Assembly: GCA_022823625.1 (NCBI GenBank)
Contig: JAJEHQ010000023.1
Coordinates: 62,001-126,000, forward strand
Direction of reading: 5' to 3'
Length of the DNA: 64,000 nt
DNA from: Gammaproteobacteria bacterium
GTDB taxonomy: Bacteria; Pseudomonadota; Gammaproteobacteria; Arenicellales; JAJDZL01
This document shows, one piece after another, positions 1 through 64,000 of this stretch. Below the pieces are notes generated by a model that ran no database searches, was not told where the DNA came from, and was given only the letters and a program-made list of their open reading frames with translations. Made by a program: the position numbers and the translations under genes. Positions within the stretch are counted from its first letter, which is position 1. Each line of letters begins with the position of its first letter.

Positions 1-187
1 AATCCTGTTTCTGAGCTGTCTCCAATGCTAGTTCAGGATCGTAGGCTACGAAAGCGTTTGTGGTCTCCTGTGTCTTTTCGATTCTGTCAAGACACGAACC
101 TACTACATCAGTTGCGCGGATTTCACCGTCAAATAGCTTCCGACTTAGTTCAGCAATTGTCAGTTCGCATAATTTACTCTTGTTCAC
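1..187 (-). CDS. Amidase (amidase signature family), N-terminal part only
   Basis: The gene runs off the left edge, so only about 62 N-terminal residues are visible. They read like the N-terminus of GatA/AtzE-type amidases: a short helix with LTIAEL, an acidic stretch, then a CLDRIEK segment and NAFVAYDPE. These enzymes hydrolyse small amides with a Ser-Ser-Lys triad, which lies outside this window. The GTG start sits one base after the stop of the small upstream gene, so the two are probably translationally coupled. Its place at the end of an amide/urea-type ABC importer operon suggests that it hydrolyses the imported substrate. The family call is fairly safe; the substrate is unknown. Confidence 0.7.
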   Translation of the reverse strand, partial: MNKSKLCELTIAELSRKLFDGEIRATDVVGSCLDRIEKTQETTNAFVAYDPELALETAQKQD

Positions 188-188
188 T

Positions 189-383
189 TTAATCACACTT
201 AACTTTAACTCGAAATCCAATGTCAGGCTCTACCCAGGAAACTCCATCGAGAGAACTCAAGGTGTCGTGAGCACCATTGAGAATTGCCAGAACCTGATCC
301 AATTGTTCATCATTCAATTCGTCCCATTCCATTTGTCTTCGATATTGGACTAGGATTTCTTTTGTCCACGTTGTCATTTTCAA
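189..383 (-). CDS. GatC/AtzG-like small amidase partner
   Basis: This 64-residue protein resembles the GatC/AtzG group of small subunits that wrap around amidases. The helical stretch with NDEQLDQVLAILN is followed by a short linker and a C-terminal EPDIGFRVK, similar to the EPA-x-FRP endings of that group. It lies 6 bases after the last ABC transporter gene and directly before the amidase start. By analogy it would stabilise or activate the amidase. The protein is too short for a firm homology call by eye, so the assignment rests on size, the C-terminal pattern and the neighbour. Confidence 0.55.
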   Translation of the reverse strand: MKMTTWTKEILVQYRRQMEWDELNDEQLDQVLAILNGAHDTLSSLDGVSWVEPDIGFRVKVKCD

Positions 384-389
384 CTCCTT

Positions 390-1088
390 TCACACCCCAA
401 GCAATTCGTGAAGTATTGTTTTGTTTTGAATCAATTCTTGTCTTGTCGTTTCGTGCGAAATCGAACCATTATTCAATATGTAGGCGCGCTTTGAGATCGA
501 AAGGCAAAAGTCGAGATTCTGTTCCGCGATCAATATTGAAAGCCCTCGTTCCTCGTTTAACCGTTTCAGTTTCTCACCAATTTCTTCAATGATTGAAGGC
601 TGAACCCCTTCTGTTGGCTCATCGAGCAGAAGTACCTGGGGTTTGGTAGCTAAAGCCCGCGCAATTGAAAGGATCTGTTGTTGTCCTCCACTCAGAGTAC
701 CCGCAAGCGCATCTTTTTTCTCCGCCAAAATGGGAAAGTCATTGAACGCATCGTCTATCGACTCATGGCGATCATGCCCGCACGCCAGTGCCGCTACCGC
801 AATATTCTCCGGTACACTCAATCGAGGAAATACATAACGTCCTTGTGGCACATAACCGAGACCCATCTTGACCCGTTTTGAAGTTGATAGTGGTAATGTG
901 TTTCCATGAATAGAAACTGAACCGCCGAATGTGTCAACTAGCCCCATTGTGTATTTCATCAGCGTAGATTTACCAGCGCCGTTGCGACCCAACAGTGCAA
1001 CAATTTCTCCTTTGCCCACCCGCAATGAACAGTCTCGAATGATTGTGACTCTTTTGTAGCCACCATTCGCATTAGAAATCTGTAACAC
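390..1088 (-). CDS. Amide/urea-type ABC transporter ATP-binding protein (UrtE-like)
   Basis: ATPase of a branched-chain-amino-acid-family importer. It shows Walker A GRNGAGKST, signature LSGGQQQILSIARAL and Walker B LLLDEPTEGVQPSII; the last two closely match the UrtE subunit of urea importers. I chose the GTG at 1088 because GGAAGG stands 7 bases upstream and the protein then begins with the usual VLQISNANGGY. A TTG at 1115 would give 9 extra residues. With this start it overlaps the upstream fusion gene by 17 bases. It would pair with the ATPase half of that fusion to energise uptake. The substrate (urea, formamide or another short amide) cannot be fixed from sequence. Confidence 0.85.
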   Translation of the reverse strand: MLQISNANGGYKRVTIIRDCSLRVGKGEIVALLGRNGAGKSTLMKYTMGLVDTFGGSVSIHGNTLPLSTSKRVKMGLGYVPQGRYVFPRLSVPENIAVAALACGHDRHESIDDAFNDFPILAEKKDALAGTLSGGQQQILSIARALATKPQVLLLDEPTEGVQPSIIEEIGEKLKRLNEERGLSILIAEQNLDFCLSISKRAYILNNGSISHETTRQELIQNKTILHELLGV

Positions 1089-2934
1089 TTTGCCGCCTTC
1101 CAAGATAGATGTCAAGAATTCGCTCGTCCTTCCTTAATTCGTCAATCTCCGCCTGGGCAAATACCGCACCTTGATGAAGGACGGTGATTTCTGCATCCAG
1201 TGTCCGAACAAAATCCATATCGTGATCAACAACGACAACAGTCGCAGTTCTAGCCATCAGCCGAACCAACTCAGACAGTTGTCGTTTTTCTTCCTTTGAC
1301 ATGCCTGCAGCAGGTTCGTCCAAAAGAATGACTGAAGGTGCCAGACACAGTACCATTCCTATGTCTAACCACTGCTGCTCTCCGTGAGATAGCGTAGATG
1401 CCTGCCGAGTAGAAATTTCCCGCATATTGAGAACGTCTAACATTTCGTCGGAAACTTGATCCGCTCTTTCTTTGTTTAGCCCGTTGCCATAGCCTGCAAT
1501 CCACAAATTTTGCCTGACACTTAATTCATCAAACACTTGTGCTGTTTGCATCTTGATACCAAGACCCAACTTCACACGCTCAAACGGATTAATTTTGGTA
1601 ATATCCTGACTCGAATACAACACCGTACCGGAATCGGGTTCGTAGGCGCCAGTACAGGTTTTAAGGTAAGAACTCTTGCCCGCACCGTTCGGGCCAATAA
1701 TGCACCGCACCTTCCCAGGTGCAAAATTCTGGCTCACAGAATCAACGGCCAGCACACCACCAAATCTCTTCGATGTGTTGATAGTTTTGAGGGTTGCATC
1801 TCTTTGTACATTTGTAGAAGTCTGTAGCTTTTCAAGCAAATTTAGGTTGACACGAACCTGTGATGTTTGTTGCGAAAGGCGATCTTTGGCTTCTAAATCA
1901 TCAAAAATCCTTGCAAACAGCGCTTGGATTCCACCAACAATCCCTTTACGTAAGAATAGTACCAGCACAATCAGACAGGCACCCATGACGAGAGTGGTTT
2001 GCCCACCGATAACACCACCGCCCAACCAGAATGAAAGACCTCCCACAGTGAGCGCTCCGACAAATGGACCGATGAGTGTGCCCAATCCACCCACGAGCAC
2101 ATAAATCGGCACCAGTAAAGCTTCCTGCACGCTAAAGATTGAAGGATTGAGGTAATTCGCCCAAGCACCAAACAATGCTCCAGCAATTCCAGCAATTGCG
2201 CCAGCTAGCATAAACATGAGGGTTTGAAACAAACGAATGTCCAATCCCAGCAGTTCCGCTTTAACCGCATCAAGCCTTATGGAATCGATAACGAGTCCGA
2301 AGGGTGAACGAACAATAAATGCAACGATCAGATAGACGATCGCAGATATTACGACGACTGTGAGAAACATCATATTTGGAGACAGCGACGAAGCTTTCTC
2401 TCCAAATCCGAGGACGAATCCTGGAATGTTGGACATGCCATTGTCACCTCCGACAACGGCGTCTCCGATTTCAGTAGTGAAGGATAGTGTAATCGTCCAA
2501 ACGATTAGGGTGAACGTATAAGTCAAAATTGTGCTCTGAAGTGAACCCATCCGACCGTAGAAAATAAACCATCCAACCAAAGCAGCAAGTATGGTGCCTG
2601 ATATCGCACCGAATGGTAATGCCCATATTAATGAGTTGCCTGTTAATGGGGCAAAATTGATTGCTGCAATGCTACCAACATAGCCTCCGATTCCATAAAA
2701 CGAGGTTTGTCCGAGACTCAATAATCCACCGCGACCCCAAACCAAATCCAGACTCAATCCCAACAATCCAAAAATAACCCAGGAAGTTCCAACATATGCG
2801 AGATATGGATCAATCCAAAACGAAGAAATGGCAAGGGTCAGCGCGAATATCAATGCAATGAATATGGATGGGTCGCTTGAACGCAATCTGAAATTGCGAA
2901 TCAAGGAAGAAATTGAACTAGTTGAGTCTTTCAC
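1072..2934 (-). CDS. ABC transporter permease-ATPase fusion (UrtC-UrtD-like)
   Basis: A 620-residue fusion. Residues 1 to about 345 form a LivM/UrtC-type permease with about ten membrane segments. After a linker, residues from about 385 form an ABC ATPase with Walker A GPNGAGKSS, signature LSHGEQQWLDIGM and Walker B VILLDEPAAGMS. The LSHG-QW-IGM signature is typical of UrtD. In most bacteria these are two genes. The start is a GTG 10 bases after the stop of the upstream permease gene. The fusion fixes the ratio of one permease to one ATPase within the five-subunit importer. No frame disruption is visible at the junction, so it looks like a real fusion. Confidence 0.88.
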   Translation of the reverse strand: MKDSTSSISSLIRNFRLRSSDPSIFIALIFALTLAISSFWIDPYLAYVGTSWVIFGLLGLSLDLVWGRGGLLSLGQTSFYGIGGYVGSIAAINFAPLTGNSLIWALPFGAISGTILAALVGWFIFYGRMGSLQSTILTYTFTLIVWTITLSFTTEIGDAVVGGDNGMSNIPGFVLGFGEKASSLSPNMMFLTVVVISAIVYLIVAFIVRSPFGLVIDSIRLDAVKAELLGLDIRLFQTLMFMLAGAIAGIAGALFGAWANYLNPSIFSVQEALLVPIYVLVGGLGTLIGPFVGALTVGGLSFWLGGGVIGGQTTLVMGACLIVLVLFLRKGIVGGIQALFARIFDDLEAKDRLSQQTSQVRVNLNLLEKLQTSTNVQRDATLKTINTSKRFGGVLAVDSVSQNFAPGKVRCIIGPNGAGKSSYLKTCTGAYEPDSGTVLYSSQDITKINPFERVKLGLGIKMQTAQVFDELSVRQNLWIAGYGNGLNKERADQVSDEMLDVLNMREISTRQASTLSHGEQQWLDIGMVLCLAPSVILLDEPAAGMSKEEKRQLSELVRLMARTATVVVVDHDMDFVRTLDAEITVLHQGAVFAQAEIDELRKDERILDIYLGRRQSVTDF

Positions 2935-2944
2935 AGCTAAATTC

Positions 2945-3811
2945 TCACAGCTTCATTCTCCAACGCCCTGATATTCCCAGTGGAAAAATGCGCAAAATGG
3001 TGATGGTGAGCAGAAAGAAAACGATATCACCAACCACACTGGTCCAAAAACTTGCGGTGATGTTTCCAACCATGCCGAGTGTACTGCCAACTGCAACTGT
3101 TCCAGTGAGAGTGACAGGTCCTGCCGCTACTACCGCCAGAAATGCCTTTATGACAAATGCAAATCCCATATTGGGAGTGGCGGGAATTGCCGGAAGTAGT
3201 ATGGCGCCTGCAAATCCAGCAAGACCGGACCCAAGTGCAAACGTCATCGTGTTGATACGTGCCGATTCAACACCTACAGCAGAAGCTGTTTCCCGATCTT
3301 GAATCGCAGCTCGCGCAGTGATTCCATAACTCGTTTTGGTCAATAGCCAGTAAAGGCTTCCAATCAAGACTACCGCCACGAGAATCAGAAACAACAAATA
3401 TACAGATAACGAATAGTCCCCAATTTGAATGTTGGAGATTGGTAAACCAATTCCAGGCGTGACGGTTCCAAATATCAGCACTGCGGATTGATAGAGGACG
3501 AGGCTGAGCCCCCATGTGGCAAGTAAAGTATCAAAGATACGCCCATATAAGCGCCGGATAATCAGCAATTCAACGATACCGCCGAAGATCGCAGTCACTA
3601 TGGTGGCGAAAATAATAGCGAGAGGATATGGAATTCCAATTTGTGTAGCGAACAAGGTGGCATAAGCACCGAACATGATGAATTCGCCATGCGCAAGGTT
3701 AATGACACCCATCAGGCCGAACATTACAGCCAGGCCAACCGTTGCGATCAATAAAATCGCCGCACTGGACAGCGACGATAGCAATAGCGTCGCTAGAAAA
3801 TCAAGTTCCAT
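2945..3811 (-). CDS. Amide/urea-type ABC transporter permease (UrtB/LivH-like)
   Basis: A 288-residue integral membrane protein with about eight or nine hydrophobic segments, in the LivH/UrtB permease family. The N-terminal half holds the conserved GLAVMFGLMGVINLAHGEF stretch that defines these permeases. It forms the membrane channel with the permease half of the downstream fusion protein. It sits between the binding-protein gene, from which a strong hairpin separates it, and the fusion gene, 10 bases away. Length and order (binding protein, permease B, permease C, ATPase D, ATPase E) match urea and short-chain amide importers. Confidence 0.87.
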   Translation of the reverse strand: MELDFLATLLLSSLSSAAILLIATVGLAVMFGLMGVINLAHGEFIMFGAYATLFATQIGIPYPLAIIFATIVTAIFGGIVELLIIRRLYGRIFDTLLATWGLSLVLYQSAVLIFGTVTPGIGLPISNIQIGDYSLSVYLLFLILVAVVLIGSLYWLLTKTSYGITARAAIQDRETASAVGVESARINTMTFALGSGLAGFAGAILLPAIPATPNMGFAFVIKAFLAVVAAGPVTLTGTVAVGSTLGMVGNITASFWTSVVGDIVFFLLTITILRIFPLGISGRWRMKL

Positions 3812-3852
3812 CGCAATCGAAGTTCCAAAATTCTCGGAATTAGAAAATAGAA

Positions 3853-3888
3853 GGCGCGAGTAAATTTATCAGAAAATTTACTCGCGCC
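3853..3888 (-). terminator. Intergenic hairpin after the amide-binding-protein gene
   Basis: A perfect 15-bp inverted repeat, GGCGCGAGTAAATTT (3853-3867) and its complement (3874-3888), with a 6-base loop. It lies between the binding-protein stop and the permease start. The bases that follow on the minus strand include a short pyrimidine-rich TTCT. It may act as a partial terminator or protect the 3' end of the binding-protein mRNA so that this subunit is made in excess. Confidence 0.7.
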
Positions 3889-3917
3889 GCAGTTACGATT
3901 GACTTTTTAAGTTTCGA

Positions 3918-5180
3918 TCAAAGATCTGCAGGCGTAAAGTGCTCCGCTGTGTCGGGATTTGCGATCAGGTCGCAAACTTGATCTTCGAAACTCGGCGCAA
4001 CCGATTCAAACGTCTGGATTACGTCAAATCCATGAGTTCGATTTCCGCGAACAATGTAAATGTTTTGCTTTAAATGATGTGAACCGGGTTGCATGGTAAC
4101 CGTTCCATTTGGCCCATCAAACGAAATTCCGCTCTCAAGTGCCGCAATAACGGCATCGCTGTCTGTAGTGCCAGCCACTTCTACGGCCTTAGCCCAAATG
4201 TGCACGGCATTCCAAACATCGGCCGCTTCGGAAATGATTGGTTCGTCAAGACTGTAAGCAGCCTCCCATTTTGCTTTAAATGGTTCATTGTTTGGCTCAT
4301 CAATCCACATGAAGTATTCTTGCGAGGCAACAATTCCCTCACCAGCATCTGGTGAAACAACTACCTGTTGATTTCCTGATCCATAGTTGGTTGATACGAT
4401 TCCCATTTTTTCTTTCAAACCAGCTGCAGCAAACTGCTCCAGGAACCCGGTTTGGTTCGCTCCAACAGGCAATGCAGCCACAAAATCAGGCTTTGCAGCC
4501 TGAATTTTCTGAATTGTTGGTGAATAGTCTGTCACGGTCAAAGCCAGAAAGTCAGAACCAACAACTTCACCGCCGTATTCTTTTGCATAGTGATCAATCC
4601 AATGCGCAGATATGGTTCCAAAGTTGTAGTCTGGGGCCATGATGTAGATTTTTGGACCGTATTCCTTAATCGCCCATTCAATCAATACACTCATTTGCTG
4701 AGAGGCAGAGGCACCCGTGATAAATGTCTGTTTGTCGCAAGCACCACCTTCATAAAGAGCACTATAGAAATAGGGGATGTTGTTCTTGCGAACGATTGGA
4801 CGCATTGCTTCACGCGATGAGCTCGTCAGTCCTGCAAAGAGCACGTCGATTTGATCGCGCAGAATAATTGTGTTTGTGTACTGTGTGAATTTTGCCAATT
4901 CAGATTGTGCGTCATATTCAACAACCTGTAGTTGTTGACCCAGTACGCCCCCATTGTCATTAATGTTGTTCACGGCCAAATGCAGTGCCTGGCTTTGCTG
5001 AATACCGTAGATATTCAATCCGCCGGTAAGATCAAAAATCGAACCAACTTTGATTTCATCGTCTGCCCGTACTTGAGTTACTGCAACTAAAGAAATTGCA
5101 AGAGCAAGCATTACCAGACAGACAAACTTGTAATTCTGAGACCAAACTCTCTCGAAATTTGGCATTAATCTATTTGTCAT
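3918..5180 (-). CDS. Amide/urea-type ABC transporter substrate-binding protein
   Basis: A periplasmic binding protein of the AmiC/UrtA/LivJ class (Peripla_BP_5/6 fold), 420 residues. An N-terminal hydrophobic segment (about residues 19-35) ends in VRA-DD, a likely signal-peptidase I site near residue 39. The mature protein opens with IKVGSIFDLTGG. The segment YEGGACDKQTF resembles the YEGGEC-type segment of AmiC/UrtA proteins, which bind urea or short amides. I chose ATG at 5180, with AAAGGTG 8 bases upstream; an in-frame start further upstream would add 18 residues before the signal peptide. It is the first gene of the importer-amidase operon. The exact ligand is not determinable. Confidence 0.86.
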   Translation of the reverse strand: MTNRLMPNFERVWSQNYKFVCLVMLALAISLVAVTQVRADDEIKVGSIFDLTGGLNIYGIQQSQALHLAVNNINDNGGVLGQQLQVVEYDAQSELAKFTQYTNTIILRDQIDVLFAGLTSSSREAMRPIVRKNNIPYFYSALYEGGACDKQTFITGASASQQMSVLIEWAIKEYGPKIYIMAPDYNFGTISAHWIDHYAKEYGGEVVGSDFLALTVTDYSPTIQKIQAAKPDFVAALPVGANQTGFLEQFAAAGLKEKMGIVSTNYGSGNQQVVVSPDAGEGIVASQEYFMWIDEPNNEPFKAKWEAAYSLDEPIISEAADVWNAVHIWAKAVEVAGTTDSDAVIAALESGISFDGPNGTVTMQPGSHHLKQNIYIVRGNRTHGFDVIQTFESVAPSFEDQVCDLIANPDTAEHFTPADL

Positions 5181-5490
5181 TGCTAACACCTTTAGAAAAC
5201 TAATGAATAGTCTTTGGGTTTGACAAGATTGCAAAGCGGTGCGGAACTTCCAAGTACCATAGTGTGCCTATGGCACTCATCAGTTTGTCTAGAGCAGATT
5301 GGGCAGGCACAAAAAAAGCAGCAAATTACCCGTCATACCTATCCACAAAAATGAACAGACTTCGGCCGCTTTGCCGCTTGTATTTTCGATAGCTCTGTTG
5401 CCACCAAAGTAACCTCCATCGGTTACTGTTTTCGATTGTAGTAAAAAGCCCCCTTTAAGTCAACAGTTGCAGCCAGATTGAGTAGTATGT
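5181..5490. other. Intergenic region between binding-protein gene and methyltransferase
   Basis: About 310 bases without a convincing gene. It should hold the promoter of the amide-importer operon (minus strand) and the 3' end of the methyltransferase transcript. The only clear structure is the 7-bp stem hairpin at 5408-5427. Confidence 0.5.
5408..5427 (-). terminator. Possible terminator of the methyltransferase transcript
   Basis: AGTAACC (5408-5414) pairs with GGTTACT (5421-5427) across a 6-base loop, about 65 bases past the stop of the minus-strand methyltransferase. Only a short TTT follows on the minus strand, so this is a weak terminator at best. Confidence 0.35.
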
Positions 5491-6174
5491 CTAATTCAAA
5501 CTTAAGTGATCATTGAAGTTTCGGAGTACGAAGCGAGTCCAAGTGACATCGGGGCGATTCAAGAGATCATCTTCAGTGGATTGCTCAATTTCGGCTAACC
5601 CGTATTCCCTGATCAACTTCACCAATTCTTCATCTGGGATGTCCCAGAAGCCTTCAACCACTTCATATGGACCGTGTCGAAGTGTAATGTAGAGCAATCC
5701 TTTTCTCTTGAGCAATCCCAATATTCTTTCAAAAGAAGGCTGACGTTCATGGTAGGGGAGGTGCATCCATACCGCACTCACAAATATCACGTCATAGTGC
5801 TGACCGAGTTTCCGAACTGCTTTCAGTTCAGGCAACTTGTCGTCTACCCAGGAGATTCTGGAATGCTGATGTAATAATTGAGCCCTTGCACGCAATGCAT
5901 TCGACGGCTCAACTGCGATAACTTTGTGCCCAAGTTCAGCCAAACCCGCAGCGTCCCGACCCGAACCGGATCCGATATCAAGAATCGAACAGGGATTCTG
6001 GGGCATGTGGTTTAGTAATGTTGCGTGTAGCTTTTTAAACTTTAGTTGTTCAAACTCCTCAGTGATGAAATCTGCATTCACCTCATACCACTCCTCAACC
6101 GTTTCTGTTGGAATGGGTTGCTTGTTTTCTAAACCCCTATCGGTAGAAGTTGTAGTGAATGTTTTTGAAGTCAT
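5491..6174 (-). CDS. Class I SAM-dependent methyltransferase
   Basis: A 227-residue protein with a Rossmann methyltransferase core. Motif I is ILDIGSGSGRDAAGLAELG, followed by the acidic VIAVEPS at the end of strand 2, and FVSAVWMHLPYHER at motif IV/post. It transfers a methyl group from S-adenosylmethionine to an unknown acceptor. A domain from about 60 to 170 is preceded by an N-terminal extension with EEWYEVNADFITEEFEQLK, common in free-standing small-molecule methyltransferases. It stands alone, divergent from the class V aminotransferase. No substrate can be inferred from the neighbours. Confidence 0.8.
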   Translation of the reverse strand: MTSKTFTTTSTDRGLENKQPIPTETVEEWYEVNADFITEEFEQLKFKKLHATLLNHMPQNPCSILDIGSGSGRDAAGLAELGHKVIAVEPSNALRARAQLLHQHSRISWVDDKLPELKAVRKLGQHYDVIFVSAVWMHLPYHERQPSFERILGLLKRKGLLYITLRHGPYEVVEGFWDIPDEELVKLIREYGLAEIEQSTEDDLLNRPDVTWTRFVLRNFNDHLSLN

Positions 6175-6575
6175 GTTCTGAGATAAAAGCGTATAGGTGT
6201 CAATTCAGATTTCTGAACCATTGAGTTTGTGAGTCGGAGATCATTGAAATTGCTATTTGAAATTAAAGAAGAAATATTTTTTCCAGAATTGCAATATATC
6301 GCACATCTTTGAGCATAGATCATCACACGTTATCCAAACTGAAATCGAATGAGATTTTCATGACCAAACTAATCTACGTTGAGCGCCCAAGCACCCAATT
6401 CAGAATCTGTAAAATATTGGCTTCGCCAAGTAGTTTGAAGTCTTCATTCGTCCTTACGCTTCTGCATAACAAATACTGAGTTGTTGATCGGAGAATGATG
6501 TTCGATTATTGAACTGCTTCAAATTTAACCGCATTCACCGAAATTCATTAACTCGCTAAACCAGAGACATAACTC
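6175..6575. other. Divergent intergenic region
   Basis: About 400 AT-rich bases between divergently transcribed genes, presumably holding both promoters. A 39-codon open frame starting at 6360 has no clear ribosome binding site and no recognisable features. I see no RNA gene and no strong hairpin. Confidence 0.5.
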
Positions 6576-7808
6576 ATGATTCATTCCCACTACGATCTGC
6601 AATATGTCCGCAACCAGTTTCCGAATATCGGAGATTTGGCATTTTTCGAAAATGCGGGTGGCACTTATGTTCCCTCAACTGTTAGCGATCGTATTTATGA
6701 TTACATGCGCCGAAACCAGGTTCAACCAGGATCGTCATATTCCGCTTCAGCTGAAGCCATGGAACGGATTAGCCGTAGCCATCGCCAGCTTGCAGAAATG
6801 ATCAATGCCAAGCCAAGTGAAGTGATTGTCGGGCATTCAACCACGATGAACGTTTATGTTCTGGCCAATGCATTAAGGCCATCACTAACGGCGGGGGACG
6901 AAGTTATCGTCACAAATCTTGATCATGAAGCAAATGTGGGTTCATGGAGAAGATTGGCCGAAAGCGGAATCGTTGTCAAGGAATGGAAAATTGACCGTGA
7001 AACTGCTGAACTAGGTGGACCGCAGGAACTCGAAAAGCTGCTGACTGACCGAACCCGTCTAGTCTGCTGCACCTGGTGTTCCAACATCACCGGAACCATT
7101 AACGACATACAGGCAATTACTGAGCTTGCACATTCAGCTGGAGCACTGGTTTGCGCTGATGCCGTGGCTTACGCGCCACACCGTGCACTGGATTTCAGAA
7201 AATCCAATGTCGACTTTCTACTATTCAGTCTGTACAAACTCTATGGTCCGCACTTGGGTGTACTGTGCGGCAAGCAAAGTATCCTGCTTGACCTCGAGAA
7301 TCAGAATCATTTTTTCTTTACGCGTTCTGCACTACCTCAAAAACTCCAACCTGGCGGTTATTTGCACGAAACAGCGGCATCAATTGAAGGTATCGTGGAA
7401 TACTTCGATCAGGTTTTCTCGCACCATTACAAAAAAAGTGACACTTCAATCAGCGCGCGCTACGCCAAAGTATTCGAATTATTCACTCAGCATGAGGATA
7501 AAGTGGCACGCCCGTTCATGGAGTACTTGAACTCAAAAACCAATGTGCGAATTATCGGAATTCCTGAGATTGATTACACTCGTCGCGTTTCAACCATTTC
7601 ATTCACGGTCGAGGGCCAGCGACACAGCGAAATAGCAGCAAATTTGGGTGAGCAGAATATCGGAATCGGAGTCGGAGACTTTTATGCGAGGCGCTGTATT
7701 GATGCGCTGAACCTGCATCCCGGTGGGGTTGTTCGCGTCAGTATGGTTCACTACAACAGTGAACAGGAAGTGACGCGATTGATCAAAGCCCTGGATCAAG
7801 TGCTGTAA
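6576..7808 (+). CDS. Cysteine desulfurase-like PLP enzyme (class V aminotransferase)
   Basis: A 410-residue fold-type I PLP enzyme of the class V group, close to the uncharacterised 'cysteine desulfurase-like' subfamily. Signs are an N-terminal FFENAGGTYVP, the cofactor region VTNLDHEANVGSW, the aspartate-containing VCADAVAYAPH, and the Schiff-base lysine in SLYKLYGPHLG at about residue 221. A C-terminal small domain ends with GVVRVSMVHYNSEQEV. These enzymes remove or exchange groups on amino acids such as cysteine; this subfamily's substrate is not known to me. No iron-sulfur assembly genes adjoin it, so a dedicated role in cluster assembly is unlikely. It appears monocistronic. Confidence 0.8.
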   Translation: MIHSHYDLQYVRNQFPNIGDLAFFENAGGTYVPSTVSDRIYDYMRRNQVQPGSSYSASAEAMERISRSHRQLAEMINAKPSEVIVGHSTTMNVYVLANALRPSLTAGDEVIVTNLDHEANVGSWRRLAESGIVVKEWKIDRETAELGGPQELEKLLTDRTRLVCCTWCSNITGTINDIQAITELAHSAGALVCADAVAYAPHRALDFRKSNVDFLLFSLYKLYGPHLGVLCGKQSILLDLENQNHFFFTRSALPQKLQPGGYLHETAASIEGIVEYFDQVFSHHYKKSDTSISARYAKVFELFTQHEDKVARPFMEYLNSKTNVRIIGIPEIDYTRRVSTISFTVEGQRHSEIAANLGEQNIGIGVGDFYARRCIDALNLHPGGVVRVSMVHYNSEQEVTRLIKALDQVL

Positions 7809-7875
7809 ATAACCGTTGGTATCAGATCAGTAGTTCACTGCCCTTAGCTGATGAAGTTGAAAATGCAATAGTGAG

Positions 7876-8835
7876 TTAAATTCCTTCCCGAATCTTGCGT
7901 CGCACACTTTCTCGCCAAACAGTCAGAATTCCTGCAGCGGCGATAAACACCATTCCAGCGATTGAATTCGTTGATGGCCACGTATCAAAAAGTGTTTTAC
8001 CCCAAAAGGTCGCGAAAAGAAGGTAGCTGAATTCCATTGGAGCGAGCCAACTGGCATCAGCAGTCTGGTAAGCCCGACTCAAGCATAGGTTTCCGGTGAG
8101 GTTTAGTATCGCTGTAAATCCTGCAACAGCAATCACTATCCAAGTCAGTGTTGGCCATCCGATCGCAACAAACGGCATGCGTTCTTGCAGACTGAGCGGC
8201 AGTGGCGAAATACTCAATACGATGCTTCCAATCAAGTTAAAAGTGAAGAATGTGACCCCGACCGCAAAGGCCATTGCGAGTGTATTTTCAAATCGACATG
8301 CTTTACGAATGGTGAGAATACTGGTGGCATAGAAAAATCCAGCAAAGATTGGAAGGATTTGCCAAGGTGTGAAACCATCTTCCCATGGAGACAATACCAG
8401 AGTTGCTCCTGCAGTACCCAGAAACAGCGCGAACAAGCGCCAGGGGCCGAATTTTTCTCCAAGCACAGGGCCAGCAAGCAAAGTGATAAACAGGGGATAG
8501 GTATATAGCCCTGCACCCATTTGAGTAATTGTCAAAAACGGCGCGCCTGAGAAAAAGCAGAACATTGCGGCAGTCATCAGACAGGCACGAAGATAGACAG
8601 GGCCCGCGCGTATTGGTCTAAGTAAATAAAGCCCGCCACCCACGATCGCTAGAATGACCGCCAAGCTCAAAATTCCGACCGCCCTTACTGACTGAAACTG
8701 CCAGTAAGATGTCAAATCAGCTATGTCCTTGATAAGGCCATCCTGTAAAGCCAAAGCAAACACGCCAGCGAGCAAAAGCCACAGCGCGGTAAATGGGCGA
8801 TCTCTAGTAGGAACTCCGAAAAAAGATGAGAGCAT
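7876..8835 (-). CDS. DMT-superfamily transporter (EamA family)
   Basis: A 319-residue membrane protein with about ten hydrophobic segments arranged as two EamA-type repeats. It has the usual first-repeat feature of a helix followed by FWQ-like residues (TSYWQFQSVRA) and the second-repeat MEFSYLLFATFWGKTLF. Members export amino acids or other small metabolites; the substrate cannot be predicted. It is convergent with the class V aminotransferase gene and separated from the macrodomain gene by 237 bases, so it is probably its own transcription unit. Confidence 0.8.
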   Translation of the reverse strand: MLSSFFGVPTRDRPFTALWLLLAGVFALALQDGLIKDIADLTSYWQFQSVRAVGILSLAVILAIVGGGLYLLRPIRAGPVYLRACLMTAAMFCFFSGAPFLTITQMGAGLYTYPLFITLLAGPVLGEKFGPWRLFALFLGTAGATLVLSPWEDGFTPWQILPIFAGFFYATSILTIRKACRFENTLAMAFAVGVTFFTFNLIGSIVLSISPLPLSLQERMPFVAIGWPTLTWIVIAVAGFTAILNLTGNLCLSRAYQTADASWLAPMEFSYLLFATFWGKTLFDTWPSTNSIAGMVFIAAAGILTVWRESVRRKIREGI

Positions 8836-9072
8836 CGATCACCGATTACCTTCGCTAATTTTTTTCAAATTAGCAGGATTGATTCAGTTTCAGCAGAACT
8901 GATTTTACGGGTGTCGGATGGGCGGTCCTCATTCCCAATTCCAACAAAAATGTGTTTCTGTTTAGAAACCGACAAATTGATGATGTCGCAGGTAAACAAA
9001 AGAATGTTCCTACTGAGCCTCATTTGAGAATTCCATAGTTCCTCTTCGGAAACTTTGTATTTTGAGCGTAGT

Positions 9073-9591
9073 TTACTCGCTTAACTTCAACTCCCTCTGC
9101 CAGATTTCAACCAGTTCAGGAGAAAACAGGTAAAAACTGATTTTGATTCCATTCCATCTCGCGTCCCTACAAATTGCTAGCGAAATTTGAGCTGCTTCAG
9201 AGTAAGGGTATCCGAATACACCGCAAGAGATTGCTGGAAACGCAATAGATATACACTGATGCCTCACTGCCAAAGTAAGCGAATTTCGATACGCCGAAGC
9301 CAGCAAGTTTTCAGGTTCGGGATCAATCGAATATCGCGGACCGACCGTGTGAATTACCCAGCGGGCAGGAAGCCGGCCAGCAGGTGTGATGCGTGCCTCA
9401 CCGACCGGACATCGTACGCCGTTAACTACTGGCACTTGCTTGCAATATTCCAGTAACTCAGGACCGGCAGCCCTATGAATTGCACCATCTACACCTCCTC
9501 CGCCCAGCATTTTCTGATTCGCAGCGTTCACGATTGCGTCTGTGTCTGCTTTGGTGATGTCTCCCTGAACAATTGAAATATTGGAGTTCAT
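9073..9591 (-). CDS. Macrodomain protein, O-acetyl-ADP-ribose deacetylase-like (YmdB/MacroD type)
   Basis: A single macrodomain filling 172 residues. The ADP-ribose-binding signatures are clear: GDITKADTDAIVNAANQ at the start, the glycine loop LGGGGVDGAIHRAAG, and the second phosphate loop SCGVFGYPYSEAA. Family members remove ADP-ribose or the acetyl group of O-acetyl-ADP-ribose. Its start overlaps the stop of the thioesterase gene by 4 bases, making it the third gene of a three-gene operon behind carbonic anhydrase and a hotdog thioesterase. Length matches the family (about 170-180). The cellular target is unknown. Confidence 0.88.
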   Translation of the reverse strand: MNSNISIVQGDITKADTDAIVNAANQKMLGGGGVDGAIHRAAGPELLEYCKQVPVVNGVRCPVGEARITPAGRLPARWVIHTVGPRYSIDPEPENLLASAYRNSLTLAVRHQCISIAFPAISCGVFGYPYSEAAQISLAICRDARWNGIKISFYLFSPELVEIWQRELKLSE

Positions 9592-10037
9592 TCTGATTTG
9601 TCTGCTAGATAACCTGGTAAATTTCTTAGCAGAATTTTGCTACGAACGAAAAGCCCGCTACCACGTCCGATTTCTTTGTCTTGTTCGTTGTAGACCACCG
9701 CTTCAGAAATAATCTGCGATCGATTTTGATTGACAACTTTACCTTCCGCTCGCAAGACCCCTTCAGAAACTGGTCGAGTCAAGTAAGTGTTGAAAGATGA
9801 TGTCAGCATGAAAACTTCTGGTTCCAGTGAATTTGCGGCAAAAAATGCTGCTTCATCCAACATTTTGAAATAGATTGAGCCATGTAGTGCGTCAGCAGTA
9901 TGGTGCATTGAATCTGAGATTGACATACTGACTGTGCAAATGCCATCACCAACAATCATTCTTGGTTTAAGATTTCTATTTATTGGTGCAGCAAGGTAGA
10001 TGCGCTCGAGGCCGCGCCAATGAGCCTCTGAGGTCAT
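9588..10037 (-). CDS. Hotdog-fold thioesterase (PaaI-like)
   Basis: A 149-residue hotdog protein. The central segment HTADALHGSIYFKMLDEAAFFAAN matches the PaaI-type pattern in which an HGG-like turn precedes the long hotdog helix carrying an acidic residue. A later AEGKVVNQNRSQIISEAVVYNEQDKEIGRGSG gives the paired beta strands. Such enzymes hydrolyse acyl-CoA thioesters in the cytoplasm. It overlaps the carbonic anhydrase stop and the macrodomain start by 4 bases each, so the three genes are probably translationally coupled. The acyl substrate is not predictable. Confidence 0.75.
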   Translation of the reverse strand: MTSEAHWRGLERIYLAAPINRNLKPRMIVGDGICTVSMSISDSMHHTADALHGSIYFKMLDEAAFFAANSLEPEVFMLTSSFNTYLTRPVSEGVLRAEGKVVNQNRSQIISEAVVYNEQDKEIGRGSGLFVRSKILLRNLPGYLADKSE

Positions 10038-10654
10038 TCCGGAATCTGGTCAAAGAAATCTACTGCACCTGTCTTGAGGTGATATTCTGCACCTGCAATG
10101 ATGAGTTTTCCATCATTGACCGCCGATTCAAGAATGGTTGAGGTTGCGTACAACTGCCGTGCTGAATGTTTGATATTGGAGCGAATCGCGTTATTGATCA
10201 GTTCATTTTGATTTAAGTTGGAGCCATTCGATGCAAGTGAACTCACAACGGGTGAGATTGCATTGACAATAAACCCAAGGTTTGGAGATAAATTTCCTGA
10301 TGGCTGGCTGATCTCTTGAACGGTTGCTTTAACAGCACCACAGTCGGTATGGCCCAATACAACAACCAGTTCGCAGCCTAATACTGCAACTGCGTACTCC
10401 ACGCTGCCAGTAACGGATTCGTCAGTGATGTTGCCAGCAACTCGAATGACGAACAAATCTCCCAAACCTTGATCAAACACTAATTCTGCCGGTACGCGGG
10501 AGTCCGAACAGCCGACAATTACAGCGAATGGATTTTGACCTTCGGCCAGCTTAAGTCGTCGTTTCGAAGAAATGTTTCCGCCATAGCTTTGTTCAGCAAC
10601 GAAGCGTTGATTTCCAAGAGTTAGTCTATTGAGCGCATACATATCAGAATTCAT
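10034..10654 (-). CDS. Beta-class carbonic anhydrase
   Basis: A 206-residue beta carbonic anhydrase, interconverting CO2 and bicarbonate. The zinc site is complete: CSDSR (Cys and the Asp-Arg dyad) and HTDCGAV (His and Cys ligands), with FVIRVAGN between them. The length is typical of bacterial forms. There is no obvious signal peptide, so it is cytoplasmic. It is the first gene of the three-gene minus-strand operon with the thioesterase and the macrodomain protein. Confidence 0.92.
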   Translation of the reverse strand: MNSDMYALNRLTLGNQRFVAEQSYGGNISSKRRLKLAEGQNPFAVIVGCSDSRVPAELVFDQGLGDLFVIRVAGNITDESVTGSVEYAVAVLGCELVVVLGHTDCGAVKATVQEISQPSGNLSPNLGFIVNAISPVVSSLASNGSNLNQNELINNAIRSNIKHSARQLYATSTILESAVNDGKLIIAGAEYHLKTGAVDFFDQIPE

Positions 10655-10909
10655 TTTGATTGACCTTTGAGTGAACCACTCTCATTTTATTGTCTTCAAA
10701 AGTGTCGGATTCAGAGATTAAAATCCTCGGTTGTCCTCTGTCTCAATCAATAACTGGCAAAGATTAAAACTCAGACATTGTTGTGATGCTTTTCATTTCA
10801 AAAATGTTGTGTCGCGTTACACAACAAGATTTGAATTGGTCAAATTGGACTGATTTGCTTGTCAATCGGAAAACCCGATTAGACAGCAAACATGGGTAAT
10901 TCCAGTGGC

Positions 10910-11338
10910 TCAGTGGGGAGGATTTCGACTATCCTGAATTTGTTTCACCCTTGACGGCCAGGTCGATCGGATATAAGCCAAAATGTCCCAGATTTCATCA
11001 TCCGTCAATGCATGACCAAATCCTTCCATACCACTTTTGATGTCAGTTAAACCTAGAGTCGCAAAGTACGCCAGCCCACCGTATTTTGTGTAATCGAACA
11101 GCATCTGGTTATCGTGGTGCCAGGTGTGCCCGGTCACATCATGTGGCGGAGCTGGCAGTACTCCATCCGGACCCGGTAACTGCCAATCGGGCTGTCCCTC
11201 CAGGTTCACACCGTGGCATGAAGCGCATTGCTGTTCATAATGCCGTTGCCCGTTTACCAAATCACGATTCTCAAGTTCATGGACCGCAAATCCGGCCGCG
11301 GGAAACAGAAGCGAAATTAGAATCAAGAACTTTTTCAT
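10910..11338 (-). CDS. Periplasmic monohaem cytochrome c
   Basis: A 142-residue secreted protein. An N-terminal signal peptide (FLILISLLFPAAGFA, about residues 4-20) precedes one class I cytochrome c domain. CASCHG binds haem, and a methionine in the segment GMEGFGHALTDDEIWDILAYI is the likely sixth ligand; that C-terminal helix pattern is typical of small electron carriers. The insertion DWQLPGPDGVLPAPPHDVTGHTWHH between haem site and ligand recurs in the cytochrome c family often annotated simply as 'cytochrome c'. The partner enzyme is not nearby. Confidence 0.85.
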   Translation of the reverse strand: MKKFLILISLLFPAAGFAVHELENRDLVNGQRHYEQQCASCHGVNLEGQPDWQLPGPDGVLPAPPHDVTGHTWHHDNQMLFDYTKYGGLAYFATLGLTDIKSGMEGFGHALTDDEIWDILAYIRSTWPSRVKQIQDSRNPPH

Positions 11339-11673
11339 GAAGAGATGTTACACAGTATGTGAGTATTAGGTGAATTGTATACGCTCAAATCAAATTATCG
11401 AATAATTTGGTTTCTACTCGAAAATGAAACAACAAATAAATCAGCAGTATAAATTAATTTTCCTCGCCAGAATCAGTGCCGAGACGAATCGTTGGTACAC
11501 AAACAAAGCAAACCTGAAGTGTTGGTGTAATTTAAGAATCTGGAACCCGGCAAAATTCACAATGTGTGAAAAATTCTTCGTTTATTATGGTGTAGTGGTT
11601 TCACTGAATCGCTGTTTGTAGCAATTTGGTAGCCACATGAGCTTTTAATTCCATCAAATGGAGGAGATAAAAA
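11339..11673. other. Regulatory region upstream of the DMFase-like operon
   Basis: 335 AT-rich bases between the divergent cytochrome c gene and the large plus-strand operon. It holds a small perfect palindrome (11556-11570) followed by a TATTAT box (11583-11588). A 65-codon open frame at 11424 has an odd composition and no matching family features, so I do not call it a gene. Confidence 0.5.
11556..11570 (+). promoter_or_regulatory. Candidate operator upstream of the DMFase-like operon
   Basis: TTCACA-ATG-TGTGAA is a perfect inverted repeat with a 3-base spacer. It lies 104 bases before the first gene of the operon. A -10-like TATTAT begins 13 bases downstream, so a repressor bound here would cover the -35 position. 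No regulator gene is adjacent, so the binding protein is unknown. Confidence 0.35.
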
Positions 11674-12705
11674 ATGCATACGATCCTGAAGTTTGCAATT
11701 GCGTTCGTAAGCGCACTGTTTATTTCACAAGCCGCCTATGCGGCCGGTCAACTCAATGTCTACAATTGGGGTGATTACATCAATCCAGAAGTTCTGACTC
11801 GCTTTTCTGAAGAGACAGGTATTAAAGTTTCGCTTGATACCTACGGGACCAACGAAGAAATGCTGGCCAAAATTCAGTCGGGTGCGACTGGATACGACAT
11901 CGTATTTCCGTCCGTACATATGCGCGACATCATGCAGAAGCTGGGGCTTCTACACGATGCCAAGGTCAACACACTGAAAGGTTTTGAAAATATCGATCCG
12001 GCCAATATGATTTCTAAAGTTGATCCGGAAAGTTCCTTCTGCCTGCCCTATGCATGGGGTGCTGTTGGAATTTTCTTCAACAAGGAGGAAGCAGGTGAAC
12101 TCAAAACTTGGGACGATTTTTTTGCGTTGCCTGACAAGGGCAAAAAAATTACCATGCTGGATGATTTGAGGGAAACCATTGGCGTAGCTCTCATCAAGAA
12201 TGGCCATTCAGTCAATTCAACCGATAGCGACGCACTCAAACAAGCCGAAGCCTGGTTGTTGGAACGCAAAGATAAAATTTCCGCATTCAGTTATGACATT
12301 GTGTCACTGGTTCAGGCGGGGGATATCGCCGCGGCTCATTGGTATGTAGGTGCGACACTGTACACGCTGGAAGAACCGGACAAGTTGGGTTTTGTAATTC
12401 CGGAAGAAGGTGCCACTATGTATCAGGAAGATATCTGCGTTCTCAAAGATGCACCAAACAAGGACAGCGCAATCAAATTCTTTGAGTTTTATATGCAGCC
12501 TGAAATTGCCGCACTCAATACATTGCAGCAGGTTAACGGTACCGCTAATGCTCCGGCAAGAGATTTGCTACCGCCAGAACTGAAAGCGAATCCGAATACG
12601 AATCCGCCGCCTGAAGTGGTTGCCAAGCTGCAGATTTTCGAAGATTTAGGCAATGATCTTCGAAAGTACAATCGAGTCTGGACAAAGGTTCGTACAGCGC
12701 AGTAA
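11674..12705 (+). CDS. Polyamine-type ABC transporter substrate-binding protein (PotD/PotF-like)
   Basis: A 343-residue periplasmic binding protein of the spermidine/putrescine class. It has a signal peptide ending AYAAG (near residue 24) and then the hallmark LNVYNWGDYINPEVL at the mature N-terminus. The typical YDIVFPSVHMRD and FVIPEEGATMYQED segments follow. A strong ribosome site, GGAGGAG, precedes the ATG. It is the first gene of an eight-gene operon and, unlike the other five binding-protein genes in the window, has no hairpin after it: the ATPase starts 15 bases later. Given the downstream enzymes, the ligand may be an amide or peptide conjugate of an amine rather than a free polyamine (inference). 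Confidence 0.87.
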   Translation: MHTILKFAIAFVSALFISQAAYAAGQLNVYNWGDYINPEVLTRFSEETGIKVSLDTYGTNEEMLAKIQSGATGYDIVFPSVHMRDIMQKLGLLHDAKVNTLKGFENIDPANMISKVDPESSFCLPYAWGAVGIFFNKEEAGELKTWDDFFALPDKGKKITMLDDLRETIGVALIKNGHSVNSTDSDALKQAEAWLLERKDKISAFSYDIVSLVQAGDIAAAHWYVGATLYTLEEPDKLGFVIPEEGATMYQEDICVLKDAPNKDSAIKFFEFYMQPEIAALNTLQQVNGTANAPARDLLPPELKANPNTNPPPEVVAKLQIFEDLGNDLRKYNRVWTKVRTAQ

Positions 12706-12720
12706 CGGAGACGGAGTTGA

Positions 12721-13815
12721 ATGGACTCCATCGCCGAGGTCAGAGAAGCTGTCAAACGCTTTCCGGCACCCGAAGGCGGTGTCATTACGGCGCTTGACGA
12801 TATTTCGCTAAATATTCAGCAGGGTCAGTTCATGACCCTGCTGGGTCCATCTGGCTGTGGCAAAACGACGCTACTGAGAGCGATCAGCGGCTTCGAGGAC
12901 CTTGATTCGGGAGAGGTGCGAATCGCTGGCGAATCAGTCGCGGGTGTACCACCTTATCGACGTCCTGTCAATACTGTTTTTCAGAACTATGCGCTGTTTC
13001 CTCACTTATCTGTAAGCGGCAATGTAGGTTATGGATTGGATCTGGCCCGTGTGTCAAAAACTGAACGTGAACAACGAGTTGGCGAGGCACTGGAAAGGGT
13101 AAACCTGTCAGGGTTTGATCGACGCAAGCCAGCGCAGCTCTCAGGAGGGCAGCAACAGCGCGTAGCCCTGGCAAGGGCAATCATCAACCAACCAAAGCTT
13201 CTGCTGCTGGACGAACCGCTTTCAGCATTGGATCGCAATTTACGCCAGTCCATGCAGCTCGAACTGAAAAGTCTGCAGCATGATCTAGGCATCTGCTTCC
13301 TGTTCGTCACACATGATCAGGAAGAAGCGCTGACGATGTCAGATCAGGTCGTTGTTCTGGACCACGGTAGAATTGAGCAGATCGGGCCGCCGGAGGAACT
13401 TTATCACCAGCCTGCAACTCGTTTTGTTGCGGGATTTATAGGCGACGGTACACTCTTTTCGGGAACGATCGAAAATGGGGCTGAAGATCCAATCCTTGTA
13501 ACAGAAGATGGCTTGCGTATTTCAGTTGGCATCGGACCATCAGTCGGCACTAAGGCGACGCTCATCATCCGCCCGGAGCACCTGAATATCGCCCCTCAGG
13601 AACCCGACAATTCCTTGGGAATTTTAGACGCTGTGCTGGAGCAATCCGTCTTTCAGGGTGCAACTCGCCAGTATGTCTGTAAACTGGCTAACGGCACTTC
13701 CATTTCAGTTTCGGTAGCAGGATCGGGAGACGAAGCACTAAGCAACGTTAACCCAGGTGATCCCATTCGCCTCGCATACCGCCGGAATACACCTCACCTG
13801 ATACTCGAGTCCTGA
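12721..13815 (+). CDS. Polyamine-type ABC transporter ATP-binding protein (PotA-like)
   Basis: A 364-residue ATPase. The ABC domain shows Walker A GPSGCGKTT, the Q-loop VFQNYALFPHL, signature LSGGQQQRVALARA and Walker B LLLLDEPLSALD. A C-terminal TOBE domain (about residues 285-360) is typical of PotA/MalK-type ATPases. It powers uptake through the two permeases that follow. The start lies 15 bases after the binding-protein stop and the permease gene starts 2 bases after its own stop. Confidence 0.9.
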   Translation: MDSIAEVREAVKRFPAPEGGVITALDDISLNIQQGQFMTLLGPSGCGKTTLLRAISGFEDLDSGEVRIAGESVAGVPPYRRPVNTVFQNYALFPHLSVSGNVGYGLDLARVSKTEREQRVGEALERVNLSGFDRRKPAQLSGGQQQRVALARAIINQPKLLLLDEPLSALDRNLRQSMQLELKSLQHDLGICFLFVTHDQEEALTMSDQVVVLDHGRIEQIGPPEELYHQPATRFVAGFIGDGTLFSGTIENGAEDPILVTEDGLRISVGIGPSVGTKATLIIRPEHLNIAPQEPDNSLGILDAVLEQSVFQGATRQYVCKLANGTSISVSVAGSGDEALSNVNPGDPIRLAYRRNTPHLILES

Positions 13816-13817
13816 AC

Positions 13818-14702
13818 ATGGCTACCAAACGGGATCTTCGTAGCCTCAGTACTCTGTTGACGCCGTCAACTCTGTTCCTCGGAATATTCTTTCTGGGTCC
13901 GCTCGCTGTCATGATCATTTTCAGCTTTCTGGAGCCCGGCGTTTATGGCGGAGTCGTCTGGAATTTTTATCACTGGAATTACGGTCGAATACTTGGCTGG
14001 GCTGACGGGGAGTGGGAAGACTTTGATCCTGTCTACATTGACATTTTCTTAAGGTCTGTACGTCTTGCATTGACCAACGTAGGCATTACACTGCTTGTAT
14101 GTTATCCGGCAGCACTCTGGGTCAGTGGGCTGTCAGCGAGATGGCGGACTTTTGTTGTCTTCATAATTACACTGCCATTTTTCGTAAGTCTGGTCGTGCG
14201 CCTGTTCTGCTGGGTGCTAATATTGCGGCCGAGCGGATTCCTGAGCACCTCACTAATGGGTCTTGGCATCATCTCAGAACCCATTGACATCATTTACACA
14301 GAAACCGCGGTATTGATTGGAATGGCCTATATCTTGCTGCCATTCATGTTTTTGCCGCTTTATGCTAGCATCGAAAAACTCGATCATTCACTGCTGGAGG
14401 CCTCTGCTGATTTAGGCGCAAATCCATTTCAGACTTTCTGGCGAGTCATTCTGCCTTGTACACTTCCCGGGATTGCAGCCGGAGCGGTACTGGTGTTTAT
14501 CCCTAGTCTTGGCAACTTCATTGTTCCAGATCTGCTCGGTGGAGCGAAAGTGATGATGATCGGAAATCTGATTGAGCAGCAGTTTCTGTCAGCGCGTAAC
14601 TGGCCCTTTGGTTCGGCGCTTTCTGTCATGATCATGTTGGTCATGTTCATGTTGATTGTGTTTTATCTCAGGCGCATCGGTCGTTCGGAGATTGTCAGAT
14701 GA
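13818..14702 (+). CDS. Polyamine-type ABC transporter permease (PotB-like)
   Basis: A 294-residue inner-membrane permease with six main hydrophobic segments. The ATPase-docking EAA loop reads EASADLGANPFQTFWRVILP, as in PotB/PotH proteins. An N-terminal periplasmic loop with YGRILGWADGEWEDFDP is also usual for this class. Its stop overlaps the start of the next permease gene by 4 bases (ATGA), so the two subunits are translationally coupled and probably form a heterodimer. Confidence 0.88.
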   Translation: MATKRDLRSLSTLLTPSTLFLGIFFLGPLAVMIIFSFLEPGVYGGVVWNFYHWNYGRILGWADGEWEDFDPVYIDIFLRSVRLALTNVGITLLVCYPAALWVSGLSARWRTFVVFIITLPFFVSLVVRLFCWVLILRPSGFLSTSLMGLGIISEPIDIIYTETAVLIGMAYILLPFMFLPLYASIEKLDHSLLEASADLGANPFQTFWRVILPCTLPGIAAGAVLVFIPSLGNFIVPDLLGGAKVMMIGNLIEQQFLSARNWPFGSALSVMIMLVMFMLIVFYLRRIGRSEIVR

Positions 14703-15520
14703 AACACCCGTGGCTCAAACGTTTACTGTCCCTGCACGGTCTTCTGTTTCTGGCCTTTGTCTACGCGCCGATCATTATTGTGGTTGTTTACTCTTTCAAC
14801 AGCCATCCGGTCAACATGATGGTGTGGAAGGACTTTACCTTCGACTGGTACCTGTCAATTTTTGGCAATCCTACAAAACTCACTGAACAGACTCTTTACG
14901 TCGAATCTACAGATCAACTTCTGTCAGCGGTCAAAAACAGCCTGACTGTTGCCGTAACGACGACCACATTTGCCACCATCGTTGGAACTGCCACAGCACT
15001 TGCGATTTATCGATATCACTTCAAGCTTAAGCCTTTCTACCAAGGTCTGCTGTATATGCCGATGGTCATGCCTGACATCGTGTTGGGTATTGCATTGCTG
15101 GTGTTCTTCATCAACTTTGGTGTAAAGCTTGGATTGATGTCGATCATCATCGGTCACTGTACATTTTTGATTTCTTATGTTTTTGTTGTCGTCAGTGCCC
15201 GACTGGCAGGTATGGATAGCACACTGGAGGAAGCCTCAGCAGATCTGGGAGCCAATCCTTGGGCTACATTTCGGCGCGTAACCTTGCCGCAAATTCTGCC
15301 GGGTATTGTGGGCGGAGCGCTGTTAGCCTTCATCATTTCAATGGATGATCTGGTAATTACCTATTTCATTGCTGGAGTTGACTCAACAACGCTTCCGGTA
15401 TTTATCTACGGCATGCTACGGCGCGGTGTAAAACCGGAAATCAATGCAATAGCTACACTCATGCTGCTTTTTTCCTTTGCAATAGCTGCACTGGGGCTTT
15501 ACTTTAGAAGACGAAATTAA
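14699..15520 (+). CDS. Polyamine-type ABC transporter permease (PotC-like)
   Basis: A 273-residue permease with six hydrophobic segments and the EAA loop EEASADLGANPWATFRRVTLP. It starts with a short cytoplasmic leader and the first helix LLFLAFVYAPIIIVVVYSF, as in PotC/PotI. It completes the importer with the PotB-like subunit. The next gene, an S58 peptidase, begins 29 bases downstream, so the transporter and the enzymes that follow very likely share one transcript. Confidence 0.88.
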   Translation: MKHPWLKRLLSLHGLLFLAFVYAPIIIVVVYSFNSHPVNMMVWKDFTFDWYLSIFGNPTKLTEQTLYVESTDQLLSAVKNSLTVAVTTTTFATIVGTATALAIYRYHFKLKPFYQGLLYMPMVMPDIVLGIALLVFFINFGVKLGLMSIIIGHCTFLISYVFVVVSARLAGMDSTLEEASADLGANPWATFRRVTLPQILPGIVGGALLAFIISMDDLVITYFIAGVDSTTLPVFIYGMLRRGVKPEINAIATLMLLFSFAIAALGLYFRRRN

Positions 15521-15549
15521 TCAAACACCAACCACTGACGTACTGAACG

Positions 15550-16632
15550 ATGAAAAGACGAGGACGAGAACTTGGGCTGCCTTTCCCAGGTCGAACCGGA
15601 GAGCACAATGCCATTACGGATGTTCCAGGTGTGGAAGTTGGATTTTGCACCCGAATTGAAGGGAATGGACCGCTGGTTCAGGGAGAGGGTCCCATAAGAA
15701 CGGGTGTAACCGCAATTCTGCCCCTTGGACGAATTTCCGAACCTCAGCCGGTGTGGGCCGGTATGTATGCACTGAACGGTAACGGTGAAATGACTGGTAC
15801 GCACTGGATTCGGGATGGCGGTTACTTTGTTGGCCCAATCTGTATCACCAACACTCACAGTGTTGGCATTGTTCACCATGCGGCGGTGAGGTGGATGATT
15901 CGAAACTATGAGGAAGCGTGGCAATCGGAACACCTTTGGTCGATGCCCGTGGTAGCGGAAACATACGACGGCGTGTTGAATGACATTAATGGACAGCATC
16001 TCACAGAAGATGACGCGCTTAAAGCACTGAATAATGCGAAACCAGGACCTGTGGATGAGGGTAACGTTGGCGGTGGAACCGGAATGATCTGCTATGAGTT
16101 TAAGGGTGGTACCGGCACTTCTTCACGATGTTTGGAAGTTGACGGTGAAGAGTTTGTAATTGGCGCACTGGTTCAAGCCAATCATGGCGTGCGACCCTGG
16201 CTTACGGTTTTAGGCAGACAGGTCGGGAAATCCATGACGGAAGATCGATTGATGGATGAGGAACACGGATCGATCATCGTGATGCTCGGTACTAACTTAC
16301 CGATGGCTCCACATCAATTACAGCGATTGGCGAAGCGAGCTGCGATTGGTATTGGCCGTGGCGGTACGCCCGGTGGTAACAACTCAGGTGATATCTTTCT
16401 TGCTTTCAGTTCTGCCAATCGAGGACCGATACCACAACTGGCGTCTGGCAGACGGCAATTGGAAGTCATTAACGATGAATTGTTTGATCCAATTTATATG
16501 GCGGCAACCGAATCGATTGAAGAGTCCATCATCAATGCGATTCTGGCGGCCGAAGACATGTCGACCTTACGTCCTCCGGGACTAACGTGTCGTGCAATTG
16601 ATCACGAACGGCTACTTGAGTTTTTCCAATAG
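15550..16632 (+). CDS. P1/S58-family peptidase (DmpA/BapA-like aminopeptidase)
   Basis: A 360-residue member of the self-cleaving DmpA/BapA family, which removes N-terminal D-, L- or beta-amino acids from short peptides and amides. The N-terminus ITDVPGVEVG and the segments GGYFVGPICITNTHSVG and VDEGNVGGGTGM are family hallmarks. The likely autoproteolysis site and nucleophile is Asn278-Ser279 in GGNNSGDIF. No signal peptide is visible, so it acts in the cytoplasm on material brought in by the importer just upstream. The next gene, an aminotransferase, starts 11 bases downstream. The family call is strong; the substrate is unknown. Confidence 0.88.
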   Translation: MKRRGRELGLPFPGRTGEHNAITDVPGVEVGFCTRIEGNGPLVQGEGPIRTGVTAILPLGRISEPQPVWAGMYALNGNGEMTGTHWIRDGGYFVGPICITNTHSVGIVHHAAVRWMIRNYEEAWQSEHLWSMPVVAETYDGVLNDINGQHLTEDDALKALNNAKPGPVDEGNVGGGTGMICYEFKGGTGTSSRCLEVDGEEFVIGALVQANHGVRPWLTVLGRQVGKSMTEDRLMDEEHGSIIVMLGTNLPMAPHQLQRLAKRAAIGIGRGGTPGGNNSGDIFLAFSSANRGPIPQLASGRRQLEVINDELFDPIYMAATESIEESIINAILAAEDMSTLRPPGLTCRAIDHERLLEFFQ

Positions 16633-16643
16633 AGAAGAAAAAA

Positions 16644-18023
16644 ATGAATTTTGATTTCAATGCAGATTCCGCTTCGTGGGAAGCAAGGGACCTCAAATCG
16701 GTATTACACGGGTTCACTCACCTTGGAACCCTTCACGAGAAGGGTCCGTCCGTCATGGCACGCGGGGAGGGGATTTACGTCATCGATTCTCACGGCAAGC
16801 GCTATCTAGAAGCCAACTCAGGTCTATGGAACATGGTTCTAGGATTTGATCATCCGTCTCTGATAGAAGCGGCCTGTGACCAATACAGAAAATTTCCAAC
16901 CTATCATGCATTTTTCGGACGAATTTCTGAGCCAGCCATAGCACTTTCGGAAAAATTGATTGAAATCGCCCCTGTACCAATGAGTAAGGCGTTTTTCACG
17001 AATTCCGGATCCGAAGCAAACGATACAGCAGTGAAAATGCTGTGGATGATTCACCGCGGTCTAGGTAATCCACAGCGTCGCAAGATTATTTCAAGAGTCA
17101 ACGCTTATCACGGTGTCACTGGAATCACGGCGAGCATGACTGGCAAGGACTATGTCGGAGCTTTTGGACTTCCGCTTGATGACTTTCTGTTTACTGATTG
17201 TCCCCACCATTGGCGGTTTGCAAATGATGATGAAAGCGAACTCGAATTTTCAGGCCGTTGTGTTGAAAATCTGGACGCACTGATTGAAGCGGAGAGACCT
17301 GACACCATTGCCGGTTTTATTGCAGAACCCGTCATGGGAGCAGGTGGAGTCATTCCACCTCCCAAAGGGTATTTTGAAGCCATTCAGAATGTACTCAGAA
17401 AACACGATATTCCGTTGATCGTGGATGAAGTGATTTGCGGGTTCGGGCGCACTGGGCGTGTCTGGGGCTGTCAGACCTACAACATTGAACCTGACATCCT
17501 GATCGCGTCAAAGTGCATCACTGCAGGTTACTTTCCGATGGGCGCGATCATGATTTCGGAGTCAATTGCCGACAAGCTCAATCAGGCTAGTGAAGCTTAC
17601 GAAGAATTTCCGCACGGGTTTACAACAGCAGGTCACCCGGTCGGTTGTTCGATTGCCCTGAAAGCGATTGAAATTATTCTGGAACAGGGTGTACTGGATA
17701 ACGTTGTGGATGTTGCGCCTCATTTTCTGCATAGGTTGGAAGAATTTGCTTCCCATCTGCATATTGGTGAGGCACGCGGAGTCGGGTTGATGGGTGCTCT
17801 GGAGTTGGTAAAGGACAAGCAGTTGAAATCACCTTTTCCGCCTGAACAGCCCGTTGCAGAACAGATTGCTAATGTTGCTTCGGACAATGGTTTGATTTGC
17901 CGACCGGTTGGACAGTCCATTGTTGTTGCACCGCCTTTTGTCATCACACGGGATCAAATTGACGAGCTATTCAACAAGCTCCAATTCACCATCGATCAGG
18001 TTTTTGATTCTGTGGAGGATTGA
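16644..18023 (+). CDS. Class III (omega-amino acid type) aminotransferase
   Basis: A 459-residue PLP-dependent class III aminotransferase, moving an amino group between an amine or beta/omega-amino acid and an alpha-keto acid. Visible marks are the cofactor-binding NSGSEANDTAVK, the SRVNAYHGVTG segment, the aspartate in PLIVDEVICGFGRTG and the Schiff-base Lys290 in ASKCITAGYFPMGA. Length fits the family (430-470). It lies between the S58 peptidase and the DMFase-like genes, suggesting that it deaminates the amine or amino acid released by hydrolysis. Polyamine and beta-alanine aminotransferases belong to this class, so the fit with the importer is reasonable but unproven. Confidence 0.88.
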   Translation: MNFDFNADSASWEARDLKSVLHGFTHLGTLHEKGPSVMARGEGIYVIDSHGKRYLEANSGLWNMVLGFDHPSLIEAACDQYRKFPTYHAFFGRISEPAIALSEKLIEIAPVPMSKAFFTNSGSEANDTAVKMLWMIHRGLGNPQRRKIISRVNAYHGVTGITASMTGKDYVGAFGLPLDDFLFTDCPHHWRFANDDESELEFSGRCVENLDALIEAERPDTIAGFIAEPVMGAGGVIPPPKGYFEAIQNVLRKHDIPLIVDEVICGFGRTGRVWGCQTYNIEPDILIASKCITAGYFPMGAIMISESIADKLNQASEAYEEFPHGFTTAGHPVGCSIALKAIEIILEQGVLDNVVDVAPHFLHRLEEFASHLHIGEARGVGLMGALELVKDKQLKSPFPPEQPVAEQIANVASDNGLICRPVGQSIVVAPPFVITRDQIDELFNKLQFTIDQVFDSVED

Positions 18024-18026
18024 TTG

Positions 18027-18344
18027 ATGTCAAGATATCGATTGTCTGATGAGGATCTCAAGTACGCAGCAGAATTCAAGGCAGATCCACTCGGTACACC
18101 GAGTCCCGGACTGCAAAGAGTCCTGAATCTCCTGCGCGGTGGACCGAAAAAGGGGAAATACGTTCTGATTGTCAAGGAACCTTTCCGTCGCTGGAATCTG
18201 GGACGCATGCCAGAGTCGCGCGGCGAGCCCATAGAAATTATCAGCGAAGTCGAGTACACCGATCTTGCCGAAGCTGAGTGGGACGTTTTCAAACGCAGGT
18301 GGAAAGCGAGTACGGGTCAGGATCTCGATCAGGAGTTGGCATGA
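18027..18344 (+). CDS. N,N-dimethylformamidase small (alpha) subunit-like protein
   Basis: A 105-residue protein that aligns by eye with the C-terminal three quarters of the DMFase alpha subunit (DmfA1, about 130 residues). Shared elements in order are a DP-G-PSPGLQRV segment, a basic GKY with hydrophobic residues, an arginine-rich turn, and a final acidic helix ending in RRW-x-D-x-ELA. In known enzymes this subunit packs on the catalytic large subunit. The ATG at 18027 is 3 bases after the aminotransferase stop, with GGAGGA upstream. Its stop overlaps the large-subunit start by 4 bases. Homology is inferred from a remembered alignment and from context. Confidence 0.65.
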   Translation: MSRYRLSDEDLKYAAEFKADPLGTPSPGLQRVLNLLRGGPKKGKYVLIVKEPFRRWNLGRMPESRGEPIEIISEVEYTDLAEAEWDVFKRRWKASTGQDLDQELA

Positions 18345-20572
18345 CTCGCATCCTGGCTTACACCGATCAGATCAGTTCTGCACCGGGTGGGTCAATTCAG
18401 GTTAAGGTGAGTTGTGATGGTCTGGACCAATACGATGCCAGACTGATTCGAGTCATTCAAGGTGATGTCAACCCGTCAGGTCCGGGTTATCGAGAAGAAG
18501 TCGTTGACCTCGATCTTGGCGGCCCAAATCCAGCTCGGTTTCAACCCATCCATGCAGGGTCCTATGGCATCGCCGAAAGTGCGCCACCGCTAGATATGGG
18601 CAAGTCATTTAGCATGCAAGCGCTAATTTGGCCAACTTTGCCGGGTCGCGGTCCACAAACGATCTTGAGCTACGAGGATCCGAATTCGAGTGCAGCATTC
18701 AGACTCTACCTGGACGCTGCAGGTGCGCTCGCTTTTCAAGTGACCGAATCGCAAGGCGATAGCGATAGCATTTCAACAGGATCACCGCTCTTCGGCCAGC
18801 GATGGTATCTGGCAAGTGGAGAATATGACGTTGTCTCACGAACGCTGACGGTTATTCAAGTGCCGCTGATTTCTACCCCGCAGGCACAAGACAGACTCAA
18901 AGATTCGAAAGTCGTCACTATAGGTACAGCTAAAGCGGGGCCTGATGGAGTCATCATGATCGCTGCCCACAGCGGGTCTGAACGTCCAGCAGTTGGGCAC
19001 TTCAATGGTCGCATTGAAGCACCAAAACTCTTTGCGCGATTGTTGGATGAGCACGAAAAAGTGAATCCTGACACTGCAAAATCTCAAGATCTGATTGCCG
19101 CGTGGGATTTTTCTGTTGGCATATCAACAGACACGATTATTGATGTTTCAGACAATCAGCTAAACGGACGCTTGGTTAACCTTCCCGCCCGTGGAGTCAC
19201 CGGTTACTTGTGGAATGGTGATGAACACTGCTGGAAGAATAATTTCGATCACTATGCGGCAATCCATTTTCATGATGACGATCTCTACGACTGTGAATGG
19301 GAAACCGATTTTGAAGTTAAACTGCCCGATAGTCTGAATAGTGGAGTTTATGCTGTTCATCTGCAAAGCGGGTCTGAGGTGTACTACACCCCTTTTGCAG
19401 TTCGCCCGCCACGCGGTAACCGATCTGCACCAGTCGCATTCATCCTGCCAACTGCTAGCTACATGGCTTATGCGAACAATCGAATTGGCATTGATGTACC
19501 AGAAACTGAAATTGTAACGGGACGCCTGGTCCAGATGAATCCGATCGATCTCTTTATGCAAACTCACCCCGAAATAGGGTTGTCTTTCTACGATGTGCAC
19601 AATGATGGCAGTGGCGTTTACTACTCATCACGTCTCAGACCCATTGTTCAAATGCAACCCAAGCAGATCGGACACTTGGGAGGTGTCGGTTCGAATCTGT
19701 GGCAATTTAACGCAGATACCCATATTTTGGCTTGGCTTGAGCAGCTCGAACAGCCGTTTGATGTTATCACAGACGAAGATCTAGAAAAAGAAGGTAGCCA
19801 GGTACTAGATGGCTATAGGGCGGTAATCACGGGTACCCACCCAGAGTATTACTCGGTAGGGATGCTGGACAGTCTTCAGTCGTACCTTAATGCTGGCGGT
19901 CGTCTGATGTATCTTGGCGGTAACGGTTTTTACTGGAGGGTGAGTTTTCATCCGACGCTTCCAGGAGTTATTGAGTGTAGAAAATCAGAAGACGGCATTC
20001 GCGTGTATCCGCCTCCACCTGGTGAGTTTTATGCCAGTTTTACAGGCGAGTACACAGGACTTTGGCGCCGAAACGGTCGAGCACCGAATGAGTTGGTAGG
20101 CATCGGTATGGTTTCGCAGGGGTTTGATTGCTCGTCGCCATTCATTCTGACAGAAGCCAGCCGCGACGCGCGAGTTTCTTTTATTTTTGACGGAGTCGAA
20201 GGCCCAGTTGTCGGCGATTACGGCTTGTCCGGTGGCGGTGCAGCTGGTCTGGAGCTAGATGCAACAAACCATGCGTGGGGTACACCACCCAATACACTGG
20301 TACTGGCAACCTCAAAGCGCCATTCAGATCTCTATTTGATGACACCTGAAGACATGGATGACCCGGCCCCGGGTTTAGGCGGGACAGAGGCGGAGATTAT
20401 TCGAGCGGAGATGGTGTTTTTCGAGACCCCTAAAGGCGGTGCTGTATTTTCGACCGGCTCCATTGCCTGGTGTGGCAGTCTTTCTCACATCAACTACAGT
20501 AACGATGTTGCACGAATAACAGGCAATGTGCTAAAGCGTTTTCTTGACCCAACCCCTTTTCCAGTCATGTAA
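18341..20572 (+). CDS. N,N-dimethylformamidase large (beta) subunit-like protein
   Basis: 743 residues, close to the DMFase beta subunit (about 760). An N-terminal beta-rich part contains a LamG/ConA-like domain (about residues 75-260, with FSMQALIWPTLPG). The C-terminal half has a class I glutamine-amidotransferase-like fold. Tyr377 (SYMAYAN), Tyr417 (SFYDVHN) and Glu502 (THPEYYS) lie in the order, and at roughly the spacing, I recall for the two-Tyr/one-Glu iron site of the Paracoccus enzyme; this mapping is inference. The known enzyme splits dimethylformamide to dimethylamine and formate. I chose ATG at 18341 because it overlaps the alpha stop as ATGA and has AGGAG upstream. The true substrate may be another amide. 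Confidence 0.75.
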   Translation: MTRILAYTDQISSAPGGSIQVKVSCDGLDQYDARLIRVIQGDVNPSGPGYREEVVDLDLGGPNPARFQPIHAGSYGIAESAPPLDMGKSFSMQALIWPTLPGRGPQTILSYEDPNSSAAFRLYLDAAGALAFQVTESQGDSDSISTGSPLFGQRWYLASGEYDVVSRTLTVIQVPLISTPQAQDRLKDSKVVTIGTAKAGPDGVIMIAAHSGSERPAVGHFNGRIEAPKLFARLLDEHEKVNPDTAKSQDLIAAWDFSVGISTDTIIDVSDNQLNGRLVNLPARGVTGYLWNGDEHCWKNNFDHYAAIHFHDDDLYDCEWETDFEVKLPDSLNSGVYAVHLQSGSEVYYTPFAVRPPRGNRSAPVAFILPTASYMAYANNRIGIDVPETEIVTGRLVQMNPIDLFMQTHPEIGLSFYDVHNDGSGVYYSSRLRPIVQMQPKQIGHLGGVGSNLWQFNADTHILAWLEQLEQPFDVITDEDLEKEGSQVLDGYRAVITGTHPEYYSVGMLDSLQSYLNAGGRLMYLGGNGFYWRVSFHPTLPGVIECRKSEDGIRVYPPPPGEFYASFTGEYTGLWRRNGRAPNELVGIGMVSQGFDCSSPFILTEASRDARVSFIFDGVEGPVVGDYGLSGGGAAGLELDATNHAWGTPPNTLVLATSKRHSDLYLMTPEDMDDPAPGLGGTEAEIIRAEMVFFETPKGGAVFSTGSIAWCGSLSHINYSNDVARITGNVLKRFLDPTPFPVM

Positions 20573-20586
20573 GAAGGATTGGATTT

Positions 20587-20611
20587 TCACTGCCAATTTA
20601 TCAGGCAGTGA
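20587..20611. terminator. Hairpin between convergent genes
   Basis: TCACTGCC (20587-20594) pairs with GGCAGTGA (20604-20611) around a 9-base loop, 15 bases past the DMFase-like stop and about 50 bases past the acyl-CoA ligase stop. There is no clear T-tract on either strand, so its role as a shared terminator is tentative. Confidence 0.45.
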
Positions 20612-20660
20612 CGACAGACTTGGAGTCAGACGCACTAACAGTAACTCCTTCGAGTTAAAT

Positions 20661-22394
20661 CTACTCCAGCATTTCTACCATCTTGTCCCGCATTACAAAC
20701 TTTTGCGGTTTGCCGGTGATGGTCATAGGAAATTCTTCCACAAATCTGATGTGGGCAGGAATCTTGAAGTGTGAGATCTGGTCCTGGCAAAACTCCCGAA
20801 GTTCTGATTCATCCAAATCGACACCGGGTTTTACGATGACCCATGCGCAAACCACTTCTCCATACTTTTCATCTGGGATGCCAAAAATCTGCACATCATT
20901 GACTTTCGGATTTCGAATCAGAAACTCTTCAATTTCGCGAGGATAAATGTTCTCCCCACCGCGGATGATCATGTCTTTAACTCGGCCAACAATGGAGCAG
21001 TAACCCTCTTCATCGAAAATGCCAAGATCTCCTGAATGCATCCAGTTGTCCACGATGCTTTCTCGAGTTCTGTCTTCATCATCCCAATAGCCCATCATCA
21101 CTGCATACCCTCGAGTGCAAAGTTCACCTTTAGTTCCTATGGGAACGATTGCTCCATCCTGATCAATAATTTTGACCTCCAGATGGGGATGCACTCGACC
21201 GATGGTTTCGCAGCGTTTATCGATTGGATCATCTGTAGCACCTTGAAAGGATACAGGAGACGTTTCAGTCATACCGTAACAAATTGTCACTTCTGGCATA
21301 TTCATTTCTGTATAGATTCGTCGCATCACCTCGACTGGACAGGGTGCGCCAGCCATAATTCCTGTCCGCATACTGGAGAGGTCACGGGGATTTTGCTCCA
21401 AATCTTCCAACATTGCAACAAACATGGTCGGTACACCATAGACCGCTGTACACCGTTCATTTTCCAGGGCATCCAATGTTTGCGCCGGATTGAATGCTTC
21501 ACCCGGGAAGATCATTGTTGCACCTTTGCTGAGTACGCCTAGAACACCCATGGCCATTCCAAAGCAGTGATACAAAGGAACTGGAATTGCCAGTCGGTCA
21601 TTTTCTGTCATGTCGATTAAACTGGTGCAAAACCGGGCGTTGTTAATGATGTTGAAATGTGAGAGCGTCGCTCCCTTTGGCTGTCCAGTCGTTCCAGACG
21701 TGAATTGAATGTTGATGGGATCTTCGGGATTGAGGTCCTGATTAATGTCTGGCATTCGGCTCAAATCTTTGGGACCCTTAAGTTTTGAAAGTTGATTGAA
21801 GGAAAAAACACCTGGACCAGAATCATCATCCATTACGACAACAGTACGAAGCTGTGGAAGCTTTTCGGATTGCAATTGTCCAGGTTCACAGGTATCAAGT
21901 TCCGGTGCGAGTTCCCGCAGCATTCCGATGTAATCCGACGACTTGAAAGATTTAGCGCAGACAATAGCTTTGCATCCGACCTTGTTTAATGCGTATTCCA
22001 GTTCGTATAGTCGATACGCCGGGTTAATGTTCACTAGCACCAGACCCAGACGTGCCGCTGCAAACTGAGTCAACACCCATTCGCATCGATTTGGAGACCA
22101 GATGCCAATTCGATCACCTTTGACCATGCCAAGCGTGTGGATTCCAGCAGCAAGTTCCTCAACTGTCCTTTCAAGTTCTTCGTAGCTCATTCTGATGTCC
22201 TGCTCCAGGAACACGAGAGCCTCCTTTTTGGGAAACCTGTCAGCCGTTTCCGCTAAGAGTTGTGGAATAGTTATGCTGGCAAATTGCGGATCCGTAGTTC
22301 CGCAAAAGTAGGAGAGCTTGCTTGTCGTATCATCAGTCGAACCTGTGTTCGAAGGGGTCACTTTCTCACTCAGTTGGTCATTCTGGTTTGACAT
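20661..22394 (-). CDS. Medium/long-chain acyl-CoA ligase (AMP-binding family, ACSF2-like)
   Basis: A 577-residue ATP-dependent acyl-CoA synthetase. It has the P-loop FTSGTTGQPKGATLSH, the adenine-binding YGMTETSPVSF, the hinge MHSGDLGIFDEEGY and GRVKDMIIRGGENIYPREIE, and the C-terminal catalytic lysine in TGKPQKF. The N-terminal region (LSYFCGTTDPQF and the YRLYELEYALNKVGCKAIV segment) resembles ACSF2-type ligases. It activates a carboxylic acid to its CoA thioester. It is convergent with the DMFase-like operon and stands alone, so any link to it is only by position. Confidence 0.86.
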   Translation of the reverse strand: MSNQNDQLSEKVTPSNTGSTDDTTSKLSYFCGTTDPQFASITIPQLLAETADRFPKKEALVFLEQDIRMSYEELERTVEELAAGIHTLGMVKGDRIGIWSPNRCEWVLTQFAAARLGLVLVNINPAYRLYELEYALNKVGCKAIVCAKSFKSSDYIGMLRELAPELDTCEPGQLQSEKLPQLRTVVVMDDDSGPGVFSFNQLSKLKGPKDLSRMPDINQDLNPEDPINIQFTSGTTGQPKGATLSHFNIINNARFCTSLIDMTENDRLAIPVPLYHCFGMAMGVLGVLSKGATMIFPGEAFNPAQTLDALENERCTAVYGVPTMFVAMLEDLEQNPRDLSSMRTGIMAGAPCPVEVMRRIYTEMNMPEVTICYGMTETSPVSFQGATDDPIDKRCETIGRVHPHLEVKIIDQDGAIVPIGTKGELCTRGYAVMMGYWDDEDRTRESIVDNWMHSGDLGIFDEEGYCSIVGRVKDMIIRGGENIYPREIEEFLIRNPKVNDVQIFGIPDEKYGEVVCAWVIVKPGVDLDESELREFCQDQISHFKIPAHIRFVEEFPMTITGKPQKFVMRDKMVEMLE

Positions 22395-23982
<1,588 letters not shown>

Positions 23983-23990
23983 CAGAATCG

Positions 23991-24827
23991 ATGGAAGTAG
24001 TTAGTGAACACCGATCGTTTGGCGGTGTCCAGGGCATTTATCGACATGAGTCGCAATGCACCGGTACACCCATGCAGTTTTCGGTCTATTTGCCACCGGC
24101 AGCTTCCGATTCACAATGTTCGGTCTTGTGGTTTCTGTCTGGGCTGACTTGTACAGAAGAGAACTTTACCGTCAAGGCTGGCGCTCAACAGTTTGCATCT
24201 CGCCAAAACCTGATTGTAGTCGCACCGGATACCAGTCCCCGCGGCGCAGGCATCTCAGGAGAGGACGACACCTACGACTTTGGTACCGGTGCTGGATTCT
24301 ATGTTGACGCGACGGAATCGCCCTGGTCACGCAACTACCAGATGTACACCTACATTACCCGTGAGCTGCAAGATCTGGTCATTTCAAATTTTCCCGCCAA
24401 CCCTTCCCGGCAGGGCATAACGGGGCATTCCATGGGTGGGCATGGAGCGTTGACAATTGGCCTTAAGAACCCGAACCTGTTTCACTCAATATCTGCGTTT
24501 GCACCGATCTGTGCCCCAACCCAATGCCCGTGGGGTCAAAAGGCATTGAGCGGATATTTGGGACAGAATCAGACTCTGTGGTCTGACTATGATGCGACCG
24601 AACTGGTTAAACGCGGATTTAGGAGCCAAACCATTCTGGTCGATCAAGGTGAGGCAGACGGCTTTCTGGAAGAGCAGTTGAAACCCGAAGTTCTTTCCGC
24701 GGCCTGTGAAGCAGCGGGCCAGTCCTTGCAGCTTCGCATGCAGCCAGGTTATGACCACAGCTACTATTTCATTTCGAGTTTTATTGAAGACCACATTGAG
24801 TTTCACGCGACGAAACTGAATGGATAG
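23991..24827 (+). CDS. fghA: S-formylglutathione hydrolase
   Basis: A 278-residue esterase-D family hydrolase that converts S-formylglutathione to formate and glutathione. The nucleophile elbow is GHSMGGHGAL (Ser near residue 147). The family segments LSGLTCTEENF, APDTSPRGAGI and the histidine in QPGYDHSYYFI are all present, and length matches (about 280). It starts 8 bases after the frmA stop, so the two form one operon for oxidising formaldehyde to formate. No transcription factor gene adjoins. Confidence 0.95.
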   Translation: MEVVSEHRSFGGVQGIYRHESQCTGTPMQFSVYLPPAASDSQCSVLWFLSGLTCTEENFTVKAGAQQFASRQNLIVVAPDTSPRGAGISGEDDTYDFGTGAGFYVDATESPWSRNYQMYTYITRELQDLVISNFPANPSRQGITGHSMGGHGALTIGLKNPNLFHSISAFAPICAPTQCPWGQKALSGYLGQNQTLWSDYDATELVKRGFRSQTILVDQGEADGFLEEQLKPEVLSAACEAAGQSLQLRMQPGYDHSYYFISSFIEDHIEFHATKLNG

Positions 24828-25058
24828 ATTTGGCATCAAGTTTTCGACCGATACAGCAGGTCGAACGCTCAATTGAAGCACCTAGCGGCTCAATTTCAGT
24901 CAATAAAACTTTTTCATTCAGAACAAATGGCAAAAAAGCTACAAATTTGTTCAAACATACTATAAAGTTAGTCTCTCAACGTTTGACATTTCAAACTTAA
25001 AATAAGTTCAACTAAATGCCATTTGGCACAAAAATTAAATTTCATTAAGGAGGTCCTG

Positions 25059-26012
25059 ATGAAGTTAGTAAAAAGAGTAATTGCAGCAAGCGCGGCTCTG
25101 TTCATGATGGTCGGAACTACGCAGGCAGCTGATGTTGTTATTGGTTCACCAAACTGGCCGTCCGTGCAAGCGACTGCCTACATTCTCAAAGTGGTTCTGG
25201 AAGAAAACCTGGGTCTTGAAGTTGAAGTCCAAAACGGTACGAATCCGGTTGTATTCGAAGCCATGGATAAAGGAAGCATGCATGTACATCCCGAAGTCTG
25301 GCTGCCGAACCAGGATAATCTGCACAACACCTATGTTAAAGACAAAGGCAGTGTGTTGATGAATCCGAATGGCGTTTCTGCCTTTCAGGGAATTTGCGTG
25401 ACCAAGCACACCGCAGACACTCTGGGTGTTAGCAAGATCACTGACCTGACTGACCCATCGATTGCTGCTCAGTTTGATTCAAACGGCGATGGCAAAGGTG
25501 AAGTCTGGATCGGGGCTACGGGTTGGGCCTCAACGAACGTAGAAAAAGTTCGCGCCAAGAGTTATGGCTATGCCGAAACTCTGGATCTCACCGAGATGGA
25601 CGAAACCCTCGCGCTCGCTAACCTTGATGCTGCAGTACAGCAGCAGAAACCTTTCGTGTTTTTCTGCTATACCCCGCATCATATGTTTGAGTTGCATGAC
25701 TTGGTGGTTCTGGAAGAGCCTGCACACGATCCTGCTAAATGGGTTGTGTTTCAGCCAACTGACGATCCAAACTGGTTGGAAAATTCAATGGCAGGCGTCG
25801 CGTGGAAAGATGCTAATCTGCACATCCACTATGCGAAGTCACTTGAAGAATCTCAGCCAGAAGCGGCAGCGATTCTGAGTAAAGTCAATCTGACGACCGA
25901 TCAGGTCAGTGCCATGGTATACGCCGTCATCGTGGACAAGGTCAAACTGGAAGATTTGGCTGCTTCTTGGGTTGAAGCGAATGCAGCATCTGTCGATGAG
26001 TGGCTGCGTTGA
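25059..26012 (+). CDS. Glycine betaine/proline-type ABC transporter substrate-binding protein (OpuAC/ProX-like), system 1
   Basis: A 317-residue periplasmic binding protein of the OpuAC/ProX class. After a signal peptide (cleavage near TQA-AD, about residue 25) it opens with VVIGSPNWPSVQATAYILK. It has several tryptophans suited to an aromatic cage for quaternary ammonium ligands (PNWPS, PEVWLPN, GATGWAS, AKWVVF). The ATG at 25059 is chosen because AAGGAGG lies 7 bases upstream. A strong terminator-like hairpin follows at 26079-26114, before the ATPase gene. The ligand is probably a betaine or related osmolyte; exact specificity is uncertain. Confidence 0.85.
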   Translation: MKLVKRVIAASAALFMMVGTTQAADVVIGSPNWPSVQATAYILKVVLEENLGLEVEVQNGTNPVVFEAMDKGSMHVHPEVWLPNQDNLHNTYVKDKGSVLMNPNGVSAFQGICVTKHTADTLGVSKITDLTDPSIAAQFDSNGDGKGEVWIGATGWASTNVEKVRAKSYGYAETLDLTEMDETLALANLDAAVQQQKPFVFFCYTPHHMFELHDLVVLEEPAHDPAKWVVFQPTDDPNWLENSMAGVAWKDANLHIHYAKSLEESQPEAAAILSKVNLTTDQVSAMVYAVIVDKVKLEDLAASWVEANAASVDEWLR

Positions 26013-26078
26013 TTTAGATTTCAATCCACTAAGAACAAAAGAGACTCACAGTCAATTTAGTAAGAATCGATGAAGAAG

Positions 26079-26114
26079 AGCGGTGCAGTGTAGCAGTACA
26101 TTGCACCGCTTTTT
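26079..26114 (+). terminator. Rho-independent-type hairpin after binding-protein gene (system 1)
   Basis: AGCGGTGCA (26079-26087) pairs with TGCACCGCT (26102-26110) and is followed by TTTT. It lies 66 bases after the binding-protein stop and 82 bases before the ATPase start. It probably terminates most transcripts and lets some read through to the membrane genes. Confidence 0.8.
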
Positions 26115-26196
26115 GTATCTAGACTCAATTGACAGGACTGACGGAATGCATTGTCTAAAGCGTTTCGCAGTCTGAATTTAAGAAAGCGAGCAATTC

Positions 26197-27255
26197 ATGA
26201 ATGATAATGAAAAAGATATAGTTATAGAACTAAAGAACGCTTGGAAAATTTTCGGCGAACGCGCCTCAGAAGCAATGGCAGCAGTTGAATCAGAAGGCAT
26301 TGGCAAGGCTGAAGTTCTGGAACAGTATGGCGCGGTAGTGGGAATCGCAGATTGCAGTTTTTCTGTCCGACGAGGGGAGATTTTTTGCATTATGGGCCTA
26401 TCGGGCAGTGGCAAATCAACTCTGGTTCGCCACGTCAACCGGCTCATTGAACCGACTTCCGGGGAAATTTATCTGTTGGGTGAAGATGTAATGAAACTCT
26501 CACCAACAGCGCTGAGGGAAATGCGGGCCAAAAGAATTGGAATGGTGTTCCAGCACATGGCGTTGCTGCCTCATCGATCGGTTCGAGACAACGTAGCTTA
26601 TCCACTGGAAATTCGCGGCGAATCCAAATCCAGACGCTGGGATGTATCTCAACACTCACTGTCTCTGGTTGGTTTGGACGGTTTTGAAGATCGATTTCCG
26701 CGGGAGCTTTCCGGAGGTATGCAGCAGCGTGTTGGACTCGCCAGAGCGCTGGCGTCCGATCCGGATGTGCTGTTAATGGATGAGCCATTCAGCGCATTGG
26801 ATCCACTGATTCGCCGACAATTACAGGATCAGTTTATGGCCCTGTCGGACCAGTTGCACAAGACCACATTGTTTATTACGCACGATCTCGACGAGGCGAT
26901 TCGCCTGGGTACGAGAATCGCGATTATGAAAGACGGTCGAATCGTGCAAATCGGTACACCTGAGGAGATTGTCACCAATCCTGCTGACGATTATGTTCGA
27001 GACTTCGTACAGAATATCTCGAAACTGAAACTGGTATTTGCACACACGATTCAAACGCCAATCAGCGAATATAAACCAGTCGATGGTGAAGATTTGAGCC
27101 AGTCGCCACGAGTGTCTCAAGATGTTGACCTGGACTATCTGATCGACGTCGCCACGAACACCACTCAGCCGACCGTGACCACCGATGAAAGTGGAAATGA
27201 CGTCGGAGTTGTCTCCAAGGACCGGCTGTTGCAAGGAATCCGGGATGGCAAGTGA
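26197..27255 (+). CDS. Glycine betaine/proline-type ABC transporter ATP-binding protein (ProV-like), system 1
   Basis: A 352-residue ProV/OpuAA-type ATPase. Before Walker A it has the long leader typical of ProV (KNAWKIFGERASEAM with an insertion). Then come Walker A GLSGSGKST, Q-loop VFQHMALLPHRSV, signature ELSGGMQQRVGLARA and Walker B LLMDEPFSALD. The C-terminal 90 residues end in a weak CBS-like segment. It energises the two paralogous permeases encoded directly downstream; its stop overlaps the first permease start by one base. Confidence 0.9.
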   Translation: MNDNEKDIVIELKNAWKIFGERASEAMAAVESEGIGKAEVLEQYGAVVGIADCSFSVRRGEIFCIMGLSGSGKSTLVRHVNRLIEPTSGEIYLLGEDVMKLSPTALREMRAKRIGMVFQHMALLPHRSVRDNVAYPLEIRGESKSRRWDVSQHSLSLVGLDGFEDRFPRELSGGMQQRVGLARALASDPDVLLMDEPFSALDPLIRRQLQDQFMALSDQLHKTTLFITHDLDEAIRLGTRIAIMKDGRIVQIGTPEEIVTNPADDYVRDFVQNISKLKLVFAHTIQTPISEYKPVDGEDLSQSPRVSQDVDLDYLIDVATNTTQPTVTTDESGNDVGVVSKDRLLQGIRDGK

Positions 27256-28793
27256 TGGCAGAAAATTCTCAACCTGACGTAACAAAAGATATTCCAAAGA
27301 TTGACCTTAGCGATTCAATTCGCGAGTTTTCCGGTCAAAACAGCGACTACTACGTAGATACGCTGTCGCAAATTCAAGCGACTGGGGAGAATCTCAACCT
27401 CTGGAATAAAGCTGCACTGCTATGCGGTCCCGCCTGGTGTGCAGCCCGGGGGCTTTGGAACCTGTTCTGGTTATTCACAATAGCGGAACTCGTTGCACTG
27501 GTTCAACTCGGTAAAGGTATCTGGGGTGATTTAGGTGCCTCGAAAATGGCCGAAGCTGAGCAACTTACCAAACGGGCGCATGACCTGCGATTAGAAGCAG
27601 GTGTTGCAGGAGTCACGGGTGATGAAAGTGCGGAATCCTCTGCAGAAATCGCCATGAACCTGGAAAAAGCTGCCGAACTCGCAATTCAGCAGGCACAAGC
27701 CGCTGCCAGTACCTGGTGGCTCTACCTCATTGCAGGGATTGTGCTGTATGTCGTGTTGCGATATGTGCTTGGCAAATTTGCCAACCGCTTATACGAATTG
27801 CAATACTCTGCCTGGCGCTTGAACAAAAAGATTGCCAGTGGATTCAGTATGCAGCGATTAACGATCGCACTAGTCATTCTGGTAATTCTAGTACCGTTGA
27901 CACTCTACCGATTTACGGTGTCCAGCCCCGTTGAATGGCTTGTTGATGTTCCCGTTGATAATGCCTATTACACCAACAGCGCCAATGCGTTGGAAGGCTG
28001 GTTTGATCGCACTGCGGAAGCAGGCAAGGGCGTGTTCGATGGAATCACAGCAGGAGCTCAATCAGTGCTTGACGCGATGGAACTGCTGTTGGTTGATGCA
28101 CCATGGCCGGTTGTAGCAGTCTTTCTTGTGGTCATTGCATGGCGGGTCGCTAGTATCCGGGTCGCAATATTTACTGCAGCTTCCCTTTGCTACATAGGCT
28201 TTCTAGGACTATGGGAGGCCAGTATGGTAAGTATCGTGCTGGTTGGTGCAGCAGCGTTTTTCTGTATTCTGATTGGCATTCCATTGGGAATCTGGTTTTC
28301 ACGGAGTGAAAAAGCTTACGCTGTGGCACGCCCCGTTCTGGACCTTATGCAGACGATACCGCCATTTGTGTATCTCATTCCAATTATTGCATTCTTCGGA
28401 ACCGGACGGGTGCCTGGAATTCTGGCTACGATCATCTTTGCGATGCCACCGGTTATTCGGTTGACGGCATTGGGTCTGCGGCAGGTACCAAGCACCGTGG
28501 TTGAAGCCGCCGTTGCATTTGGTGCAACAAAATGGAGAATTCTGGTTGGCGTTGAATTGCCGCTTGCCACTCCCGCCATTATGACTGGCGTGAATCAGAC
28601 GATTCTGATGAGCTTGTCTATGGTGGTGATCGCATCACTGATTGGTGCGAAAGGCTTAGGTCAGGAAGTGTTGACTGCATTGCAGTACGTCGCTAAGGGC
28701 CAGGGCATTCTGGCAGGACTGGCCATTCTGTTTTGTGCAATGATGCTCGACCGCATCGTGCAGGGAAGATTTCAAAGACAGGAGGATCAGTAA
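27255..28793 (+). CDS. Betaine-type ABC transporter permease A (ProW-like) with extra N-terminal domain
   Basis: 512 residues, much longer than ProW (about 280-350). Residues about 1-90 form an extra domain with a GPAWCAARGLWNLFW segment like the FGPLW-x-R-x-W pattern of DUF2628-type membrane proteins. An Ala/Glu-rich helical stretch (about 95-150) and a further membrane helix follow. From about residue 200 the protein is a ProW permease, with EAAVAFGATKWRILVGVELP as the ATPase-docking loop. It begins with ATG overlapping the ATPase stop by one base. The next gene is a paralogue with the same architecture, suggesting a heterodimeric channel. The role of the extra domain is unknown. Confidence 0.83.
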   Translation: MAENSQPDVTKDIPKIDLSDSIREFSGQNSDYYVDTLSQIQATGENLNLWNKAALLCGPAWCAARGLWNLFWLFTIAELVALVQLGKGIWGDLGASKMAEAEQLTKRAHDLRLEAGVAGVTGDESAESSAEIAMNLEKAAELAIQQAQAAASTWWLYLIAGIVLYVVLRYVLGKFANRLYELQYSAWRLNKKIASGFSMQRLTIALVILVILVPLTLYRFTVSSPVEWLVDVPVDNAYYTNSANALEGWFDRTAEAGKGVFDGITAGAQSVLDAMELLLVDAPWPVVAVFLVVIAWRVASIRVAIFTAASLCYIGFLGLWEASMVSIVLVGAAAFFCILIGIPLGIWFSRSEKAYAVARPVLDLMQTIPPFVYLIPIIAFFGTGRVPGILATIIFAMPPVIRLTALGLRQVPSTVVEAAVAFGATKWRILVGVELPLATPAIMTGVNQTILMSLSMVVIASLIGAKGLGQEVLTALQYVAKGQGILAGLAILFCAMMLDRIVQGRFQRQEDQ

Positions 28794-30344
28794 ATGGCTG
28801 AGTCAATTGGTACAGTTGAGATCCTGGATGTCATCCCAGAGGTCGACATTTCAGATTCCGTAAAGGAATTTGCTGGCACAAACGGCAATTATTACACACG
28901 GGAATTCAAGAAAGTACAGTCGTCCAAGAGTGGATACTGCTGGACTTTCAATATTGGATCGGCTGTGTTCGGACCGCTATGGGCTACTGCACGTGGTTTG
29001 TGGGGCTTGTTCTGGGTGTTTTCGCTCCTGGAAATGGTCTTTCTGGTGATGCTAGGTTTGGGCGTGTGGGGCGAGTTAGGCGCTGACAAGTTTGCCCGGG
29101 CTGAGCGAATGCAAACCAACTACGAGAAAATGATGACACGGGCTGAAACAGCACGTGAGCAGGGAGATGAAGAAGGTGCGGCGTCGTTCGAGAAGCGCGC
29201 CGAAAATCTTGCCAAAGCCAGGGATAAAGCAACAGCAGAAGGTGAAATTGCCGCCGCGGGTGGTACACGTCTGCTGGTCATTGCGATTATCGGACTCGTT
29301 TTGATAAAGATATTCGAGGGCTGGATTGCAAATATTGCCTACGAGCGACAGTATTCCAGATGGCGTGGGGACCGAACTGTTCGGTCCGGATTGAGTTGGC
29401 CAATAGGATTGCTGGGGTTTGTAATCATTGCATTTGTTTACGTAGTTACTTTGTTGCGATTTACAACGGCTAATCCACCAGATGTGATTACCGAGTTTCC
29501 AATCGGGAATACCTACTATCTTGCAATCGCGTCCTGGATCGACTATTGGTTTGATCTGGCGTCGCAGAATTTTGCTTTCCTGTTTCAGGGTGTTTCACGT
29601 GGTATTCGGTTAATTCTGGATGGTGTTGAAACTTTGCTGGTTGGAACACCGTGGCCGGTTGTGATGGCAGTGATCATCATATTTGCCTATCGCAGTGCAG
29701 GCCCACGTGTCGCGGTATTTACTGCGGCCGCGTTGATCTACATTGCAGTTCTTGGATATTGGCAAAAAAGTATGGCGACAGTTGCACTGCTCGGTACTGC
29801 GTCGTTCCTTTGCGTTGCAATCGGAATTCCGTTAGGTGTCTGGTTCGCTCGAAGCCAACGGGCATTCAATATGGGGAGACCCGTTCTCGACCTGATGCAA
29901 ACATTACCATCGTTTGTTTACCTCATTCCAATTATTGCATTTTTTGGTACAGGTAAACCGCCGGGAATTCTTGCCTCGATGGTCTTCGGGCTGCCGCCGA
30001 TCATTCGCTTGACGACGCTTGGTTTGAGACAGGTACCCAAGGATGTTGTTGAAGCCGCGCGTGCATTTGGAGCGACCAATGCACAGATTCTGAGAAACGT
30101 TGAGATTCCTCTGGCGACACCGAGCATCATGGCTGGAGTCAATCAGACCATTTTGATGTGTCTGTCCATGGTGGTCATCGCAGCGTTGATTGATGCGAAG
30201 GGGCTGGGATATGATGTTCTGGTCGCCTTGCAATATGCGGCAAAAGGACAGGGCATACTGGCCGGAGTTGCCATTCTGTTCTGCGCTATCGTGATTGACC
30301 GTGTTATTCAGGGTAAATTCAAAGACACTGAAAAGGGCGGTTAA
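28794..30344 (+). CDS. Betaine-type ABC transporter permease B (ProW-like) with extra N-terminal domain
   Basis: A 516-residue paralogue of the preceding permease, with recognisable identity along its whole length. It opens with IPEVDISDSVKEFAG, matching IPKIDLSDSIREFSG in its neighbour. The DUF2628-like segment (VFGPLWATARGLWGLFW), a charged helical region (KFARAERMQTNYEKM and following) and a ProW core with EAARAFGATNAQILRNVEIP come next. It starts immediately after the stop of permease A. Tandem duplication followed by divergence is the simplest origin, and the two probably form the two halves of one channel. Confidence 0.83.
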   Translation: MAESIGTVEILDVIPEVDISDSVKEFAGTNGNYYTREFKKVQSSKSGYCWTFNIGSAVFGPLWATARGLWGLFWVFSLLEMVFLVMLGLGVWGELGADKFARAERMQTNYEKMMTRAETAREQGDEEGAASFEKRAENLAKARDKATAEGEIAAAGGTRLLVIAIIGLVLIKIFEGWIANIAYERQYSRWRGDRTVRSGLSWPIGLLGFVIIAFVYVVTLLRFTTANPPDVITEFPIGNTYYLAIASWIDYWFDLASQNFAFLFQGVSRGIRLILDGVETLLVGTPWPVVMAVIIIFAYRSAGPRVAVFTAAALIYIAVLGYWQKSMATVALLGTASFLCVAIGIPLGVWFARSQRAFNMGRPVLDLMQTLPSFVYLIPIIAFFGTGKPPGILASMVFGLPPIIRLTTLGLRQVPKDVVEAARAFGATNAQILRNVEIPLATPSIMAGVNQTILMCLSMVVIAALIDAKGLGYDVLVALQYAAKGQGILAGVAILFCAIVIDRVIQGKFKDTEKGG

Positions 30345-30363
30345 CCAAATTTCTTAAACTTCG

Positions 30364-30395
30364 GCGCGGTGCGACTCTTGCAGTTGGCACCGCGC
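30364..30395. terminator. GC-rich hairpin between convergent genes
   Basis: GCGCGGTGC (30364-30372) pairs perfectly with GCACCGCGC (30387-30395) across a 14-base loop. It lies between the ends of permease B (plus) and the ThDP enzyme (minus), so it may serve as a shared terminator. Neither strand has a long T-tract. Confidence 0.5.
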
Positions 30396-30422
30396 TGTCG
30401 CGCCTAGCGAGGCTGGTTCATG

Positions 30423-32102
30423 TCAGCCCCCTCGGTGCTTGAACGAATCCCGCCTGAAGCTGTAAAGTGCCTCTGGGTCGACTGCGACATCGACAATTGA
30501 CGGACCCTCGGTGCTAAGCGCTAGTTGCAGCGTTTCTTTCACTTCGTCAATTGTCTGAGCCCGCAAGCCTTGAGCTCCATAGAGCTCAGCAAGTTTGTCG
30601 AACGGTGGGCTGCTGACATCAGCACCAATGTATCGTTCATTGAAGAAATCCCGCTGATAGGCTTTTTCAGCACCCCAGCACTGATTGTTCATTACTACGG
30701 TTGTGGTATTGAGATTGTGATCGACGGCTGTACTCAATTCGGATACAGTCATTCCAAATCCGCCATCGCCCATCAAACTAATTACCGTTCGGTCGGGGAG
30801 GGCAAGTTTGACACCCAGTCCGCAGGCGAATGAGAATCCCACCAATCCAAAATCGAGTGGTGTGATCAGCGACGGTGACTGCCAGTAGTTCAGGGCATCG
30901 GTGGCTTGTAAGCACAGCGTGCCCGCATCCATTGTATAGACGACGTCCCGGGGCAGAATGTCTCTTAGCAATCGAAACAGTGCTGCTGGCTGAATCGGGT
31001 TGGCCTGCATGTCGGCCTGATCTTGTCGTTCTCTAAGGTAGATGCTTCGGCTTGTCAAGTACTCTTCACACCACTTGCTGGACTCAATCTGTTTTTCACT
31101 TTCTTTGGCAAATTTGACCAGCTGACTGGCAACAGTCGGCGCATCAGCCCAGATGCCAAGTTCGACTGGAAAAAAGCGACCGATTGCTTGCTGATCAAGT
31201 TCGACCTGAATGATTTTTGCGTTCCGGTTAATATTGGAATAACTATAGAAGGTTGAGTTAAATCCAAGTCGGGTCCCTAGTGCCAGAATGACATCGGCAT
31301 TTCGGGTTAAGTCGGACGCGACTTGATTGCCGCGGGGACCCATTTGACCAGCATAAAGGTTTTCGTCAAATGGAATGGCATCGCCGTGGCCGGGAGAACT
31401 GACTATTGGTGCATGTAGAAGATGAGCCAGTTCAACCGTCTCTTTGAATCGTCTGGTCGTTTTGATACCGCCACCTGCAATGATCACTGGTCGAGAGGCG
31501 GACTCCAGCAATTCAAACGCTCTGGAAACATCGTTTGGCGAGGCTTCAGGAACACTGCATGTGCGATAGTTTTTGGCTTCCTGAATCGCAGGATAATCTG
31601 CTGATCCAGAAAGCACATTCCGTGGCAAATTGATCTGAACAGGTCCTCGGGGATGCGCCATCGCAACGCGAAACGCATGGCGCATGATTTCCGGAATTCG
31701 GGCAGTATCCGTTACTGTCCAGGTCTTCTTGGTTATGGGCTTGAATAGTGCGTCTTGGTCTACTTCCTGAAAGGCATCCCGGTAGACATGTTCTGCAGAT
31801 AAAGCGCCGGCAATTGAAATGACCGGAGAAAACGCAGCTTTCGCCTGTGCCAGACCTGTTACGAGGTTTGTTGCACCTGGACCATTTTGTCCGGCCAAAA
31901 CCACACTTGGTTTTCCAGATGCGCGCGCAAAGCCATCCGCCATGTGAGTTCCAGTTCGCTCATCATGCACTCCGACAAACTGAATGTCATCAGCATCATA
32001 AAGTGCATCAAATATTTCCATCGTAGCGGACCCGATCAGCCCGAAAATGTGAGTTGTATTTTCGGCGCGTAGCGCTTCAACGACAGCCTGGCCACCCGTC
32101 AT
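30423..32102 (-). CDS. ThDP-dependent enzyme (acetolactate synthase / sulfoacetaldehyde acetyltransferase-like)
   Basis: A 559-residue ThDP enzyme with three domains in order: Pyr domain with the catalytic glutamate in VGVHDERTGTHMADGFARA, central domain around residues 190-330, and PP domain with the ThDP motif MGDGGFGMTVSELSTAV...NNQCWG. GSATMEIFDAL, GQNGPGATN and FQEVDQDALF are reminiscent of sulfoacetaldehyde acetyltransferase (Xsc), but no pta or sulfonate genes adjoin, so the reaction is open. The ATG at 32102 is chosen; a TTG 9 bases upstream would overlap the stop of the hydrolase gene. It probably acts with that hydrolase. Confidence 0.8.
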   Translation of the reverse strand: MTGGQAVVEALRAENTTHIFGLIGSATMEIFDALYDADDIQFVGVHDERTGTHMADGFARASGKPSVVLAGQNGPGATNLVTGLAQAKAAFSPVISIAGALSAEHVYRDAFQEVDQDALFKPITKKTWTVTDTARIPEIMRHAFRVAMAHPRGPVQINLPRNVLSGSADYPAIQEAKNYRTCSVPEASPNDVSRAFELLESASRPVIIAGGGIKTTRRFKETVELAHLLHAPIVSSPGHGDAIPFDENLYAGQMGPRGNQVASDLTRNADVILALGTRLGFNSTFYSYSNINRNAKIIQVELDQQAIGRFFPVELGIWADAPTVASQLVKFAKESEKQIESSKWCEEYLTSRSIYLRERQDQADMQANPIQPAALFRLLRDILPRDVVYTMDAGTLCLQATDALNYWQSPSLITPLDFGLVGFSFACGLGVKLALPDRTVISLMGDGGFGMTVSELSTAVDHNLNTTTVVMNNQCWGAEKAYQRDFFNERYIGADVSSPPFDKLAELYGAQGLRAQTIDEVKETLQLALSTEGPSIVDVAVDPEALYSFRRDSFKHRGG

Positions 32103-32107
32103 ATTCG

Positions 32108-32899
32108 TCAATTGTTTTGCTCCAGAAAATCTTGGATAAGGCTTAAGAAAAGTTCCGGTTTTTCGATCAGTCCCAGATGTTGCAGTTCAGGTACAATCGC
32201 AGATTTTGCATCTTTAATTTCCGATGCGATGGAAAGCGTCATTTCAGGTGTGCTGCCGCTATCGTGCTCGCAGGTTGCGATCAGTGTTGGCTTGCTGATC
32301 GGTGGATTCGGCTGAATCAATTCATTTACACCGGCGGCGAGTACGAATCGACACTGTGCATAAATTGTCGGGTCATTACTCAATACCCATTCGCGTACCT
32401 TTCCTATTTCATTTGGTTGGTTGGATAGAAAATCTGCAGTGAACCAGCGTTTCAGAGTCGTATCGAGTGTTGCAACAGGACCTCCTTTTGCAGTTTTCTT
32501 AGCGCGCTCCTCAACCAGCAGTTGTTCTTTCGGGTCTCGCTCGTGAGGGGAATTGAGAATGATCAGAGATTGAACTCGATCAGGGTAATCCATTGCAAAG
32601 CGCCGATTTATCATTCCACCGAGTGAAAAGCCGATTATCGAAGCGCTTTCGACTTCAATTTCATCGAGCAGGTCCTTGAGTTGCTCAGAGAATAGTACCA
32701 GGGACGGCACTGTTGGTGGAGGCTGACTGGCACCATGTCCGAATAGATCATAGTTGATGATGAAATAGTCCTCTGCGAGGACCGAAATATAGTCGCGCCA
32801 CAGTGAAAGTCTGAGCCCTAGTCCATGGATGAGCACGAGCGGTGGATTTTGCCTGATACCGCTGAGTTCATAGTGAGTACCGTTAGGAGACTGCGGCAT
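32108..32899 (-). CDS. Alpha/beta hydrolase
   Basis: A 263-residue alpha/beta hydrolase. It shows the oxyanion-loop segment VLIHGLGLRLSLW, the nucleophile elbow GFSLGGMIN (Ser near residue 92) and a late histidine in PELQHLGLIEKPELFL. The NYDLFGHGASQPP segment is typical of enol-lactonase and haloperoxidase-like members. I chose the ATG at 32899; a TTG at 32908 is a weaker alternative. Its end lies within a few bases of the ThDP enzyme start, so the two form an operon. The substrate is unknown; cleavage of an ester or a beta-diketone-type intermediate made or used by the ThDP enzyme is possible. Confidence 0.8.
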   Translation of the reverse strand: MPQSPNGTHYELSGIRQNPPLVLIHGLGLRLSLWRDYISVLAEDYFIINYDLFGHGASQPPPTVPSLVLFSEQLKDLLDEIEVESASIIGFSLGGMINRRFAMDYPDRVQSLIILNSPHERDPKEQLLVEERAKKTAKGGPVATLDTTLKRWFTADFLSNQPNEIGKVREWVLSNDPTIYAQCRFVLAAGVNELIQPNPPISKPTLIATCEHDSGSTPEMTLSIASEIKDAKSAIVPELQHLGLIEKPELFLSLIQDFLEQNN

Positions 32900-33078
32900 C
32901 TGGCTCAAGTCGATCGTAAACTACTGTGGGAATCGCGATTGATTTACGTGGAAACTAACACGGGATTATGGTGCCAGAGTAGAAGTAATTTGACCGCGGA
33001 AAGCACAAAAGGTGCATAAACCTTCGGCTTTCTGATTCTTCTATCGTTTCCCAGCGTCCGCTAAAGGGCACATGCTTC

Positions 33079-33492
33079 TTATTTCCGCGCTTGATGCGCA
33101 ATGACGACTCCAATATTTTCCGCTGCTTCCCGTAACTTTTTGTCTAGTGTCGCTAATGGCATACTACGCCTAAGGGCTACTTCCAAGTACGCTGAGTCAT
33201 AGACTGTCAATTTAAATCGGCGTGCTAGGTCAAGGACCAGCGCATCGTCATGTTCATTATCAATGAAAATGTCTAATTCCTGACTATCCGCCAGTGTATC
33301 CGATACCTGTTGCTGGGAAATGCGTCCACGACGCTCGTTCACCAGCAAAGCACTGCGCAATTCGTACCACCATATACGCGGCACAACGCCACCCTCATCG
33401 GCAACGCGCTGCATGGTATTGTAAACCGTGCGATCGTCCTCTTCACCCATACACCATGCCATGAAAACAGAGTTATCGATAACGACAGGCAT
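33079..33492 (-). CDS. PIN-domain toxin (VapC-like)
   Basis: A 137-residue PIN-domain ribonuclease, the toxin of a type II toxin-antitoxin pair. The acidic metal-binding residues sit in VVIDNSVFMAW (first Asp), a central YDSAYLEVA and SMPLATLDKKLREAA, as in VapC proteins that cut tRNA or rRNA. It starts with ATG inside the antitoxin stop (TGATG, one-base overlap), the usual coupling in such pairs. The antitoxin precedes it. The first gene-free stretch upstream of the pair carries a palindromic operator candidate. Confidence 0.88.
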   Translation of the reverse strand: MPVVIDNSVFMAWCMGEEDDRTVYNTMQRVADEGGVVPRIWWYELRSALLVNERRGRISQQQVSDTLADSQELDIFIDNEHDDALVLDLARRFKLTVYDSAYLEVALRRSMPLATLDKKLREAAENIGVVIAHQARK

Positions 33493-33734
33493 CAATAACG
33501 GTGCCCATCATGAATGGTGGACATCAGTTCATCCAAAGGTACGCACTTGAGGTGTTGGCGTCGTTTAACTATACGCGCGGCCGCTTCTTTTGCCCGTTTC
33601 CTATCAGTATTAACGGGTATCAAGTGTGCAACCGGCCTACCATGTCGGGTAATGGTTAGAGTTTCTCCGTGCTCCACGCGATCAAGCAAGCGCGGCAAAT
33701 GTGTCTTGGCTTCAAATGCCCCGATTGTATTCAT
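33492..33734 (-). CDS. Phd/YefM-family antitoxin
   Basis: An 80-residue antitoxin. The N-terminal NTIGAFEAKTHLPRLLDRVEHGETLTIT and HGRPVAHLIPV match the Phd/YefM DNA-binding fold. The charged C-terminal half would bind and block the toxin. The ATG at 33734 has GAGG 7 bases upstream; a TTG 12 bases earlier is less likely. Family knowledge suggests autorepression through the palindrome at 33760-33782. Confidence 0.88.
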   Translation of the reverse strand: MNTIGAFEAKTHLPRLLDRVEHGETLTITRHGRPVAHLIPVNTDRKRAKEAAARIVKRRQHLKCVPLDELMSTIHDGHRY

Positions 33735-33759
33735 AGTTATCCTCAATTGAGAGCAATTC

Positions 33760-33782
33760 AGACTAGATTATACAACTAGTCT
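33760..33782 (-). promoter_or_regulatory. Palindromic operator and -10 box of the toxin-antitoxin operon
   Basis: AGACTAG (33760-33766) and CTAGTCT (33776-33782) form a perfect inverted repeat with a 9-base spacer. The spacer contains, on the minus strand, a consensus TATAAT (33772-33767). A repressor bound here would block the promoter. It lies about 26 bases upstream of the antitoxin start, as expected for an autoregulated antitoxin. Confidence 0.6.
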
Positions 33783-33869
33783 AAATTATAATTTGTGATC
33801 ATTTCCGTTGTTGATCAGAAACAGTCGTTAAACGCCGCCGGAAGTACGGTTTGAACGAAATTAGCGAAG

Positions 33870-34282
33870 GGGTCACATCAGCCAAAGTGGAAAAGTCGGA
33901 AAAGCAAGGCAAGTAGGTGCTTATGCAACTAAAACTTGAGGAACTCTCGCTACGGCTCAACAAACGGTTCGGCGAAGGGTTCTCCGTAACTACGCTCCAA
34001 GAATGCAGGAAGTTCTATCTGACTTTTGTACACAGATTATCAATTCAACACCCTCTGGGTGCTAATTTCACTATATCTGCAATACACTACAAATTGTTTA
34101 GAGAAAAAGGCAATGGTGAAAATTCTCACCAATTGGACAGGGAATCGCCTTCAAAACAGCACCCAGCAGGCGTTGAATCCGCGACTGGCTTTCACCCTGA
34201 CCTGAGCTGGTCGCACTACCGCGTTCAAGAGAACATTGGATATACATTGCCTTTGTTGAGGTACAAAATTTCTGGAAGCTAA
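33870..34282 (+). pseudogene. Decayed YhcG/DUF1016-type gene (N-terminal domain remnant)
   Basis: Fragments of the YhcG/DUF1016 N-terminal domain can be read in different frames. KVEKSEKQGK is in one frame and GKARQVGAYATKT in another. LEELSLRLNKRFGEGFSV then follows, with LQECRKFYLTF and later FHPDLSWSHYRV, in a third. The family normally reads through these as IVE-EQQGK-RA-YG-LLEELS-RL-FG-GFSV-NLR-RQFY and LSWSHYR. At least two frameshifts and the lack of a C-terminal PDDEXK nuclease half show that it is a remnant. It stands next to the toxin-antitoxin pair, a common companion of such genes in accessory regions. The boundaries are approximate. Confidence 0.65.
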
Positions 34283-34420
34283 AATACATGCTGCGTCGAT
34301 ATCGCAGAACGAAATACTATATTTATCAGTGCTAATTACAGCGGCAAGACATCTACTATTGATGCATTAATCTAGTCAATAGCCAAGTTCAATGAAAATT
34401 GATCCGAAAACGAGAACCAT

Positions 34421-35182
34421 ATGCTGACCGAAGAGCAAGTTGACAGTTATATTGAGAACGGACAAGTTACAGCGCCAATTAAGCTCAACGAAGAAGTGAT
34501 TGGTGCGATTCAGACCAAGATGGAAGCGCTGTTCGAAACCAGGCCTGACCTAACTCCCGACTATCTTCCCGCGCTCATCGAAATGGATCGGTCCTGGCTT
34601 GAATTTGCAATGCTGCCGGAAATTCTGGATATTGCGGAACAATTGATCGGCCCTGACATAATCGTCTGGAGTTCAGCGCTAATTTGTAAGAGTCCGAGTA
34701 AGGGCAAATCTACGCCCTGGCACCAGGATGCACAGTATTGGCCAATCAGACCGCTTGAAACCACCACTGTCTGGATTGCAGTCGATCGATCAACAACGGA
34801 AAATGGTTGTCTGCGAGTGGTTCCTGGTAGTCACAAGTCGCGTGAAATATTCAGTCATTCCATCAATAACAGCGATCGAATCGTACTCAATCAGGAATTG
34901 GATTCAGAAGTCCAGAAACAGATGGTGCCAAAGGATGTTGTGCTTGAGCGCGGCATGTTTTCCTTTCACGATGCATACATGGTTCACGGCGCAGAACCAA
35001 ATCACTCATTAAAACGCCGTGCCAGTCTTACTTTCCGTTATATGCCGGCTTCGTCACACTTCGATCGGGATTTGGCGCGCAAGAAGACCGAAGAACTGCA
35101 AGTTGGTGATGTCTCAAAGCGGCAGATCTTTCAAGTTCGCGGCACTGACAGCCATCCCGACAATCAGCTCTCGACACTCTGA
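34421..35182 (+). CDS. Phytanoyl-CoA dioxygenase (PhyH) family protein
   Basis: A 253-residue Fe(II)/2-oxoglutarate-dependent oxygenase of the PhyH type. The iron-binding HxD motif is in TPWHQDAQYWPI, with the distal histidine in YMVHGAEPNHS. The 2-oxoglutarate arginine is likely in RRASLTFRYMP, and the double-stranded beta-helix segment GCLRVVPGSHKSR is clear. Such enzymes hydroxylate small metabolites. It precedes the dimethylglycine dehydrogenase-like gene by about 175 bases on the same strand. An oxygenase acting on a methylated amine or betaine would suit that neighbour, but the substrate is not shown by sequence. Confidence 0.85.
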   Translation: MLTEEQVDSYIENGQVTAPIKLNEEVIGAIQTKMEALFETRPDLTPDYLPALIEMDRSWLEFAMLPEILDIAEQLIGPDIIVWSSALICKSPSKGKSTPWHQDAQYWPIRPLETTTVWIAVDRSTTENGCLRVVPGSHKSREIFSHSINNSDRIVLNQELDSEVQKQMVPKDVVLERGMFSFHDAYMVHGAEPNHSLKRRASLTFRYMPASSHFDRDLARKKTEELQVGDVSKRQIFQVRGTDSHPDNQLSTL

Positions 35183-35358
35183 ATTCCTGAAAAACAATTT
35201 GCGATAAATTCTCGGCAAATCACATTAGGTTCCTATTAGCTTGGAATGAGTGTGCAAAGTCTAGCAGTCAATCGTTCATCAGAATTTAGAATTAATCAAA
35301 TTCGTCTTAGTCCGTTGATGATCACTGACCCAATTAATCCATTCGACAGGTTGTATTC

Positions 35359-37758
35359 GTGAATCAGCTACCAGCGCACGCATCCGTTGTCGTAATCGGC
35401 GGCGGAATAATGGGTTGTTCAACGCTCTACCATCTCGCAAAGTCAGGTGTTTCTGATGCGATACTGCTTGAACGCAACCAGCTAACTTCGGGTACAACTT
35501 GGCACTCTGCAGCTCAGGTGCGTGCACTACGCTCAACTAAAAATTTGACAGACCTTATTCGGTACTCGATTCACCTTTATTCCAACCTTGAGGCTGAAAC
35601 TGACCAGAGTACTGGTTGGATTAACAAGGGTTCACTATCGATTGCGACGAACCAAGACCGATTGACTCACATCAGACGACAGCAGGCATTGTCAGAACTC
35701 TATGGCATGTCAGCCCAATCCGTATCAGTTGGCGAAGCCAAAGAGCGCTGGCCACACATGAATTGCGACGACATCATTGGTGCTATTTGGTCTCCAGATG
35801 ATGGTCGAGTCAGTCCTTCCGATCTTTGTGCAGCACTGACAAAAGGCGCACAGGCTCGCGGTGCCAGAATTTACGAAAACACCGAAGTTGTTGGTATTGT
35901 TTTGGAAGGTAACAGGGTGAAGGCCGTAGAAACAGAGAGCGGTACCGTGAATTGCGATGCCATCGGCCTATGTACCGGCTTGTGGAGTCGTAAGATTGGT
36001 CAGATGGTTGGTGTCGACGTGCCAGTTTGGCCGTGTGAACACTTTTACCTCCTGACCAAACCTGTCCCTGATATTGTGGGCAATTTACCGACACTATCTG
36101 ATCACGACGGTCACCTCTACATTCGTGATGACAGTGGTGGGTTGCTGGTTGGTTGCTTTGAGCCGCATGCACGACCTGTATCTCCACACTCTCTAGGCCG
36201 GGATTTTGCTTTTCAGTTACTGAATGAAGATTGGGATCACTTCGAGCCCATGATGGTCAATGCCATGCATCGCCTCCCCGCGCTACAGTATGCCGAAGTG
36301 AAAATGCTGTTGAATGGACCAGAGAGCTTTACCCCGGATGGTTCCTTCATGCTAGGTGAAAGTGTTGAAACGAAGGGCTTTTTTCTGGGTTGTGGTATGA
36401 ATTCGGTTGGTGTCGCAAGCAGCGGTGGTGCTGGCATGGCACTTGCACATTGCATTCAACAGGGTCACATGCCGATGGACTTGCACGAAGCCAATCCCGC
36501 TCGTTTTCCGAAACAGTTCAATTCAGTTAAATTCCTTACTGAAAGGATTCCGGAAGTTCTTGGTAAACACTACGAAATTTCCTATCCTAGCCGACAATGG
36601 TCAAGCGGCCGGAATCTCAAAACCTCGGTACTTCATAAGCACTTTAACCACGAACGGGCCCACTTTGGTCAGATCTTCGGTTGGGAGCGTCCGCTTTATT
36701 TCGGAAAGCGATCAGATCCGGTGCCATCTTTTGAAAAACCGGATTGGTTTTCGAACGTGGCTCGGGAGGTTCGGGCAGCTAACGAAAATGCGGCGATATT
36801 CGATCAATCAACATTCGGTAAGATCGATGTCACTGGTACAGATGCCTGCAAATTTCTGAACCGAGTATGCACCAACCAGATGAATCGATCCGTCGGTCGG
36901 GTCATCTATACCACAATGCTCAATGAACGCGGTGGAATTGAAAGCGACTTCACTGTATTTCGATTGGATAGCAATCACTTCAGACTCTATGTGGGAACGG
37001 CTTCTTTGAAAAAAGATCTGTGGTGGCTCCACCGTCAAATTGAGGATGAAAAAGTGTCGCTGACCGACCGGACAGATGAGTTGTGTGTACTGGGTCTTAT
37101 GGGACCAAATTCAGCAAATGTCGTGCACACCGCGAGAGGAGAATCACTGGAACACATTGGATATTTTGAATGCTGCGAGACAACCATCGCCGGACACTCA
37201 GTTTTGGCATCTCGTCTCTCGTATGTCGGTGAATTCGGCTGGGAAATTACCTGTCAGGCTGGTCACGCTTCTGAAATTTACTCAGCCTTCCAAAAAAGCG
37301 GAGCAGAACCTTCGGGTCTTTTTGCACAGACTTCCATGCGAATTGAAAAGCGCTTTTTGGCTTACGGTCATGAATTGGATTCGGAAATTTCACCGGTGGA
37401 CTCAGATCTGTCGTTTACAGTCTATTGGGAAAAGGACTTTATTGGCAAGTGTGCGCTTGAAAAGCGTCGAGAGTCCGGTGCGAGAAACCGATTCATATCA
37501 GTTATTCTCAATAATCATGCTGCGATTCCAATAGGTGATGAACCTGTAATTTACCAAGGTAAACCGATTGGTAAAACAACGTCAGCCACATTCGGCTATA
37601 GAATCAACGCACCTGTTGCCATTTCAATATTGAATGAAGGAATTGAATTGCCAGATGGAACTTCGGTTGAAGTGAATATTGCAGGCGTTCTGTTTTCTGG
37701 AAAGATTAAGAATGGACCAGCATTCGATCCCGCTGGAACTCGCATGAAATGCAGTTAA
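35359..37758 (+). CDS. Dimethylglycine/sarcosine dehydrogenase-like flavoprotein (DAO + GCV_T fusion)
   Basis: A 799-residue two-domain enzyme. Residues about 8-370 form a DAO-type FAD domain with VVVIGGGIMGCSTLYHLA at the N-terminus. SGTTWHSAAQVR has its histidine where dimethylglycine dehydrogenase attaches FAD covalently. From about 430 to the end is a folate-binding GCV_T aminomethyltransferase domain (DVTGTDACKFLNRVCTNQM, YVGEFGWEITC and a C-terminal GKTTSATFGY barrel). The enzyme would oxidatively remove an N-methyl group and pass it to tetrahydrofolate or release formaldehyde. The GTG start has a modest GACAGG upstream. The frmA-fghA pair about 11 kb away could handle formaldehyde. Confidence 0.87.
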   Translation: MNQLPAHASVVVIGGGIMGCSTLYHLAKSGVSDAILLERNQLTSGTTWHSAAQVRALRSTKNLTDLIRYSIHLYSNLEAETDQSTGWINKGSLSIATNQDRLTHIRRQQALSELYGMSAQSVSVGEAKERWPHMNCDDIIGAIWSPDDGRVSPSDLCAALTKGAQARGARIYENTEVVGIVLEGNRVKAVETESGTVNCDAIGLCTGLWSRKIGQMVGVDVPVWPCEHFYLLTKPVPDIVGNLPTLSDHDGHLYIRDDSGGLLVGCFEPHARPVSPHSLGRDFAFQLLNEDWDHFEPMMVNAMHRLPALQYAEVKMLLNGPESFTPDGSFMLGESVETKGFFLGCGMNSVGVASSGGAGMALAHCIQQGHMPMDLHEANPARFPKQFNSVKFLTERIPEVLGKHYEISYPSRQWSSGRNLKTSVLHKHFNHERAHFGQIFGWERPLYFGKRSDPVPSFEKPDWFSNVAREVRAANENAAIFDQSTFGKIDVTGTDACKFLNRVCTNQMNRSVGRVIYTTMLNERGGIESDFTVFRLDSNHFRLYVGTASLKKDLWWLHRQIEDEKVSLTDRTDELCVLGLMGPNSANVVHTARGESLEHIGYFECCETTIAGHSVLASRLSYVGEFGWEITCQAGHASEIYSAFQKSGAEPSGLFAQTSMRIEKRFLAYGHELDSEISPVDSDLSFTVYWEKDFIGKCALEKRRESGARNRFISVILNNHAAIPIGDEPVIYQGKPIGKTTSATFGYRINAPVAISILNEGIELPDGTSVEVNIAGVLFSGKIKNGPAFDPAGTRMKCS

Positions 37759-38131
37759 CATCAAAAGATGCGATACTGTACGACTAATTTGCCTTTACAC
37801 CCTGCTACAGTAGTACACCTTTTACATCTGGAAATTCGACTATAAAAACAGGAATTCGAATCAAGAAACCAGTTTAAACTACTCACAAAATTAAAAAATA
37901 CCACCAATAAAAGCGTGGCTATAATTGAAATTCGTTTTCTTGGGGAAAACGAAAGTTGGTAAGTTCTGAGAGATAGATGAGCGGAAGCGATTGCTAGAAC
38001 CAGCGGTCGCCCACCCTGTTTAATCGGAGCGATTAGATCTCTGTGATAAAACAGTTTGTCTTCATCATTTCTGTTAGAGAAGGGAATCTCCAATTGTATC
38101 TTCGGAAACGATTTCAATTACGGAGAGTGAT
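37759..38131. other. Leader region upstream of the first rpoD-like gene
   Basis: 373 bases. An open frame on the minus strand fills most of this gap (37761-38117) but has a TTG start, no ribosome site and no recognisable features, so I leave it uncalled. A TATAAT occurs at 37920-37925 without a convincing -35 box. The long leader may matter for control of the sigma-factor gene. Confidence 0.4.
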
Positions 38132-39901
38132 TTGGATTACGGAACGAGTGCCACTGACCTGCGGCGGCTTATTAATAAAGGGAAGAAGCAGGGCTTTCTA
38201 ACATTCGAAGATGTCAGAGACCATCTTTCTGACTCAATGAATGATGCTGACAGTGTCGAAAACATCATTAGTCTGCTCCTTGATTTGGATATTGAGGTGT
38301 ATGATGAAATCCTCAATCCTGAAGACTTTGCCTTAGGTCCACGAGAACTCGACGACGGGCCCACAACCGAAGTTGACAGTGCACTCAAAAGCGAGTTAGG
38401 CAGCACGACCGACCCGATACGCATGTACATGCGTGAAATGGGCGAATTTGCACTGTTGACTCGGAGTAAGGAAATTGAACTAGCCAGAAAAATCCAGAAT
38501 GGATTGAAGAAAGCAACCCTTGCAATTTCCAATTGCCCTGTTGTTTTTGAATACCTGATTCAACAATTTGATTCGGTGGAAGCGGGTCAAATCCGTTTCA
38601 ATGACTTGTGTATCGGAATCAGGAAAAAGTCAAACTTCGTTGCTGCCTCTACGATAAAGAGATCGGACAGTTTGAGCATTGAGTCAAATGAAAGCGTTGC
38701 CCTATTCCTCAAAGAATTCCAGGTCATTCGACAGCGTTATGATTGGTTAAGACGCGCAGTTCGAAAAGAAGGCATTGATAGTTCCAAAGTCATTCGTCAC
38801 AAGAAAGTATTGCAGAAAAAGTTTTCAGAATTCTCCTTTACCCGACAGCAGCTCGATGATATTTTCAAATTTATTCACGAGATAAATGCGCAGCGCCGGG
38901 AGCGGAGCAAGGTACTGGAGCAGATCTGCTTACAGAATATCAAGTTGCCAAAATCTGAAGTTCTGCCGTTGCTGGAACAACAACCGCTGCATCGAAATTT
39001 GATATTTCTGTTAAAAAACTACGCTACTGACGAACAAGTTGTTCAAATTGATGCCTGTCGAGAAGAAATCGCTGAAGTCCGAAAGCGGTTGAATTATCTG
39101 CAGAACCGTTTGGTGATGCCACTTCACGAGTTCAAGGCTGTGTGCCGAGAGATTACGATAGGTGAAACTCGAGCGAATCAGGCGAAGAAAGAAATGGTTG
39201 AAGCCAATCTTCGCTTGGTTGTATCAATTGCGAAAAAGTACAGCAACCGTGGCTTGGGATTCCAGGACCTGATTCAGGAAGGTAATATCGGATTGATGAA
39301 AGCGGTTGATAAATTTGAGTACGAGCGTGGTTTCAAGTTTTCAACCTATGCAACATGGTGGGTTCGCCAGGCGATTACCCGAGCGTGCGCGGACCAGTCG
39401 CGAACGATTCGAGTGCCGGTGCACATGACGCAGACACTGAGCACACTAACTCGAATTCAACGAGAAATCCGGCAGGAGGAAGGGAGCGAAGCAACAGTTA
39501 AGGAACTCGCAGAGCGAATGGAACTTAGTGAGGACAAGATTAGAAAGGTACTGATGATTCCCAAAGAACCGCTGTCGATGGAAGCGCCTACCGGAGAGGA
39601 CGAAGAATCGCAGGTCGGAGACTTCATTGAGGACAAAGCTGTTCAGTCTCCGGATGATCAGGTGGCGGATATGGGAATGAAATCTGCAATTGATGCAGCG
39701 TTGAGTTCTCTGACCGAGCGTGAGTCAAAGGTTTTGAGAATGCGATTTGGGATCGACTCGCGAACGGACCACACACTGGAAGAGGTCAGTCAGCAGTTTG
39801 AAGTAACGCGTGAGCGTATCCGCCAAATTGAAGCAAAAGCGATTCGAAAACTGCGCCATCCGTCGCGATCGAATCAACTTAAACCGTACTCGGACAACTA
39901 G
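38132..39901 (+). CDS. rpoD: RNA polymerase sigma-70 factor, RpoD-like, copy 1
   Basis: A 589-residue primary-type sigma factor. Region 1.1 occupies the N-terminus, region 1.2 has [14 protein letters not shown], and a non-conserved insert fills about 130-330. Region 2 has [12 protein letters not shown] and [22 protein letters not shown] for -10 recognition and melting. Region 4.2 has [32 protein letters not shown] for -35 recognition. Region 4.2 stays close to E. coli RpoD. The TTG start has GGAGAG upstream. A second full-length RpoD-like gene follows 317 bases later on the same strand. No dnaG or rpsU lies upstream, unlike the classical rpoD operon. Confidence 0.9.
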
Positions 39902-40218
39902 AATCCGAGCATCATTTGCGATCAATTTTACGAACACACGGTCAGCCAACAGCAAATTCAAACGCTATAGACCGGTTTGATACTCTTCACCATGGTGCGT
40001 TTTGCTAGTCAGAAAATATTCACTCAATGCAAAAGTTACTGCATAGGGCTTGAAATTTGACCATCAGTTGTTATCTAATACGCGTTTGTGTAACGTAAAT
40101 CGTAAATAACAACTACAGGCGTGACCAAGCGAGTATTCGTTTGGTCGTTGTTTATATATAGATTGCGAATTCACAAACGTAGTCAATAGAACATTTACCA
40201 TTTTTTGAGATGGAATAG
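39902..40218. other. Intergenic region between the two rpoD-like genes
   Basis: 317 AT-rich bases without a gene. I see no strong terminator after copy 1. AT-rich runs around 40150 (TTTATATATAG) could form a -10 box for a separate promoter of copy 2, but no clear -35 partner was found. Confidence 0.4.
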
Positions 40219-42024
40219 TTGGGGTATAGAAAGTTGGAAGGCACCACCAAGGAAGTAGAAGATAAAAGTTGGTTAAGAAGCCTGATTTTCAAGGGTAAAC
40301 GTACAGGCTATCTGACCTATGAAGAAATTACGGATATCCTTCCGGATTCGATGAGTGGTACCAACGACATTGTACGTACCATTGATCTGTTGACCAGCCT
40401 TGATATTGAAGTTTGTGATGAAGCCCCACATCCGGACAGTCTGATCATGCAGGCCGATGACGTTGTTGACGAAGAGGATGTAGCTGAGGAAGCAGAAGAA
40501 GTCCTCAAGAGTGATTTTGGCAGCACAACCGATCCGATTCGAATGTACATGCGGGAGATGGGTCAGATTGATCTTTTGACCCGCGCTCAGGAAATTGAAC
40601 TGGCCAAACAGATTGAAGCCGGACTCAATCAAGCTCAGGAAGCACTCTCAGAGTGTCCTTTCATCATGCGTCAGTTGCTCGAAAGATTTGATTTGGTACT
40701 GTCCAAGCGCTTACGATTTACAGAACTTTGCACCGGCATTGGCATGGATACAGAATACATTGATGCCAAAAGCGTTAAAGTAAAACCGGAGAATCAGGAT
40801 GGCACCAATGAAGTTCTTTCCACCGTATGCCAGGAATTCAATCGAATTGAGCAGCGAATCAAGTGGCTAAGTGCAAGAATTCGAGAGGAAGATATAAGTA
40901 GCAAAAAGGCCAATGATCACCGAGTAGTCCTGAAGAATAAATTCAACCGATTTGTGTTTGGTCGCAGGCATTATGACTTGATGTTTGATCTGATGCATGT
41001 GATGGATGGGGAGCGCAAAGAGAGATACAGGAATCTGGAAAGAGTTTTACTCCACAAAGTGCGTATCGAACGTCGTCAGTTTCAGAAGATTGTCACAAAT
41101 TCTGCAACGCACAGAAACCTGATTGCTCTGCTAAAAAATGTGTGCACAGAAGAGCAGGCGAATGCAGTTGAGCGCTATCGGGTCGACATTCTGGAAGCAC
41201 GCGAGCAGATTATTCGCTTTGAGAAGCGGCTTGGAATTTCACTGGATCATTTCAAGCAGGTGTACCCGCAGGTGCGTAGTGCTGAGTATCAGGCCAATAA
41301 AGCCAAGGGCGAAATGATTGAGGCCAATCTAAGATTGGTGGTGTCGATTGCCAAGAAGTACAACAATCGTGGGCTCGATCTTCAAGATTTGATTCAGGAA
41401 GGCAACATCGGCTTGATGAAAGCTGTTGACAAATACGAGCACGAATTGGGATTTAAGTTTTCAACCTACGCTACATGGTGGATTCGCCAGGCGATTACGC
41501 GAGCCTGCGGAGACCAATCCCGTACGATTCGGGTACCGGTTCACATGATTCAGACACTGAGCGCACTGAATCGGATTCAGCGAGAAATTCGGCAGGAAGA
41601 AAGCCGTGAAGCGACGGTGGACGAACTGGCTGAAAAAATGGAAGTTTCCGAAGAGAAAGTTCACAAGGTTTTAAATATTCCTAAGGAGCCTTTGTCTATG
41701 GAAGCGCCGACCGGTGAAGATGAGGACTCAAGCCTGCTTGATATCATTGAAGATAAATCTGCAACCAACCCGCTGGAAGACGCGATCAAATCGGGATTGC
41801 AGTCTGCTGTAGAAGCAATGCTGAACTCATTGTCCGACCGGGAAGCGGTTGTATTGAGAATGCGATATGGCATTGGAATGCCAACCGACTATACACTTGA
41901 AGAGGTCGGCCAGCAGTTCGGTGTAACTCGCGAACGCGTTCGACAGATCGAAAAGAGTGGACTTCGAAAGTTGCGCCACCCATCACGCGCGGTTAACCTT
42001 CATCCCTACATTCACGCGCAGTAA
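40219..42024 (+). CDS. rpoD: RNA polymerase sigma-70 factor, RpoD-like, copy 2
   Basis: A 601-residue paralogue of the preceding sigma factor with the same layout: region 1.1, region 1.2 ([14 protein letters not shown]), insert, region 2 ([22 protein letters not shown]) and region 4.2. In region 4.2 it reads [22 protein letters not shown], where E. coli RpoD and copy 1 have EAKA-x-RKL. The change sits in the DNA-recognition helix area and may alter -35 preference. The start is TTG, as in copy 1. It ends with two hairpins (42038-42093). It could be a second housekeeping sigma or a specialised primary-like sigma; which copy is essential cannot be seen. Confidence 0.88.
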
Positions 42025-42037
42025 GTTTCAAAATCTA

Positions 42038-42093
42038 CATCCCTCTCTATGGGATGAATTTCCCTGAAGTTTCAGGCTTCGGAAACTACAGGG
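42038..42093 (+). terminator. Two hairpins after rpoD copy 2
   Basis: CATCCC (42038-42043) pairs with GGGATG (42051-42056). Just beyond, CCCTGAAGTTTC (42062-42073) pairs with GAAACTACAGGG (42082-42093) with one mismatch. Together they look like the end of the sigma-factor transcript. No long T-tract follows the second stem. Confidence 0.55.
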
Positions 42094-42118
42094 CTCGCTC
42101 AAATTCGCCAAAGTTGCA

Positions 42119-42147
42119 TTGACACGCAACTCTCATTCATTTATATT
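42119..42147 (+). promoter_or_regulatory. Sigma-70 promoter of the amino acid importer
   Basis: TTGACA (42119-42124) and TATATT (42142-42147) are separated by 17 bases, a near-consensus sigma-70 promoter. It lies about 90 bases before the binding-protein start and after the rpoD copy 2 hairpins, so the importer has its own strong promoter. Confidence 0.75.
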
Positions 42148-42235
42148 CAAAAGTTCTTTACATCTTTGTGCACTTCATTTACACACCGTTGTGAATTTGA
42201 TTCAGGTGCGCAAATTCGAGCTTTAAATTGGAGAT

Positions 42236-43087
42236 ATGAGAATGAAAAATTTGAGTAAAAAACTGATGCTTGCAGTTGCTGCTTCGATGCTGATGTTTGG
42301 CTCTGTATCAGTCAGTGCCGCACAGTGTACCAATGAAGTCTGGAACAAGGTCATGAACCGCGGAAAATTGGTTGTGGGAGTTAAGGCTGACTATAAACCT
42401 TGGGGATATCGCGATGAAAGCGGAGCCATCGTTGGCATGGAAGTCGATATGGCACAGTTGGTCGCTGATACGATGGGTGTCGAACTCGAAACCGTGGCCG
42501 TGCAGTCCTCCAATCGTATGCAGTTTCTTGAGCAGGGCAAAATCGACATGATGATTGCCACGATGTCTGATCGACCTGATCGACGTAAAATTGTTGGCAT
42601 TACTCAGCCCAACTATTACACATCAGGTACCAATGTTCTGTCACCGCAAGCCTTGGCGCTGTCAAACTGGGAAGACTTGAGAGGTAAACCCGTATGCGGT
42701 AAACAGGGTGCGTTCTACAACAAAATTGTCAATGAACGTTATGGTGCTGAAATTGTTGCCTTCACTGGAAACGCAGAAGCGAAACAGGCCCTTCGCGACA
42801 AGAAGTGCATCGCCTGGGTTTATGATGACTCCTCAATCATGTCAGATCTTTCTTCTGGCAACTGGGATGAATTTGAAATGCCATTGGCCAGCGAAGATGA
42901 CAATCCGTGGGGATTGGCAGTACCTTTGGCCGAGAAGGACTGCGTCTTCGGTAACTTCATGTCAGGTATAACTTACAACTGGCACCAATCTGGAAAGTTG
43001 ATTGAACTGGAAGCCAAGTGGGGCATTCAGGAGACACAATACCTGCAGGACAAGAGCGCTCAGTACGCAGACTGGATTCAGGAATAA
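42236..43087 (+). CDS. Polar amino acid ABC transporter substrate-binding protein
   Basis: A 283-residue family 3 periplasmic binding protein. After a signal peptide (cleavage around VSA-AQ, residue 30) come the classical segments GKLVVGVKADYKPWGYRDESG, GMEVDMAQLVADTMGVELE and DMMIATMSDRPDRRK. Proteins of this class bind glutamate, aspartate, glutamine or basic amino acids; the arginine and acidic pattern in SDRPDRRK is typical for acidic or polar ligands, but I cannot assign one. A terminator-like hairpin follows, then two permeases and an ATPase. Confidence 0.87.
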   Translation: MRMKNLSKKLMLAVAASMLMFGSVSVSAAQCTNEVWNKVMNRGKLVVGVKADYKPWGYRDESGAIVGMEVDMAQLVADTMGVELETVAVQSSNRMQFLEQGKIDMMIATMSDRPDRRKIVGITQPNYYTSGTNVLSPQALALSNWEDLRGKPVCGKQGAFYNKIVNERYGAEIVAFTGNAEAKQALRDKKCIAWVYDDSSIMSDLSSGNWDEFEMPLASEDDNPWGLAVPLAEKDCVFGNFMSGITYNWHQSGKLIELEAKWGIQETQYLQDKSAQYADWIQE

Positions 43088-43103
43088 TCTGATACACTTC
43101 AAT

Positions 43104-43136
43104 AAACCGGGGTGGTGTTTCTGACTGCCCCGGTTT
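43104..43136 (+). terminator. Hairpin after amino-acid-binding-protein gene
   Basis: AAACCGGGG (43104-43112) pairs perfectly with CCCCGGTTT (43128-43136) and is followed by GTTTGT. It lies 16 bases after the binding-protein stop and before the permease gene at 43170, as a leaky terminator or mRNA-stabilising structure would. Confidence 0.75.
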
Positions 43137-43169
43137 GTTTGTGCAGGTAGAATGCTTGATTGAGCGGCT

Positions 43170-43922
43170 ATGAACGCGTTTCAGCAGTTTTTCTATGATA
43201 TTTCGGCGGACCATCCACGCTGGAATTTCATTTTTTTCTACGATCCAGTCCAAACTGATCGGGTATTGACCGGATTGTGGACGACAATTGAACTTTCGGT
43301 TACATGCGTCATTCTGAGTGTGATCATCGGACTCATCGGAGCGTGGTTGCAAGGTGCTCAGTCTCGCCTCGTTCGGGCCATCGTTCAGGGTTACATCCAG
43401 TTTTTTAGAAACACGCCGCCGCTGATTCAGCTGCTGTTTTTCTACTTTGCTTTGGGCCAGTTCACGCCCACTTATTCGCCAGACGGCTGGTTGGAGATTC
43501 CCATTATTTCCAATGTTGGTTGGGCGATTATTTCCCTTTCGTTTTTCGCCGCATCCTTTAACGTTGAGATTTTCAGAGCCGGAATTGAAGCGGTACCGGA
43601 TTCCACTAAAGAGGCGTCAGAATCGTTGGGGATGAGTCGGTTGCAGACATTCATTTATGTTGTGTTTCCACTGGCGTTTCGCGTCAGTCTGCCAGCACTG
43701 AACAATAACCTGGTCAATCTTGTGAAAACGACGACGCAAGCGCTGGCGATCGCAGTACCGGAACTGCTTTACCAGATGGTGAGTATCTACAATGATTACT
43801 CAACTGCGCAGAATGCCTGCATGGTGGTGTTGTTCATTGTTTACATCGTGCTAGTTGGTGTTCTCGTGATGGGAATGAATACCTGGGAGCGTACTGCGAA
43901 AATTCCGGGGTACGGGCAATGA
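43170..43922 (+). CDS. Polar amino acid ABC transporter permease 1 (HisM/GlnP-like)
   Basis: A 250-residue permease of the HisMQ family with about five hydrophobic segments. Typical marks are GLWTTIELSVTCVILSVIIG near the N-terminus, FFRNTPPLIQLLFFYFAL, and the EAA loop KEASESLGMSRLQTFIYVVFP. It forms the channel with the permease encoded next, whose start overlaps this stop by 4 bases. The ATG at 43170 lacks a strong ribosome site, but the N-terminal length fits the family. Confidence 0.87.
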   Translation: MNAFQQFFYDISADHPRWNFIFFYDPVQTDRVLTGLWTTIELSVTCVILSVIIGLIGAWLQGAQSRLVRAIVQGYIQFFRNTPPLIQLLFFYFALGQFTPTYSPDGWLEIPIISNVGWAIISLSFFAASFNVEIFRAGIEAVPDSTKEASESLGMSRLQTFIYVVFPLAFRVSLPALNNNLVNLVKTTTQALAIAVPELLYQMVSIYNDYSTAQNACMVVLFIVYIVLVGVLVMGMNTWERTAKIPGYGQ

Positions 43923-44830
43923 GTTCTCGCATTCGACCAATCCCTGGAATCGATCCGGGTCATCCGACTCGGGGTACAGATCTGCCAGTTTTGAAGCCCT
44001 TTCGGGTGGGCATCTATGGACATGCGTCGGACTTGAGCTTTTGCCGCTGGTTGGAAGGTCTGAATCCAAAATCTGTGCTGGCGGTTGCAATGATTCCGTT
44101 AGTTTGGCCTTTTGTGGTGTTTGCACAGGGTGGCTATTCAACGGCTGATGCGTTTGAGGCCTTGTGGCGCTGGTTGCCATTTTTGGTTTCACATGGATTT
44201 GCGTTAAATATTTTGATCAGCTTTTTTACTATGCTGATCGGAACAATTGCCGGCATTCTGGTAGGCTTGGGTCAAGTATCGCCGTTTAGAGCGTTGTCAA
44301 AATTCAGCTGGTTCATTACGCAACTTTTTCGTAATTCTCCTTGGTTAGTCCTGTTGTTTATCGTAATGCTGGCCTTCCCGTTCGAGATTGAATTCGCTGG
44401 TCAGATTTTTCTGATTCCGGACTGGATCAAAGCAGTCTTTGGGTTATCTTTGCCGATCATGGCCAACATTTCAGAAATTGTTCGAGGTGGCATTCAGTCC
44501 GTTCAGACAGGGCAGTGGGAAGCAGCGGAGTCTCTGGCATTTACGCGTCGACAGACTTTGTGGCAAATTATCCTGCCTCAGTGCTTCAAGCGCATGATCC
44601 CACCATGGATGAATTGGTATGCCATTCTTACGATGGCAACCCCGCTTGTATCACTACTTGGTGTCGAAGAGCTGGTAACGCTGTCAAGACAGGCGATGGA
44701 AGCTGAGGATAATCATCCTGAGTTACTGATGCCTTTTTTCGGATTTGCATTGGTGATATTTTTTCTATATTGTTATCCCATTGCCAAATGGACTGTTCGT
44801 CTTGAACAAAAATTTGCAATCAAGACCTAA
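43919..44830 (+). CDS. Polar amino acid ABC transporter permease 2
   Basis: A 303-residue HisMQ-type permease. A cytoplasmic extension of about 55 residues precedes the first membrane helix; from about residue 90 it follows the family: SHGFALNILISFFTMLIGT, QLFRNSPWLVLLFIVML and the EAA loop WEAAESLAFTRRQTLWQIILP. It is longer than permease 1 because of this N-terminal part, as in some AapM/GltK relatives. Its start overlaps permease 1 by 4 bases, and the ATPase follows 21 bases later. Confidence 0.85.
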   Translation: MSSRIRPIPGIDPGHPTRGTDLPVLKPFRVGIYGHASDLSFCRWLEGLNPKSVLAVAMIPLVWPFVVFAQGGYSTADAFEALWRWLPFLVSHGFALNILISFFTMLIGTIAGILVGLGQVSPFRALSKFSWFITQLFRNSPWLVLLFIVMLAFPFEIEFAGQIFLIPDWIKAVFGLSLPIMANISEIVRGGIQSVQTGQWEAAESLAFTRRQTLWQIILPQCFKRMIPPWMNWYAILTMATPLVSLLGVEELVTLSRQAMEAEDNHPELLMPFFGFALVIFFLYCYPIAKWTVRLEQKFAIKT

Positions 44831-44851
44831 TTCGATACTCGGTGACTCGAT

Positions 44852-45607
44852 ATGAATAGCGAAAACTGGACCCCAGATCAGCCAATCGTTTCGATTCGCG
44901 ACTTGCATAAAGCATTTGGTGATCTCGAAGTTCTCAAAGGTGTGTCGCTAGATGTGATGAAAGGCGAGGTCATCTGCATAATTGGACCGTCAGGGTCAGG
45001 TAAGTCAACGCTGATTCGCTGTATCAACGCCTTGAATCCGATCAACTCGGGGTCTATTCTTGTCGAAGGTCAGGAAGTTCACGATCCGAGTCTGGATAAA
45101 CTGGAACTTCGAAAAAAGGTTGGTATGGTATTCCAACAATACAACCTGTTCCCGCACAAAACTGCACTGCAAAATGTCATGATGGCACCGCTAAAAGTGT
45201 TGAAACGACCAAAGGATGAGGTCGAAAATCACGCCCGGCAGTTGATGGCAAGGGTCAATTTGGAAGGAAAAGAAGACAGTTATCCCGGCGAATTATCTGG
45301 CGGTCAGCAGCAAAGGGTCGCAATAGCCCGTTCACTCGCAATGAATCCGAAAGTCATGCTGTTTGACGAAGTTACCGCTGCACTTGATCCAGAAACAGTG
45401 AAAGAGGTATTGCTGGCAATCAAGGATCTCGCACAAAGCGGGATGACCTGCATACTTGTGACCCATGAAATGGGATTTGCACGAGAGATTGCTGATCATA
45501 TCTATTTCACTGACCGAGGTGTTATTGTTGAACATGGGCCACCTGCAACCTTCTTCACCGAAGCCAAAGACCCTCGAACTCAAGAATTCTTAAGTCAAAT
45601 CCTGTAG
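44852..45607 (+). CDS. Polar amino acid ABC transporter ATP-binding protein (GlnQ-like)
   Basis: A 251-residue stand-alone ABC ATPase. It has Walker A GPSGSGKST, Q-loop VFQQYNLFPHKTALQN, signature ELSGGQQQRVAIARSL and Walker B MLFDEVTAALDPE, the DEVTAALDPE form being usual in GlnQ/HisP proteins. It completes the importer begun at 42236. The gene ends the operon; no clear terminator was seen, and the 235 bases after it contain no gene. Confidence 0.92.
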   Translation: MNSENWTPDQPIVSIRDLHKAFGDLEVLKGVSLDVMKGEVICIIGPSGSGKSTLIRCINALNPINSGSILVEGQEVHDPSLDKLELRKKVGMVFQQYNLFPHKTALQNVMMAPLKVLKRPKDEVENHARQLMARVNLEGKEDSYPGELSGGQQQRVAIARSLAMNPKVMLFDEVTAALDPETVKEVLLAIKDLAQSGMTCILVTHEMGFAREIADHIYFTDRGVIVEHGPPATFFTEAKDPRTQEFLSQIL

Positions 45608-45842
45608 CTTGAAGTTTGCCACAATCTGATGGTTTATCGGGTTCTGTTAAATTAGACAGAATCAACAATTGAATGGCTGATCTCCGATTGGTACAACCAC
45701 ATGTTTGCAGATCTGGCACCATTCTGATACCAAAAACCTCCTGGCCGGAAGATTTGCTGTTACAATCCTGAATACAAGGTAGATTAACGAAAATCTGCCT
45801 ATTCGATTTGATCGCGCACCTAGATTTGCGCAGGAGGTTGAT

Positions 45843-46892
45843 ATGAATCGAACAATTCAGTCGTCAGCAACTTTCCTGTTCGCACGGAAAATTCTCATAC
45901 TACTTTTTATCCTCTTTCCTTTCTCTGTCTCTGTAGCGCAGGAGTCAAGTGACAAAGTTGAAGAAACTTTAAACGCTGTAGTCGGTCTTCGTGCCGAAGT
46001 TCCCGATGATGCCAGGACTGCATTTTCTCTGGGTACGATGCGAGAGGGTAATGGAATTGTGATTGATGATGATGGACTGATATTAACTATTGGCTACCTC
46101 ATCATGGAAGCTTCTGACATCCAGGTAACAGACAGACAGGGACAGTTTGTACCTGCCGAGATGGTGGCCTACGATTACAACAGCGGGTTTGGAATGGTGA
46201 GATCCACGGAGCCACTGGGTATCAAAGGCATTCCCCTAGGAGATTCATCTGTTCTTTCACCTGGCGATCCGACACTGATCCTGTCAAATTACGGTCCTGA
46301 ATTTATGCAAGTTGCTCAGGTTGTCGACAGAAGAGAATTTCCGGGCTACTGGGAATATCTGCTGGACCGGGCTATATTTACTGCCCCACCATTTAGTGGA
46401 TTCGGAGGTGCTGCACTGATCAACACTCAGGGTGAGTTGGTTGGAGTTGGCTCGTTGATGGTGCATGATGCAGTAACGGGAGAGCGACCAACTCCAGGCA
46501 ACATGTTTGTTCCGATTAACCTGCTAAAGCCAATATATGATGACCTGTTGCAGTACGGACGCGACACGGCAGATTCAAGACCGTGGCTAGGAGTCTATAC
46601 AGCGGTTGATCGCGGACACTTGTTCATCTATCGAATTGCGCCCGACGGCCCTGCTGAAACGGCAGGCCTCAGGCCCAATGACATCATAGTTGCAGTCAAT
46701 GGCAATTCGGTTTCTGACATGGCCGAATTTTTGCGAGAAGTATGGGCCTCCGGTCCCACGGGTGTCGATGTTCGTATTTCAGTGCTCAGAGCTGGAGGAT
46801 TGACGGAAATTGTAGTGAAGTCTGGAGACCGATATGACTGGCTAAAGATACTGCCGGGTTCAAAGTATTCAGCGATGCTTCAACTGCACTGA
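45843..46892 (+). CDS. Deg/HtrA-like PDZ protein lacking the protease triad
   Basis: A 349-residue secreted or anchored protein: hydrophobic N-terminus (about 15-35), a trypsin-fold domain (about 40-230) and a PDZ domain (about 235-330, PWLGVYTAVDRG...IAPDGPAETAGLRPNDIIVAVNG). The fold segments align with HtrA, but the catalytic positions are changed. The strand that usually reads LTNNHV-I is LTIGYLI, so histidine is lost. The aspartate segment is NSGFGMV, and the serine loop is SGFGGAAL instead of GNSGGPL. It would therefore be a binding or scaffold protein rather than a protease. GGAGG precedes the ATG. It stands between two importers without overlap. Confidence 0.8.
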   Translation: MNRTIQSSATFLFARKILILLFILFPFSVSVAQESSDKVEETLNAVVGLRAEVPDDARTAFSLGTMREGNGIVIDDDGLILTIGYLIMEASDIQVTDRQGQFVPAEMVAYDYNSGFGMVRSTEPLGIKGIPLGDSSVLSPGDPTLILSNYGPEFMQVAQVVDRREFPGYWEYLLDRAIFTAPPFSGFGGAALINTQGELVGVGSLMVHDAVTGERPTPGNMFVPINLLKPIYDDLLQYGRDTADSRPWLGVYTAVDRGHLFIYRIAPDGPAETAGLRPNDIIVAVNGNSVSDMAEFLREVWASGPTGVDVRISVLRAGGLTEIVVKSGDRYDWLKILPGSKYSAMLQLH

Positions 46893-46944
46893 TGGACTGC
46901 CAATTTTGCACCATACCCTAGGATTTGGTGAAATTGGTATTTTG

Positions 46945-46950
46945 TATAAT
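46945..46950 (+). promoter_or_regulatory. Candidate -10 box of betaine-type importer 2
   Basis: A consensus TATAAT lies in the short gap between the PDZ gene and the binding-protein gene, 45 bases before the start chosen there. No good -35 hexamer is visible at the right distance, so this is tentative. Confidence 0.35.
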
Positions 46951-46994
46951 CCACGTTCTATTCAATAATGATTTTTGTATTTTAGGAGATGCAA

Positions 46995-47963
46995 ATGAGT
47001 AAAAAACCGTTTACAGCTATGATGCTAGCTTTGACTTTTGTCCTGTTTTCAAGCTCAACTATGGCTGCTGACAGCAGCGAACCTATCAAAATTCCAATCA
47101 AGAACTGGTCCAGCCAAATTGTGATGGCTCATGTGATTGGTGGAATGTTTGAAAGCATGGGAAACAATGTCGAGTACGTCCCAGTCGATAACCAGGCGAG
47201 CTTCGAAGCAGTTCGAACTGGCGATCTGACCCTCCTCCACGAAGTCTGGCAGTCGACCATGCAGAATGCCTTCTACAGTGCAATGGAAAAAGGTGGTCTG
47301 ATTGATGCAGGTACTCATGCAGCAGAGACACTTGAGGAAATGGGTGTACCAAACTGGGTGATTGAAAAAGGACTTTGCCCTGGTTTGCCGAGTTGGGAGG
47401 CGTTACAAGATTGTCACGAGAATTTTGCGACTCCAGATTCAGGTGGCAAGGGCCGCTGGCTTGAAGGTCCACAGAGCTGGCACGGAGATGTCATGCCGAA
47501 TCGCGTCAAGGGATTGGGCTTGGATGACAAATGGGTTGTGAAGTTCGCTGGCGCAGCAGATGCGCTGTGGGCAGAACTTAAAGCAGCCGAGAAAGAAGGT
47601 CGCGGAACCATCATTTTCAATTGGACGCCCAATTTTACGGATGCTGCTGGATTTACCTTTATTGAATTTCCACCATACTATGATGGCTGCCGTATTGCCG
47701 ACGGTGGTGACTTATCCACAACAGGTTGTGGTTCACCGACAGGCTGGCTGAAAAAGGCTGCAAACTACAGGTTTCCGCGGTCACATCCCCAGGCTTATAC
47801 GGCATTTACAAAGCTGACCTTCACAACGCCTCAAATCGGTTCAATGGCTGCTTTGGTTGATGTCGATGGCATGACCCACCAGGATGCAGCGGTGAAATGG
47901 CTGGCTGATAACGAAAATGTTTGGAAACCTTGGACGGAGTCAATCCTGGGAGATACCAACTAA
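46995..47963 (+). CDS. Betaine/choline-type ABC transporter substrate-binding protein, system 2
   Basis: A 322-residue binding protein of the ProX/OpuAC class. After a signal peptide (cleavage near TMA-AD) it reads IKIPIKNWSSQIVMAHVIGG. It is rich in tryptophans placed as in betaine-binding proteins (KNWSS, HEVWQ, FNWTPN, TGWLKK), with four cysteines (CPGLPSWEALQDC and DGCRIAD...TGC) that may form disulfides. The ATG at 46995 is preferred, with AGGAG 6 bases upstream; an ATG at 46989 abuts that site. A 17-bp perfect hairpin follows before the ATPase gene. The ligand may be glycine betaine, proline betaine, choline or similar. Confidence 0.82.
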   Translation: MSKKPFTAMMLALTFVLFSSSTMAADSSEPIKIPIKNWSSQIVMAHVIGGMFESMGNNVEYVPVDNQASFEAVRTGDLTLLHEVWQSTMQNAFYSAMEKGGLIDAGTHAAETLEEMGVPNWVIEKGLCPGLPSWEALQDCHENFATPDSGGKGRWLEGPQSWHGDVMPNRVKGLGLDDKWVVKFAGAADALWAELKAAEKEGRGTIIFNWTPNFTDAAGFTFIEFPPYYDGCRIADGGDLSTTGCGSPTGWLKKAANYRFPRSHPQAYTAFTKLTFTTPQIGSMAALVDVDGMTHQDAAVKWLADNENVWKPWTESILGDTN

Positions 47964-47991
47964 TCGGATTAACACGATAAATTGATGAATT

Positions 47992-48031
47992 GAGTAAACA
48001 AATCCCCCTGCAAAGGGGGATTTGTTTACTC
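47992..48031 (+). terminator. Strong 17-bp intergenic hairpin (system 2)
   Basis: GAGTAAACAAATCCCCC (47992-48008) pairs perfectly with its complement (48015-48031) across a 6-base loop. It lies 28 bases after the binding-protein stop. T-rich bases are inside the descending stem (GGATTTGTTT), so it can work as a terminator or as an mRNA 3'-end protector. Confidence 0.8.
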
Positions 48032-48095
48032 ACAATGCGAGATTCAACATCTCAAAATCAAGCACCTGAAGAACATCCTGAATTTAATCACTACG

Positions 48096-49142
48096 ATGTC
48101 TTCAAACCCCGTTATCAAATGTGAGTCTGTCTACAAAATTTTTGGCAACAATGCCAAGCAAACTCTCGAACAAGCCAATGGCGTTGTAGACAGCATCGAG
48201 TTTCTTGAAGCCGGTTTAATTGTTGGCGTCAATAATGTTTCTCTGGAGGTGAATCAGGGAGAGTTATTGGTCATCATGGGCCTGTCCGGCTCTGGAAAAT
48301 CAACACTGCTCCGCTGTATTTCAAGACTGACTGATGCAACAGCGGGGAAGATATACGTTGATGGACAGGACTTGCTGGCACTAACTAAAAAGCAACTCAT
48401 CGAATTGCGGAGAGACAAGATGGGCATGGTGTTTCAGAGTTTTGGGTTGCTTCCACACAAGACTGTGCTTGAGAACATCGCCTTTCCTCTTCAGGTCAAG
48501 GGTAGCAGTACCCGTGAAAGTGTTGAAAGGGCTGCGCAGATGGTCCAACTGGTTGGTCTTCAGGGGCGGGAGAACTACTTCCCACGGGAGCTTTCGGGCG
48601 GCCAGCAGCAGCGAGTCGGAATTGCCCGTTCACTCGCAGTGGAACCCGATATTTGGTTTTTGGATGAACCGTTTTCCGCACTGGATCCCCTGATCCGCAA
48701 AGAGATGCAGGATGAATTTCTGCGGCTACAGGGTGTTCTAAGCAAAACCATTCTATTCGTAACACATGATTTTGATGAAGCGCTTCGTTTGGCGGACCGT
48801 ATCGCAATCATGAAGGATGGCGTAGTCGAACAATTGGATACACCGTCCAATATCGTACTTAACCCCGCAACTGAATATGTCCGTAAATTTACAGAGGATG
48901 TGCCTCGCGTAAAAGTACTGACGGTCAGATCAATCATGGATCCTCTAGATGAATCAGAAAGACTGGGTGAATTGCGGGTGTCCGAGGATGCAATTGTTGA
49001 GTCCGTAGCAGAAGACATCCTCAGCGAGGAAAGGCCGGTAGCGGTGGTGGATGCAGAAGACAACATCGTTGGAACCTTGCATGCGTCTCACGTACTTAAA
49101 GTACTGTTTGGAGGTCGATCTGAAGAATCGACACAAAACTGA
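48096..49142 (+). CDS. Betaine-type ABC transporter ATP-binding protein (ProV-like) with CBS-like tail, system 2
   Basis: A 348-residue ATPase of the ProV/OpuAA group. It has the ProV leader CESVYKIFGNNAKQTLEQA, Walker A GLSGSGKST, Q-loop VFQSFGLLPHKTVLEN, signature ELSGGQQQRVGIARSL and Walker B FLDEPFSALDP. The C-terminal 70 residues (AIVESVAEDILSEERPVAVVDAEDNIVGTLHASHVLKVL in part) resemble a CBS motif, which in OpuA senses ionic strength. It starts 64 bases after the hairpin and ends 5 bases before the permease gene. Confidence 0.9.
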   Translation: MSSNPVIKCESVYKIFGNNAKQTLEQANGVVDSIEFLEAGLIVGVNNVSLEVNQGELLVIMGLSGSGKSTLLRCISRLTDATAGKIYVDGQDLLALTKKQLIELRRDKMGMVFQSFGLLPHKTVLENIAFPLQVKGSSTRESVERAAQMVQLVGLQGRENYFPRELSGGQQQRVGIARSLAVEPDIWFLDEPFSALDPLIRKEMQDEFLRLQGVLSKTILFVTHDFDEALRLADRIAIMKDGVVEQLDTPSNIVLNPATEYVRKFTEDVPRVKVLTVRSIMDPLDESERLGELRVSEDAIVESVAEDILSEERPVAVVDAEDNIVGTLHASHVLKVLFGGRSEESTQN

Positions 49143-49147
49143 ACCTT

Positions 49148-51208
49148 ATGGATCTTCTTACCAAACATCCAAAAGCCGTTCAGTTTCTCGTCCTGCTGGC
49201 GGTGTTCTTTTTACTCTGTCTGCTCATCAGTCCATCTGACTCCAATTTCCTGTGGCGATTTCCGCCACTTCTCAAACAACTGCCTTTCATCATCAATGAC
49301 TCTGTCAGGTACCTGATGTTTGACTGGATGCCAGTCCAGGTTTACGATCCGATTATTGATGATTTTGAGGAAAAACCACTATTTAGGGAATTTACCCGTT
49401 CAATATCCAGCATATTCCTGCTGGTCATCAATTTCGTGCGCGAGATTTTTCTAGGTGGTGTCAAAACCGTTGTTGCGTTCACAGACTGGGACTTCATCAG
49501 CGAAAATCCGTGGCTGCGTTGGCCAGCACTTCCCTGGACAGTCATCGCTGGTTGGGCAGTCATACTTGGATACAAGCTGCAGGGTAAAGGCTTAGCGATT
49601 CTTGCTGGAATTTGCACCATTTACCTTGCGGTATTTGGGCAGTGGAAACCATCTATGGAGACGCTGTCTTTTGTTCTGATTGCTGCACCAGTTTCGGTGC
49701 TACTTGGATTGATATTTGGAATCTGGGCATTCAAGAGCAGGGTGATTGAGATTGCGCTGAATCCGCTACTGAATGTTGCCCAGACCATGCCGCATTACTC
49801 CTACTTGGTCCCTGTTATTGTCCTGTTCGGTGTGGGTGACCATGCTGCAGCTATTGCGACAATTGTTTTTGCTTCACCACCGATGGTGCGACTAACACTA
49901 TTGGGATTGAAAAAGGTACCCGCAGATATTGTGGATTCAGGTTCGATGAGTGGTTGCAATACTTTTCAGATGATGTTTCGGGTACTGATTCCTACCGCCA
50001 GGCGGGATATTTTGATTGGTGTCAATCAGGTTGTCATGCAGTGTCTGGCGATGACAGTCATTGCTTCATTCATTGGCGCCCAGGGCTTGGGTTCGAATCT
50101 GATGATTGCACTCAATTCACTGCGAGTTGGAACTGGTATTGAGATTGGCTTGTGCATCGTACTAATCGCTGTTCTACTCGATAAGATGTCATTAGCCTGG
50201 GCTAACAAACAGACCGATTATTTCGCTGACCTCACATTTTTCCAACGCAACAGGTTTGCACTGATAGCACTAATTGTGTTTGTAGTGGGTTCGATTCTCG
50301 CTTATATCGGTAGCTTCATTTTTCGGGATAGTCACAACTACCTTTACATTGTCCCGCACAATAAAGGAATTACCACCGCACCGTTTTGGCAATTTACGGT
50401 CGACTGGATCTGGGATACCTTCTTCTACGCACTTAAAGCGTTCAATGAGTTCCTGATTACTAAAATATTGGAACCAATGAAGAGTATGTATCTTGCCATG
50501 CCGGTGGCTGCGACATTTGTTCTGATGATGGGGGCTGGCTACATACTTGCCGGAGTCAGACAGGCATTGATTATTGGTGGATTCCTGCTCTTCATCGCGT
50601 TGTCGGAATATTGGGACAGAGCCCTGATTACTGCATACATTGCGTCATTTGCGGTCGTCGTTTCGGCAGTATTTGGGATAGTTGTCGGGTCGATTTGCGC
50701 TCAGAACAATACCGCCAGCAAATTCATATTGCTGATCTGCGACTTTCTTCAGACTTTTCCTTCGTTTATCTACCTGATTCCAGTCATTATGCTGTTTGGC
50801 ATAACCGATACATCAGTCATAATTGCAACAGTTGTCTATGCATCTGTACCGGCAACCCGATACACGGTAGAAGGGCTTCGAAGCGTACCTCAGGTTATGC
50901 ATGATGCTGGATCCATGCTTGGTGTGTCAAGATGGCAAAGATGGATTTCAATTGAGTTGCCGCTTGCCTTTCCGCACATTATGCTGGGTATCAATCAGAC
51001 TGTAATTTTTGCGCTGTTCATGGTCATTATTGGGGCGTTCATTGGAACAACTGATCTAGGTCAGTTGATCTTGAAAGCTATTTCTGATCCGCAGGGTACT
51101 GGAATTGGATTGACTCTTGGCCTTTGTGTTGCATTTATTGGCCTGGCAGTCGATCAAATTATTCGAACTTGGGCCGACAACAGAAAGAAGGCTTTGGATT
51201 TGGCCTAG
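49148..51208 (+). CDS. Betaine-type ABC transporter permease with two fused ProW domains
   Basis: A 686-residue protein containing two complete ProW-type permease modules. The first (about 165-350) holds QTMPHYSYLVPVIVLFGVG and an EAA-like loop SGSMSGCNTFQMMFRVLIP. The second (about 490-680) holds QTFPSFIYLIPVIMLFGIT and DAGSMLGVSRWQRWISIELP. Extra membrane segments lie at the N-terminus and between the modules. The fusion supplies both halves of the channel in one chain, whereas system 1 encodes two separate paralogous permeases. It follows the ATPase by 5 bases. Confidence 0.87.
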   Translation: MDLLTKHPKAVQFLVLLAVFFLLCLLISPSDSNFLWRFPPLLKQLPFIINDSVRYLMFDWMPVQVYDPIIDDFEEKPLFREFTRSISSIFLLVINFVREIFLGGVKTVVAFTDWDFISENPWLRWPALPWTVIAGWAVILGYKLQGKGLAILAGICTIYLAVFGQWKPSMETLSFVLIAAPVSVLLGLIFGIWAFKSRVIEIALNPLLNVAQTMPHYSYLVPVIVLFGVGDHAAAIATIVFASPPMVRLTLLGLKKVPADIVDSGSMSGCNTFQMMFRVLIPTARRDILIGVNQVVMQCLAMTVIASFIGAQGLGSNLMIALNSLRVGTGIEIGLCIVLIAVLLDKMSLAWANKQTDYFADLTFFQRNRFALIALIVFVVGSILAYIGSFIFRDSHNYLYIVPHNKGITTAPFWQFTVDWIWDTFFYALKAFNEFLITKILEPMKSMYLAMPVAATFVLMMGAGYILAGVRQALIIGGFLLFIALSEYWDRALITAYIASFAVVVSAVFGIVVGSICAQNNTASKFILLICDFLQTFPSFIYLIPVIMLFGITDTSVIIATVVYASVPATRYTVEGLRSVPQVMHDAGSMLGVSRWQRWISIELPLAFPHIMLGINQTVIFALFMVIIGAFIGTTDLGQLILKAISDPQGTGIGLTLGLCVAFIGLAVDQIIRTWADNRKKALDLA

Positions 51209-51380
51209 TCTGGTCTCACCTCCTATAGAGCAAAATTTGAATATCGTGCATTCCAGCCCCTTCACAGCATACCAACAGATTCCAAGTTTTAATTGGCAAA
51301 GCGTTAAAATTTGCTGGGTTCTGAATGATTAAATTTATGTAAAATCAAAAGTTATTGAGTAATCATTAGGAGTGAATAGA

Positions 51381-52517
51381 ATGAAGAAATTCAATAGAGA
51401 TGACTATATCGAGCAGCTTGCAACAGGCAAGATGTCTCGACGTCAGTTCAATAAGGTTCTTGCCTCTGCCGGAATCACGACCGTGATGCTACCGGTATTT
51501 TCTGGTCCAGTGAATGCCGCAGCATCGGACCACCCCAATGTATTTACGTGGGAAGGTTGGGATGCGAACGAGCACCACGGAGAGTACTTTGAGAAATATG
51601 GTGAATATCCGAATTTCTCCATCTTCGGGGATGAAGAAGAAGCATTCGCCAAAATCAAAGCTGGTGCGCAGTTTGATGTTACCCATCCGTGTTCGTACAA
51701 GGTGGAAATCTGGCGAGATGCGGGCATTATTCAACCCATTGATACCAGCCGTCTAAAGTATTGGGACAGTGTTATTCCCAGCCTGAAAAATATTCCAGGT
51801 ATGATGGCTAACGGTGATAACTATTTCGTCGCAGCAGATTGGGGTTTGACTTCGGTACTGTATCGCCCGGATCTGGTCGATGAAATGTATCAGGAAGATG
51901 AAACCTGGGGCATTCTGTGGGATGAGCGCTACTCAGGACGCCTGTCTATGTCTGACAGCCTGATTGATGGTGTGATGGTTGCAGCCATTTACGGTGGGGC
52001 AGCAGACCCATTTAATATGACAGACGATGAAGTCGAAGTAACCAGGGAACTGCTGAGAAAACAGCTGCCATTGCTGCGTTACTATTGGACCAGTCCAACC
52101 GATTTGGAAAATTCAATGGCGGCGGGTGAACTGGTTGCCACCAGTTCTTGGAACGATGCGTATACAGCACTCAAGGCTGCAGGCGTCAATGTAAAGTACA
52201 TGAATCCAAAAGAAGGTGCAATGACATGGGTTTGTGGATTCTGTCTGATGACGGATGCGGACCCTGCGAAACTCGATAAATCCTATGAAGTCATTGATGC
52301 TTTTCTTGCTCCTGAATCAGGTGCTTTTTCGATTCTTGAAGAAGGATACGGCCATTCAAATATCGATGCGTACAGTCTTGTCGATGAAGCAACGCTCGCC
52401 GACCGCGGTCTTTCACGTGATCCAGAGGCATTGTTGAGCGCTGGCATCTTTCAGGTGCCGATCGGCAATGAAGCTGCTCTGCAGTCCATGTTTGAGGAAG
52501 TTAAAGCCGGCTTGTAA
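51381..52517 (+). CDS. Polyamine-type ABC transporter substrate-binding protein with Tat signal
   Basis: A 378-residue PotD-class binding protein. The N-terminus carries a twin-arginine motif, SRRQFNK, followed by a hydrophobic stretch (VLASAGITTVMLPVF), so it is probably exported folded by the Tat route, unlike the other binding proteins here. The mature part starts NVFTWEGWDANEHHGEYFEKYG and continues with PotD-like segments (VTHPCSYKVEIWRDAG, GLTSVLYRPDLVDEM). The ATG at 51381 is chosen, with TTAGGAG 7 bases upstream. Two hairpin-forming repeats follow before the permease genes. The ligand is likely an amine or amino-acid derivative, not determined. Confidence 0.85.
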   Translation: MKKFNRDDYIEQLATGKMSRRQFNKVLASAGITTVMLPVFSGPVNAAASDHPNVFTWEGWDANEHHGEYFEKYGEYPNFSIFGDEEEAFAKIKAGAQFDVTHPCSYKVEIWRDAGIIQPIDTSRLKYWDSVIPSLKNIPGMMANGDNYFVAADWGLTSVLYRPDLVDEMYQEDETWGILWDERYSGRLSMSDSLIDGVMVAAIYGGAADPFNMTDDEVEVTRELLRKQLPLLRYYWTSPTDLENSMAAGELVATSSWNDAYTALKAAGVNVKYMNPKEGAMTWVCGFCLMTDADPAKLDKSYEVIDAFLAPESGAFSILEEGYGHSNIDAYSLVDEATLADRGLSRDPEALLSAGIFQVPIGNEAALQSMFEEVKAGL

Positions 52518-52531
52518 AGCCTGTTTGATAC

Positions 52532-52580
52532 TGGACAACAATATTGGGGGTTTGAAAATTTCAAACCCCCGAATTGTCCA
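52532..52580 (+). terminator. Composite hairpin after polyamine-type binding-protein gene
   Basis: An inner perfect stem GGGGGTTTGAAA (52546-52557) with its complement (52559-52570) is extended by TGGACAA (52532-52538) pairing with TTGTCCA (52574-52580). It lies 14 bases after the binding-protein stop and matches the hairpins found after the other binding-protein genes. Confidence 0.78.
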
Positions 52581-52607
52581 ACTGACGCACTAGATAATAA
52601 AAGTCAT

Positions 52608-52630
52608 ACACTGAACTTGAAGTTCAGTGT
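52608..52630 (+). repeat. 23-base palindrome before the permease genes
   Basis: ACACTGAACTT (52608-52618) and AAGTTCAGTGT (52620-52630) are perfect complements around one base. It lies 47 bases before the permease start and after the composite hairpin. With almost no loop it suits a dimeric DNA-binding protein better than an RNA hairpin, so it may be an operator for a second promoter. Confidence 0.55.
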
Positions 52631-52677
52631 CAAATCGTTTGCCCATCTCGCTAGATTGACGCTAAAGGCGCGAGTTC

Positions 52678-53586
52678 ATGCCATCCGCAGCATTTGAACA
52701 ATCTTTGGTTTCGCGAATCCAGTTACGGTTTCGAAGAAGTGAAGCTGTGCGTGGCTACACGCTACTGTCTCCCACTCTAACCATCATACTGCTAGGTCTG
52801 CTGTTTCCTTTGATGATTCTGGTTACTTTGAGTTTCTGGAAGCAGGAATATGTCGATCTGATTCAGACTTTCACACTGACTAACTACGCAGATTTTTTTC
52901 GCAAAAAAATCTATTACCTTATTCTCTATCGGTCGATCCGCATTTCCCTGCTGGTGATGCTGGTTACCGTGCTGTTGGCCTATCCGTTGGCCTATTTCAT
53001 TGCTTTCCACGTCAAATGGAACAAGATGATTTGGATCATTCTTGTCACAATTCCGTTTTGGACGAGTTACTTACTCAGAGTTTTTTCCTGGAAAGTGATT
53101 TTGGGATACAACGGAGTCATCAATTCCGGTCTGATGTCATTGGGCATCATCGCTGAACCGTTGGAGTTTCTGCTCTATAACCCAATTGCAGTGGTGATCA
53201 CATTAGCCCATGCCTGGGCAGCAGTCGCCATTTTGCCAATCTATGTTTCGCTCGAAAAAATTGACAGATCGCTGATTGAAGCTTCTCGAGATCTGGGTGA
53301 GAGTGCGTTCATGACCTTCATTCGAGTTACATTACCGCTCTCACTCCCCGGCGTTATCGCTGCCAGTCTGTTGGTATTCATTCCAACGGTTGGTGATTAT
53401 GTTACACCGTCTCTGGTGGGAGGTACTCGCGGGATTATGATTGGCAACATTATCCAGTCGATGTTCGGTAAGGCGCTCAACTGGCCCTTGGGGGCAGCCT
53501 TATCGATCATTTCAATGATTACAGTAACACTCGTCGTCTGCTTATTGCTAGGTGCAACCCAATTGTTTCGAAAGAAGGTGGCTTGA
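52678..53586 (+). CDS. Polyamine-type ABC transporter permease (PotB-like), system 2
   Basis: A 302-residue permease with six hydrophobic segments. PotB-type marks are the first helix LLSPTLTIILLGLLFPLMILVTL, the periplasmic FTLTNYADFFRKKIYY and the EAA loop EASRDLGESAFMTFIRVTLP, then VFIPTVGDYVTPSLVGG. It forms a heterodimer with the PotC-like subunit that starts 3 bases after its stop. Gene order (binding protein, B, C, A) differs from the first polyamine-type operon (binding protein, A, B, C), so the two are separate lineages rather than a recent copy. Confidence 0.88.
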   Translation: MPSAAFEQSLVSRIQLRFRRSEAVRGYTLLSPTLTIILLGLLFPLMILVTLSFWKQEYVDLIQTFTLTNYADFFRKKIYYLILYRSIRISLLVMLVTVLLAYPLAYFIAFHVKWNKMIWIILVTIPFWTSYLLRVFSWKVILGYNGVINSGLMSLGIIAEPLEFLLYNPIAVVITLAHAWAAVAILPIYVSLEKIDRSLIEASRDLGESAFMTFIRVTLPLSLPGVIAASLLVFIPTVGDYVTPSLVGGTRGIMIGNIIQSMFGKALNWPLGAALSIISMITVTLVVCLLLGATQLFRKKVA

Positions 53587-53589
53587 GCA

Positions 53590-54399
53590 GTGATCCGTAC
53601 CCGATCCAGACTAAACACGCTGACAGTCTATGCGGTGGCGTACCTGATTTTTCTGTATGCGCCGGTTGCTGTACTGCCACTGTTCTCGTTCAACGATTCG
53701 CAATACATTACCTTTCCACTGTTGGGATTTACCTTCAAGTGGTACGCTCAACTGGCGGATAGCCAGGGTCTACAGAACGCGCTCATCAACAGCTTGAAGG
53801 TTGGCCTTAGCGTTGCATTCTTGAGCACCGTGCTGGGAATCTTTGCGGCGAAAGGCGTAACCCGTTATCGAATGCGAAGAAGTGGCCTGTTGATCAGTTT
53901 TATCATGGTGCCACTGGTCATTCCAGAAATAATACTCGGAATATCTCTGTTAATGACATTTAGCGTAGGTGGGATAAAGTTGTCGCTGATTACGGTAGGA
54001 ATTGGTCACTTGATGCTCTGCACCCCATTTTCAATGCTCGTGCTAATTTCGCGCATGGAAGGCTTTGACAAGAGCTATGAAGAAGCGGCTCAAGATCTGG
54101 GTGAAAACGCGTGGTGGACATTTTGGCGGGTAACCTTTCCGATAATTCTTCCGGGTGTCGTTGCAAGTTTTCTATTGACTTTTACGATTTCCTTTGATGA
54201 ATTTATTCTTGCATTCTTTCTTGCTGGAACGGACGCGACTTTGCCGCTGCACATTTGGAGTCAGCTGCGATTTCCAGATAAACTGCCATCAGTGCTGGCA
54301 CTTGGAGCAATTATCGTGATGGTATCGACGGTCGTTATTTTTGCCGCTGAATTGATCCGGCGCGGTGGTGTCGATCTCGGCAATAAGTCGAAGGTGTGA
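53590..54399 (+). CDS. Polyamine-type ABC transporter permease (PotC-like), system 2
   Basis: A 269-residue permease with six hydrophobic segments, starting at a GTG 3 bases after the PotB-like stop. Family segments are YLIFLYAPVAVLPLFSFN at the N-terminus, the central VPLVIPEIILGISLLM and the EAA loop EEAAQDLGENAWWTFWRVTFP, then FTISFDEFILAFFLAG. The ATPase gene starts 4 bases after its stop. It completes the channel of the second polyamine-type importer. Confidence 0.88.
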   Translation: MIRTRSRLNTLTVYAVAYLIFLYAPVAVLPLFSFNDSQYITFPLLGFTFKWYAQLADSQGLQNALINSLKVGLSVAFLSTVLGIFAAKGVTRYRMRRSGLLISFIMVPLVIPEIILGISLLMTFSVGGIKLSLITVGIGHLMLCTPFSMLVLISRMEGFDKSYEEAAQDLGENAWWTFWRVTFPIILPGVVASFLLTFTISFDEFILAFFLAGTDATLPLHIWSQLRFPDKLPSVLALGAIIVMVSTVVIFAAELIRRGGVDLGNKSKV

Positions 54400-54403
54400 A
54401 TCA

Positions 54404-55504
54404 ATGTCTGAAGTCATCATTTCAATCAACAATGTCACCAAAGATTTCGGTAATGTTCGGGCAGTAAACAATGCAAATCTAGATGTACTGAAAGGTGAAT
54501 TTTTCTCTCTTTTGGGTCCGTCCGGCTGCGGTAAAACCACTTTGTTGCGTATGCTGGCTGGATTTGAGCTGCCGACTGAAGGCACTATTGACATTGATGG
54601 TCAAGACGTTACCCTATCGCCGCCGAATATTCGGCCGGTGAACATGGTGTTTCAGAACTACGCCATTTTTCCACACTTGAACGTCTCCCAGAATATTGCG
54701 TTTGGCATGCGCAAGTCAGGCCTGTCGAAACAGGAACTGGATGAACGAATCGAACAGATGCTGGAACTGATCAAGCTCCCGGGATATGGAGACCGTGGTT
54801 CCAATGAACTTTCGGGTGGTCAAAGACAGCGTGTCGCATTGGCGCGGGCGCTGATCAAACAGCCGAAGGTACTGCTCCTTGATGAACCGCTCGGGGCACT
54901 TGACAAAAAACTCAGAGAACAGATGCAGATCGAGCTTCGGCTTTTGCAACAGCAGGTTGGCATTACATTTGTGTTTGTTACTCATGACCAGGAAGAAGCG
55001 CTGACTCTATCGGATCGAATCGCAGTGATGAATCAGGGTGACATTATCGAAGTTTCAACACCAGGGTCGCTCTATGAGCAACCTCAATCGAGGTTTGTTG
55101 CAGATTTTATTGGCACAATGAATTTCTTTGACTGTACACTGAAAGATTTCTCAGATGGTATTGCTATCGGAGAAGCCAGTGAGCTCGGCAGTGTCAGAAT
55201 TGCTACCCCACAGACCATAGTGACTCCTGGAAATGATTTTACCTTGGCTGTTCGACCGGAAAAATTTTCGATTTCCTTTGAACAGCCAGATCAGCAGTAC
55301 AACTCGGTTTTGGGACGTATGGGACCTTCCGCTTACCTTGGTGATCGCAGTCACCTTTACGTACATGTTAAAGGGCGGGAATATCCGATATCAGTTGCTT
55401 TGCAGAATCTGACAGGCGTTTTGGACCAAATGTACACAACCGATCGAAAGGTCTGGCTGACCTGGTCTGATGACAGCGCAGTAATGCTACCCATGGAAGG
55501 ATGA
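54404..55504 (+). CDS. Polyamine-type ABC transporter ATP-binding protein (PotA-like), system 2
   Basis: A 366-residue ATPase: Walker A GPSGCGKTT, Q-loop VFQNYAIFPHLNVSQN, signature ELSGGQRQRVALARAL, Walker B LLLDEPLGALDKKL and a C-terminal TOBE domain (about 285-360). The ATG at 54404 gives the usual short N-terminus (SEVIISINNVTKDFG). The stop overlaps the start of argC by 4 bases (ATGA), tying an arginine biosynthesis gene to this importer. Confidence 0.9.
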   Translation: MSEVIISINNVTKDFGNVRAVNNANLDVLKGEFFSLLGPSGCGKTTLLRMLAGFELPTEGTIDIDGQDVTLSPPNIRPVNMVFQNYAIFPHLNVSQNIAFGMRKSGLSKQELDERIEQMLELIKLPGYGDRGSNELSGGQRQRVALARALIKQPKVLLLDEPLGALDKKLREQMQIELRLLQQQVGITFVFVTHDQEEALTLSDRIAVMNQGDIIEVSTPGSLYEQPQSRFVADFIGTMNFFDCTLKDFSDGIAIGEASELGSVRIATPQTIVTPGNDFTLAVRPEKFSISFEQPDQQYNSVLGRMGPSAYLGDRSHLYVHVKGREYPISVALQNLTGVLDQMYTTDRKVWLTWSDDSAVMLPMEG

Positions 55505-56472
55505 ATCAGACGTCAGGCACAAAAATATTTGTAGATGGTCAGGCCGGTACGACTGCTCTTCAGGTATTTGATTTTCTGGAAAATCGGCCTGATATTGAAG
55601 TCATTCGACTACCCGATGAATTGAGAAAAGAAGATGGTGCGCGCCAGGATGCAATTGGAGAGTCTGATCTGACGATTCTTTGCCTGCCAGACGATGCCGC
55701 CAGGCAATCTGCCGATTGGGCACAAGCGCATGCAACTCGTGTAATTGATGCCAGTACTGCACACCGCGTCTCGGATGAATGGATTTTCGGAATGCCCGAG
55801 CTTGGTCCAGAAGTTCGACAGGCCATTCAGACTTCAGGCAAGGTTGCCAACCCAGGCTGTTATCCGACTGGTGCAATTCTGCTGTTGCGACCGCTGATTG
55901 AAGAGGGTTTGCTTGCAGCAGATAGTCAGTTGATCGTTCACGCTTTGTCGGGATATTCCGGTGGAGGGCGAAGCTTGATCGAAACCTGGGAGAGCCCAGC
56001 GCAGGAACTGCTGTCTATACCGTTTTCAGCGCCTTATGCCTTAGACCGGGTACACAAACACATTCCGGAAATGATGAAGTATTCCGGATTGCAGCGCGAA
56101 CCACAGTTTTTGCCGCGGGTCGGGCCATTTTTCAGGGGCATGCGAGTGGAGATTCCCTTGCATGCAGATTGGCTGAATGACGCAATCGCTGGTCGCAGCG
56201 AAAGCGTTATGGCAGCGTATGAATTGCGTTACCGGGATGAACCATTTGTGAGGCTGCGACAGCTCGATTCAACTCACTCGGACCCACGTAGTTTTGATCC
56301 CAGGCGATGCAACGGTACCAATAGCATTGAATTAACGGTTTGTGGACACCCTTCGGGCCATGTTTTTCTCGTTGCGATTCTGGATAACCTTGGAAAAGGC
56401 GCGAGTGGGGCTGCGGTACAGTGTATGAATCTGATGATCGGAGCCGATGAGAGTCGAGGGCTTCACGCCTAG
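55501..56472 (+). CDS. argC: N-acetyl-gamma-glutamyl-phosphate reductase, type 2
   Basis: A 323-residue reductase of arginine synthesis, making N-acetylglutamate semialdehyde with NADPH. The sequence fits the shorter type 2 ArgC: KIFVDGQAGTTALQVFDFL at the N-terminus and the catalytic cysteine in VANPGCYPTGA, followed by SGYSGGGRSLIE and a late GHPSGHVFLVAILDNLGKGASGAA. It begins inside the stop of the importer ATPase. Its TAG stop shares the CTAG palindrome with the stop of pyrD on the other strand. Coupling to a polyamine-type importer suggests a link between imported amines or amino acids and the ornithine/arginine pool. Confidence 0.92.
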   Translation: MNQTSGTKIFVDGQAGTTALQVFDFLENRPDIEVIRLPDELRKEDGARQDAIGESDLTILCLPDDAARQSADWAQAHATRVIDASTAHRVSDEWIFGMPELGPEVRQAIQTSGKVANPGCYPTGAILLLRPLIEEGLLAADSQLIVHALSGYSGGGRSLIETWESPAQELLSIPFSAPYALDRVHKHIPEMMKYSGLQREPQFLPRVGPFFRGMRVEIPLHADWLNDAIAGRSESVMAAYELRYRDEPFVRLRQLDSTHSDPRSFDPRRCNGTNSIELTVCGHPSGHVFLVAILDNLGKGASGAAVQCMNLMIGADESRGLHA

Positions 56473-57578
56473 AATTGTTTTCGAGCCTGTTCAATAGCAG
56501 AGCCAAAGTTTCTTTCATCGTAGCGTCGGGCTCGTTCAGTCAATCCGGTGACGATCTGTCGCAGCAAGGTGGGTCCATGGAAGACCATAGCCGTATAGAG
56601 TTGTAGTGCTGTGGCGCCAGCGAGTAATTTGTTCCAGGCATCTTCGGCCGAACTGATCCCTCCAACACCAATTATGGGAATTTGACCTCGGGTGGTGCTG
56701 GCGAGACGACTAATGACTGATGTGGCTTGATCTGTCAACAGTTTTCCACTCAGGCCGCCCGTTTGAGTGAAGTGCTTGTGCGAGACCGGTGCAGTTCGTG
56801 CAATGGTGGTGTTCGTTGCAATCAACGCATCAACACGATGGTTTAATGAGAGTTCTGCAATTACGTCAATTTGTTCGGGGTCGAGATCAGGTGAAATCTT
56901 GACTGCAATGGGTAGCAGTTTATCGCTTTGCTCATTTGCCAGTTCATCCCGTCTTTCCATAACAGCATGAACCAACTCGTTGAACTCGAATTCTTGCTGT
57001 AGCAATCTGAGGCCTGGTGAGTTGGGTGATGACAGATTGAGCACGGCGTAATCGGCAAATTCATAAATTGCGTCGAGACAAGCGAGATAGTCTTCAATTG
57101 CCCGTTCATTGGGTGTGTCAGTATTTTTTCCGATATTGATGCCAATATGTCCCGGTCGAATGTAACTTGAAAATGCGGAAAGGTTTCCGAGCATTGCATC
57201 AAGTCCATTGTTATTAAACCCCAAACGATTAACGATCGATTCTTCCTGATCTAAACGGAAGACCCGTTTCTTGGGATTTCCTGATTGCGCTCTAGGTGTC
57301 ACTGTGCCGACCTCAACGAATCCAAATCCCAATGCAAATAGAGCGGGGAATGCAACTCCGTTTTTGTCAAACCCTGCAGCCAATCCGACCGGATTACTCA
57401 GCTTCTTTCCAAAAAGTTCAATCGGGAGTTTAGGTATTTTGTTCCGATACCGTTTTGTGAGCCTGGCTACTTGTGACGGCTTGTTTGATGCTTTTTGAAG
57501 GAGCGCGATCGTTTGTTGATGGGCGTATTCCGGGTTCAGACTAAATAGCAGTGGCCGGATTAGATTGTAGCCCGGCAT
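56469..57578 (-). CDS. pyrD: Dihydroorotate dehydrogenase (quinone), class 2
   Basis: A 369-residue class 2 enzyme oxidising dihydroorotate to orotate with electrons passed to quinone at the inner membrane. The N-terminal membrane-facing helix region (YNLIRPLLFSLNPEYAHQ), the FMN segment NPVGLAAGFDKNGVAFPALFALGFGFVEVGTVTP and the active-site serine in NLSSPNSPGLR mark class 2. The ATG at 57578 is 2 bases after the stop of the pseudouridine synthase gene, so the two are an operon; upstream in-frame starts would overlap that gene. Confidence 0.93.
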   Translation of the reverse strand: MPGYNLIRPLLFSLNPEYAHQQTIALLQKASNKPSQVARLTKRYRNKIPKLPIELFGKKLSNPVGLAAGFDKNGVAFPALFALGFGFVEVGTVTPRAQSGNPKKRVFRLDQEESIVNRLGFNNNGLDAMLGNLSAFSSYIRPGHIGINIGKNTDTPNERAIEDYLACLDAIYEFADYAVLNLSSPNSPGLRLLQQEFEFNELVHAVMERRDELANEQSDKLLPIAVKISPDLDPEQIDVIAELSLNHRVDALIATNTTIARTAPVSHKHFTQTGGLSGKLLTDQATSVISRLASTTRGQIPIIGVGGISSAEDAWNKLLAGATALQLYTAMVFHGPTLLRQIVTGLTERARRYDERNFGSAIEQARKQF

Positions 57579-57580
57579 GT

Positions 57581-58324
57581 CTAAAAGGACTCGTTTACAC
57601 GAAGCAGTCGCCACTTTCCAACTGGAAGGCTGCCGAGCCGGACATTGCCGATACGTACACGCTTGAGTCCAGTAGCCTCAAGGCCAACCAGTTCGCACAT
57701 ACGCCTGATTTGGCGTTTGCGACCTTCAGTTAGTGTCATTCTGAAGTAGTTGCTGTCCAGAAGATCGACTTTCGCCGGCGCCAGTTTTACGTTGTCAAGA
57801 CTCAGCCCAACTGTCAGTCGGCTGAGCTGGTCCGGTCGAACATTTCGATTGACACGCACCAGGTATTCTTTCTCAACATCTGAATCCGGTGCAATCAGTC
57901 GTTTTGCGATACGACCATCCTGGGTGAGAATTAATAGCCCGGTGGAGTCAATGTCGAGTCGACCGGCTGGTGCCAGCCCTTTAATCGGCCACATTACTGC
58001 TCTATTATCAGGAGGATCATCGCTGTTTCTTTGTTGATTACCTTGGGTGATGAGGGAAGCAGCTGACCGATACTGTTTTTCCGGCTGACCTGATACATAG
58101 CCAACCGGCTTGTGAAGCAGCACAGTAATCAGTCTATTTTGATACGCTTTGGCTTTCGGGTCAAGTTCAATGCTGCTGTTGTCGTCAACGGTTGTGTAAA
58201 ATTCAACGACCGTTTCACCATTGACCTTGAGCCAGCCTTTCTGAATAAAGAATTCAGCCTCACGACGCGAACAAATTCCCTGCTGGGACAGGAATTTTGA
58301 GATTCTGATTGGTTTAGCGTTCAA
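57581..58324 (-). CDS. rRNA pseudouridine synthase (RsuA/RluB/RluE/RluF family)
   Basis: A 247-residue enzyme with an N-terminal S4 RNA-binding domain (about 8-60: KFLSQQGICSRREAEFFIQKG) and a pseudouridine synthase domain. The catalytic aspartate lies in PAGRLDIDSTGLLILT. KPVGYVSGQPE near residue 77 and EGRKRQIRRMCELVG near the C-terminus are family motifs; the KPVGYVSGQPE form resembles the RluF-like branch that modifies 23S rRNA. It is the first gene of a two-gene operon with pyrD. The exact rRNA position modified cannot be told. Confidence 0.88.
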   Translation of the reverse strand: MNAKPIRISKFLSQQGICSRREAEFFIQKGWLKVNGETVVEFYTTVDDNSSIELDPKAKAYQNRLITVLLHKPVGYVSGQPEKQYRSAASLITQGNQQRNSDDPPDNRAVMWPIKGLAPAGRLDIDSTGLLILTQDGRIAKRLIAPDSDVEKEYLVRVNRNVRPDQLSRLTVGLSLDNVKLAPAKVDLLDSNYFRMTLTEGRKRQIRRMCELVGLEATGLKRVRIGNVRLGSLPVGKWRLLRVNESF

Positions 58325-58422
58325 TCGGCCGAACTTAATCGCTGTAGATTGTCTAATCCAGAAATCATTCGATGCAATTGCGCATATAAATTAGTTTTCC
58401 GCGACTTACTATCGGAACATTT

Positions 58423-58950
58423 ATGAATAAAAGATTATCCGTTATATTGGCCCTCAGCTGCTTGCTGTTGTATCCCAGCATATCCAGTGCACAAGGTGAA
58501 CCGGAAAAGCTTGATTGGATTCAAGGTGGTAGCTGCTGGGTTGCAGAACCTGGATTTTTGTATTGCGGCCATCTTCACCCCTATGTTGAGGACAACCCTC
58601 ATCCGTATTTGTCATTTGCCTGTTTTGAGGATTATCAGGCAGTTCTGCTTAGCCACGAACCTGTGAGCGATCCTTCGAACATTCGGACAGTGGAATCGAA
58701 TTTTGGAGAGGAACGATACTCTGATGTCTGGATTTCAGCTACCGAAACCGAAACATTCATGTCGAATCACATCAGCCCGGGTAATGATGGTTATTTCAAC
58801 ACTTTGCGTGGACTGGGTAATGCAAAGTCGACTAAGTTTGAGTTTTCAGTCTCACCCGGTAATGTAAGTGGTGAAATTGGTATCACCGGCGAGGAACATC
58901 TCATTGTTGGAAGCTTTATTGATCTTTGCAACGCCCAAATCGGGCAGTAA
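58423..58950 (+). CDS. Secreted protein of unknown function
   Basis: A 175-residue protein with a clear signal peptide (LSVILALSCLLLYPSISSA, cleavage near residue 24). The mature part has four or more cysteines (GGSCWV, YCGHL, FACFED, DLCNAQ) that may form disulfides. Its beta-strand-rich pattern of alternating hydrophobic residues (TKFEFSVS, GEIGITG) resembles small lipocalin- or VasI-like periplasmic proteins, but I recognise no family. It is divergent from the pseudouridine synthase gene and convergent with purB, ending 16 bases before the purB stop. It is probably a real gene; the function is unknown. Confidence 0.65.
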   Translation: MNKRLSVILALSCLLLYPSISSAQGEPEKLDWIQGGSCWVAEPGFLYCGHLHPYVEDNPHPYLSFACFEDYQAVLLSHEPVSDPSNIRTVESNFGEERYSDVWISATETETFMSNHISPGNDGYFNTLRGLGNAKSTKFEFSVSPGNVSGEIGITGEEHLIVGSFIDLCNAQIGQ

Positions 58951-58966
58951 GCTGGAGATGATTGTA

Positions 58967-60349
58967 TTACTTCGAATTGGAATTACCACGAGCGATCGAA
59001 GCAGCGTGCCCGGTGTATTCACGCGGTGTGAGTTTGAGTAATTTTTCCCGGTCAGATTCCGGCAGATCCAATCCGCTTATGAACTCTCGGATTTCAATTT
59101 CAGAGACTGTCACGCCGCGCGTAAGTTCCTTCATTCTTTCATATGGCAGTTCGCCGCCGTGTTTTCTCAAAACGGTCTGAATTGCTTCGCTTAGAACCTC
59201 CCATGCCGTGTCTAGATCGGAGTTGAGCCGCTGGGGATTGATCTCCAATTTTGAAAGTCCGGCACGGACCGATTGATATGCGATCTGGCTGTGACCAATG
59301 GGCACACCCAGGTTTCTGAGCACAGTAGAGTCGCTCAGGTCTCTTTGCCAGCGACTGATGGGTAGTTTTTCAGCTAGATGCCCAAAAATTGCGTTGGCGA
59401 GCCCCAGGTTTCCTTCTGCATTTTCAAAATCAATGGGGTTAACTTTGTGTGGCATCGCGGATGAACCAACCTCACGGTTAACAACCTTCTGTTTGAAGTA
59501 GCCTATTGAAATATAGCCCCAGACATCGCGGCAAAGATCCAGCATGATTGAGTTTATGCGCTGCAACGAGTGGCAGTATTCTGCAATGTAGTCATGCGAT
59601 TCGGTCTGGGTGGTTACGGGGCTGTATTCAAGTCCAAGTGAATTGACAAAGTTTTCGGCGGTCTGACACCAGTCGACTTCAGGATTAGCAGCATGTAGAG
59701 AATTGAAGTTGCCTGTTGCACCGCTAAATTTCCCTTTAACAGCGATGTTGCAGAACACCTGGATCTGATTTGACAGTCGGGTCGAAAATATTCTGAATTC
59801 CTTACCCACTGTTGTCGGAGAAGCTGGCTGACCATGTGTTCGGGCCAGCATTGGTGTCTCCGCGAATTCAGACGCCAGCCGTGACAACTCATCAACAAGC
59901 TGAGTTAGCTCAGGTACCAAAGCGTTTTCTCGGGCAGACTCCAGCATTAAGCCGAAGCAGTTGTCGTTGATGTCATAGGAAGTGCAGCCGAAGTGAATGA
60001 ATTCTCGAGCGGTAACTAATTCAGGAATCGACTTGGAACGGTCTTTAAGAAAGTATTCAAGTGCTTTCACATCATGATTGATCTTACTTTCGATTTTCTT
60101 CACTTCCAGTGCATCTTCGACGGAAAAATTTTTCACCAGATTTCGAAGACTCACAACAGACTGATCAGAAAGTGGTGCGAGATCCCCAAATTGCGGAAGA
60201 TCGGCCAAGTGGATTAGCCATTCAACCTCGACATGTAGTCTAAGCTTAATTAATCCGTATTCACTGAACGTATCGCGTAGCGATTCAACTCTTCCTGAAT
60301 AGCGACCATCTAATGGCGACAATGCTCTGATTGCCGGAAATTCAACCAT
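58967..60349 (-). CDS. purB: Adenylosuccinate lyase
   Basis: A 460-residue lyase acting twice in purine synthesis (SAICAR to AICAR plus fumarate, and adenylosuccinate to AMP). The signature SSAMPHKVNPIDFENAEGN contains the flexible loop, LARTHGQPASPTTVGKE the catalytic histidine region, and LSPLDGRYSGRVESLRDTFSEYGL the typical E. coli-type N-terminus. The ATG at 60349 gives the family length; a GTG at 60370 would add 7 residues. It stands next to ctaB on the same strand with a 50-base gap. Confidence 0.94.
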   Translation of the reverse strand: MVEFPAIRALSPLDGRYSGRVESLRDTFSEYGLIKLRLHVEVEWLIHLADLPQFGDLAPLSDQSVVSLRNLVKNFSVEDALEVKKIESKINHDVKALEYFLKDRSKSIPELVTAREFIHFGCTSYDINDNCFGLMLESARENALVPELTQLVDELSRLASEFAETPMLARTHGQPASPTTVGKEFRIFSTRLSNQIQVFCNIAVKGKFSGATGNFNSLHAANPEVDWCQTAENFVNSLGLEYSPVTTQTESHDYIAEYCHSLQRINSIMLDLCRDVWGYISIGYFKQKVVNREVGSSAMPHKVNPIDFENAEGNLGLANAIFGHLAEKLPISRWQRDLSDSTVLRNLGVPIGHSQIAYQSVRAGLSKLEINPQRLNSDLDTAWEVLSEAIQTVLRKHGGELPYERMKELTRGVTVSEIEIREFISGLDLPESDREKLLKLTPREYTGHAASIARGNSNSK

Positions 60350-60401
60350 ATTGCTCTGAGTCCCTGACACTTTATTTGCCTTATCGCGCGTGGGGAGAGT
60401 T

Positions 60402-61328
60402 CTAGAACGTGAGGATGATGCTGAGGTAGTGATCGAAAAGCATTACCGCGAACAGTGTCGCAAGGTACTGTATGGAAAACCGGAACATTTTGCGAGATAG
60501 ATCATCACTGTAGTTTCTAAACAACCGAATGGCGAAAGCGACAAAAATGACTCCGAGAATTAATGCCGCCGCCAGATAAGGTAGTCCGAAAAGACCGGTT
60601 GCAAAGGGCATGATTGAAACGGCAACCAGCAGTACGGTGTAGAGCAAGATATGCAAGCGTGTAAATTTTTGCCCGTGGGTTACAGGAAGCATGGGAATTT
60701 CGGCCTTCTCATAATCGAGATGCCGATAGAGTGCCAGCGCCCAAAAGTGGGGCGGTGTCCAGCAGAAGATAATCAGAAACAGCAGGAAGGCGTCCGAACT
60801 CAATTCACCTGTCATAGCAGTCCAGCCAAGTACTGGAGGCATCGCTCCGGCAGCACCACCAATAACGATGTTTTGGGGTGTGGCGTGCTTTAGAAATACC
60901 GTATAGATGACGGCATATCCGATTAGAGATGCAAATGTCAGTAAGCTGGTCAGGACATTGACCGTCACTGAAAGGATGATCATTGACATTCCTGCCAAAA
61001 CACAGGCAAAGATCAGAGCTGGGCCAGTTTCAAGCCGTCCGGTAGGAATCGGGCGGTTGCGAGTACGCTTCATTTGCGCATCTTTCTCTTCATCCAGCAC
61101 ATGATTGACTGCAGCGCCTGCAGCAGCTGAGAGTCCTATTCCCAGAGTTGCAAGGAACACGGTAAGCGGATTTGGCATTCCCGGCACCGCCAGAAACATT
61201 CCAGCGATTGCGGTAAACATAATCAGGCCAACGACCCTTGGTTTAGTTATTCGATAGTATTCCTGCAGTATGCTGCGGACAGGTAATGGCTGAGCAATTT
61301 CAGAAGGATTTGAAATATTTGACGTCAT
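60402..61328 (-). CDS. ctaB: Protohaem IX farnesyltransferase (haem O synthase)
   Basis: A 308-residue UbiA-family membrane enzyme that adds a farnesyl tail to haem B, giving haem O for terminal oxidases. About nine hydrophobic segments are visible. The aspartate-rich motif NHVLDEEKDAQMKRTRNRP and the second loop HRHLDYEKAEIPMLPV-type segment (YRHLDYEKAEIPMLPVTHG) identify it. It lies in the block with SURF1, the twin-transmembrane protein and CtaE, all assembling an aa3-type oxidase. No haem A synthase gene is seen between them. Confidence 0.94.
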   Translation of the reverse strand: MTSNISNPSEIAQPLPVRSILQEYYRITKPRVVGLIMFTAIAGMFLAVPGMPNPLTVFLATLGIGLSAAAGAAVNHVLDEEKDAQMKRTRNRPIPTGRLETGPALIFACVLAGMSMIILSVTVNVLTSLLTFASLIGYAVIYTVFLKHATPQNIVIGGAAGAMPPVLGWTAMTGELSSDAFLLFLIIFCWTPPHFWALALYRHLDYEKAEIPMLPVTHGQKFTRLHILLYTVLLVAVSIMPFATGLFGLPYLAAALILGVIFVAFAIRLFRNYSDDLSRKMFRFSIQYLATLFAVMLFDHYLSIILTF

Positions 61329-61482
61329 TGCTGATGAGACAAGCGAGCGTTAGGTGTGAACTCGATGTACTGAATTTGACTGCGGTAAACATCAGCCCTG
61401 TTCAAGTCGCAAGGCTGATCAATGAACAAGTTTTAAGTGATTGAATTAATATGCGAAGTCAGGTAGACCGCAGTTTGTTGAT

Positions 61483-62235
61483 TCAGTCTCGGCGAGGCCG
61501 GAGGGTCAGCAAAAAGTATATCACAAGCAACGTTGCACTGAGTGCAAACCACTGAAAAGCGTAAGCTCTATGACGGGCTATCCACACATCATCGGGTGGT
61601 GGCCACTGTCGCTCAAATCCAGCCGGGTGGTTATCATCCAGTTGAATGACAACGCCTTGAATCTCGTAAGGAACAGCATCGGAAAATCTTTTAATGTCAA
61701 GAGTTTGCCAGATCAGTGGCCATTCTCCAGTTTGTACAGGGGACTCCTGCTTCAGAACAAAGGTATCTACAGGTGGAATGATTGCAACCCCTGTTAAGCT
61801 GGTGTCCCCGCTCAAAGCTTCAATTTCGGGTAATTGACTGCGATCCGGTGACCCTGGAATCCAGCCTCGAATAACCAACACTGCGGATTGTCCTCCGCGA
61901 AATATCAGCGGTGTAATGACGTGAAAACCGGGCTGACCTCGTCGGATTTGGTTGTCCAGCAGGAATTCATGTTGTGCATCCCAAGTACCCGTCGCCTTGA
62001 GTCGGCGGTACTCCAGTTCCTGAGGTGATTCTACCACTGAACCAATCACTACGGCCGGGGCATCACTTCGCTGCTGATATAGGTTCTTTATTTCAGTCTT
62101 TTGTTGGGCCCGATCAAGCTGCCAGAATCCCAGTCCGATTAACACTGGCAACAGAGCGACTGTTGCTAATGTTGGGATAATTCGAAATCGAAACTGAAGT
62201 TTCACGGGCAGATTACGGTCCGAGTGAAATTTCAC
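61483..62235 (-). CDS. SURF1-family cytochrome oxidase assembly protein
   Basis: A 250-residue inner-membrane protein with one helix near the N-terminus (about 18-38, LATVALLPVLIGLGFWQLDRAQQK) and one at the C-terminus (about 228-246). The large periplasmic part has the SURF1 segments EYRRLKATGTWDAQHEFLLDNQ, QPGFHVITPL and VIRGWIPGS. SURF1 helps insert haem A into subunit I of cytochrome c oxidase. Its position between CtaE and CtaB fits. Confidence 0.9.
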   Translation of the reverse strand: MKFHSDRNLPVKLQFRFRIIPTLATVALLPVLIGLGFWQLDRAQQKTEIKNLYQQRSDAPAVVIGSVVESPQELEYRRLKATGTWDAQHEFLLDNQIRRGQPGFHVITPLIFRGGQSAVLVIRGWIPGSPDRSQLPEIEALSGDTSLTGVAIIPPVDTFVLKQESPVQTGEWPLIWQTLDIKRFSDAVPYEIQGVVIQLDDNHPAGFERQWPPPDDVWIARHRAYAFQWFALSATLLVIYFLLTLRPRRD

Positions 62236-62290
62236 GCATTATTTGCGTTTTCGGTTGTTGTTTACGAATAAACAAGTCGTAAGGTTCTAG

Positions 62291-63163
62291 TTACCGAAAC
62301 AACTTACAGTAATTACAGGCGCGTCCGAGTCGTACAGGAGCACCGACCTTGTCGCAATGACCACACCCATATCGGCCAAAAAACGATAGAGCCGGATCGA
62401 GACCCGCGCAGGTATCCCGAACGCCATCTGGTTCCTCGGGCTGCATCAAGTTAACTGCACTACGCCAGACTGACTGGATGTAGTGCGCATCATTAGAAGT
62501 TTCTGTACGGTCTTTTTTGGCCATTCTGAGATTTTCAGTTGCAAGACTGACATGAACATCAACCGTAATTGGCAAAGAATCAATATGGGTTATTTTTGCA
62601 CCCCCGGGGCTTGCTAGCATATAAACCCACTTCCGGCCGGTTTTTGAACCGCTCAAGAGGGGAAAACGGTTTCGGCCTTCTTCACCTCGAGTATTAAGAT
62701 CCTTAATCAATTGTTTAGCATCGACTGACTTACCATAGATCACCCGACTCACTGGGCAACTGCTTTCAAATGTAATGGTTTGCGCGATGTCAAGCCAAGC
62801 TTGAGGGTCCTGCTCAGTATTCTGAGAAACACCACATTCTTGCAGGTACTCTGTCAATTGATCAGCACTCACCTGAAGCAACTGCAAAGGATCGTAGACT
62901 TCCGGGTGACTTTCATAGAGTTCGAGTCCGTTCCACCAGCACCGTTCTGAATTTCTCGCGCGATCAATAGCCGAGATAAATGTCAGATAGAGCAGGATGG
63001 CTCGATCAGAGGCATTCGCGTCGCGAAGATATTGCGTGCATTCAACTTGGGGTAAGGTTGACCAGGACGATGGCGCTGAAATTTTGCCGCGCTCACTTAA
63101 ATCGAATCGACCGTTGTAAAAGTCCTCAACGATGTACTCAGCAACTTTTCCAAGATCAGACAT
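62291..63163 (-). CDS. Uncharacterised protein with C-terminal cysteine cluster, possibly HhH-GPD-like
   Basis: 290 residues that I do not recognise as a named family. The middle has LLSGSKTGRKWVYMLASPGG and then LPITVDVHVSLATENL, which recalls the G-x-K-T hairpin and the VD-HV catalytic-aspartate segment of helix-hairpin-helix DNA glycosylases such as endonuclease III. The C-terminus has TCAGLDPALSFFGRYGCGHC followed by ACNYC, a cluster of five or six cysteines that could bind an iron-sulfur cluster or zinc. It lies inside the cytochrome oxidase block, 55 bases before the SURF1 gene. A metal-binding or DNA-repair-like protein is possible; its function is unknown. Confidence 0.7.
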   Translation of the reverse strand: MSDLGKVAEYIVEDFYNGRFDLSERGKISAPSSWSTLPQVECTQYLRDANASDRAILLYLTFISAIDRARNSERCWWNGLELYESHPEVYDPLQLLQVSADQLTEYLQECGVSQNTEQDPQAWLDIAQTITFESSCPVSRVIYGKSVDAKQLIKDLNTRGEEGRNRFPLLSGSKTGRKWVYMLASPGGAKITHIDSLPITVDVHVSLATENLRMAKKDRTETSNDAHYIQSVWRSAVNLMQPEEPDGVRDTCAGLDPALSFFGRYGCGHCDKVGAPVRLGRACNYCKLFR

Positions 63164-63397
63164 GTTGATTTAATATTTAGCAAGAGTAAAGTGGTGAATT
63201 TGGAAAAGGTCGGTTCTGAAGAATGCTGTCATCATTGACCAGGTGATTCAGCGATTTTAACACTTCAAGGATTACGTATTTCTTCCCATGCTCTGGAACT
63301 TCAGGCAGACTAGATCAGAACGAAGCAAGACAGTCAAAAAGGAAGTGCTGATCAGCAGGCAGTTGGTTCGATCGATACCCGTATAATTCAGACTCAA

Positions 63398-63733
63398 TTG
63401 AGCGCATATCCAGCTTCAATCAGTCTGGATTCAAAACACTCACCCAACCAATCACAAAACAGTTCCAAATCCGCAAATTCTACTGAGTCAACAGCGTTGG
63501 TACAAAACTTAATTATCGGAATTTTGCTGCTGGTAATGATTGGCAGCCTCGTATCAGCATTCTGGTACATGCTGAAGGATCGGGGCGCCAGCAATCGAAC
63601 GGTCAAGGCATTGACCGTCCGTATATCGATTTGGGTATTGCTTTTCGGTTTGATTGTTGGCGGAATTTACACCGGTTTGATTACACCCAGTAATACAGTG
63701 CCAATCCCACCAAAATCATCTGCGACTGAGTAG
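63398..63733 (+). CDS. Twin-transmembrane protein (DUF2909-like)
   Basis: A 111-residue reading, of which the C-terminal 75 residues match small two-helix membrane proteins found in cytochrome c oxidase clusters. The first helix is IIGILLLVMIGSLVSAFWYML, a basic loop with KDRGASNRTVKALTVRISIWV follows in part, and then a second helix ends with GLITPSN. The polar first 35 residues (rich in Ser and Asn) are unusual, and the TTG start at 63398 has no good ribosome site, so the true start may be further downstream. It is on the opposite strand and converges on ctaE. The role in oxidase assembly is guessed from position. Confidence 0.65.
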   Translation: MSAYPASISLDSKHSPNQSQNSSKSANSTESTALVQNLIIGILLLVMIGSLVSAFWYMLKDRGASNRTVKALTVRISIWVLLFGLIVGGIYTGLITPSNTVPIPPKSSATE

Positions 63734-63751
63734 GAGGTTGGGAATTAACGT

Positions 63752-64000
63752 TTAAACAACGTAAACAAAGATAAAGAGTCCTACCCAGACTGTATCGACG
63801 AAGTGCCAGTACCACGCTGCCGCTTCGAATCCAAAGTGATGATCGGGTTTGAAGTGACCGCGGATGCAGCGAATCAGAATCACCAGTAGGATGATTGCGC
63901 CGATGGTCACATGAAATCCGTGAAATCCGGTCAACATAAAGAATGTTGCGCCGTACACACCGGTACCAAGTGTCAGCCCGAGGTCGGCATAAGCGTGTGC
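63752..64000 (-). CDS. ctaE: Cytochrome c oxidase subunit III (C-terminal part)
   Basis: The last 82 residues or so of subunit III; the gene continues beyond the right edge. GATFFMLTGFHGFHVTIGAI, the arginine-containing loop RCIRGHFKPDHHFGFEAAAWYWHFVDTVWVGLFIFVYV and the short C-terminus are classic for aa3-type subunit III. It is a membrane subunit of the proton-pumping terminal oxidase. It stands at the head of the assembly block transcribed towards SURF1 and ctaB, converging with the small twin-transmembrane gene. Confidence 0.93.
   Translation of the reverse strand, partial: AHAYADLGLTLGTGVYGATFFMLTGFHGFHVTIGAIILLVILIRCIRGHFKPDHHFGFEAAAWYWHFVDTVWVGLFIFVYVV

Follow-up and report, generated by a model that had tools for sequence, protein, structure and literature searches.

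Eight genes on the plus strand of a 64,000-nucleotide stretch of gammaproteobacterial DNA (hereafter the window) form a co-directional, close-packed operon (positions 11674-20572), which rather probably serves the catabolism of a small cationic amide or peptide. The gene order, the protein families, the active-site residues and an aspartate at the pocket gate of an enzyme related to N,N-dimethylformamidase (DMFase) were observed directly, and from these we infer that the substrate is cationic, that it is common to the enzymes and that it is processed in the order of steps set out below.

Gene organisation of the operon

The host assembly comprised 3.18 Mb, and the window was part of its contig C41. 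Read 5' to 3', the genes encoded a solute-binding protein, an ATPase, two permeases, an S58 peptidase, a class III aminotransferase, and the small and large subunits of a DMFase-like enzyme, with successive intergenic gaps of +15, +2, -4, +29, +11, +3 and -4 bases. This agreed with a preliminary description of the stretch, which had claimed eight tightly packed genes with gaps of -4 to 29, and its family assignments for the importer, the S58 peptidase, the aminotransferase and the DMFase-like subunits also proved right in Pfam, NCBIfam and PDB searches. The operon start that it had placed at 11556 was corrected to 11674, the start of the binding-protein gene; positions 11556-11673 are a non-coding leader. 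The leader and promoter region upstream of the operon (11340-11673, plus strand) was 83% identical over 418 bp, flanks included, in the nearest relative. An RpiR-family gene lies divergently upstream in three relatives (L035, L038 and L040), and no match to it was found anywhere in the window. A scan for promoter and terminator sites gave no more than shuffles did, with no site beyond that level splitting the operon, and an Rfam scan was empty.

The operon was preceded by a cytochrome c gene and followed by one for an acyl-CoA ligase-like protein, both on the minus strand. A gene pair for a glutathione-dependent formaldehyde dehydrogenase and an S-formylglutathione hydrolase-like protein was also present downstream of the operon (22870-24827); among the relatives, the closest alone had these genes next to the operon.

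The importer and its ligand

The importer was of the Pot type, with a PotD/PotF-type solute-binding protein (11674-12705, 343 aa; PF13416, with 147-187 bits to the PotD/PotF family in the PDB), a PotA-type ATPase (12721-13815, 364 aa; TIGR01187 at 368 bits, above its cut-off), a PotB-type permease (13818-14702, 294 aa) and a PotC-type permease (14699-15520, 273 aa). Both permeases matched PF00528, and their scores against the PotB and PotC models (248 and 238 bits) were below the curated cut-offs of 348 and 326. The binding protein also scored below the curated PotD and PotF cut-offs.

The acidic residues of PotD at positions 168, 171 and 257 bind ammonium groups. Residue mapping showed that all three were kept in the binding protein (D168, E171 and E257, the last as Glu). 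Compared with the PotD pocket, the protein carried the changes Y85H, W229Y, W255Y, Y293N and Q327F, and it lacked a PotD-like polyamine pocket. Given the kept acids and the altered pocket aromatics, a cationic ligand differing from spermidine and putrescine would be expected. The pattern His/Tyr/Asn/Phe at 85/255/293/327 was shared by every close importer of the set; it was also present in three loci at which such an importer accompanies the S58 gene only, the sole consistent difference there being Phe, not Tyr, at position 229. The importer ligand is thus probably a cation other than plain spermidine or putrescine, and probably one common to these S58-only loci.

The S58 peptidase and the transaminase

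The S58 protein (15550-16632, 360 aa; PF03576 at 354 bits) was 60% identical to DmpA (1b65). The DmpA residues E144, Y146, N218, G249, S250, S288 and D290 were all kept, as E137, Y139, N211, the self-cleavage site Gly240-Ser241, S279 and D281, and these residues point to a putative DmpA-type N-terminal-nucleophile aminopeptidase or amidase.

The class III aminotransferase (16644-18023, 459 aa) was of the Vibrio fluvialis amine:pyruvate transaminase (ATA) type, with 57% identity to the V. fluvialis enzyme. The residues corresponding to F19, L56, W57, F85, R88, Y150, V153, D256, K285 and R415 of that enzyme were kept, and L417V was the single change among the pocket residues checked.

The DMFase-like enzyme

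The small-subunit gene is best read from the ATG at 18027 (18027-18344, 105 aa). For the large subunit the ATG at 18341 (18341-20572, 743 aa), which forms an ATGA overlap with the stop of the small-subunit gene, is the best reading and was preferred over the GTG at 18278. The large subunit (PF20254) matched Paracoccus DMFase (6lvb) with 527 bits over residues 4-741 and N-acetyl-(R)-beta-phenylalanine acylase with 508 bits; this full-length match to a solved structure settles the fold. A closer relationship to the acylase than to DMFase was rejected, in view of these scores and of the position of the enzyme outside the clade of the acylase-like paralogue described below. For the small subunit, the sole match of a profile of 14 orthologues was the DMFase small subunit 6lvb_B (E=2e-4; E=0.016 with the single sequence).

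DMFase binds iron through Y399, Y440 and E521 and has an essential H519 together with N547, and its F693, contributed by the adjacent large subunit, forms a constriction that would explain the poor activity on larger amides (PMC7686228). The ligands, the histidine and the asparagine corresponded to Y377, Y417, E502, H500 and N528 in the window enzyme and were kept in 23/23 members of its clade (defined below); the iron ligands were invariant across all aligned homologues. At the position of F693 the window enzyme had Asp674 (codon 20360-20362, plus strand), and Asp was found here throughout the clade (23/23) but never among the 108 other aligned homologues. The Phe constriction that would limit DMFase to small formamides is therefore absent from the window enzyme. 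As judged from these residues, the enzyme is a family member and a predicted amidohydrolase of a putative distinct Asp-gate subfamily. With Asp at the pocket gate, neither a DMFase in the strict sense nor activity on dimethylformamide itself should be assumed, and a carboxylate lining the gate suggests a positively charged substrate.

Conservation of the gene set

A DMFA2_C gene was present in 41 of the 109 genomes of the host's order. The full eight-gene order of the window recurred in four of them, three from the same genus (G043, G044 and G046) and one from family f9 (G065). A locus from family f8 (L180 in G048) had the same order from the importer genes through the start of the large subunit, inside which its contig ends, and in two genomes of family f3 (G022 and G024) the importer, S58 and transaminase genes were divergent from the two DMFase-like genes. 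S58 directly adjoined the transaminase in the loci of the order that carry both parts of the set, L180 included.

The set was also found outside the order. A Kiloniellaceae MAG contig (L080) carried S58, the transaminase and both subunits, and rearranged versions were present on plasmids of Pseudorhizobium flavum and Rhodobacteraceae M382 and in Shinella, Chelativorans, Pseudotabrizicola and others. Some of the alphaproteobacterial clusters added a glutamine synthetase homologue, an aldehyde dehydrogenase, an alanine racemase, a D-amino acid dehydrogenase (DadA) or a Rid protein, which is what a route that degrades amines and returns alanine to pyruvate would be expected to need. Conservation of the gene set in other genomes, which the preliminary description had proposed to look for, was thus found, and its refuting case, that the DMFase-like genes would never co-occur with the importer, was contradicted by co-occurrence across families and classes.

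A FastTree phylogeny of 121 large subunits placed the window enzyme in a clade of 23 rows with an SH-like support of 99. A V. fluvialis-type transaminase was encoded within about 9.3 kb of the DMFase-like genes for 22 of the 23 clade members (21 within 9 kb, and L074, as annotated, at about 9.2 kb) and for only one of the 98 rows outside the clade, L119 (40% identity). L084 was the sole clade member with no such transaminase nearby, which counts against the pathway proposed below. As the rows are related, the counts cannot be taken as independent events; the linkage nevertheless persisted through several gene arrangements. The pAMI2 protein annotated as DMFase (L158) fell outside the clade, and the stretch read around it held no importer, S58 or transaminase. 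The arrangement is more than chance, as the gene order recurs among the genomes of the order and the linkage survives rearrangement in Alphaproteobacteria.

Two modules and a second locus in the same genome

The importer and S58 genes were found alone in Shinella zoogloeoides, P. aeruginosa RW109 and G108 (loci L161, L075 and L170), and the transaminase and DMFase-like genes occurred without that importer or S58 at L085, L086 and L103 and in Rhizobium CB3171 and B. vietnamiensis G4. The operon therefore joins two modules.

The host genome carried one other DMFase-family gene (C18, locus L032), which scored 607 bits to N-acetyl-(R)-beta-phenylalanine acylase versus 433 to DMFase. The gate position was Ser or Thr in the clade of this paralogue, and no small subunit was detected at L032. 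Its neighbours encoded a PAAT-type (amino-acid-type) ABC importer and a HemL-like class III aminotransferase. The L032 locus thus shares with the operon an importer, a DMFase-family large subunit and a class III aminotransferase, but differs in the types of the importer and aminotransferase and in its acylase-like large subunit. A pattern of importer, DMFase-family hydrolase and class III aminotransferase is therefore seen at two loci of a single genome, each drawing on other subfamilies.

Proposed pathway and alternative explanations

The ABC importer would take up a small cationic amide or peptide, recognised through its ammonium group or groups. The S58 enzyme would take off an N-terminal amino acid or cut an amide, and the iron enzyme, with Asp674 in place of the narrow Phe gate, would cut a second amide, probably an acyl or formyl one, on a positively charged substrate. 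The transaminase would move the amino group of the primary amine so released onto pyruvate, with alanine and an aldehyde or oxo-acid as products; in the alphaproteobacterial clusters, return of alanine to pyruvate by the racemase and the D-amino acid dehydrogenase could follow. The S58 and DMFase-like enzymes would both cut amide bonds in one pathway, as the preliminary description had also proposed; the beta-amino acid that it named as an alternative substrate of the aminotransferase may or may not belong to that pathway. Its joint pathway gained from the conservation of the set across families and classes, but the set was found to consist of two modules and the DMFase-like enzyme to belong to a distinct Asp-gate subfamily. 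The absence from the window operon of the glutamine synthetase, aldehyde dehydrogenase and alanine-recycling genes of the alphaproteobacterial clusters speaks against this model.

The separate occurrence of the two modules also speaks against it, as they could use different compounds. They might be independent units under one promoter, the importer and S58 serving for small peptides or amino-acid amides and the transaminase and DMFase-like enzyme for an unrelated amide that enters otherwise. This would fit the importer and S58 genes that stand alone in Shinella, P. aeruginosa RW109 and G108, and the transaminase and DMFase-like genes that stand alone or with APC or PAAT transporters at L085, L086 and L103 and in B. 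vietnamiensis. However, joined modules are seen in several arrangements and in two or more classes, a recurrence for which chance would not easily account, and the direct adjacency of S58 and transaminase in the joined loci of the order also argues against independence, which we consider unlikely.

Two other readings assign the operon to known types of pathway. In a gamma-glutamyl (Puu-like) variant, the DMFase-like enzyme would act as PuuD by cutting a gamma-glutamyl amide and the transaminase would act as PuuB. The importer is indeed of the Pot type, and the alphaproteobacterial versions carry a glutamine synthetase homologue (182 bits to the gamma-glutamylputrescine synthetase model), an aldehyde dehydrogenase and an N-formylglutamate amidohydrolase (FGase)-family gene. 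The homologue nevertheless fell far short of the curated cut-off of 650 and scored higher with generic GlnA models, and the window operon has no such gene, the genome's best matches to the alphaproteobacterial enzyme being only 26-33% identical, so that this variant appears quite improbable. A plain operon for the degradation of N,N-dimethylformamide or alkylformamides would accord with the full-length 527-bit match to Paracoccus DMFase, the small subunit, the kept iron site and the formaldehyde gene pair downstream. Genomic context and the gate residue led us to reject this reading, which is very hard to credit: F693 is replaced by Asp, dimethylformamide breakdown has no place for a primary-amine transaminase, the known dmfA genes (pAMI2) lack the importer, S58 and transaminase and fall outside the clade, and, of the relatives, the closest alone has the formaldehyde genes next to its operon. 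The APC permease, aminotransferase, aldehyde dehydrogenase and FGase-family gene of the alphaproteobacterial clusters also brought a histamine (hin-type) pathway into consideration; it was set aside as the annotated alphaproteobacterial clusters held no ring-opening genes.

The preferred reading, catabolism of a small cationic amide or peptide, may extend beyond the window. With evenly balanced confidence, we suggest an undescribed pathway of Gamma-, Alpha- and Betaproteobacteria in which cationic amides are the substrates of an Asp-gate subfamily of DMFase-type enzymes that works with a V. fluvialis-type transaminase, joined in some branches by a DmpA-type peptidase and a dedicated importer. 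If true, this would explain what three kinds of enzyme, known chiefly from biocatalysis or the degradation of pollutants, do in nature. To our knowledge, what DmpA-type peptidases, V. fluvialis-type amine transaminases and most DMFase-family proteins act on in nature appears unsettled, and nothing contradicting this was found in the literature searched. With a conserved gene set and a clade-marking Asp at the pocket position said to limit DMFase, the substrate of the three enzymes becomes a testable question. The preliminary description knew of no pathway with this set, and our search on dimethylformamidase, DMFase and S58, to which many subscription journals were closed, likewise returned no paper describing the gene combination or the Asp-gate subfamily; each family is known, but the combination and the subfamily appear new as far as found.

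Comparison with known systems

The window importer has the subunit make-up of the spermidine/putrescine importers of the Pot family and keeps the acids at PotD 168, 171 and 257, but differs from them in the pocket residues listed above. DmpA of Ochrobactrum anthropi (PDB 1B65, family S58) shares its catalytic and self-cleavage residues with the window S58 protein, which differs in that its gene shares an operon with those of a Pot-type importer and a DMFase-like enzyme. Of the amine:pyruvate transaminases of V. fluvialis and Paracoccus denitrificans, the V. fluvialis enzyme has active-site residues in common with the window transaminase; a close Paracoccus relative adjoins unrelated genes, whereas in the window's clade the transaminase genes keep company with DMFase-like ones. 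N-acetyl-(R)-beta-phenylalanine acylase (PDB 8HUY), on which no paper was found in a literature search that many subscription journals lay beyond, is a homologue of the large subunit and by its name cuts the N-acyl bond of a beta-amino acid; it was deposited as one kind of chain and is nearer to the C18 paralogue (607 bits) than to the window enzyme (508 bits). The window enzyme resembles Paracoccus N,N-dimethylformamidase (PDB 6LVB; PMC7686228), with full-length homology of the large subunit, the same iron ligands of two Tyr and one Glu, equivalents of H519 and N547, and a homologous small subunit. It is set apart from the Paracoccus enzyme by Asp674 at the gate, by the clade-specific residues Q439, C546, R381 and P558, and by a genomic context of importer, S58 and transaminase genes.

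An RpiR-family regulator gene was found upstream of the importer in several relatives, on the minus strand at loci L035 (1223-2092), L038 (645-1529) and L040 (11590-12474), and at 8274-9107 in L180, a locus from a family f8 genome. The RpiR-family gene of these relatives had no match within the whole 64-kb window or in locus L033, and therefore the regulator may have been lost or moved in the window lineage.

Near the operon, at 22870-24827 of the window, an S-(hydroxymethyl)glutathione dehydrogenase gene adjoins an esterase-family (S-formylglutathione hydrolase-like) gene; among the relatives, this pair borders the operon in the closest relative only. The transaminase match in the operon of G065, a family f9 relative with the same eight-gene order, contains one in-frame TAG (contig C54, 4959-6305), which may reflect either assembly error or decay.

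On a Leisingera thetidis plasmid (L160, 7903-10062), a lone binding-protein gene is followed directly by an S58 peptidase gene, and the pair has neither an ABC ATPase gene nor permease genes as neighbours. Loci L147, L154, L155 and L157 each harbour a tandem array of several DMFase-family large-subunit genes, adjoined by a single small-subunit gene.

A second operon-like locus is present in the window's own genome (L032, 4810-11542; L032 is positions 113000-131017 of contig C18). Here a DMFase-family large subunit is encoded together with a PAAT-type importer and a HemL-like class III aminotransferase, and no DMFase small subunit was detected. A DMFase-family gene, an ABC ATPase and a HemL-like class III aminotransferase are grouped likewise in same-genus relatives L034 and L036. 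The L032 large subunit was nearest to N-acetyl-(R)-beta-phenylalanine acylase.

Follow-up and report, generated by a model that had tools for sequence, protein, structure and literature searches.

A dimethylformamidase-family gene pair with a candidate Tyr2Glu metal site at the end of an operon with a polyamine-type importer, a peptidase and a transaminase in an Arenicellales bacterium

The dimethylformamidase (DMFase) DmfA1A2 of Paracoccus sp. DMF, for which structures have been solved (6LVB, 7W8J), is built of a small and a large subunit. Its iron is held by Tyr399, Tyr440, and Glu521 and has been demonstrated by X-ray fluorescence and EPR (PMC7686228). In the same enzyme, the adjacent large subunit contributes Phe693 to the lining of the substrate pocket, and the exclusion of large amides is attributed to this residue, while the N-terminal helix of the small subunit is wedged between two large subunits and its N-terminal residues contact domain II (PMC7686228). 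The Tyr-Tyr-Glu iron site had been described as unique. In P. aminophilus, the dmf pair is plasmid-borne and located behind a LuxR-type regulator, as read from the annotated plasmid record, and this organism carries a second, divergent DmfA1A2-like pair without a link to use of dimethylformamide (DMF) (PMC4543880). A further relative of solved structure is the N-acetyl-(R)-beta-phenylalanine acylase (8HUY, 8I59, 8I5A), whose PDB entries contain one chain type. Divergence of substrate on the DMFase scaffold is therefore already precedented, both by this acylase, which has the same metal-site residues, and by the second P. aminophilus pair. As an industrial chemical, DMF is of recent origin, which raises the question of what the DMFase family does in nature.

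Here, a gene pair of this family from a marine-type gammaproteobacterium was analysed within the window, the whole 64,000-nucleotide stretch of DNA. The small (alpha) subunit DmfS (18027..18344, 105 aa) and the large (beta) subunit DmfL (18341..20572, 743 aa) are encoded on the + strand in reading frames that overlap by 4 nt. A phmmer search matched residues 4-741 of DmfL to residues 6-760 of the solved Paracoccus large chain, 6LVB_A (E 5.7e-157, 527 bits), nearly equalled by the match to 8HUY (E 3.8e-151); the identities by alignment are 38.8% and 38.0%, respectively. The Pfam family PF20254 (DMFA2_C) was detected in DmfL at 302 bits against a curated cut-off of 27. The AlphaFold monomer of DmfL (mean pLDDT 91.6, pTM 0.92) displays the three-domain fold of the large subunit, matching 6LVB_A with a TM of 0.94 and 8HUY with 0.90, and structure comparison returned no other close full-length match. 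The reading of a DMFase-like pair, put forward in the earlier note, is borne out by homology to both Paracoccus chains and by the fold of DmfL. Chance resemblance is ruled out by the E-values, the fold, and the conservation of key residues in 97/97 relatives. DmfSL is a member of the DMFase superfamily and, at gene level, is of the heteromeric, two-subunit DMFase type.

For the small subunit, comparison of the single sequence with 6LVB_B was weak (E 0.016), while a profile of 58 DmfS relatives reached the same chain at E 1.1e-9 and a similar profile reached P. aminophilus DmfA1 at 8.8e-13. The predicted fold of DmfS, obtained in a run without three plasmid-record rows, has 6LVB_B as its best match (TM 0.70). 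Residue 7 of DmfS was aligned to residue 38 of the known alpha chain, placing its start about 30 residues later; the shortening that had been noticed before is thus retained, although its extent is about 30 residues and not the ~25 first given. In view of the contacts made by the N-terminal helix in the DMFase, DmfSL with its shorter N-terminus may be less tightly assembled than its counterpart. In locus L029 (9332-11902, - strand), a single frame of ~860 aa has matches to DmfS as well as to DmfL. This apparent natural fusion supports the view that the two subunits form one enzyme.

Residues Y377, Y417, and E502 of DmfL fall exactly on the iron ligands Y399, Y440, and E521 in the alignment with 6LVB_A, and the essential His and Asn of the DMFase are retained (H500=H519, N528=N547). 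The three residues had been proposed as counterparts of the ligands on the strength of their order and approximate spacing, 40 and 85 in comparison with 41 and 81 in the Paracoccus enzyme, and both the assignment and the spacings are confirmed. It can be observed that Y377, Y417, E502, and H500 are invariant in 97/97 distinct relatives of the large subunit; two mycobacterial sequences, L107 and L114, are the sole relatives among them with Asp at the position of DMFase Asn547. Such invariance makes these residues an expected marker of the family, so that their presence alone is no proof of novelty. The complete set of candidate ligands would, as far as sequence can indicate, support the same metal chemistry as in the DMFase, and the identity of the ligands together with the fold suggests that DmfSL is an iron-containing amidase. 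What is new at this locus is the conserved eight-gene operon and the clade-specific changes in the putative pocket; the ligand set itself is universal in the family.

In a maximum-likelihood tree of 99 rows, obtained by a quick search and with 8HUY and L036 as long branches, DmfL is located inside a clade of 30 rows with an SH-aLRT of 100. This clade includes Arenicellales and other Gammaproteobacteria, Rhizobiales, Rhodobacterales, Rhodospirillales, Burkholderia, and Pseudomonas. The true DMFases (6LVB, P. aminophilus, and one distant row) occupy a separate branch, and 8HUY is on a third branch, together with a second copy from the genome of the window. Locus L096, titled a Klebsiella pneumoniae MAG, falls among environmental proteobacterial rows in the tree and appears to be a contaminated or mislabelled bin; another DMFase-family locus, L116, is titled a Parachlamydia MAG.

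The members of the clade are characterized by residues of their own. The position of DMFase Phe693 is occupied by Asp674 in DmfL and by Asp in 30/30 clade members, while it is Phe in 6LVB and in P. aminophilus DmfA2, Ser in 8HUY, and mostly Val, Ile, His or Thr in the other sequences outside the clade. Q439, which corresponds to DMFase Arg462, is Gln in 30/30 clade members in contrast to Arg in 68/69 others, and R381, T389, and M590 are likewise fixed in the clade. Alignment would place D674 in the substrate pocket; the confidence of the monomer model is lowest in its loop (mean pLDDT 67), and the equivalent loop in the DMFase sits in the subunit interface. Together, the residue changes of the clade, including Phe to Asp and Arg to Gln, would give a wider and more acidic pocket.

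DmfS and DmfL are the final two of eight genes on the + strand that extend from 11674 to 20572 as an operon, separated by gaps of at most 29 nt or by 4-nt overlaps. The first four encode an ABC importer of the spermidine/putrescine type, composed of a PotD-like solute-binding protein (11674..12705), a PotA-like ATPase (12721..13815), a PotB-like permease (13818..14702), and a PotC-like permease (14699..15520). The two permeases were named from their positions, PotB having PotA on one side and PotC on the other, and from their similarity to the annotated ABC permease of L123. The PotD-like protein can be aligned with binders of putrescine and spermidine, and it has retained acidic positions in NWGDY, in LDDLRE, and at the E of TMYQED, which are presumably the polyamine contacts of the known binders. 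The next gene (15550..16632) encodes an aminopeptidase of family Peptidase_S58 (P1 family) that is closer to DmpA (1B65, 456 bits) than to BapA (270 bits); the motif GGNNSGD is present, including Ser279, which we take to be the nucleophile. It is followed by a class III aminotransferase (16644..18023) whose closest solved structures, at 608 bits, are amine:pyruvate transaminases that we assume to originate from Vibrio fluvialis and Paracoccus, and whose conserved Lys and Arg are presumably the expected PLP and pyruvate residues. Promoter and terminator scans gave no signal greater than in shuffled sequence. Just downstream of the operon, adjoining genes for a glutathione-dependent formaldehyde dehydrogenase and an S-formylglutathione hydrolase (22870-24827, + strand) could serve the demethylation of betaine-type compounds. 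Further on, two similar tandem permeases of glycine-betaine type (ProW-like, 513 and 516 aa; 27252-30344, + strand), each with a long N-terminal extension of ~250 aa ahead of the permease domain, have beside them an ABC ATPase at 26197-27255 and a binding protein at 25053-26012.

Conservation of this arrangement was followed in 80 related loci, with genome neighbours and annotated plasmid records, counting full-flank loci only; the thresholds of identity were chosen on members of the clade and the loci are relatives of one another, so that p-values for the association serve as a guide only. On that basis, a close homologue of the aminotransferase was present in 23/28 clade loci and 0/40 outside the clade, PotD in 20/28 and 0/40, the S58 peptidase in 19/28 and 0/40, and a GntR gene in 12/28 and 0/40, respectively. 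A close transaminase within the stretch was missing from 5/28 clade loci, and several are without S58 or Pot genes. The arrangements vary in order and strand, from Pot-S58-AT-S-L, through S-L divergent from Pot-S58-AT and AT followed by reversed S58, Pot, and S-L, to AT-S-L alone, a diversity which favours functional linkage rather than the inheritance of one block. Alphaproteobacterial loci add genes for glutamine-synthetase-like (GS-like), aldehyde dehydrogenase, N-formylglutamate-amidohydrolase-like, GntR, DadA, Alr, and Rid proteins. Pseudorhizobium flavum, Shinella lacus, and Rhodobacteraceae M382 carry various of the GS-like, aldehyde dehydrogenase, DadA, alanine racemase, Rid, and N-formylglutamate-amidohydrolase-like genes. 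Such a set fits a use of amines in which pyruvate accepts the amino group and the resulting alanine is recycled: alongside a transaminase that depends on pyruvate, DadA and alanine racemase would return alanine to pyruvate. No common clue to the substrate was found in three clade loci without the full module, where L072 has an amidase along with two aldehyde dehydrogenases, L045 a nitrilase-family gene along with an amino-acid permease, and L046 a solute-binding protein of family 5, the peptide type.

The same genome contains a second large subunit of the DMFase family (contig C18, 122352-124529, L001; L033:8344-10542), about 42% identical to 8HUY and a nearer relative of the acylase than DmfL. 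A small-subunit gene was not detected for this copy. It is followed by ABC transporter genes of the amino-acid type and by a further class III aminotransferase, and the locus is possibly one for N-acyl-beta-amino acids. As this second copy also has a transaminase for a neighbour, it may be a wider pattern that hydrolases of the DMFase family occur together with transaminases.

On the whole, we consider it fairly probable that DmfSL is a heteromeric metal amidohydrolase, the metal being most likely Fe3+ in a Tyr2Glu site, which works within an amine-catabolic operon on an N-acyl amide exceeding DMF in size and polarity. The context and the clade residues point to an amide of an amine as substrate. 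In the process envisaged, the PotDABC-type importer would take up an amine, probably cationic, in N-acylated or aminoacylated form. DmfSL would then strip the acyl group, with water attacking the metal-bound carbonyl and H500 as the catalytic His, while the DmpA-like peptidase would cleave off an aminoacyl residue at the N-terminus of these amides or of related ones. Subsequently, the transaminase, similar to that of V. fluvialis (Vf-ATA), would deaminate the released primary amine, a cationic or bulky one, with pyruvate. The metal, the reaction, the order of these steps and the cationic nature of the substrate are all inferred; weighing against the reading as a whole, specificity is broad in Pot-type importers as it is in class III transaminases. 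A more specific version, which we regard as tentative, is that the clade represents a distinct and widespread subfamily of Tyr2Glu iron hydrolases in which the Phe to Asp and Arg to Gln changes have reshaped the pocket to fit cationic amines in N-acylated form, for example N-acyl-polyamines.

Among other explanations, the main rival is that DmfSL hydrolyses gamma-glutamyl amides, closing a Spu/Puu-like gamma-glutamylation pathway in place of SpuA/PuuD, which we consider improbable. It builds on a resemblance in gene content: like the Pseudomonas spu/puu clusters, the operon combines a Pot-type ABC importer with a class III aminotransferase, and alphaproteobacterial loci add a GS-like gene and an aldehyde dehydrogenase, as in spuABCDEFGH (PMC10606097). 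The NCBIfam matches of the GS-like gene, gamma-glutamylputrescine synthetase among them, are below cut-off. A gamma-glutamylamine synthetase is present in some alphaproteobacterial loci but absent from the operon of the window, and the GS-like gene was counted in 7/28 loci. The hydrolase here is of the DMFase family rather than of the C26 amidotransferase type, of which the genome has its own separate member (208.7 bits), and the known relatives 6LVB and 8HUY work on formyl and acetyl amides. The operon also differs from these clusters in its additional DmpA-like peptidase and in its Vf-ATA-like transaminase (608 bits), which matches 6HX9, the structure that we take to be SpuC, at 323 bits. 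Slightly less probable again is an N-acyl-beta-amino-acid acylase like 8HUY, tied to a beta-peptide-active peptidase of DmpA type and to the transaminase. The acylase is about as close to DmfL as the DMFase is, the transaminase gene adjoins, and beta-alanyl peptides, carnosine among them, are substrates of DmpA enzymes (PMC9235088). However, the lineage of 8HUY is without a detectable small subunit, in contrast to the pair described here, and includes the other copy of the genome but not DmfL; the position of D674 is Ser in 8HUY, and the transaminase is of the amine:pyruvate type, distant from beta-alanine:pyruvate types.

The same amidohydrolase role with a metal other than iron, such as Zn2+, at the Tyr2Glu site is given a small chance: metal identity is not revealed by sequence, but the ligands and the nearby His and Asn are fully identical to those of an enzyme with iron shown by X-ray fluorescence and EPR (PMC7686228). 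A genuine dimethylformamidase, hydrolysing DMF or N-methylformamide for C1 and nitrogen use, is very improbable. It would share with DmfSL the two subunits, whole-length homology, fold, ligands, His, and Asn, and the formaldehyde dehydrogenase and S-formylglutathione hydrolase genes at 22870-24827 would suit it. However, identity to DmfA1A2 is 39%, the N-terminus of DmfS is shorter, pocket residue F693 is replaced by Asp and Arg462 by Gln439, and the 30-row clade is separate from the branch of the DMFases. The operon includes a polyamine-type importer, a peptidase, and a transaminase, for which dimethylamine, the product of DMF hydrolysis, is no substrate. The genome, searched family by family, yielded no DmmD-type (PF11927) gene and borderline DmmA-like matches, and the divergent P. 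aminophilus pair offers a precedent without a link to DMF. This reading was rejected on the pocket residue, the place in the tree, the operon, and the absence of a DmmD-type gene; the contention of the earlier note that genomic context argues against DMF is upheld by the operon. DMF is therefore an unlikely substrate of DmfSL.

With the amine-amide hydrolase preferred, this clade, in which an amine-catabolic operon is conserved and candidate specificity residues are shared throughout, becomes a concrete candidate for the natural job of the DMFase family. For the majority of the family, the common annotation 'N,N-dimethylformamidase' may be misleading. If the proposed remodelling for N-acylated cationic amines is true, the rare iron site would gain a natural role in the recycling of polyamine amides in marine and soil Proteobacteria.
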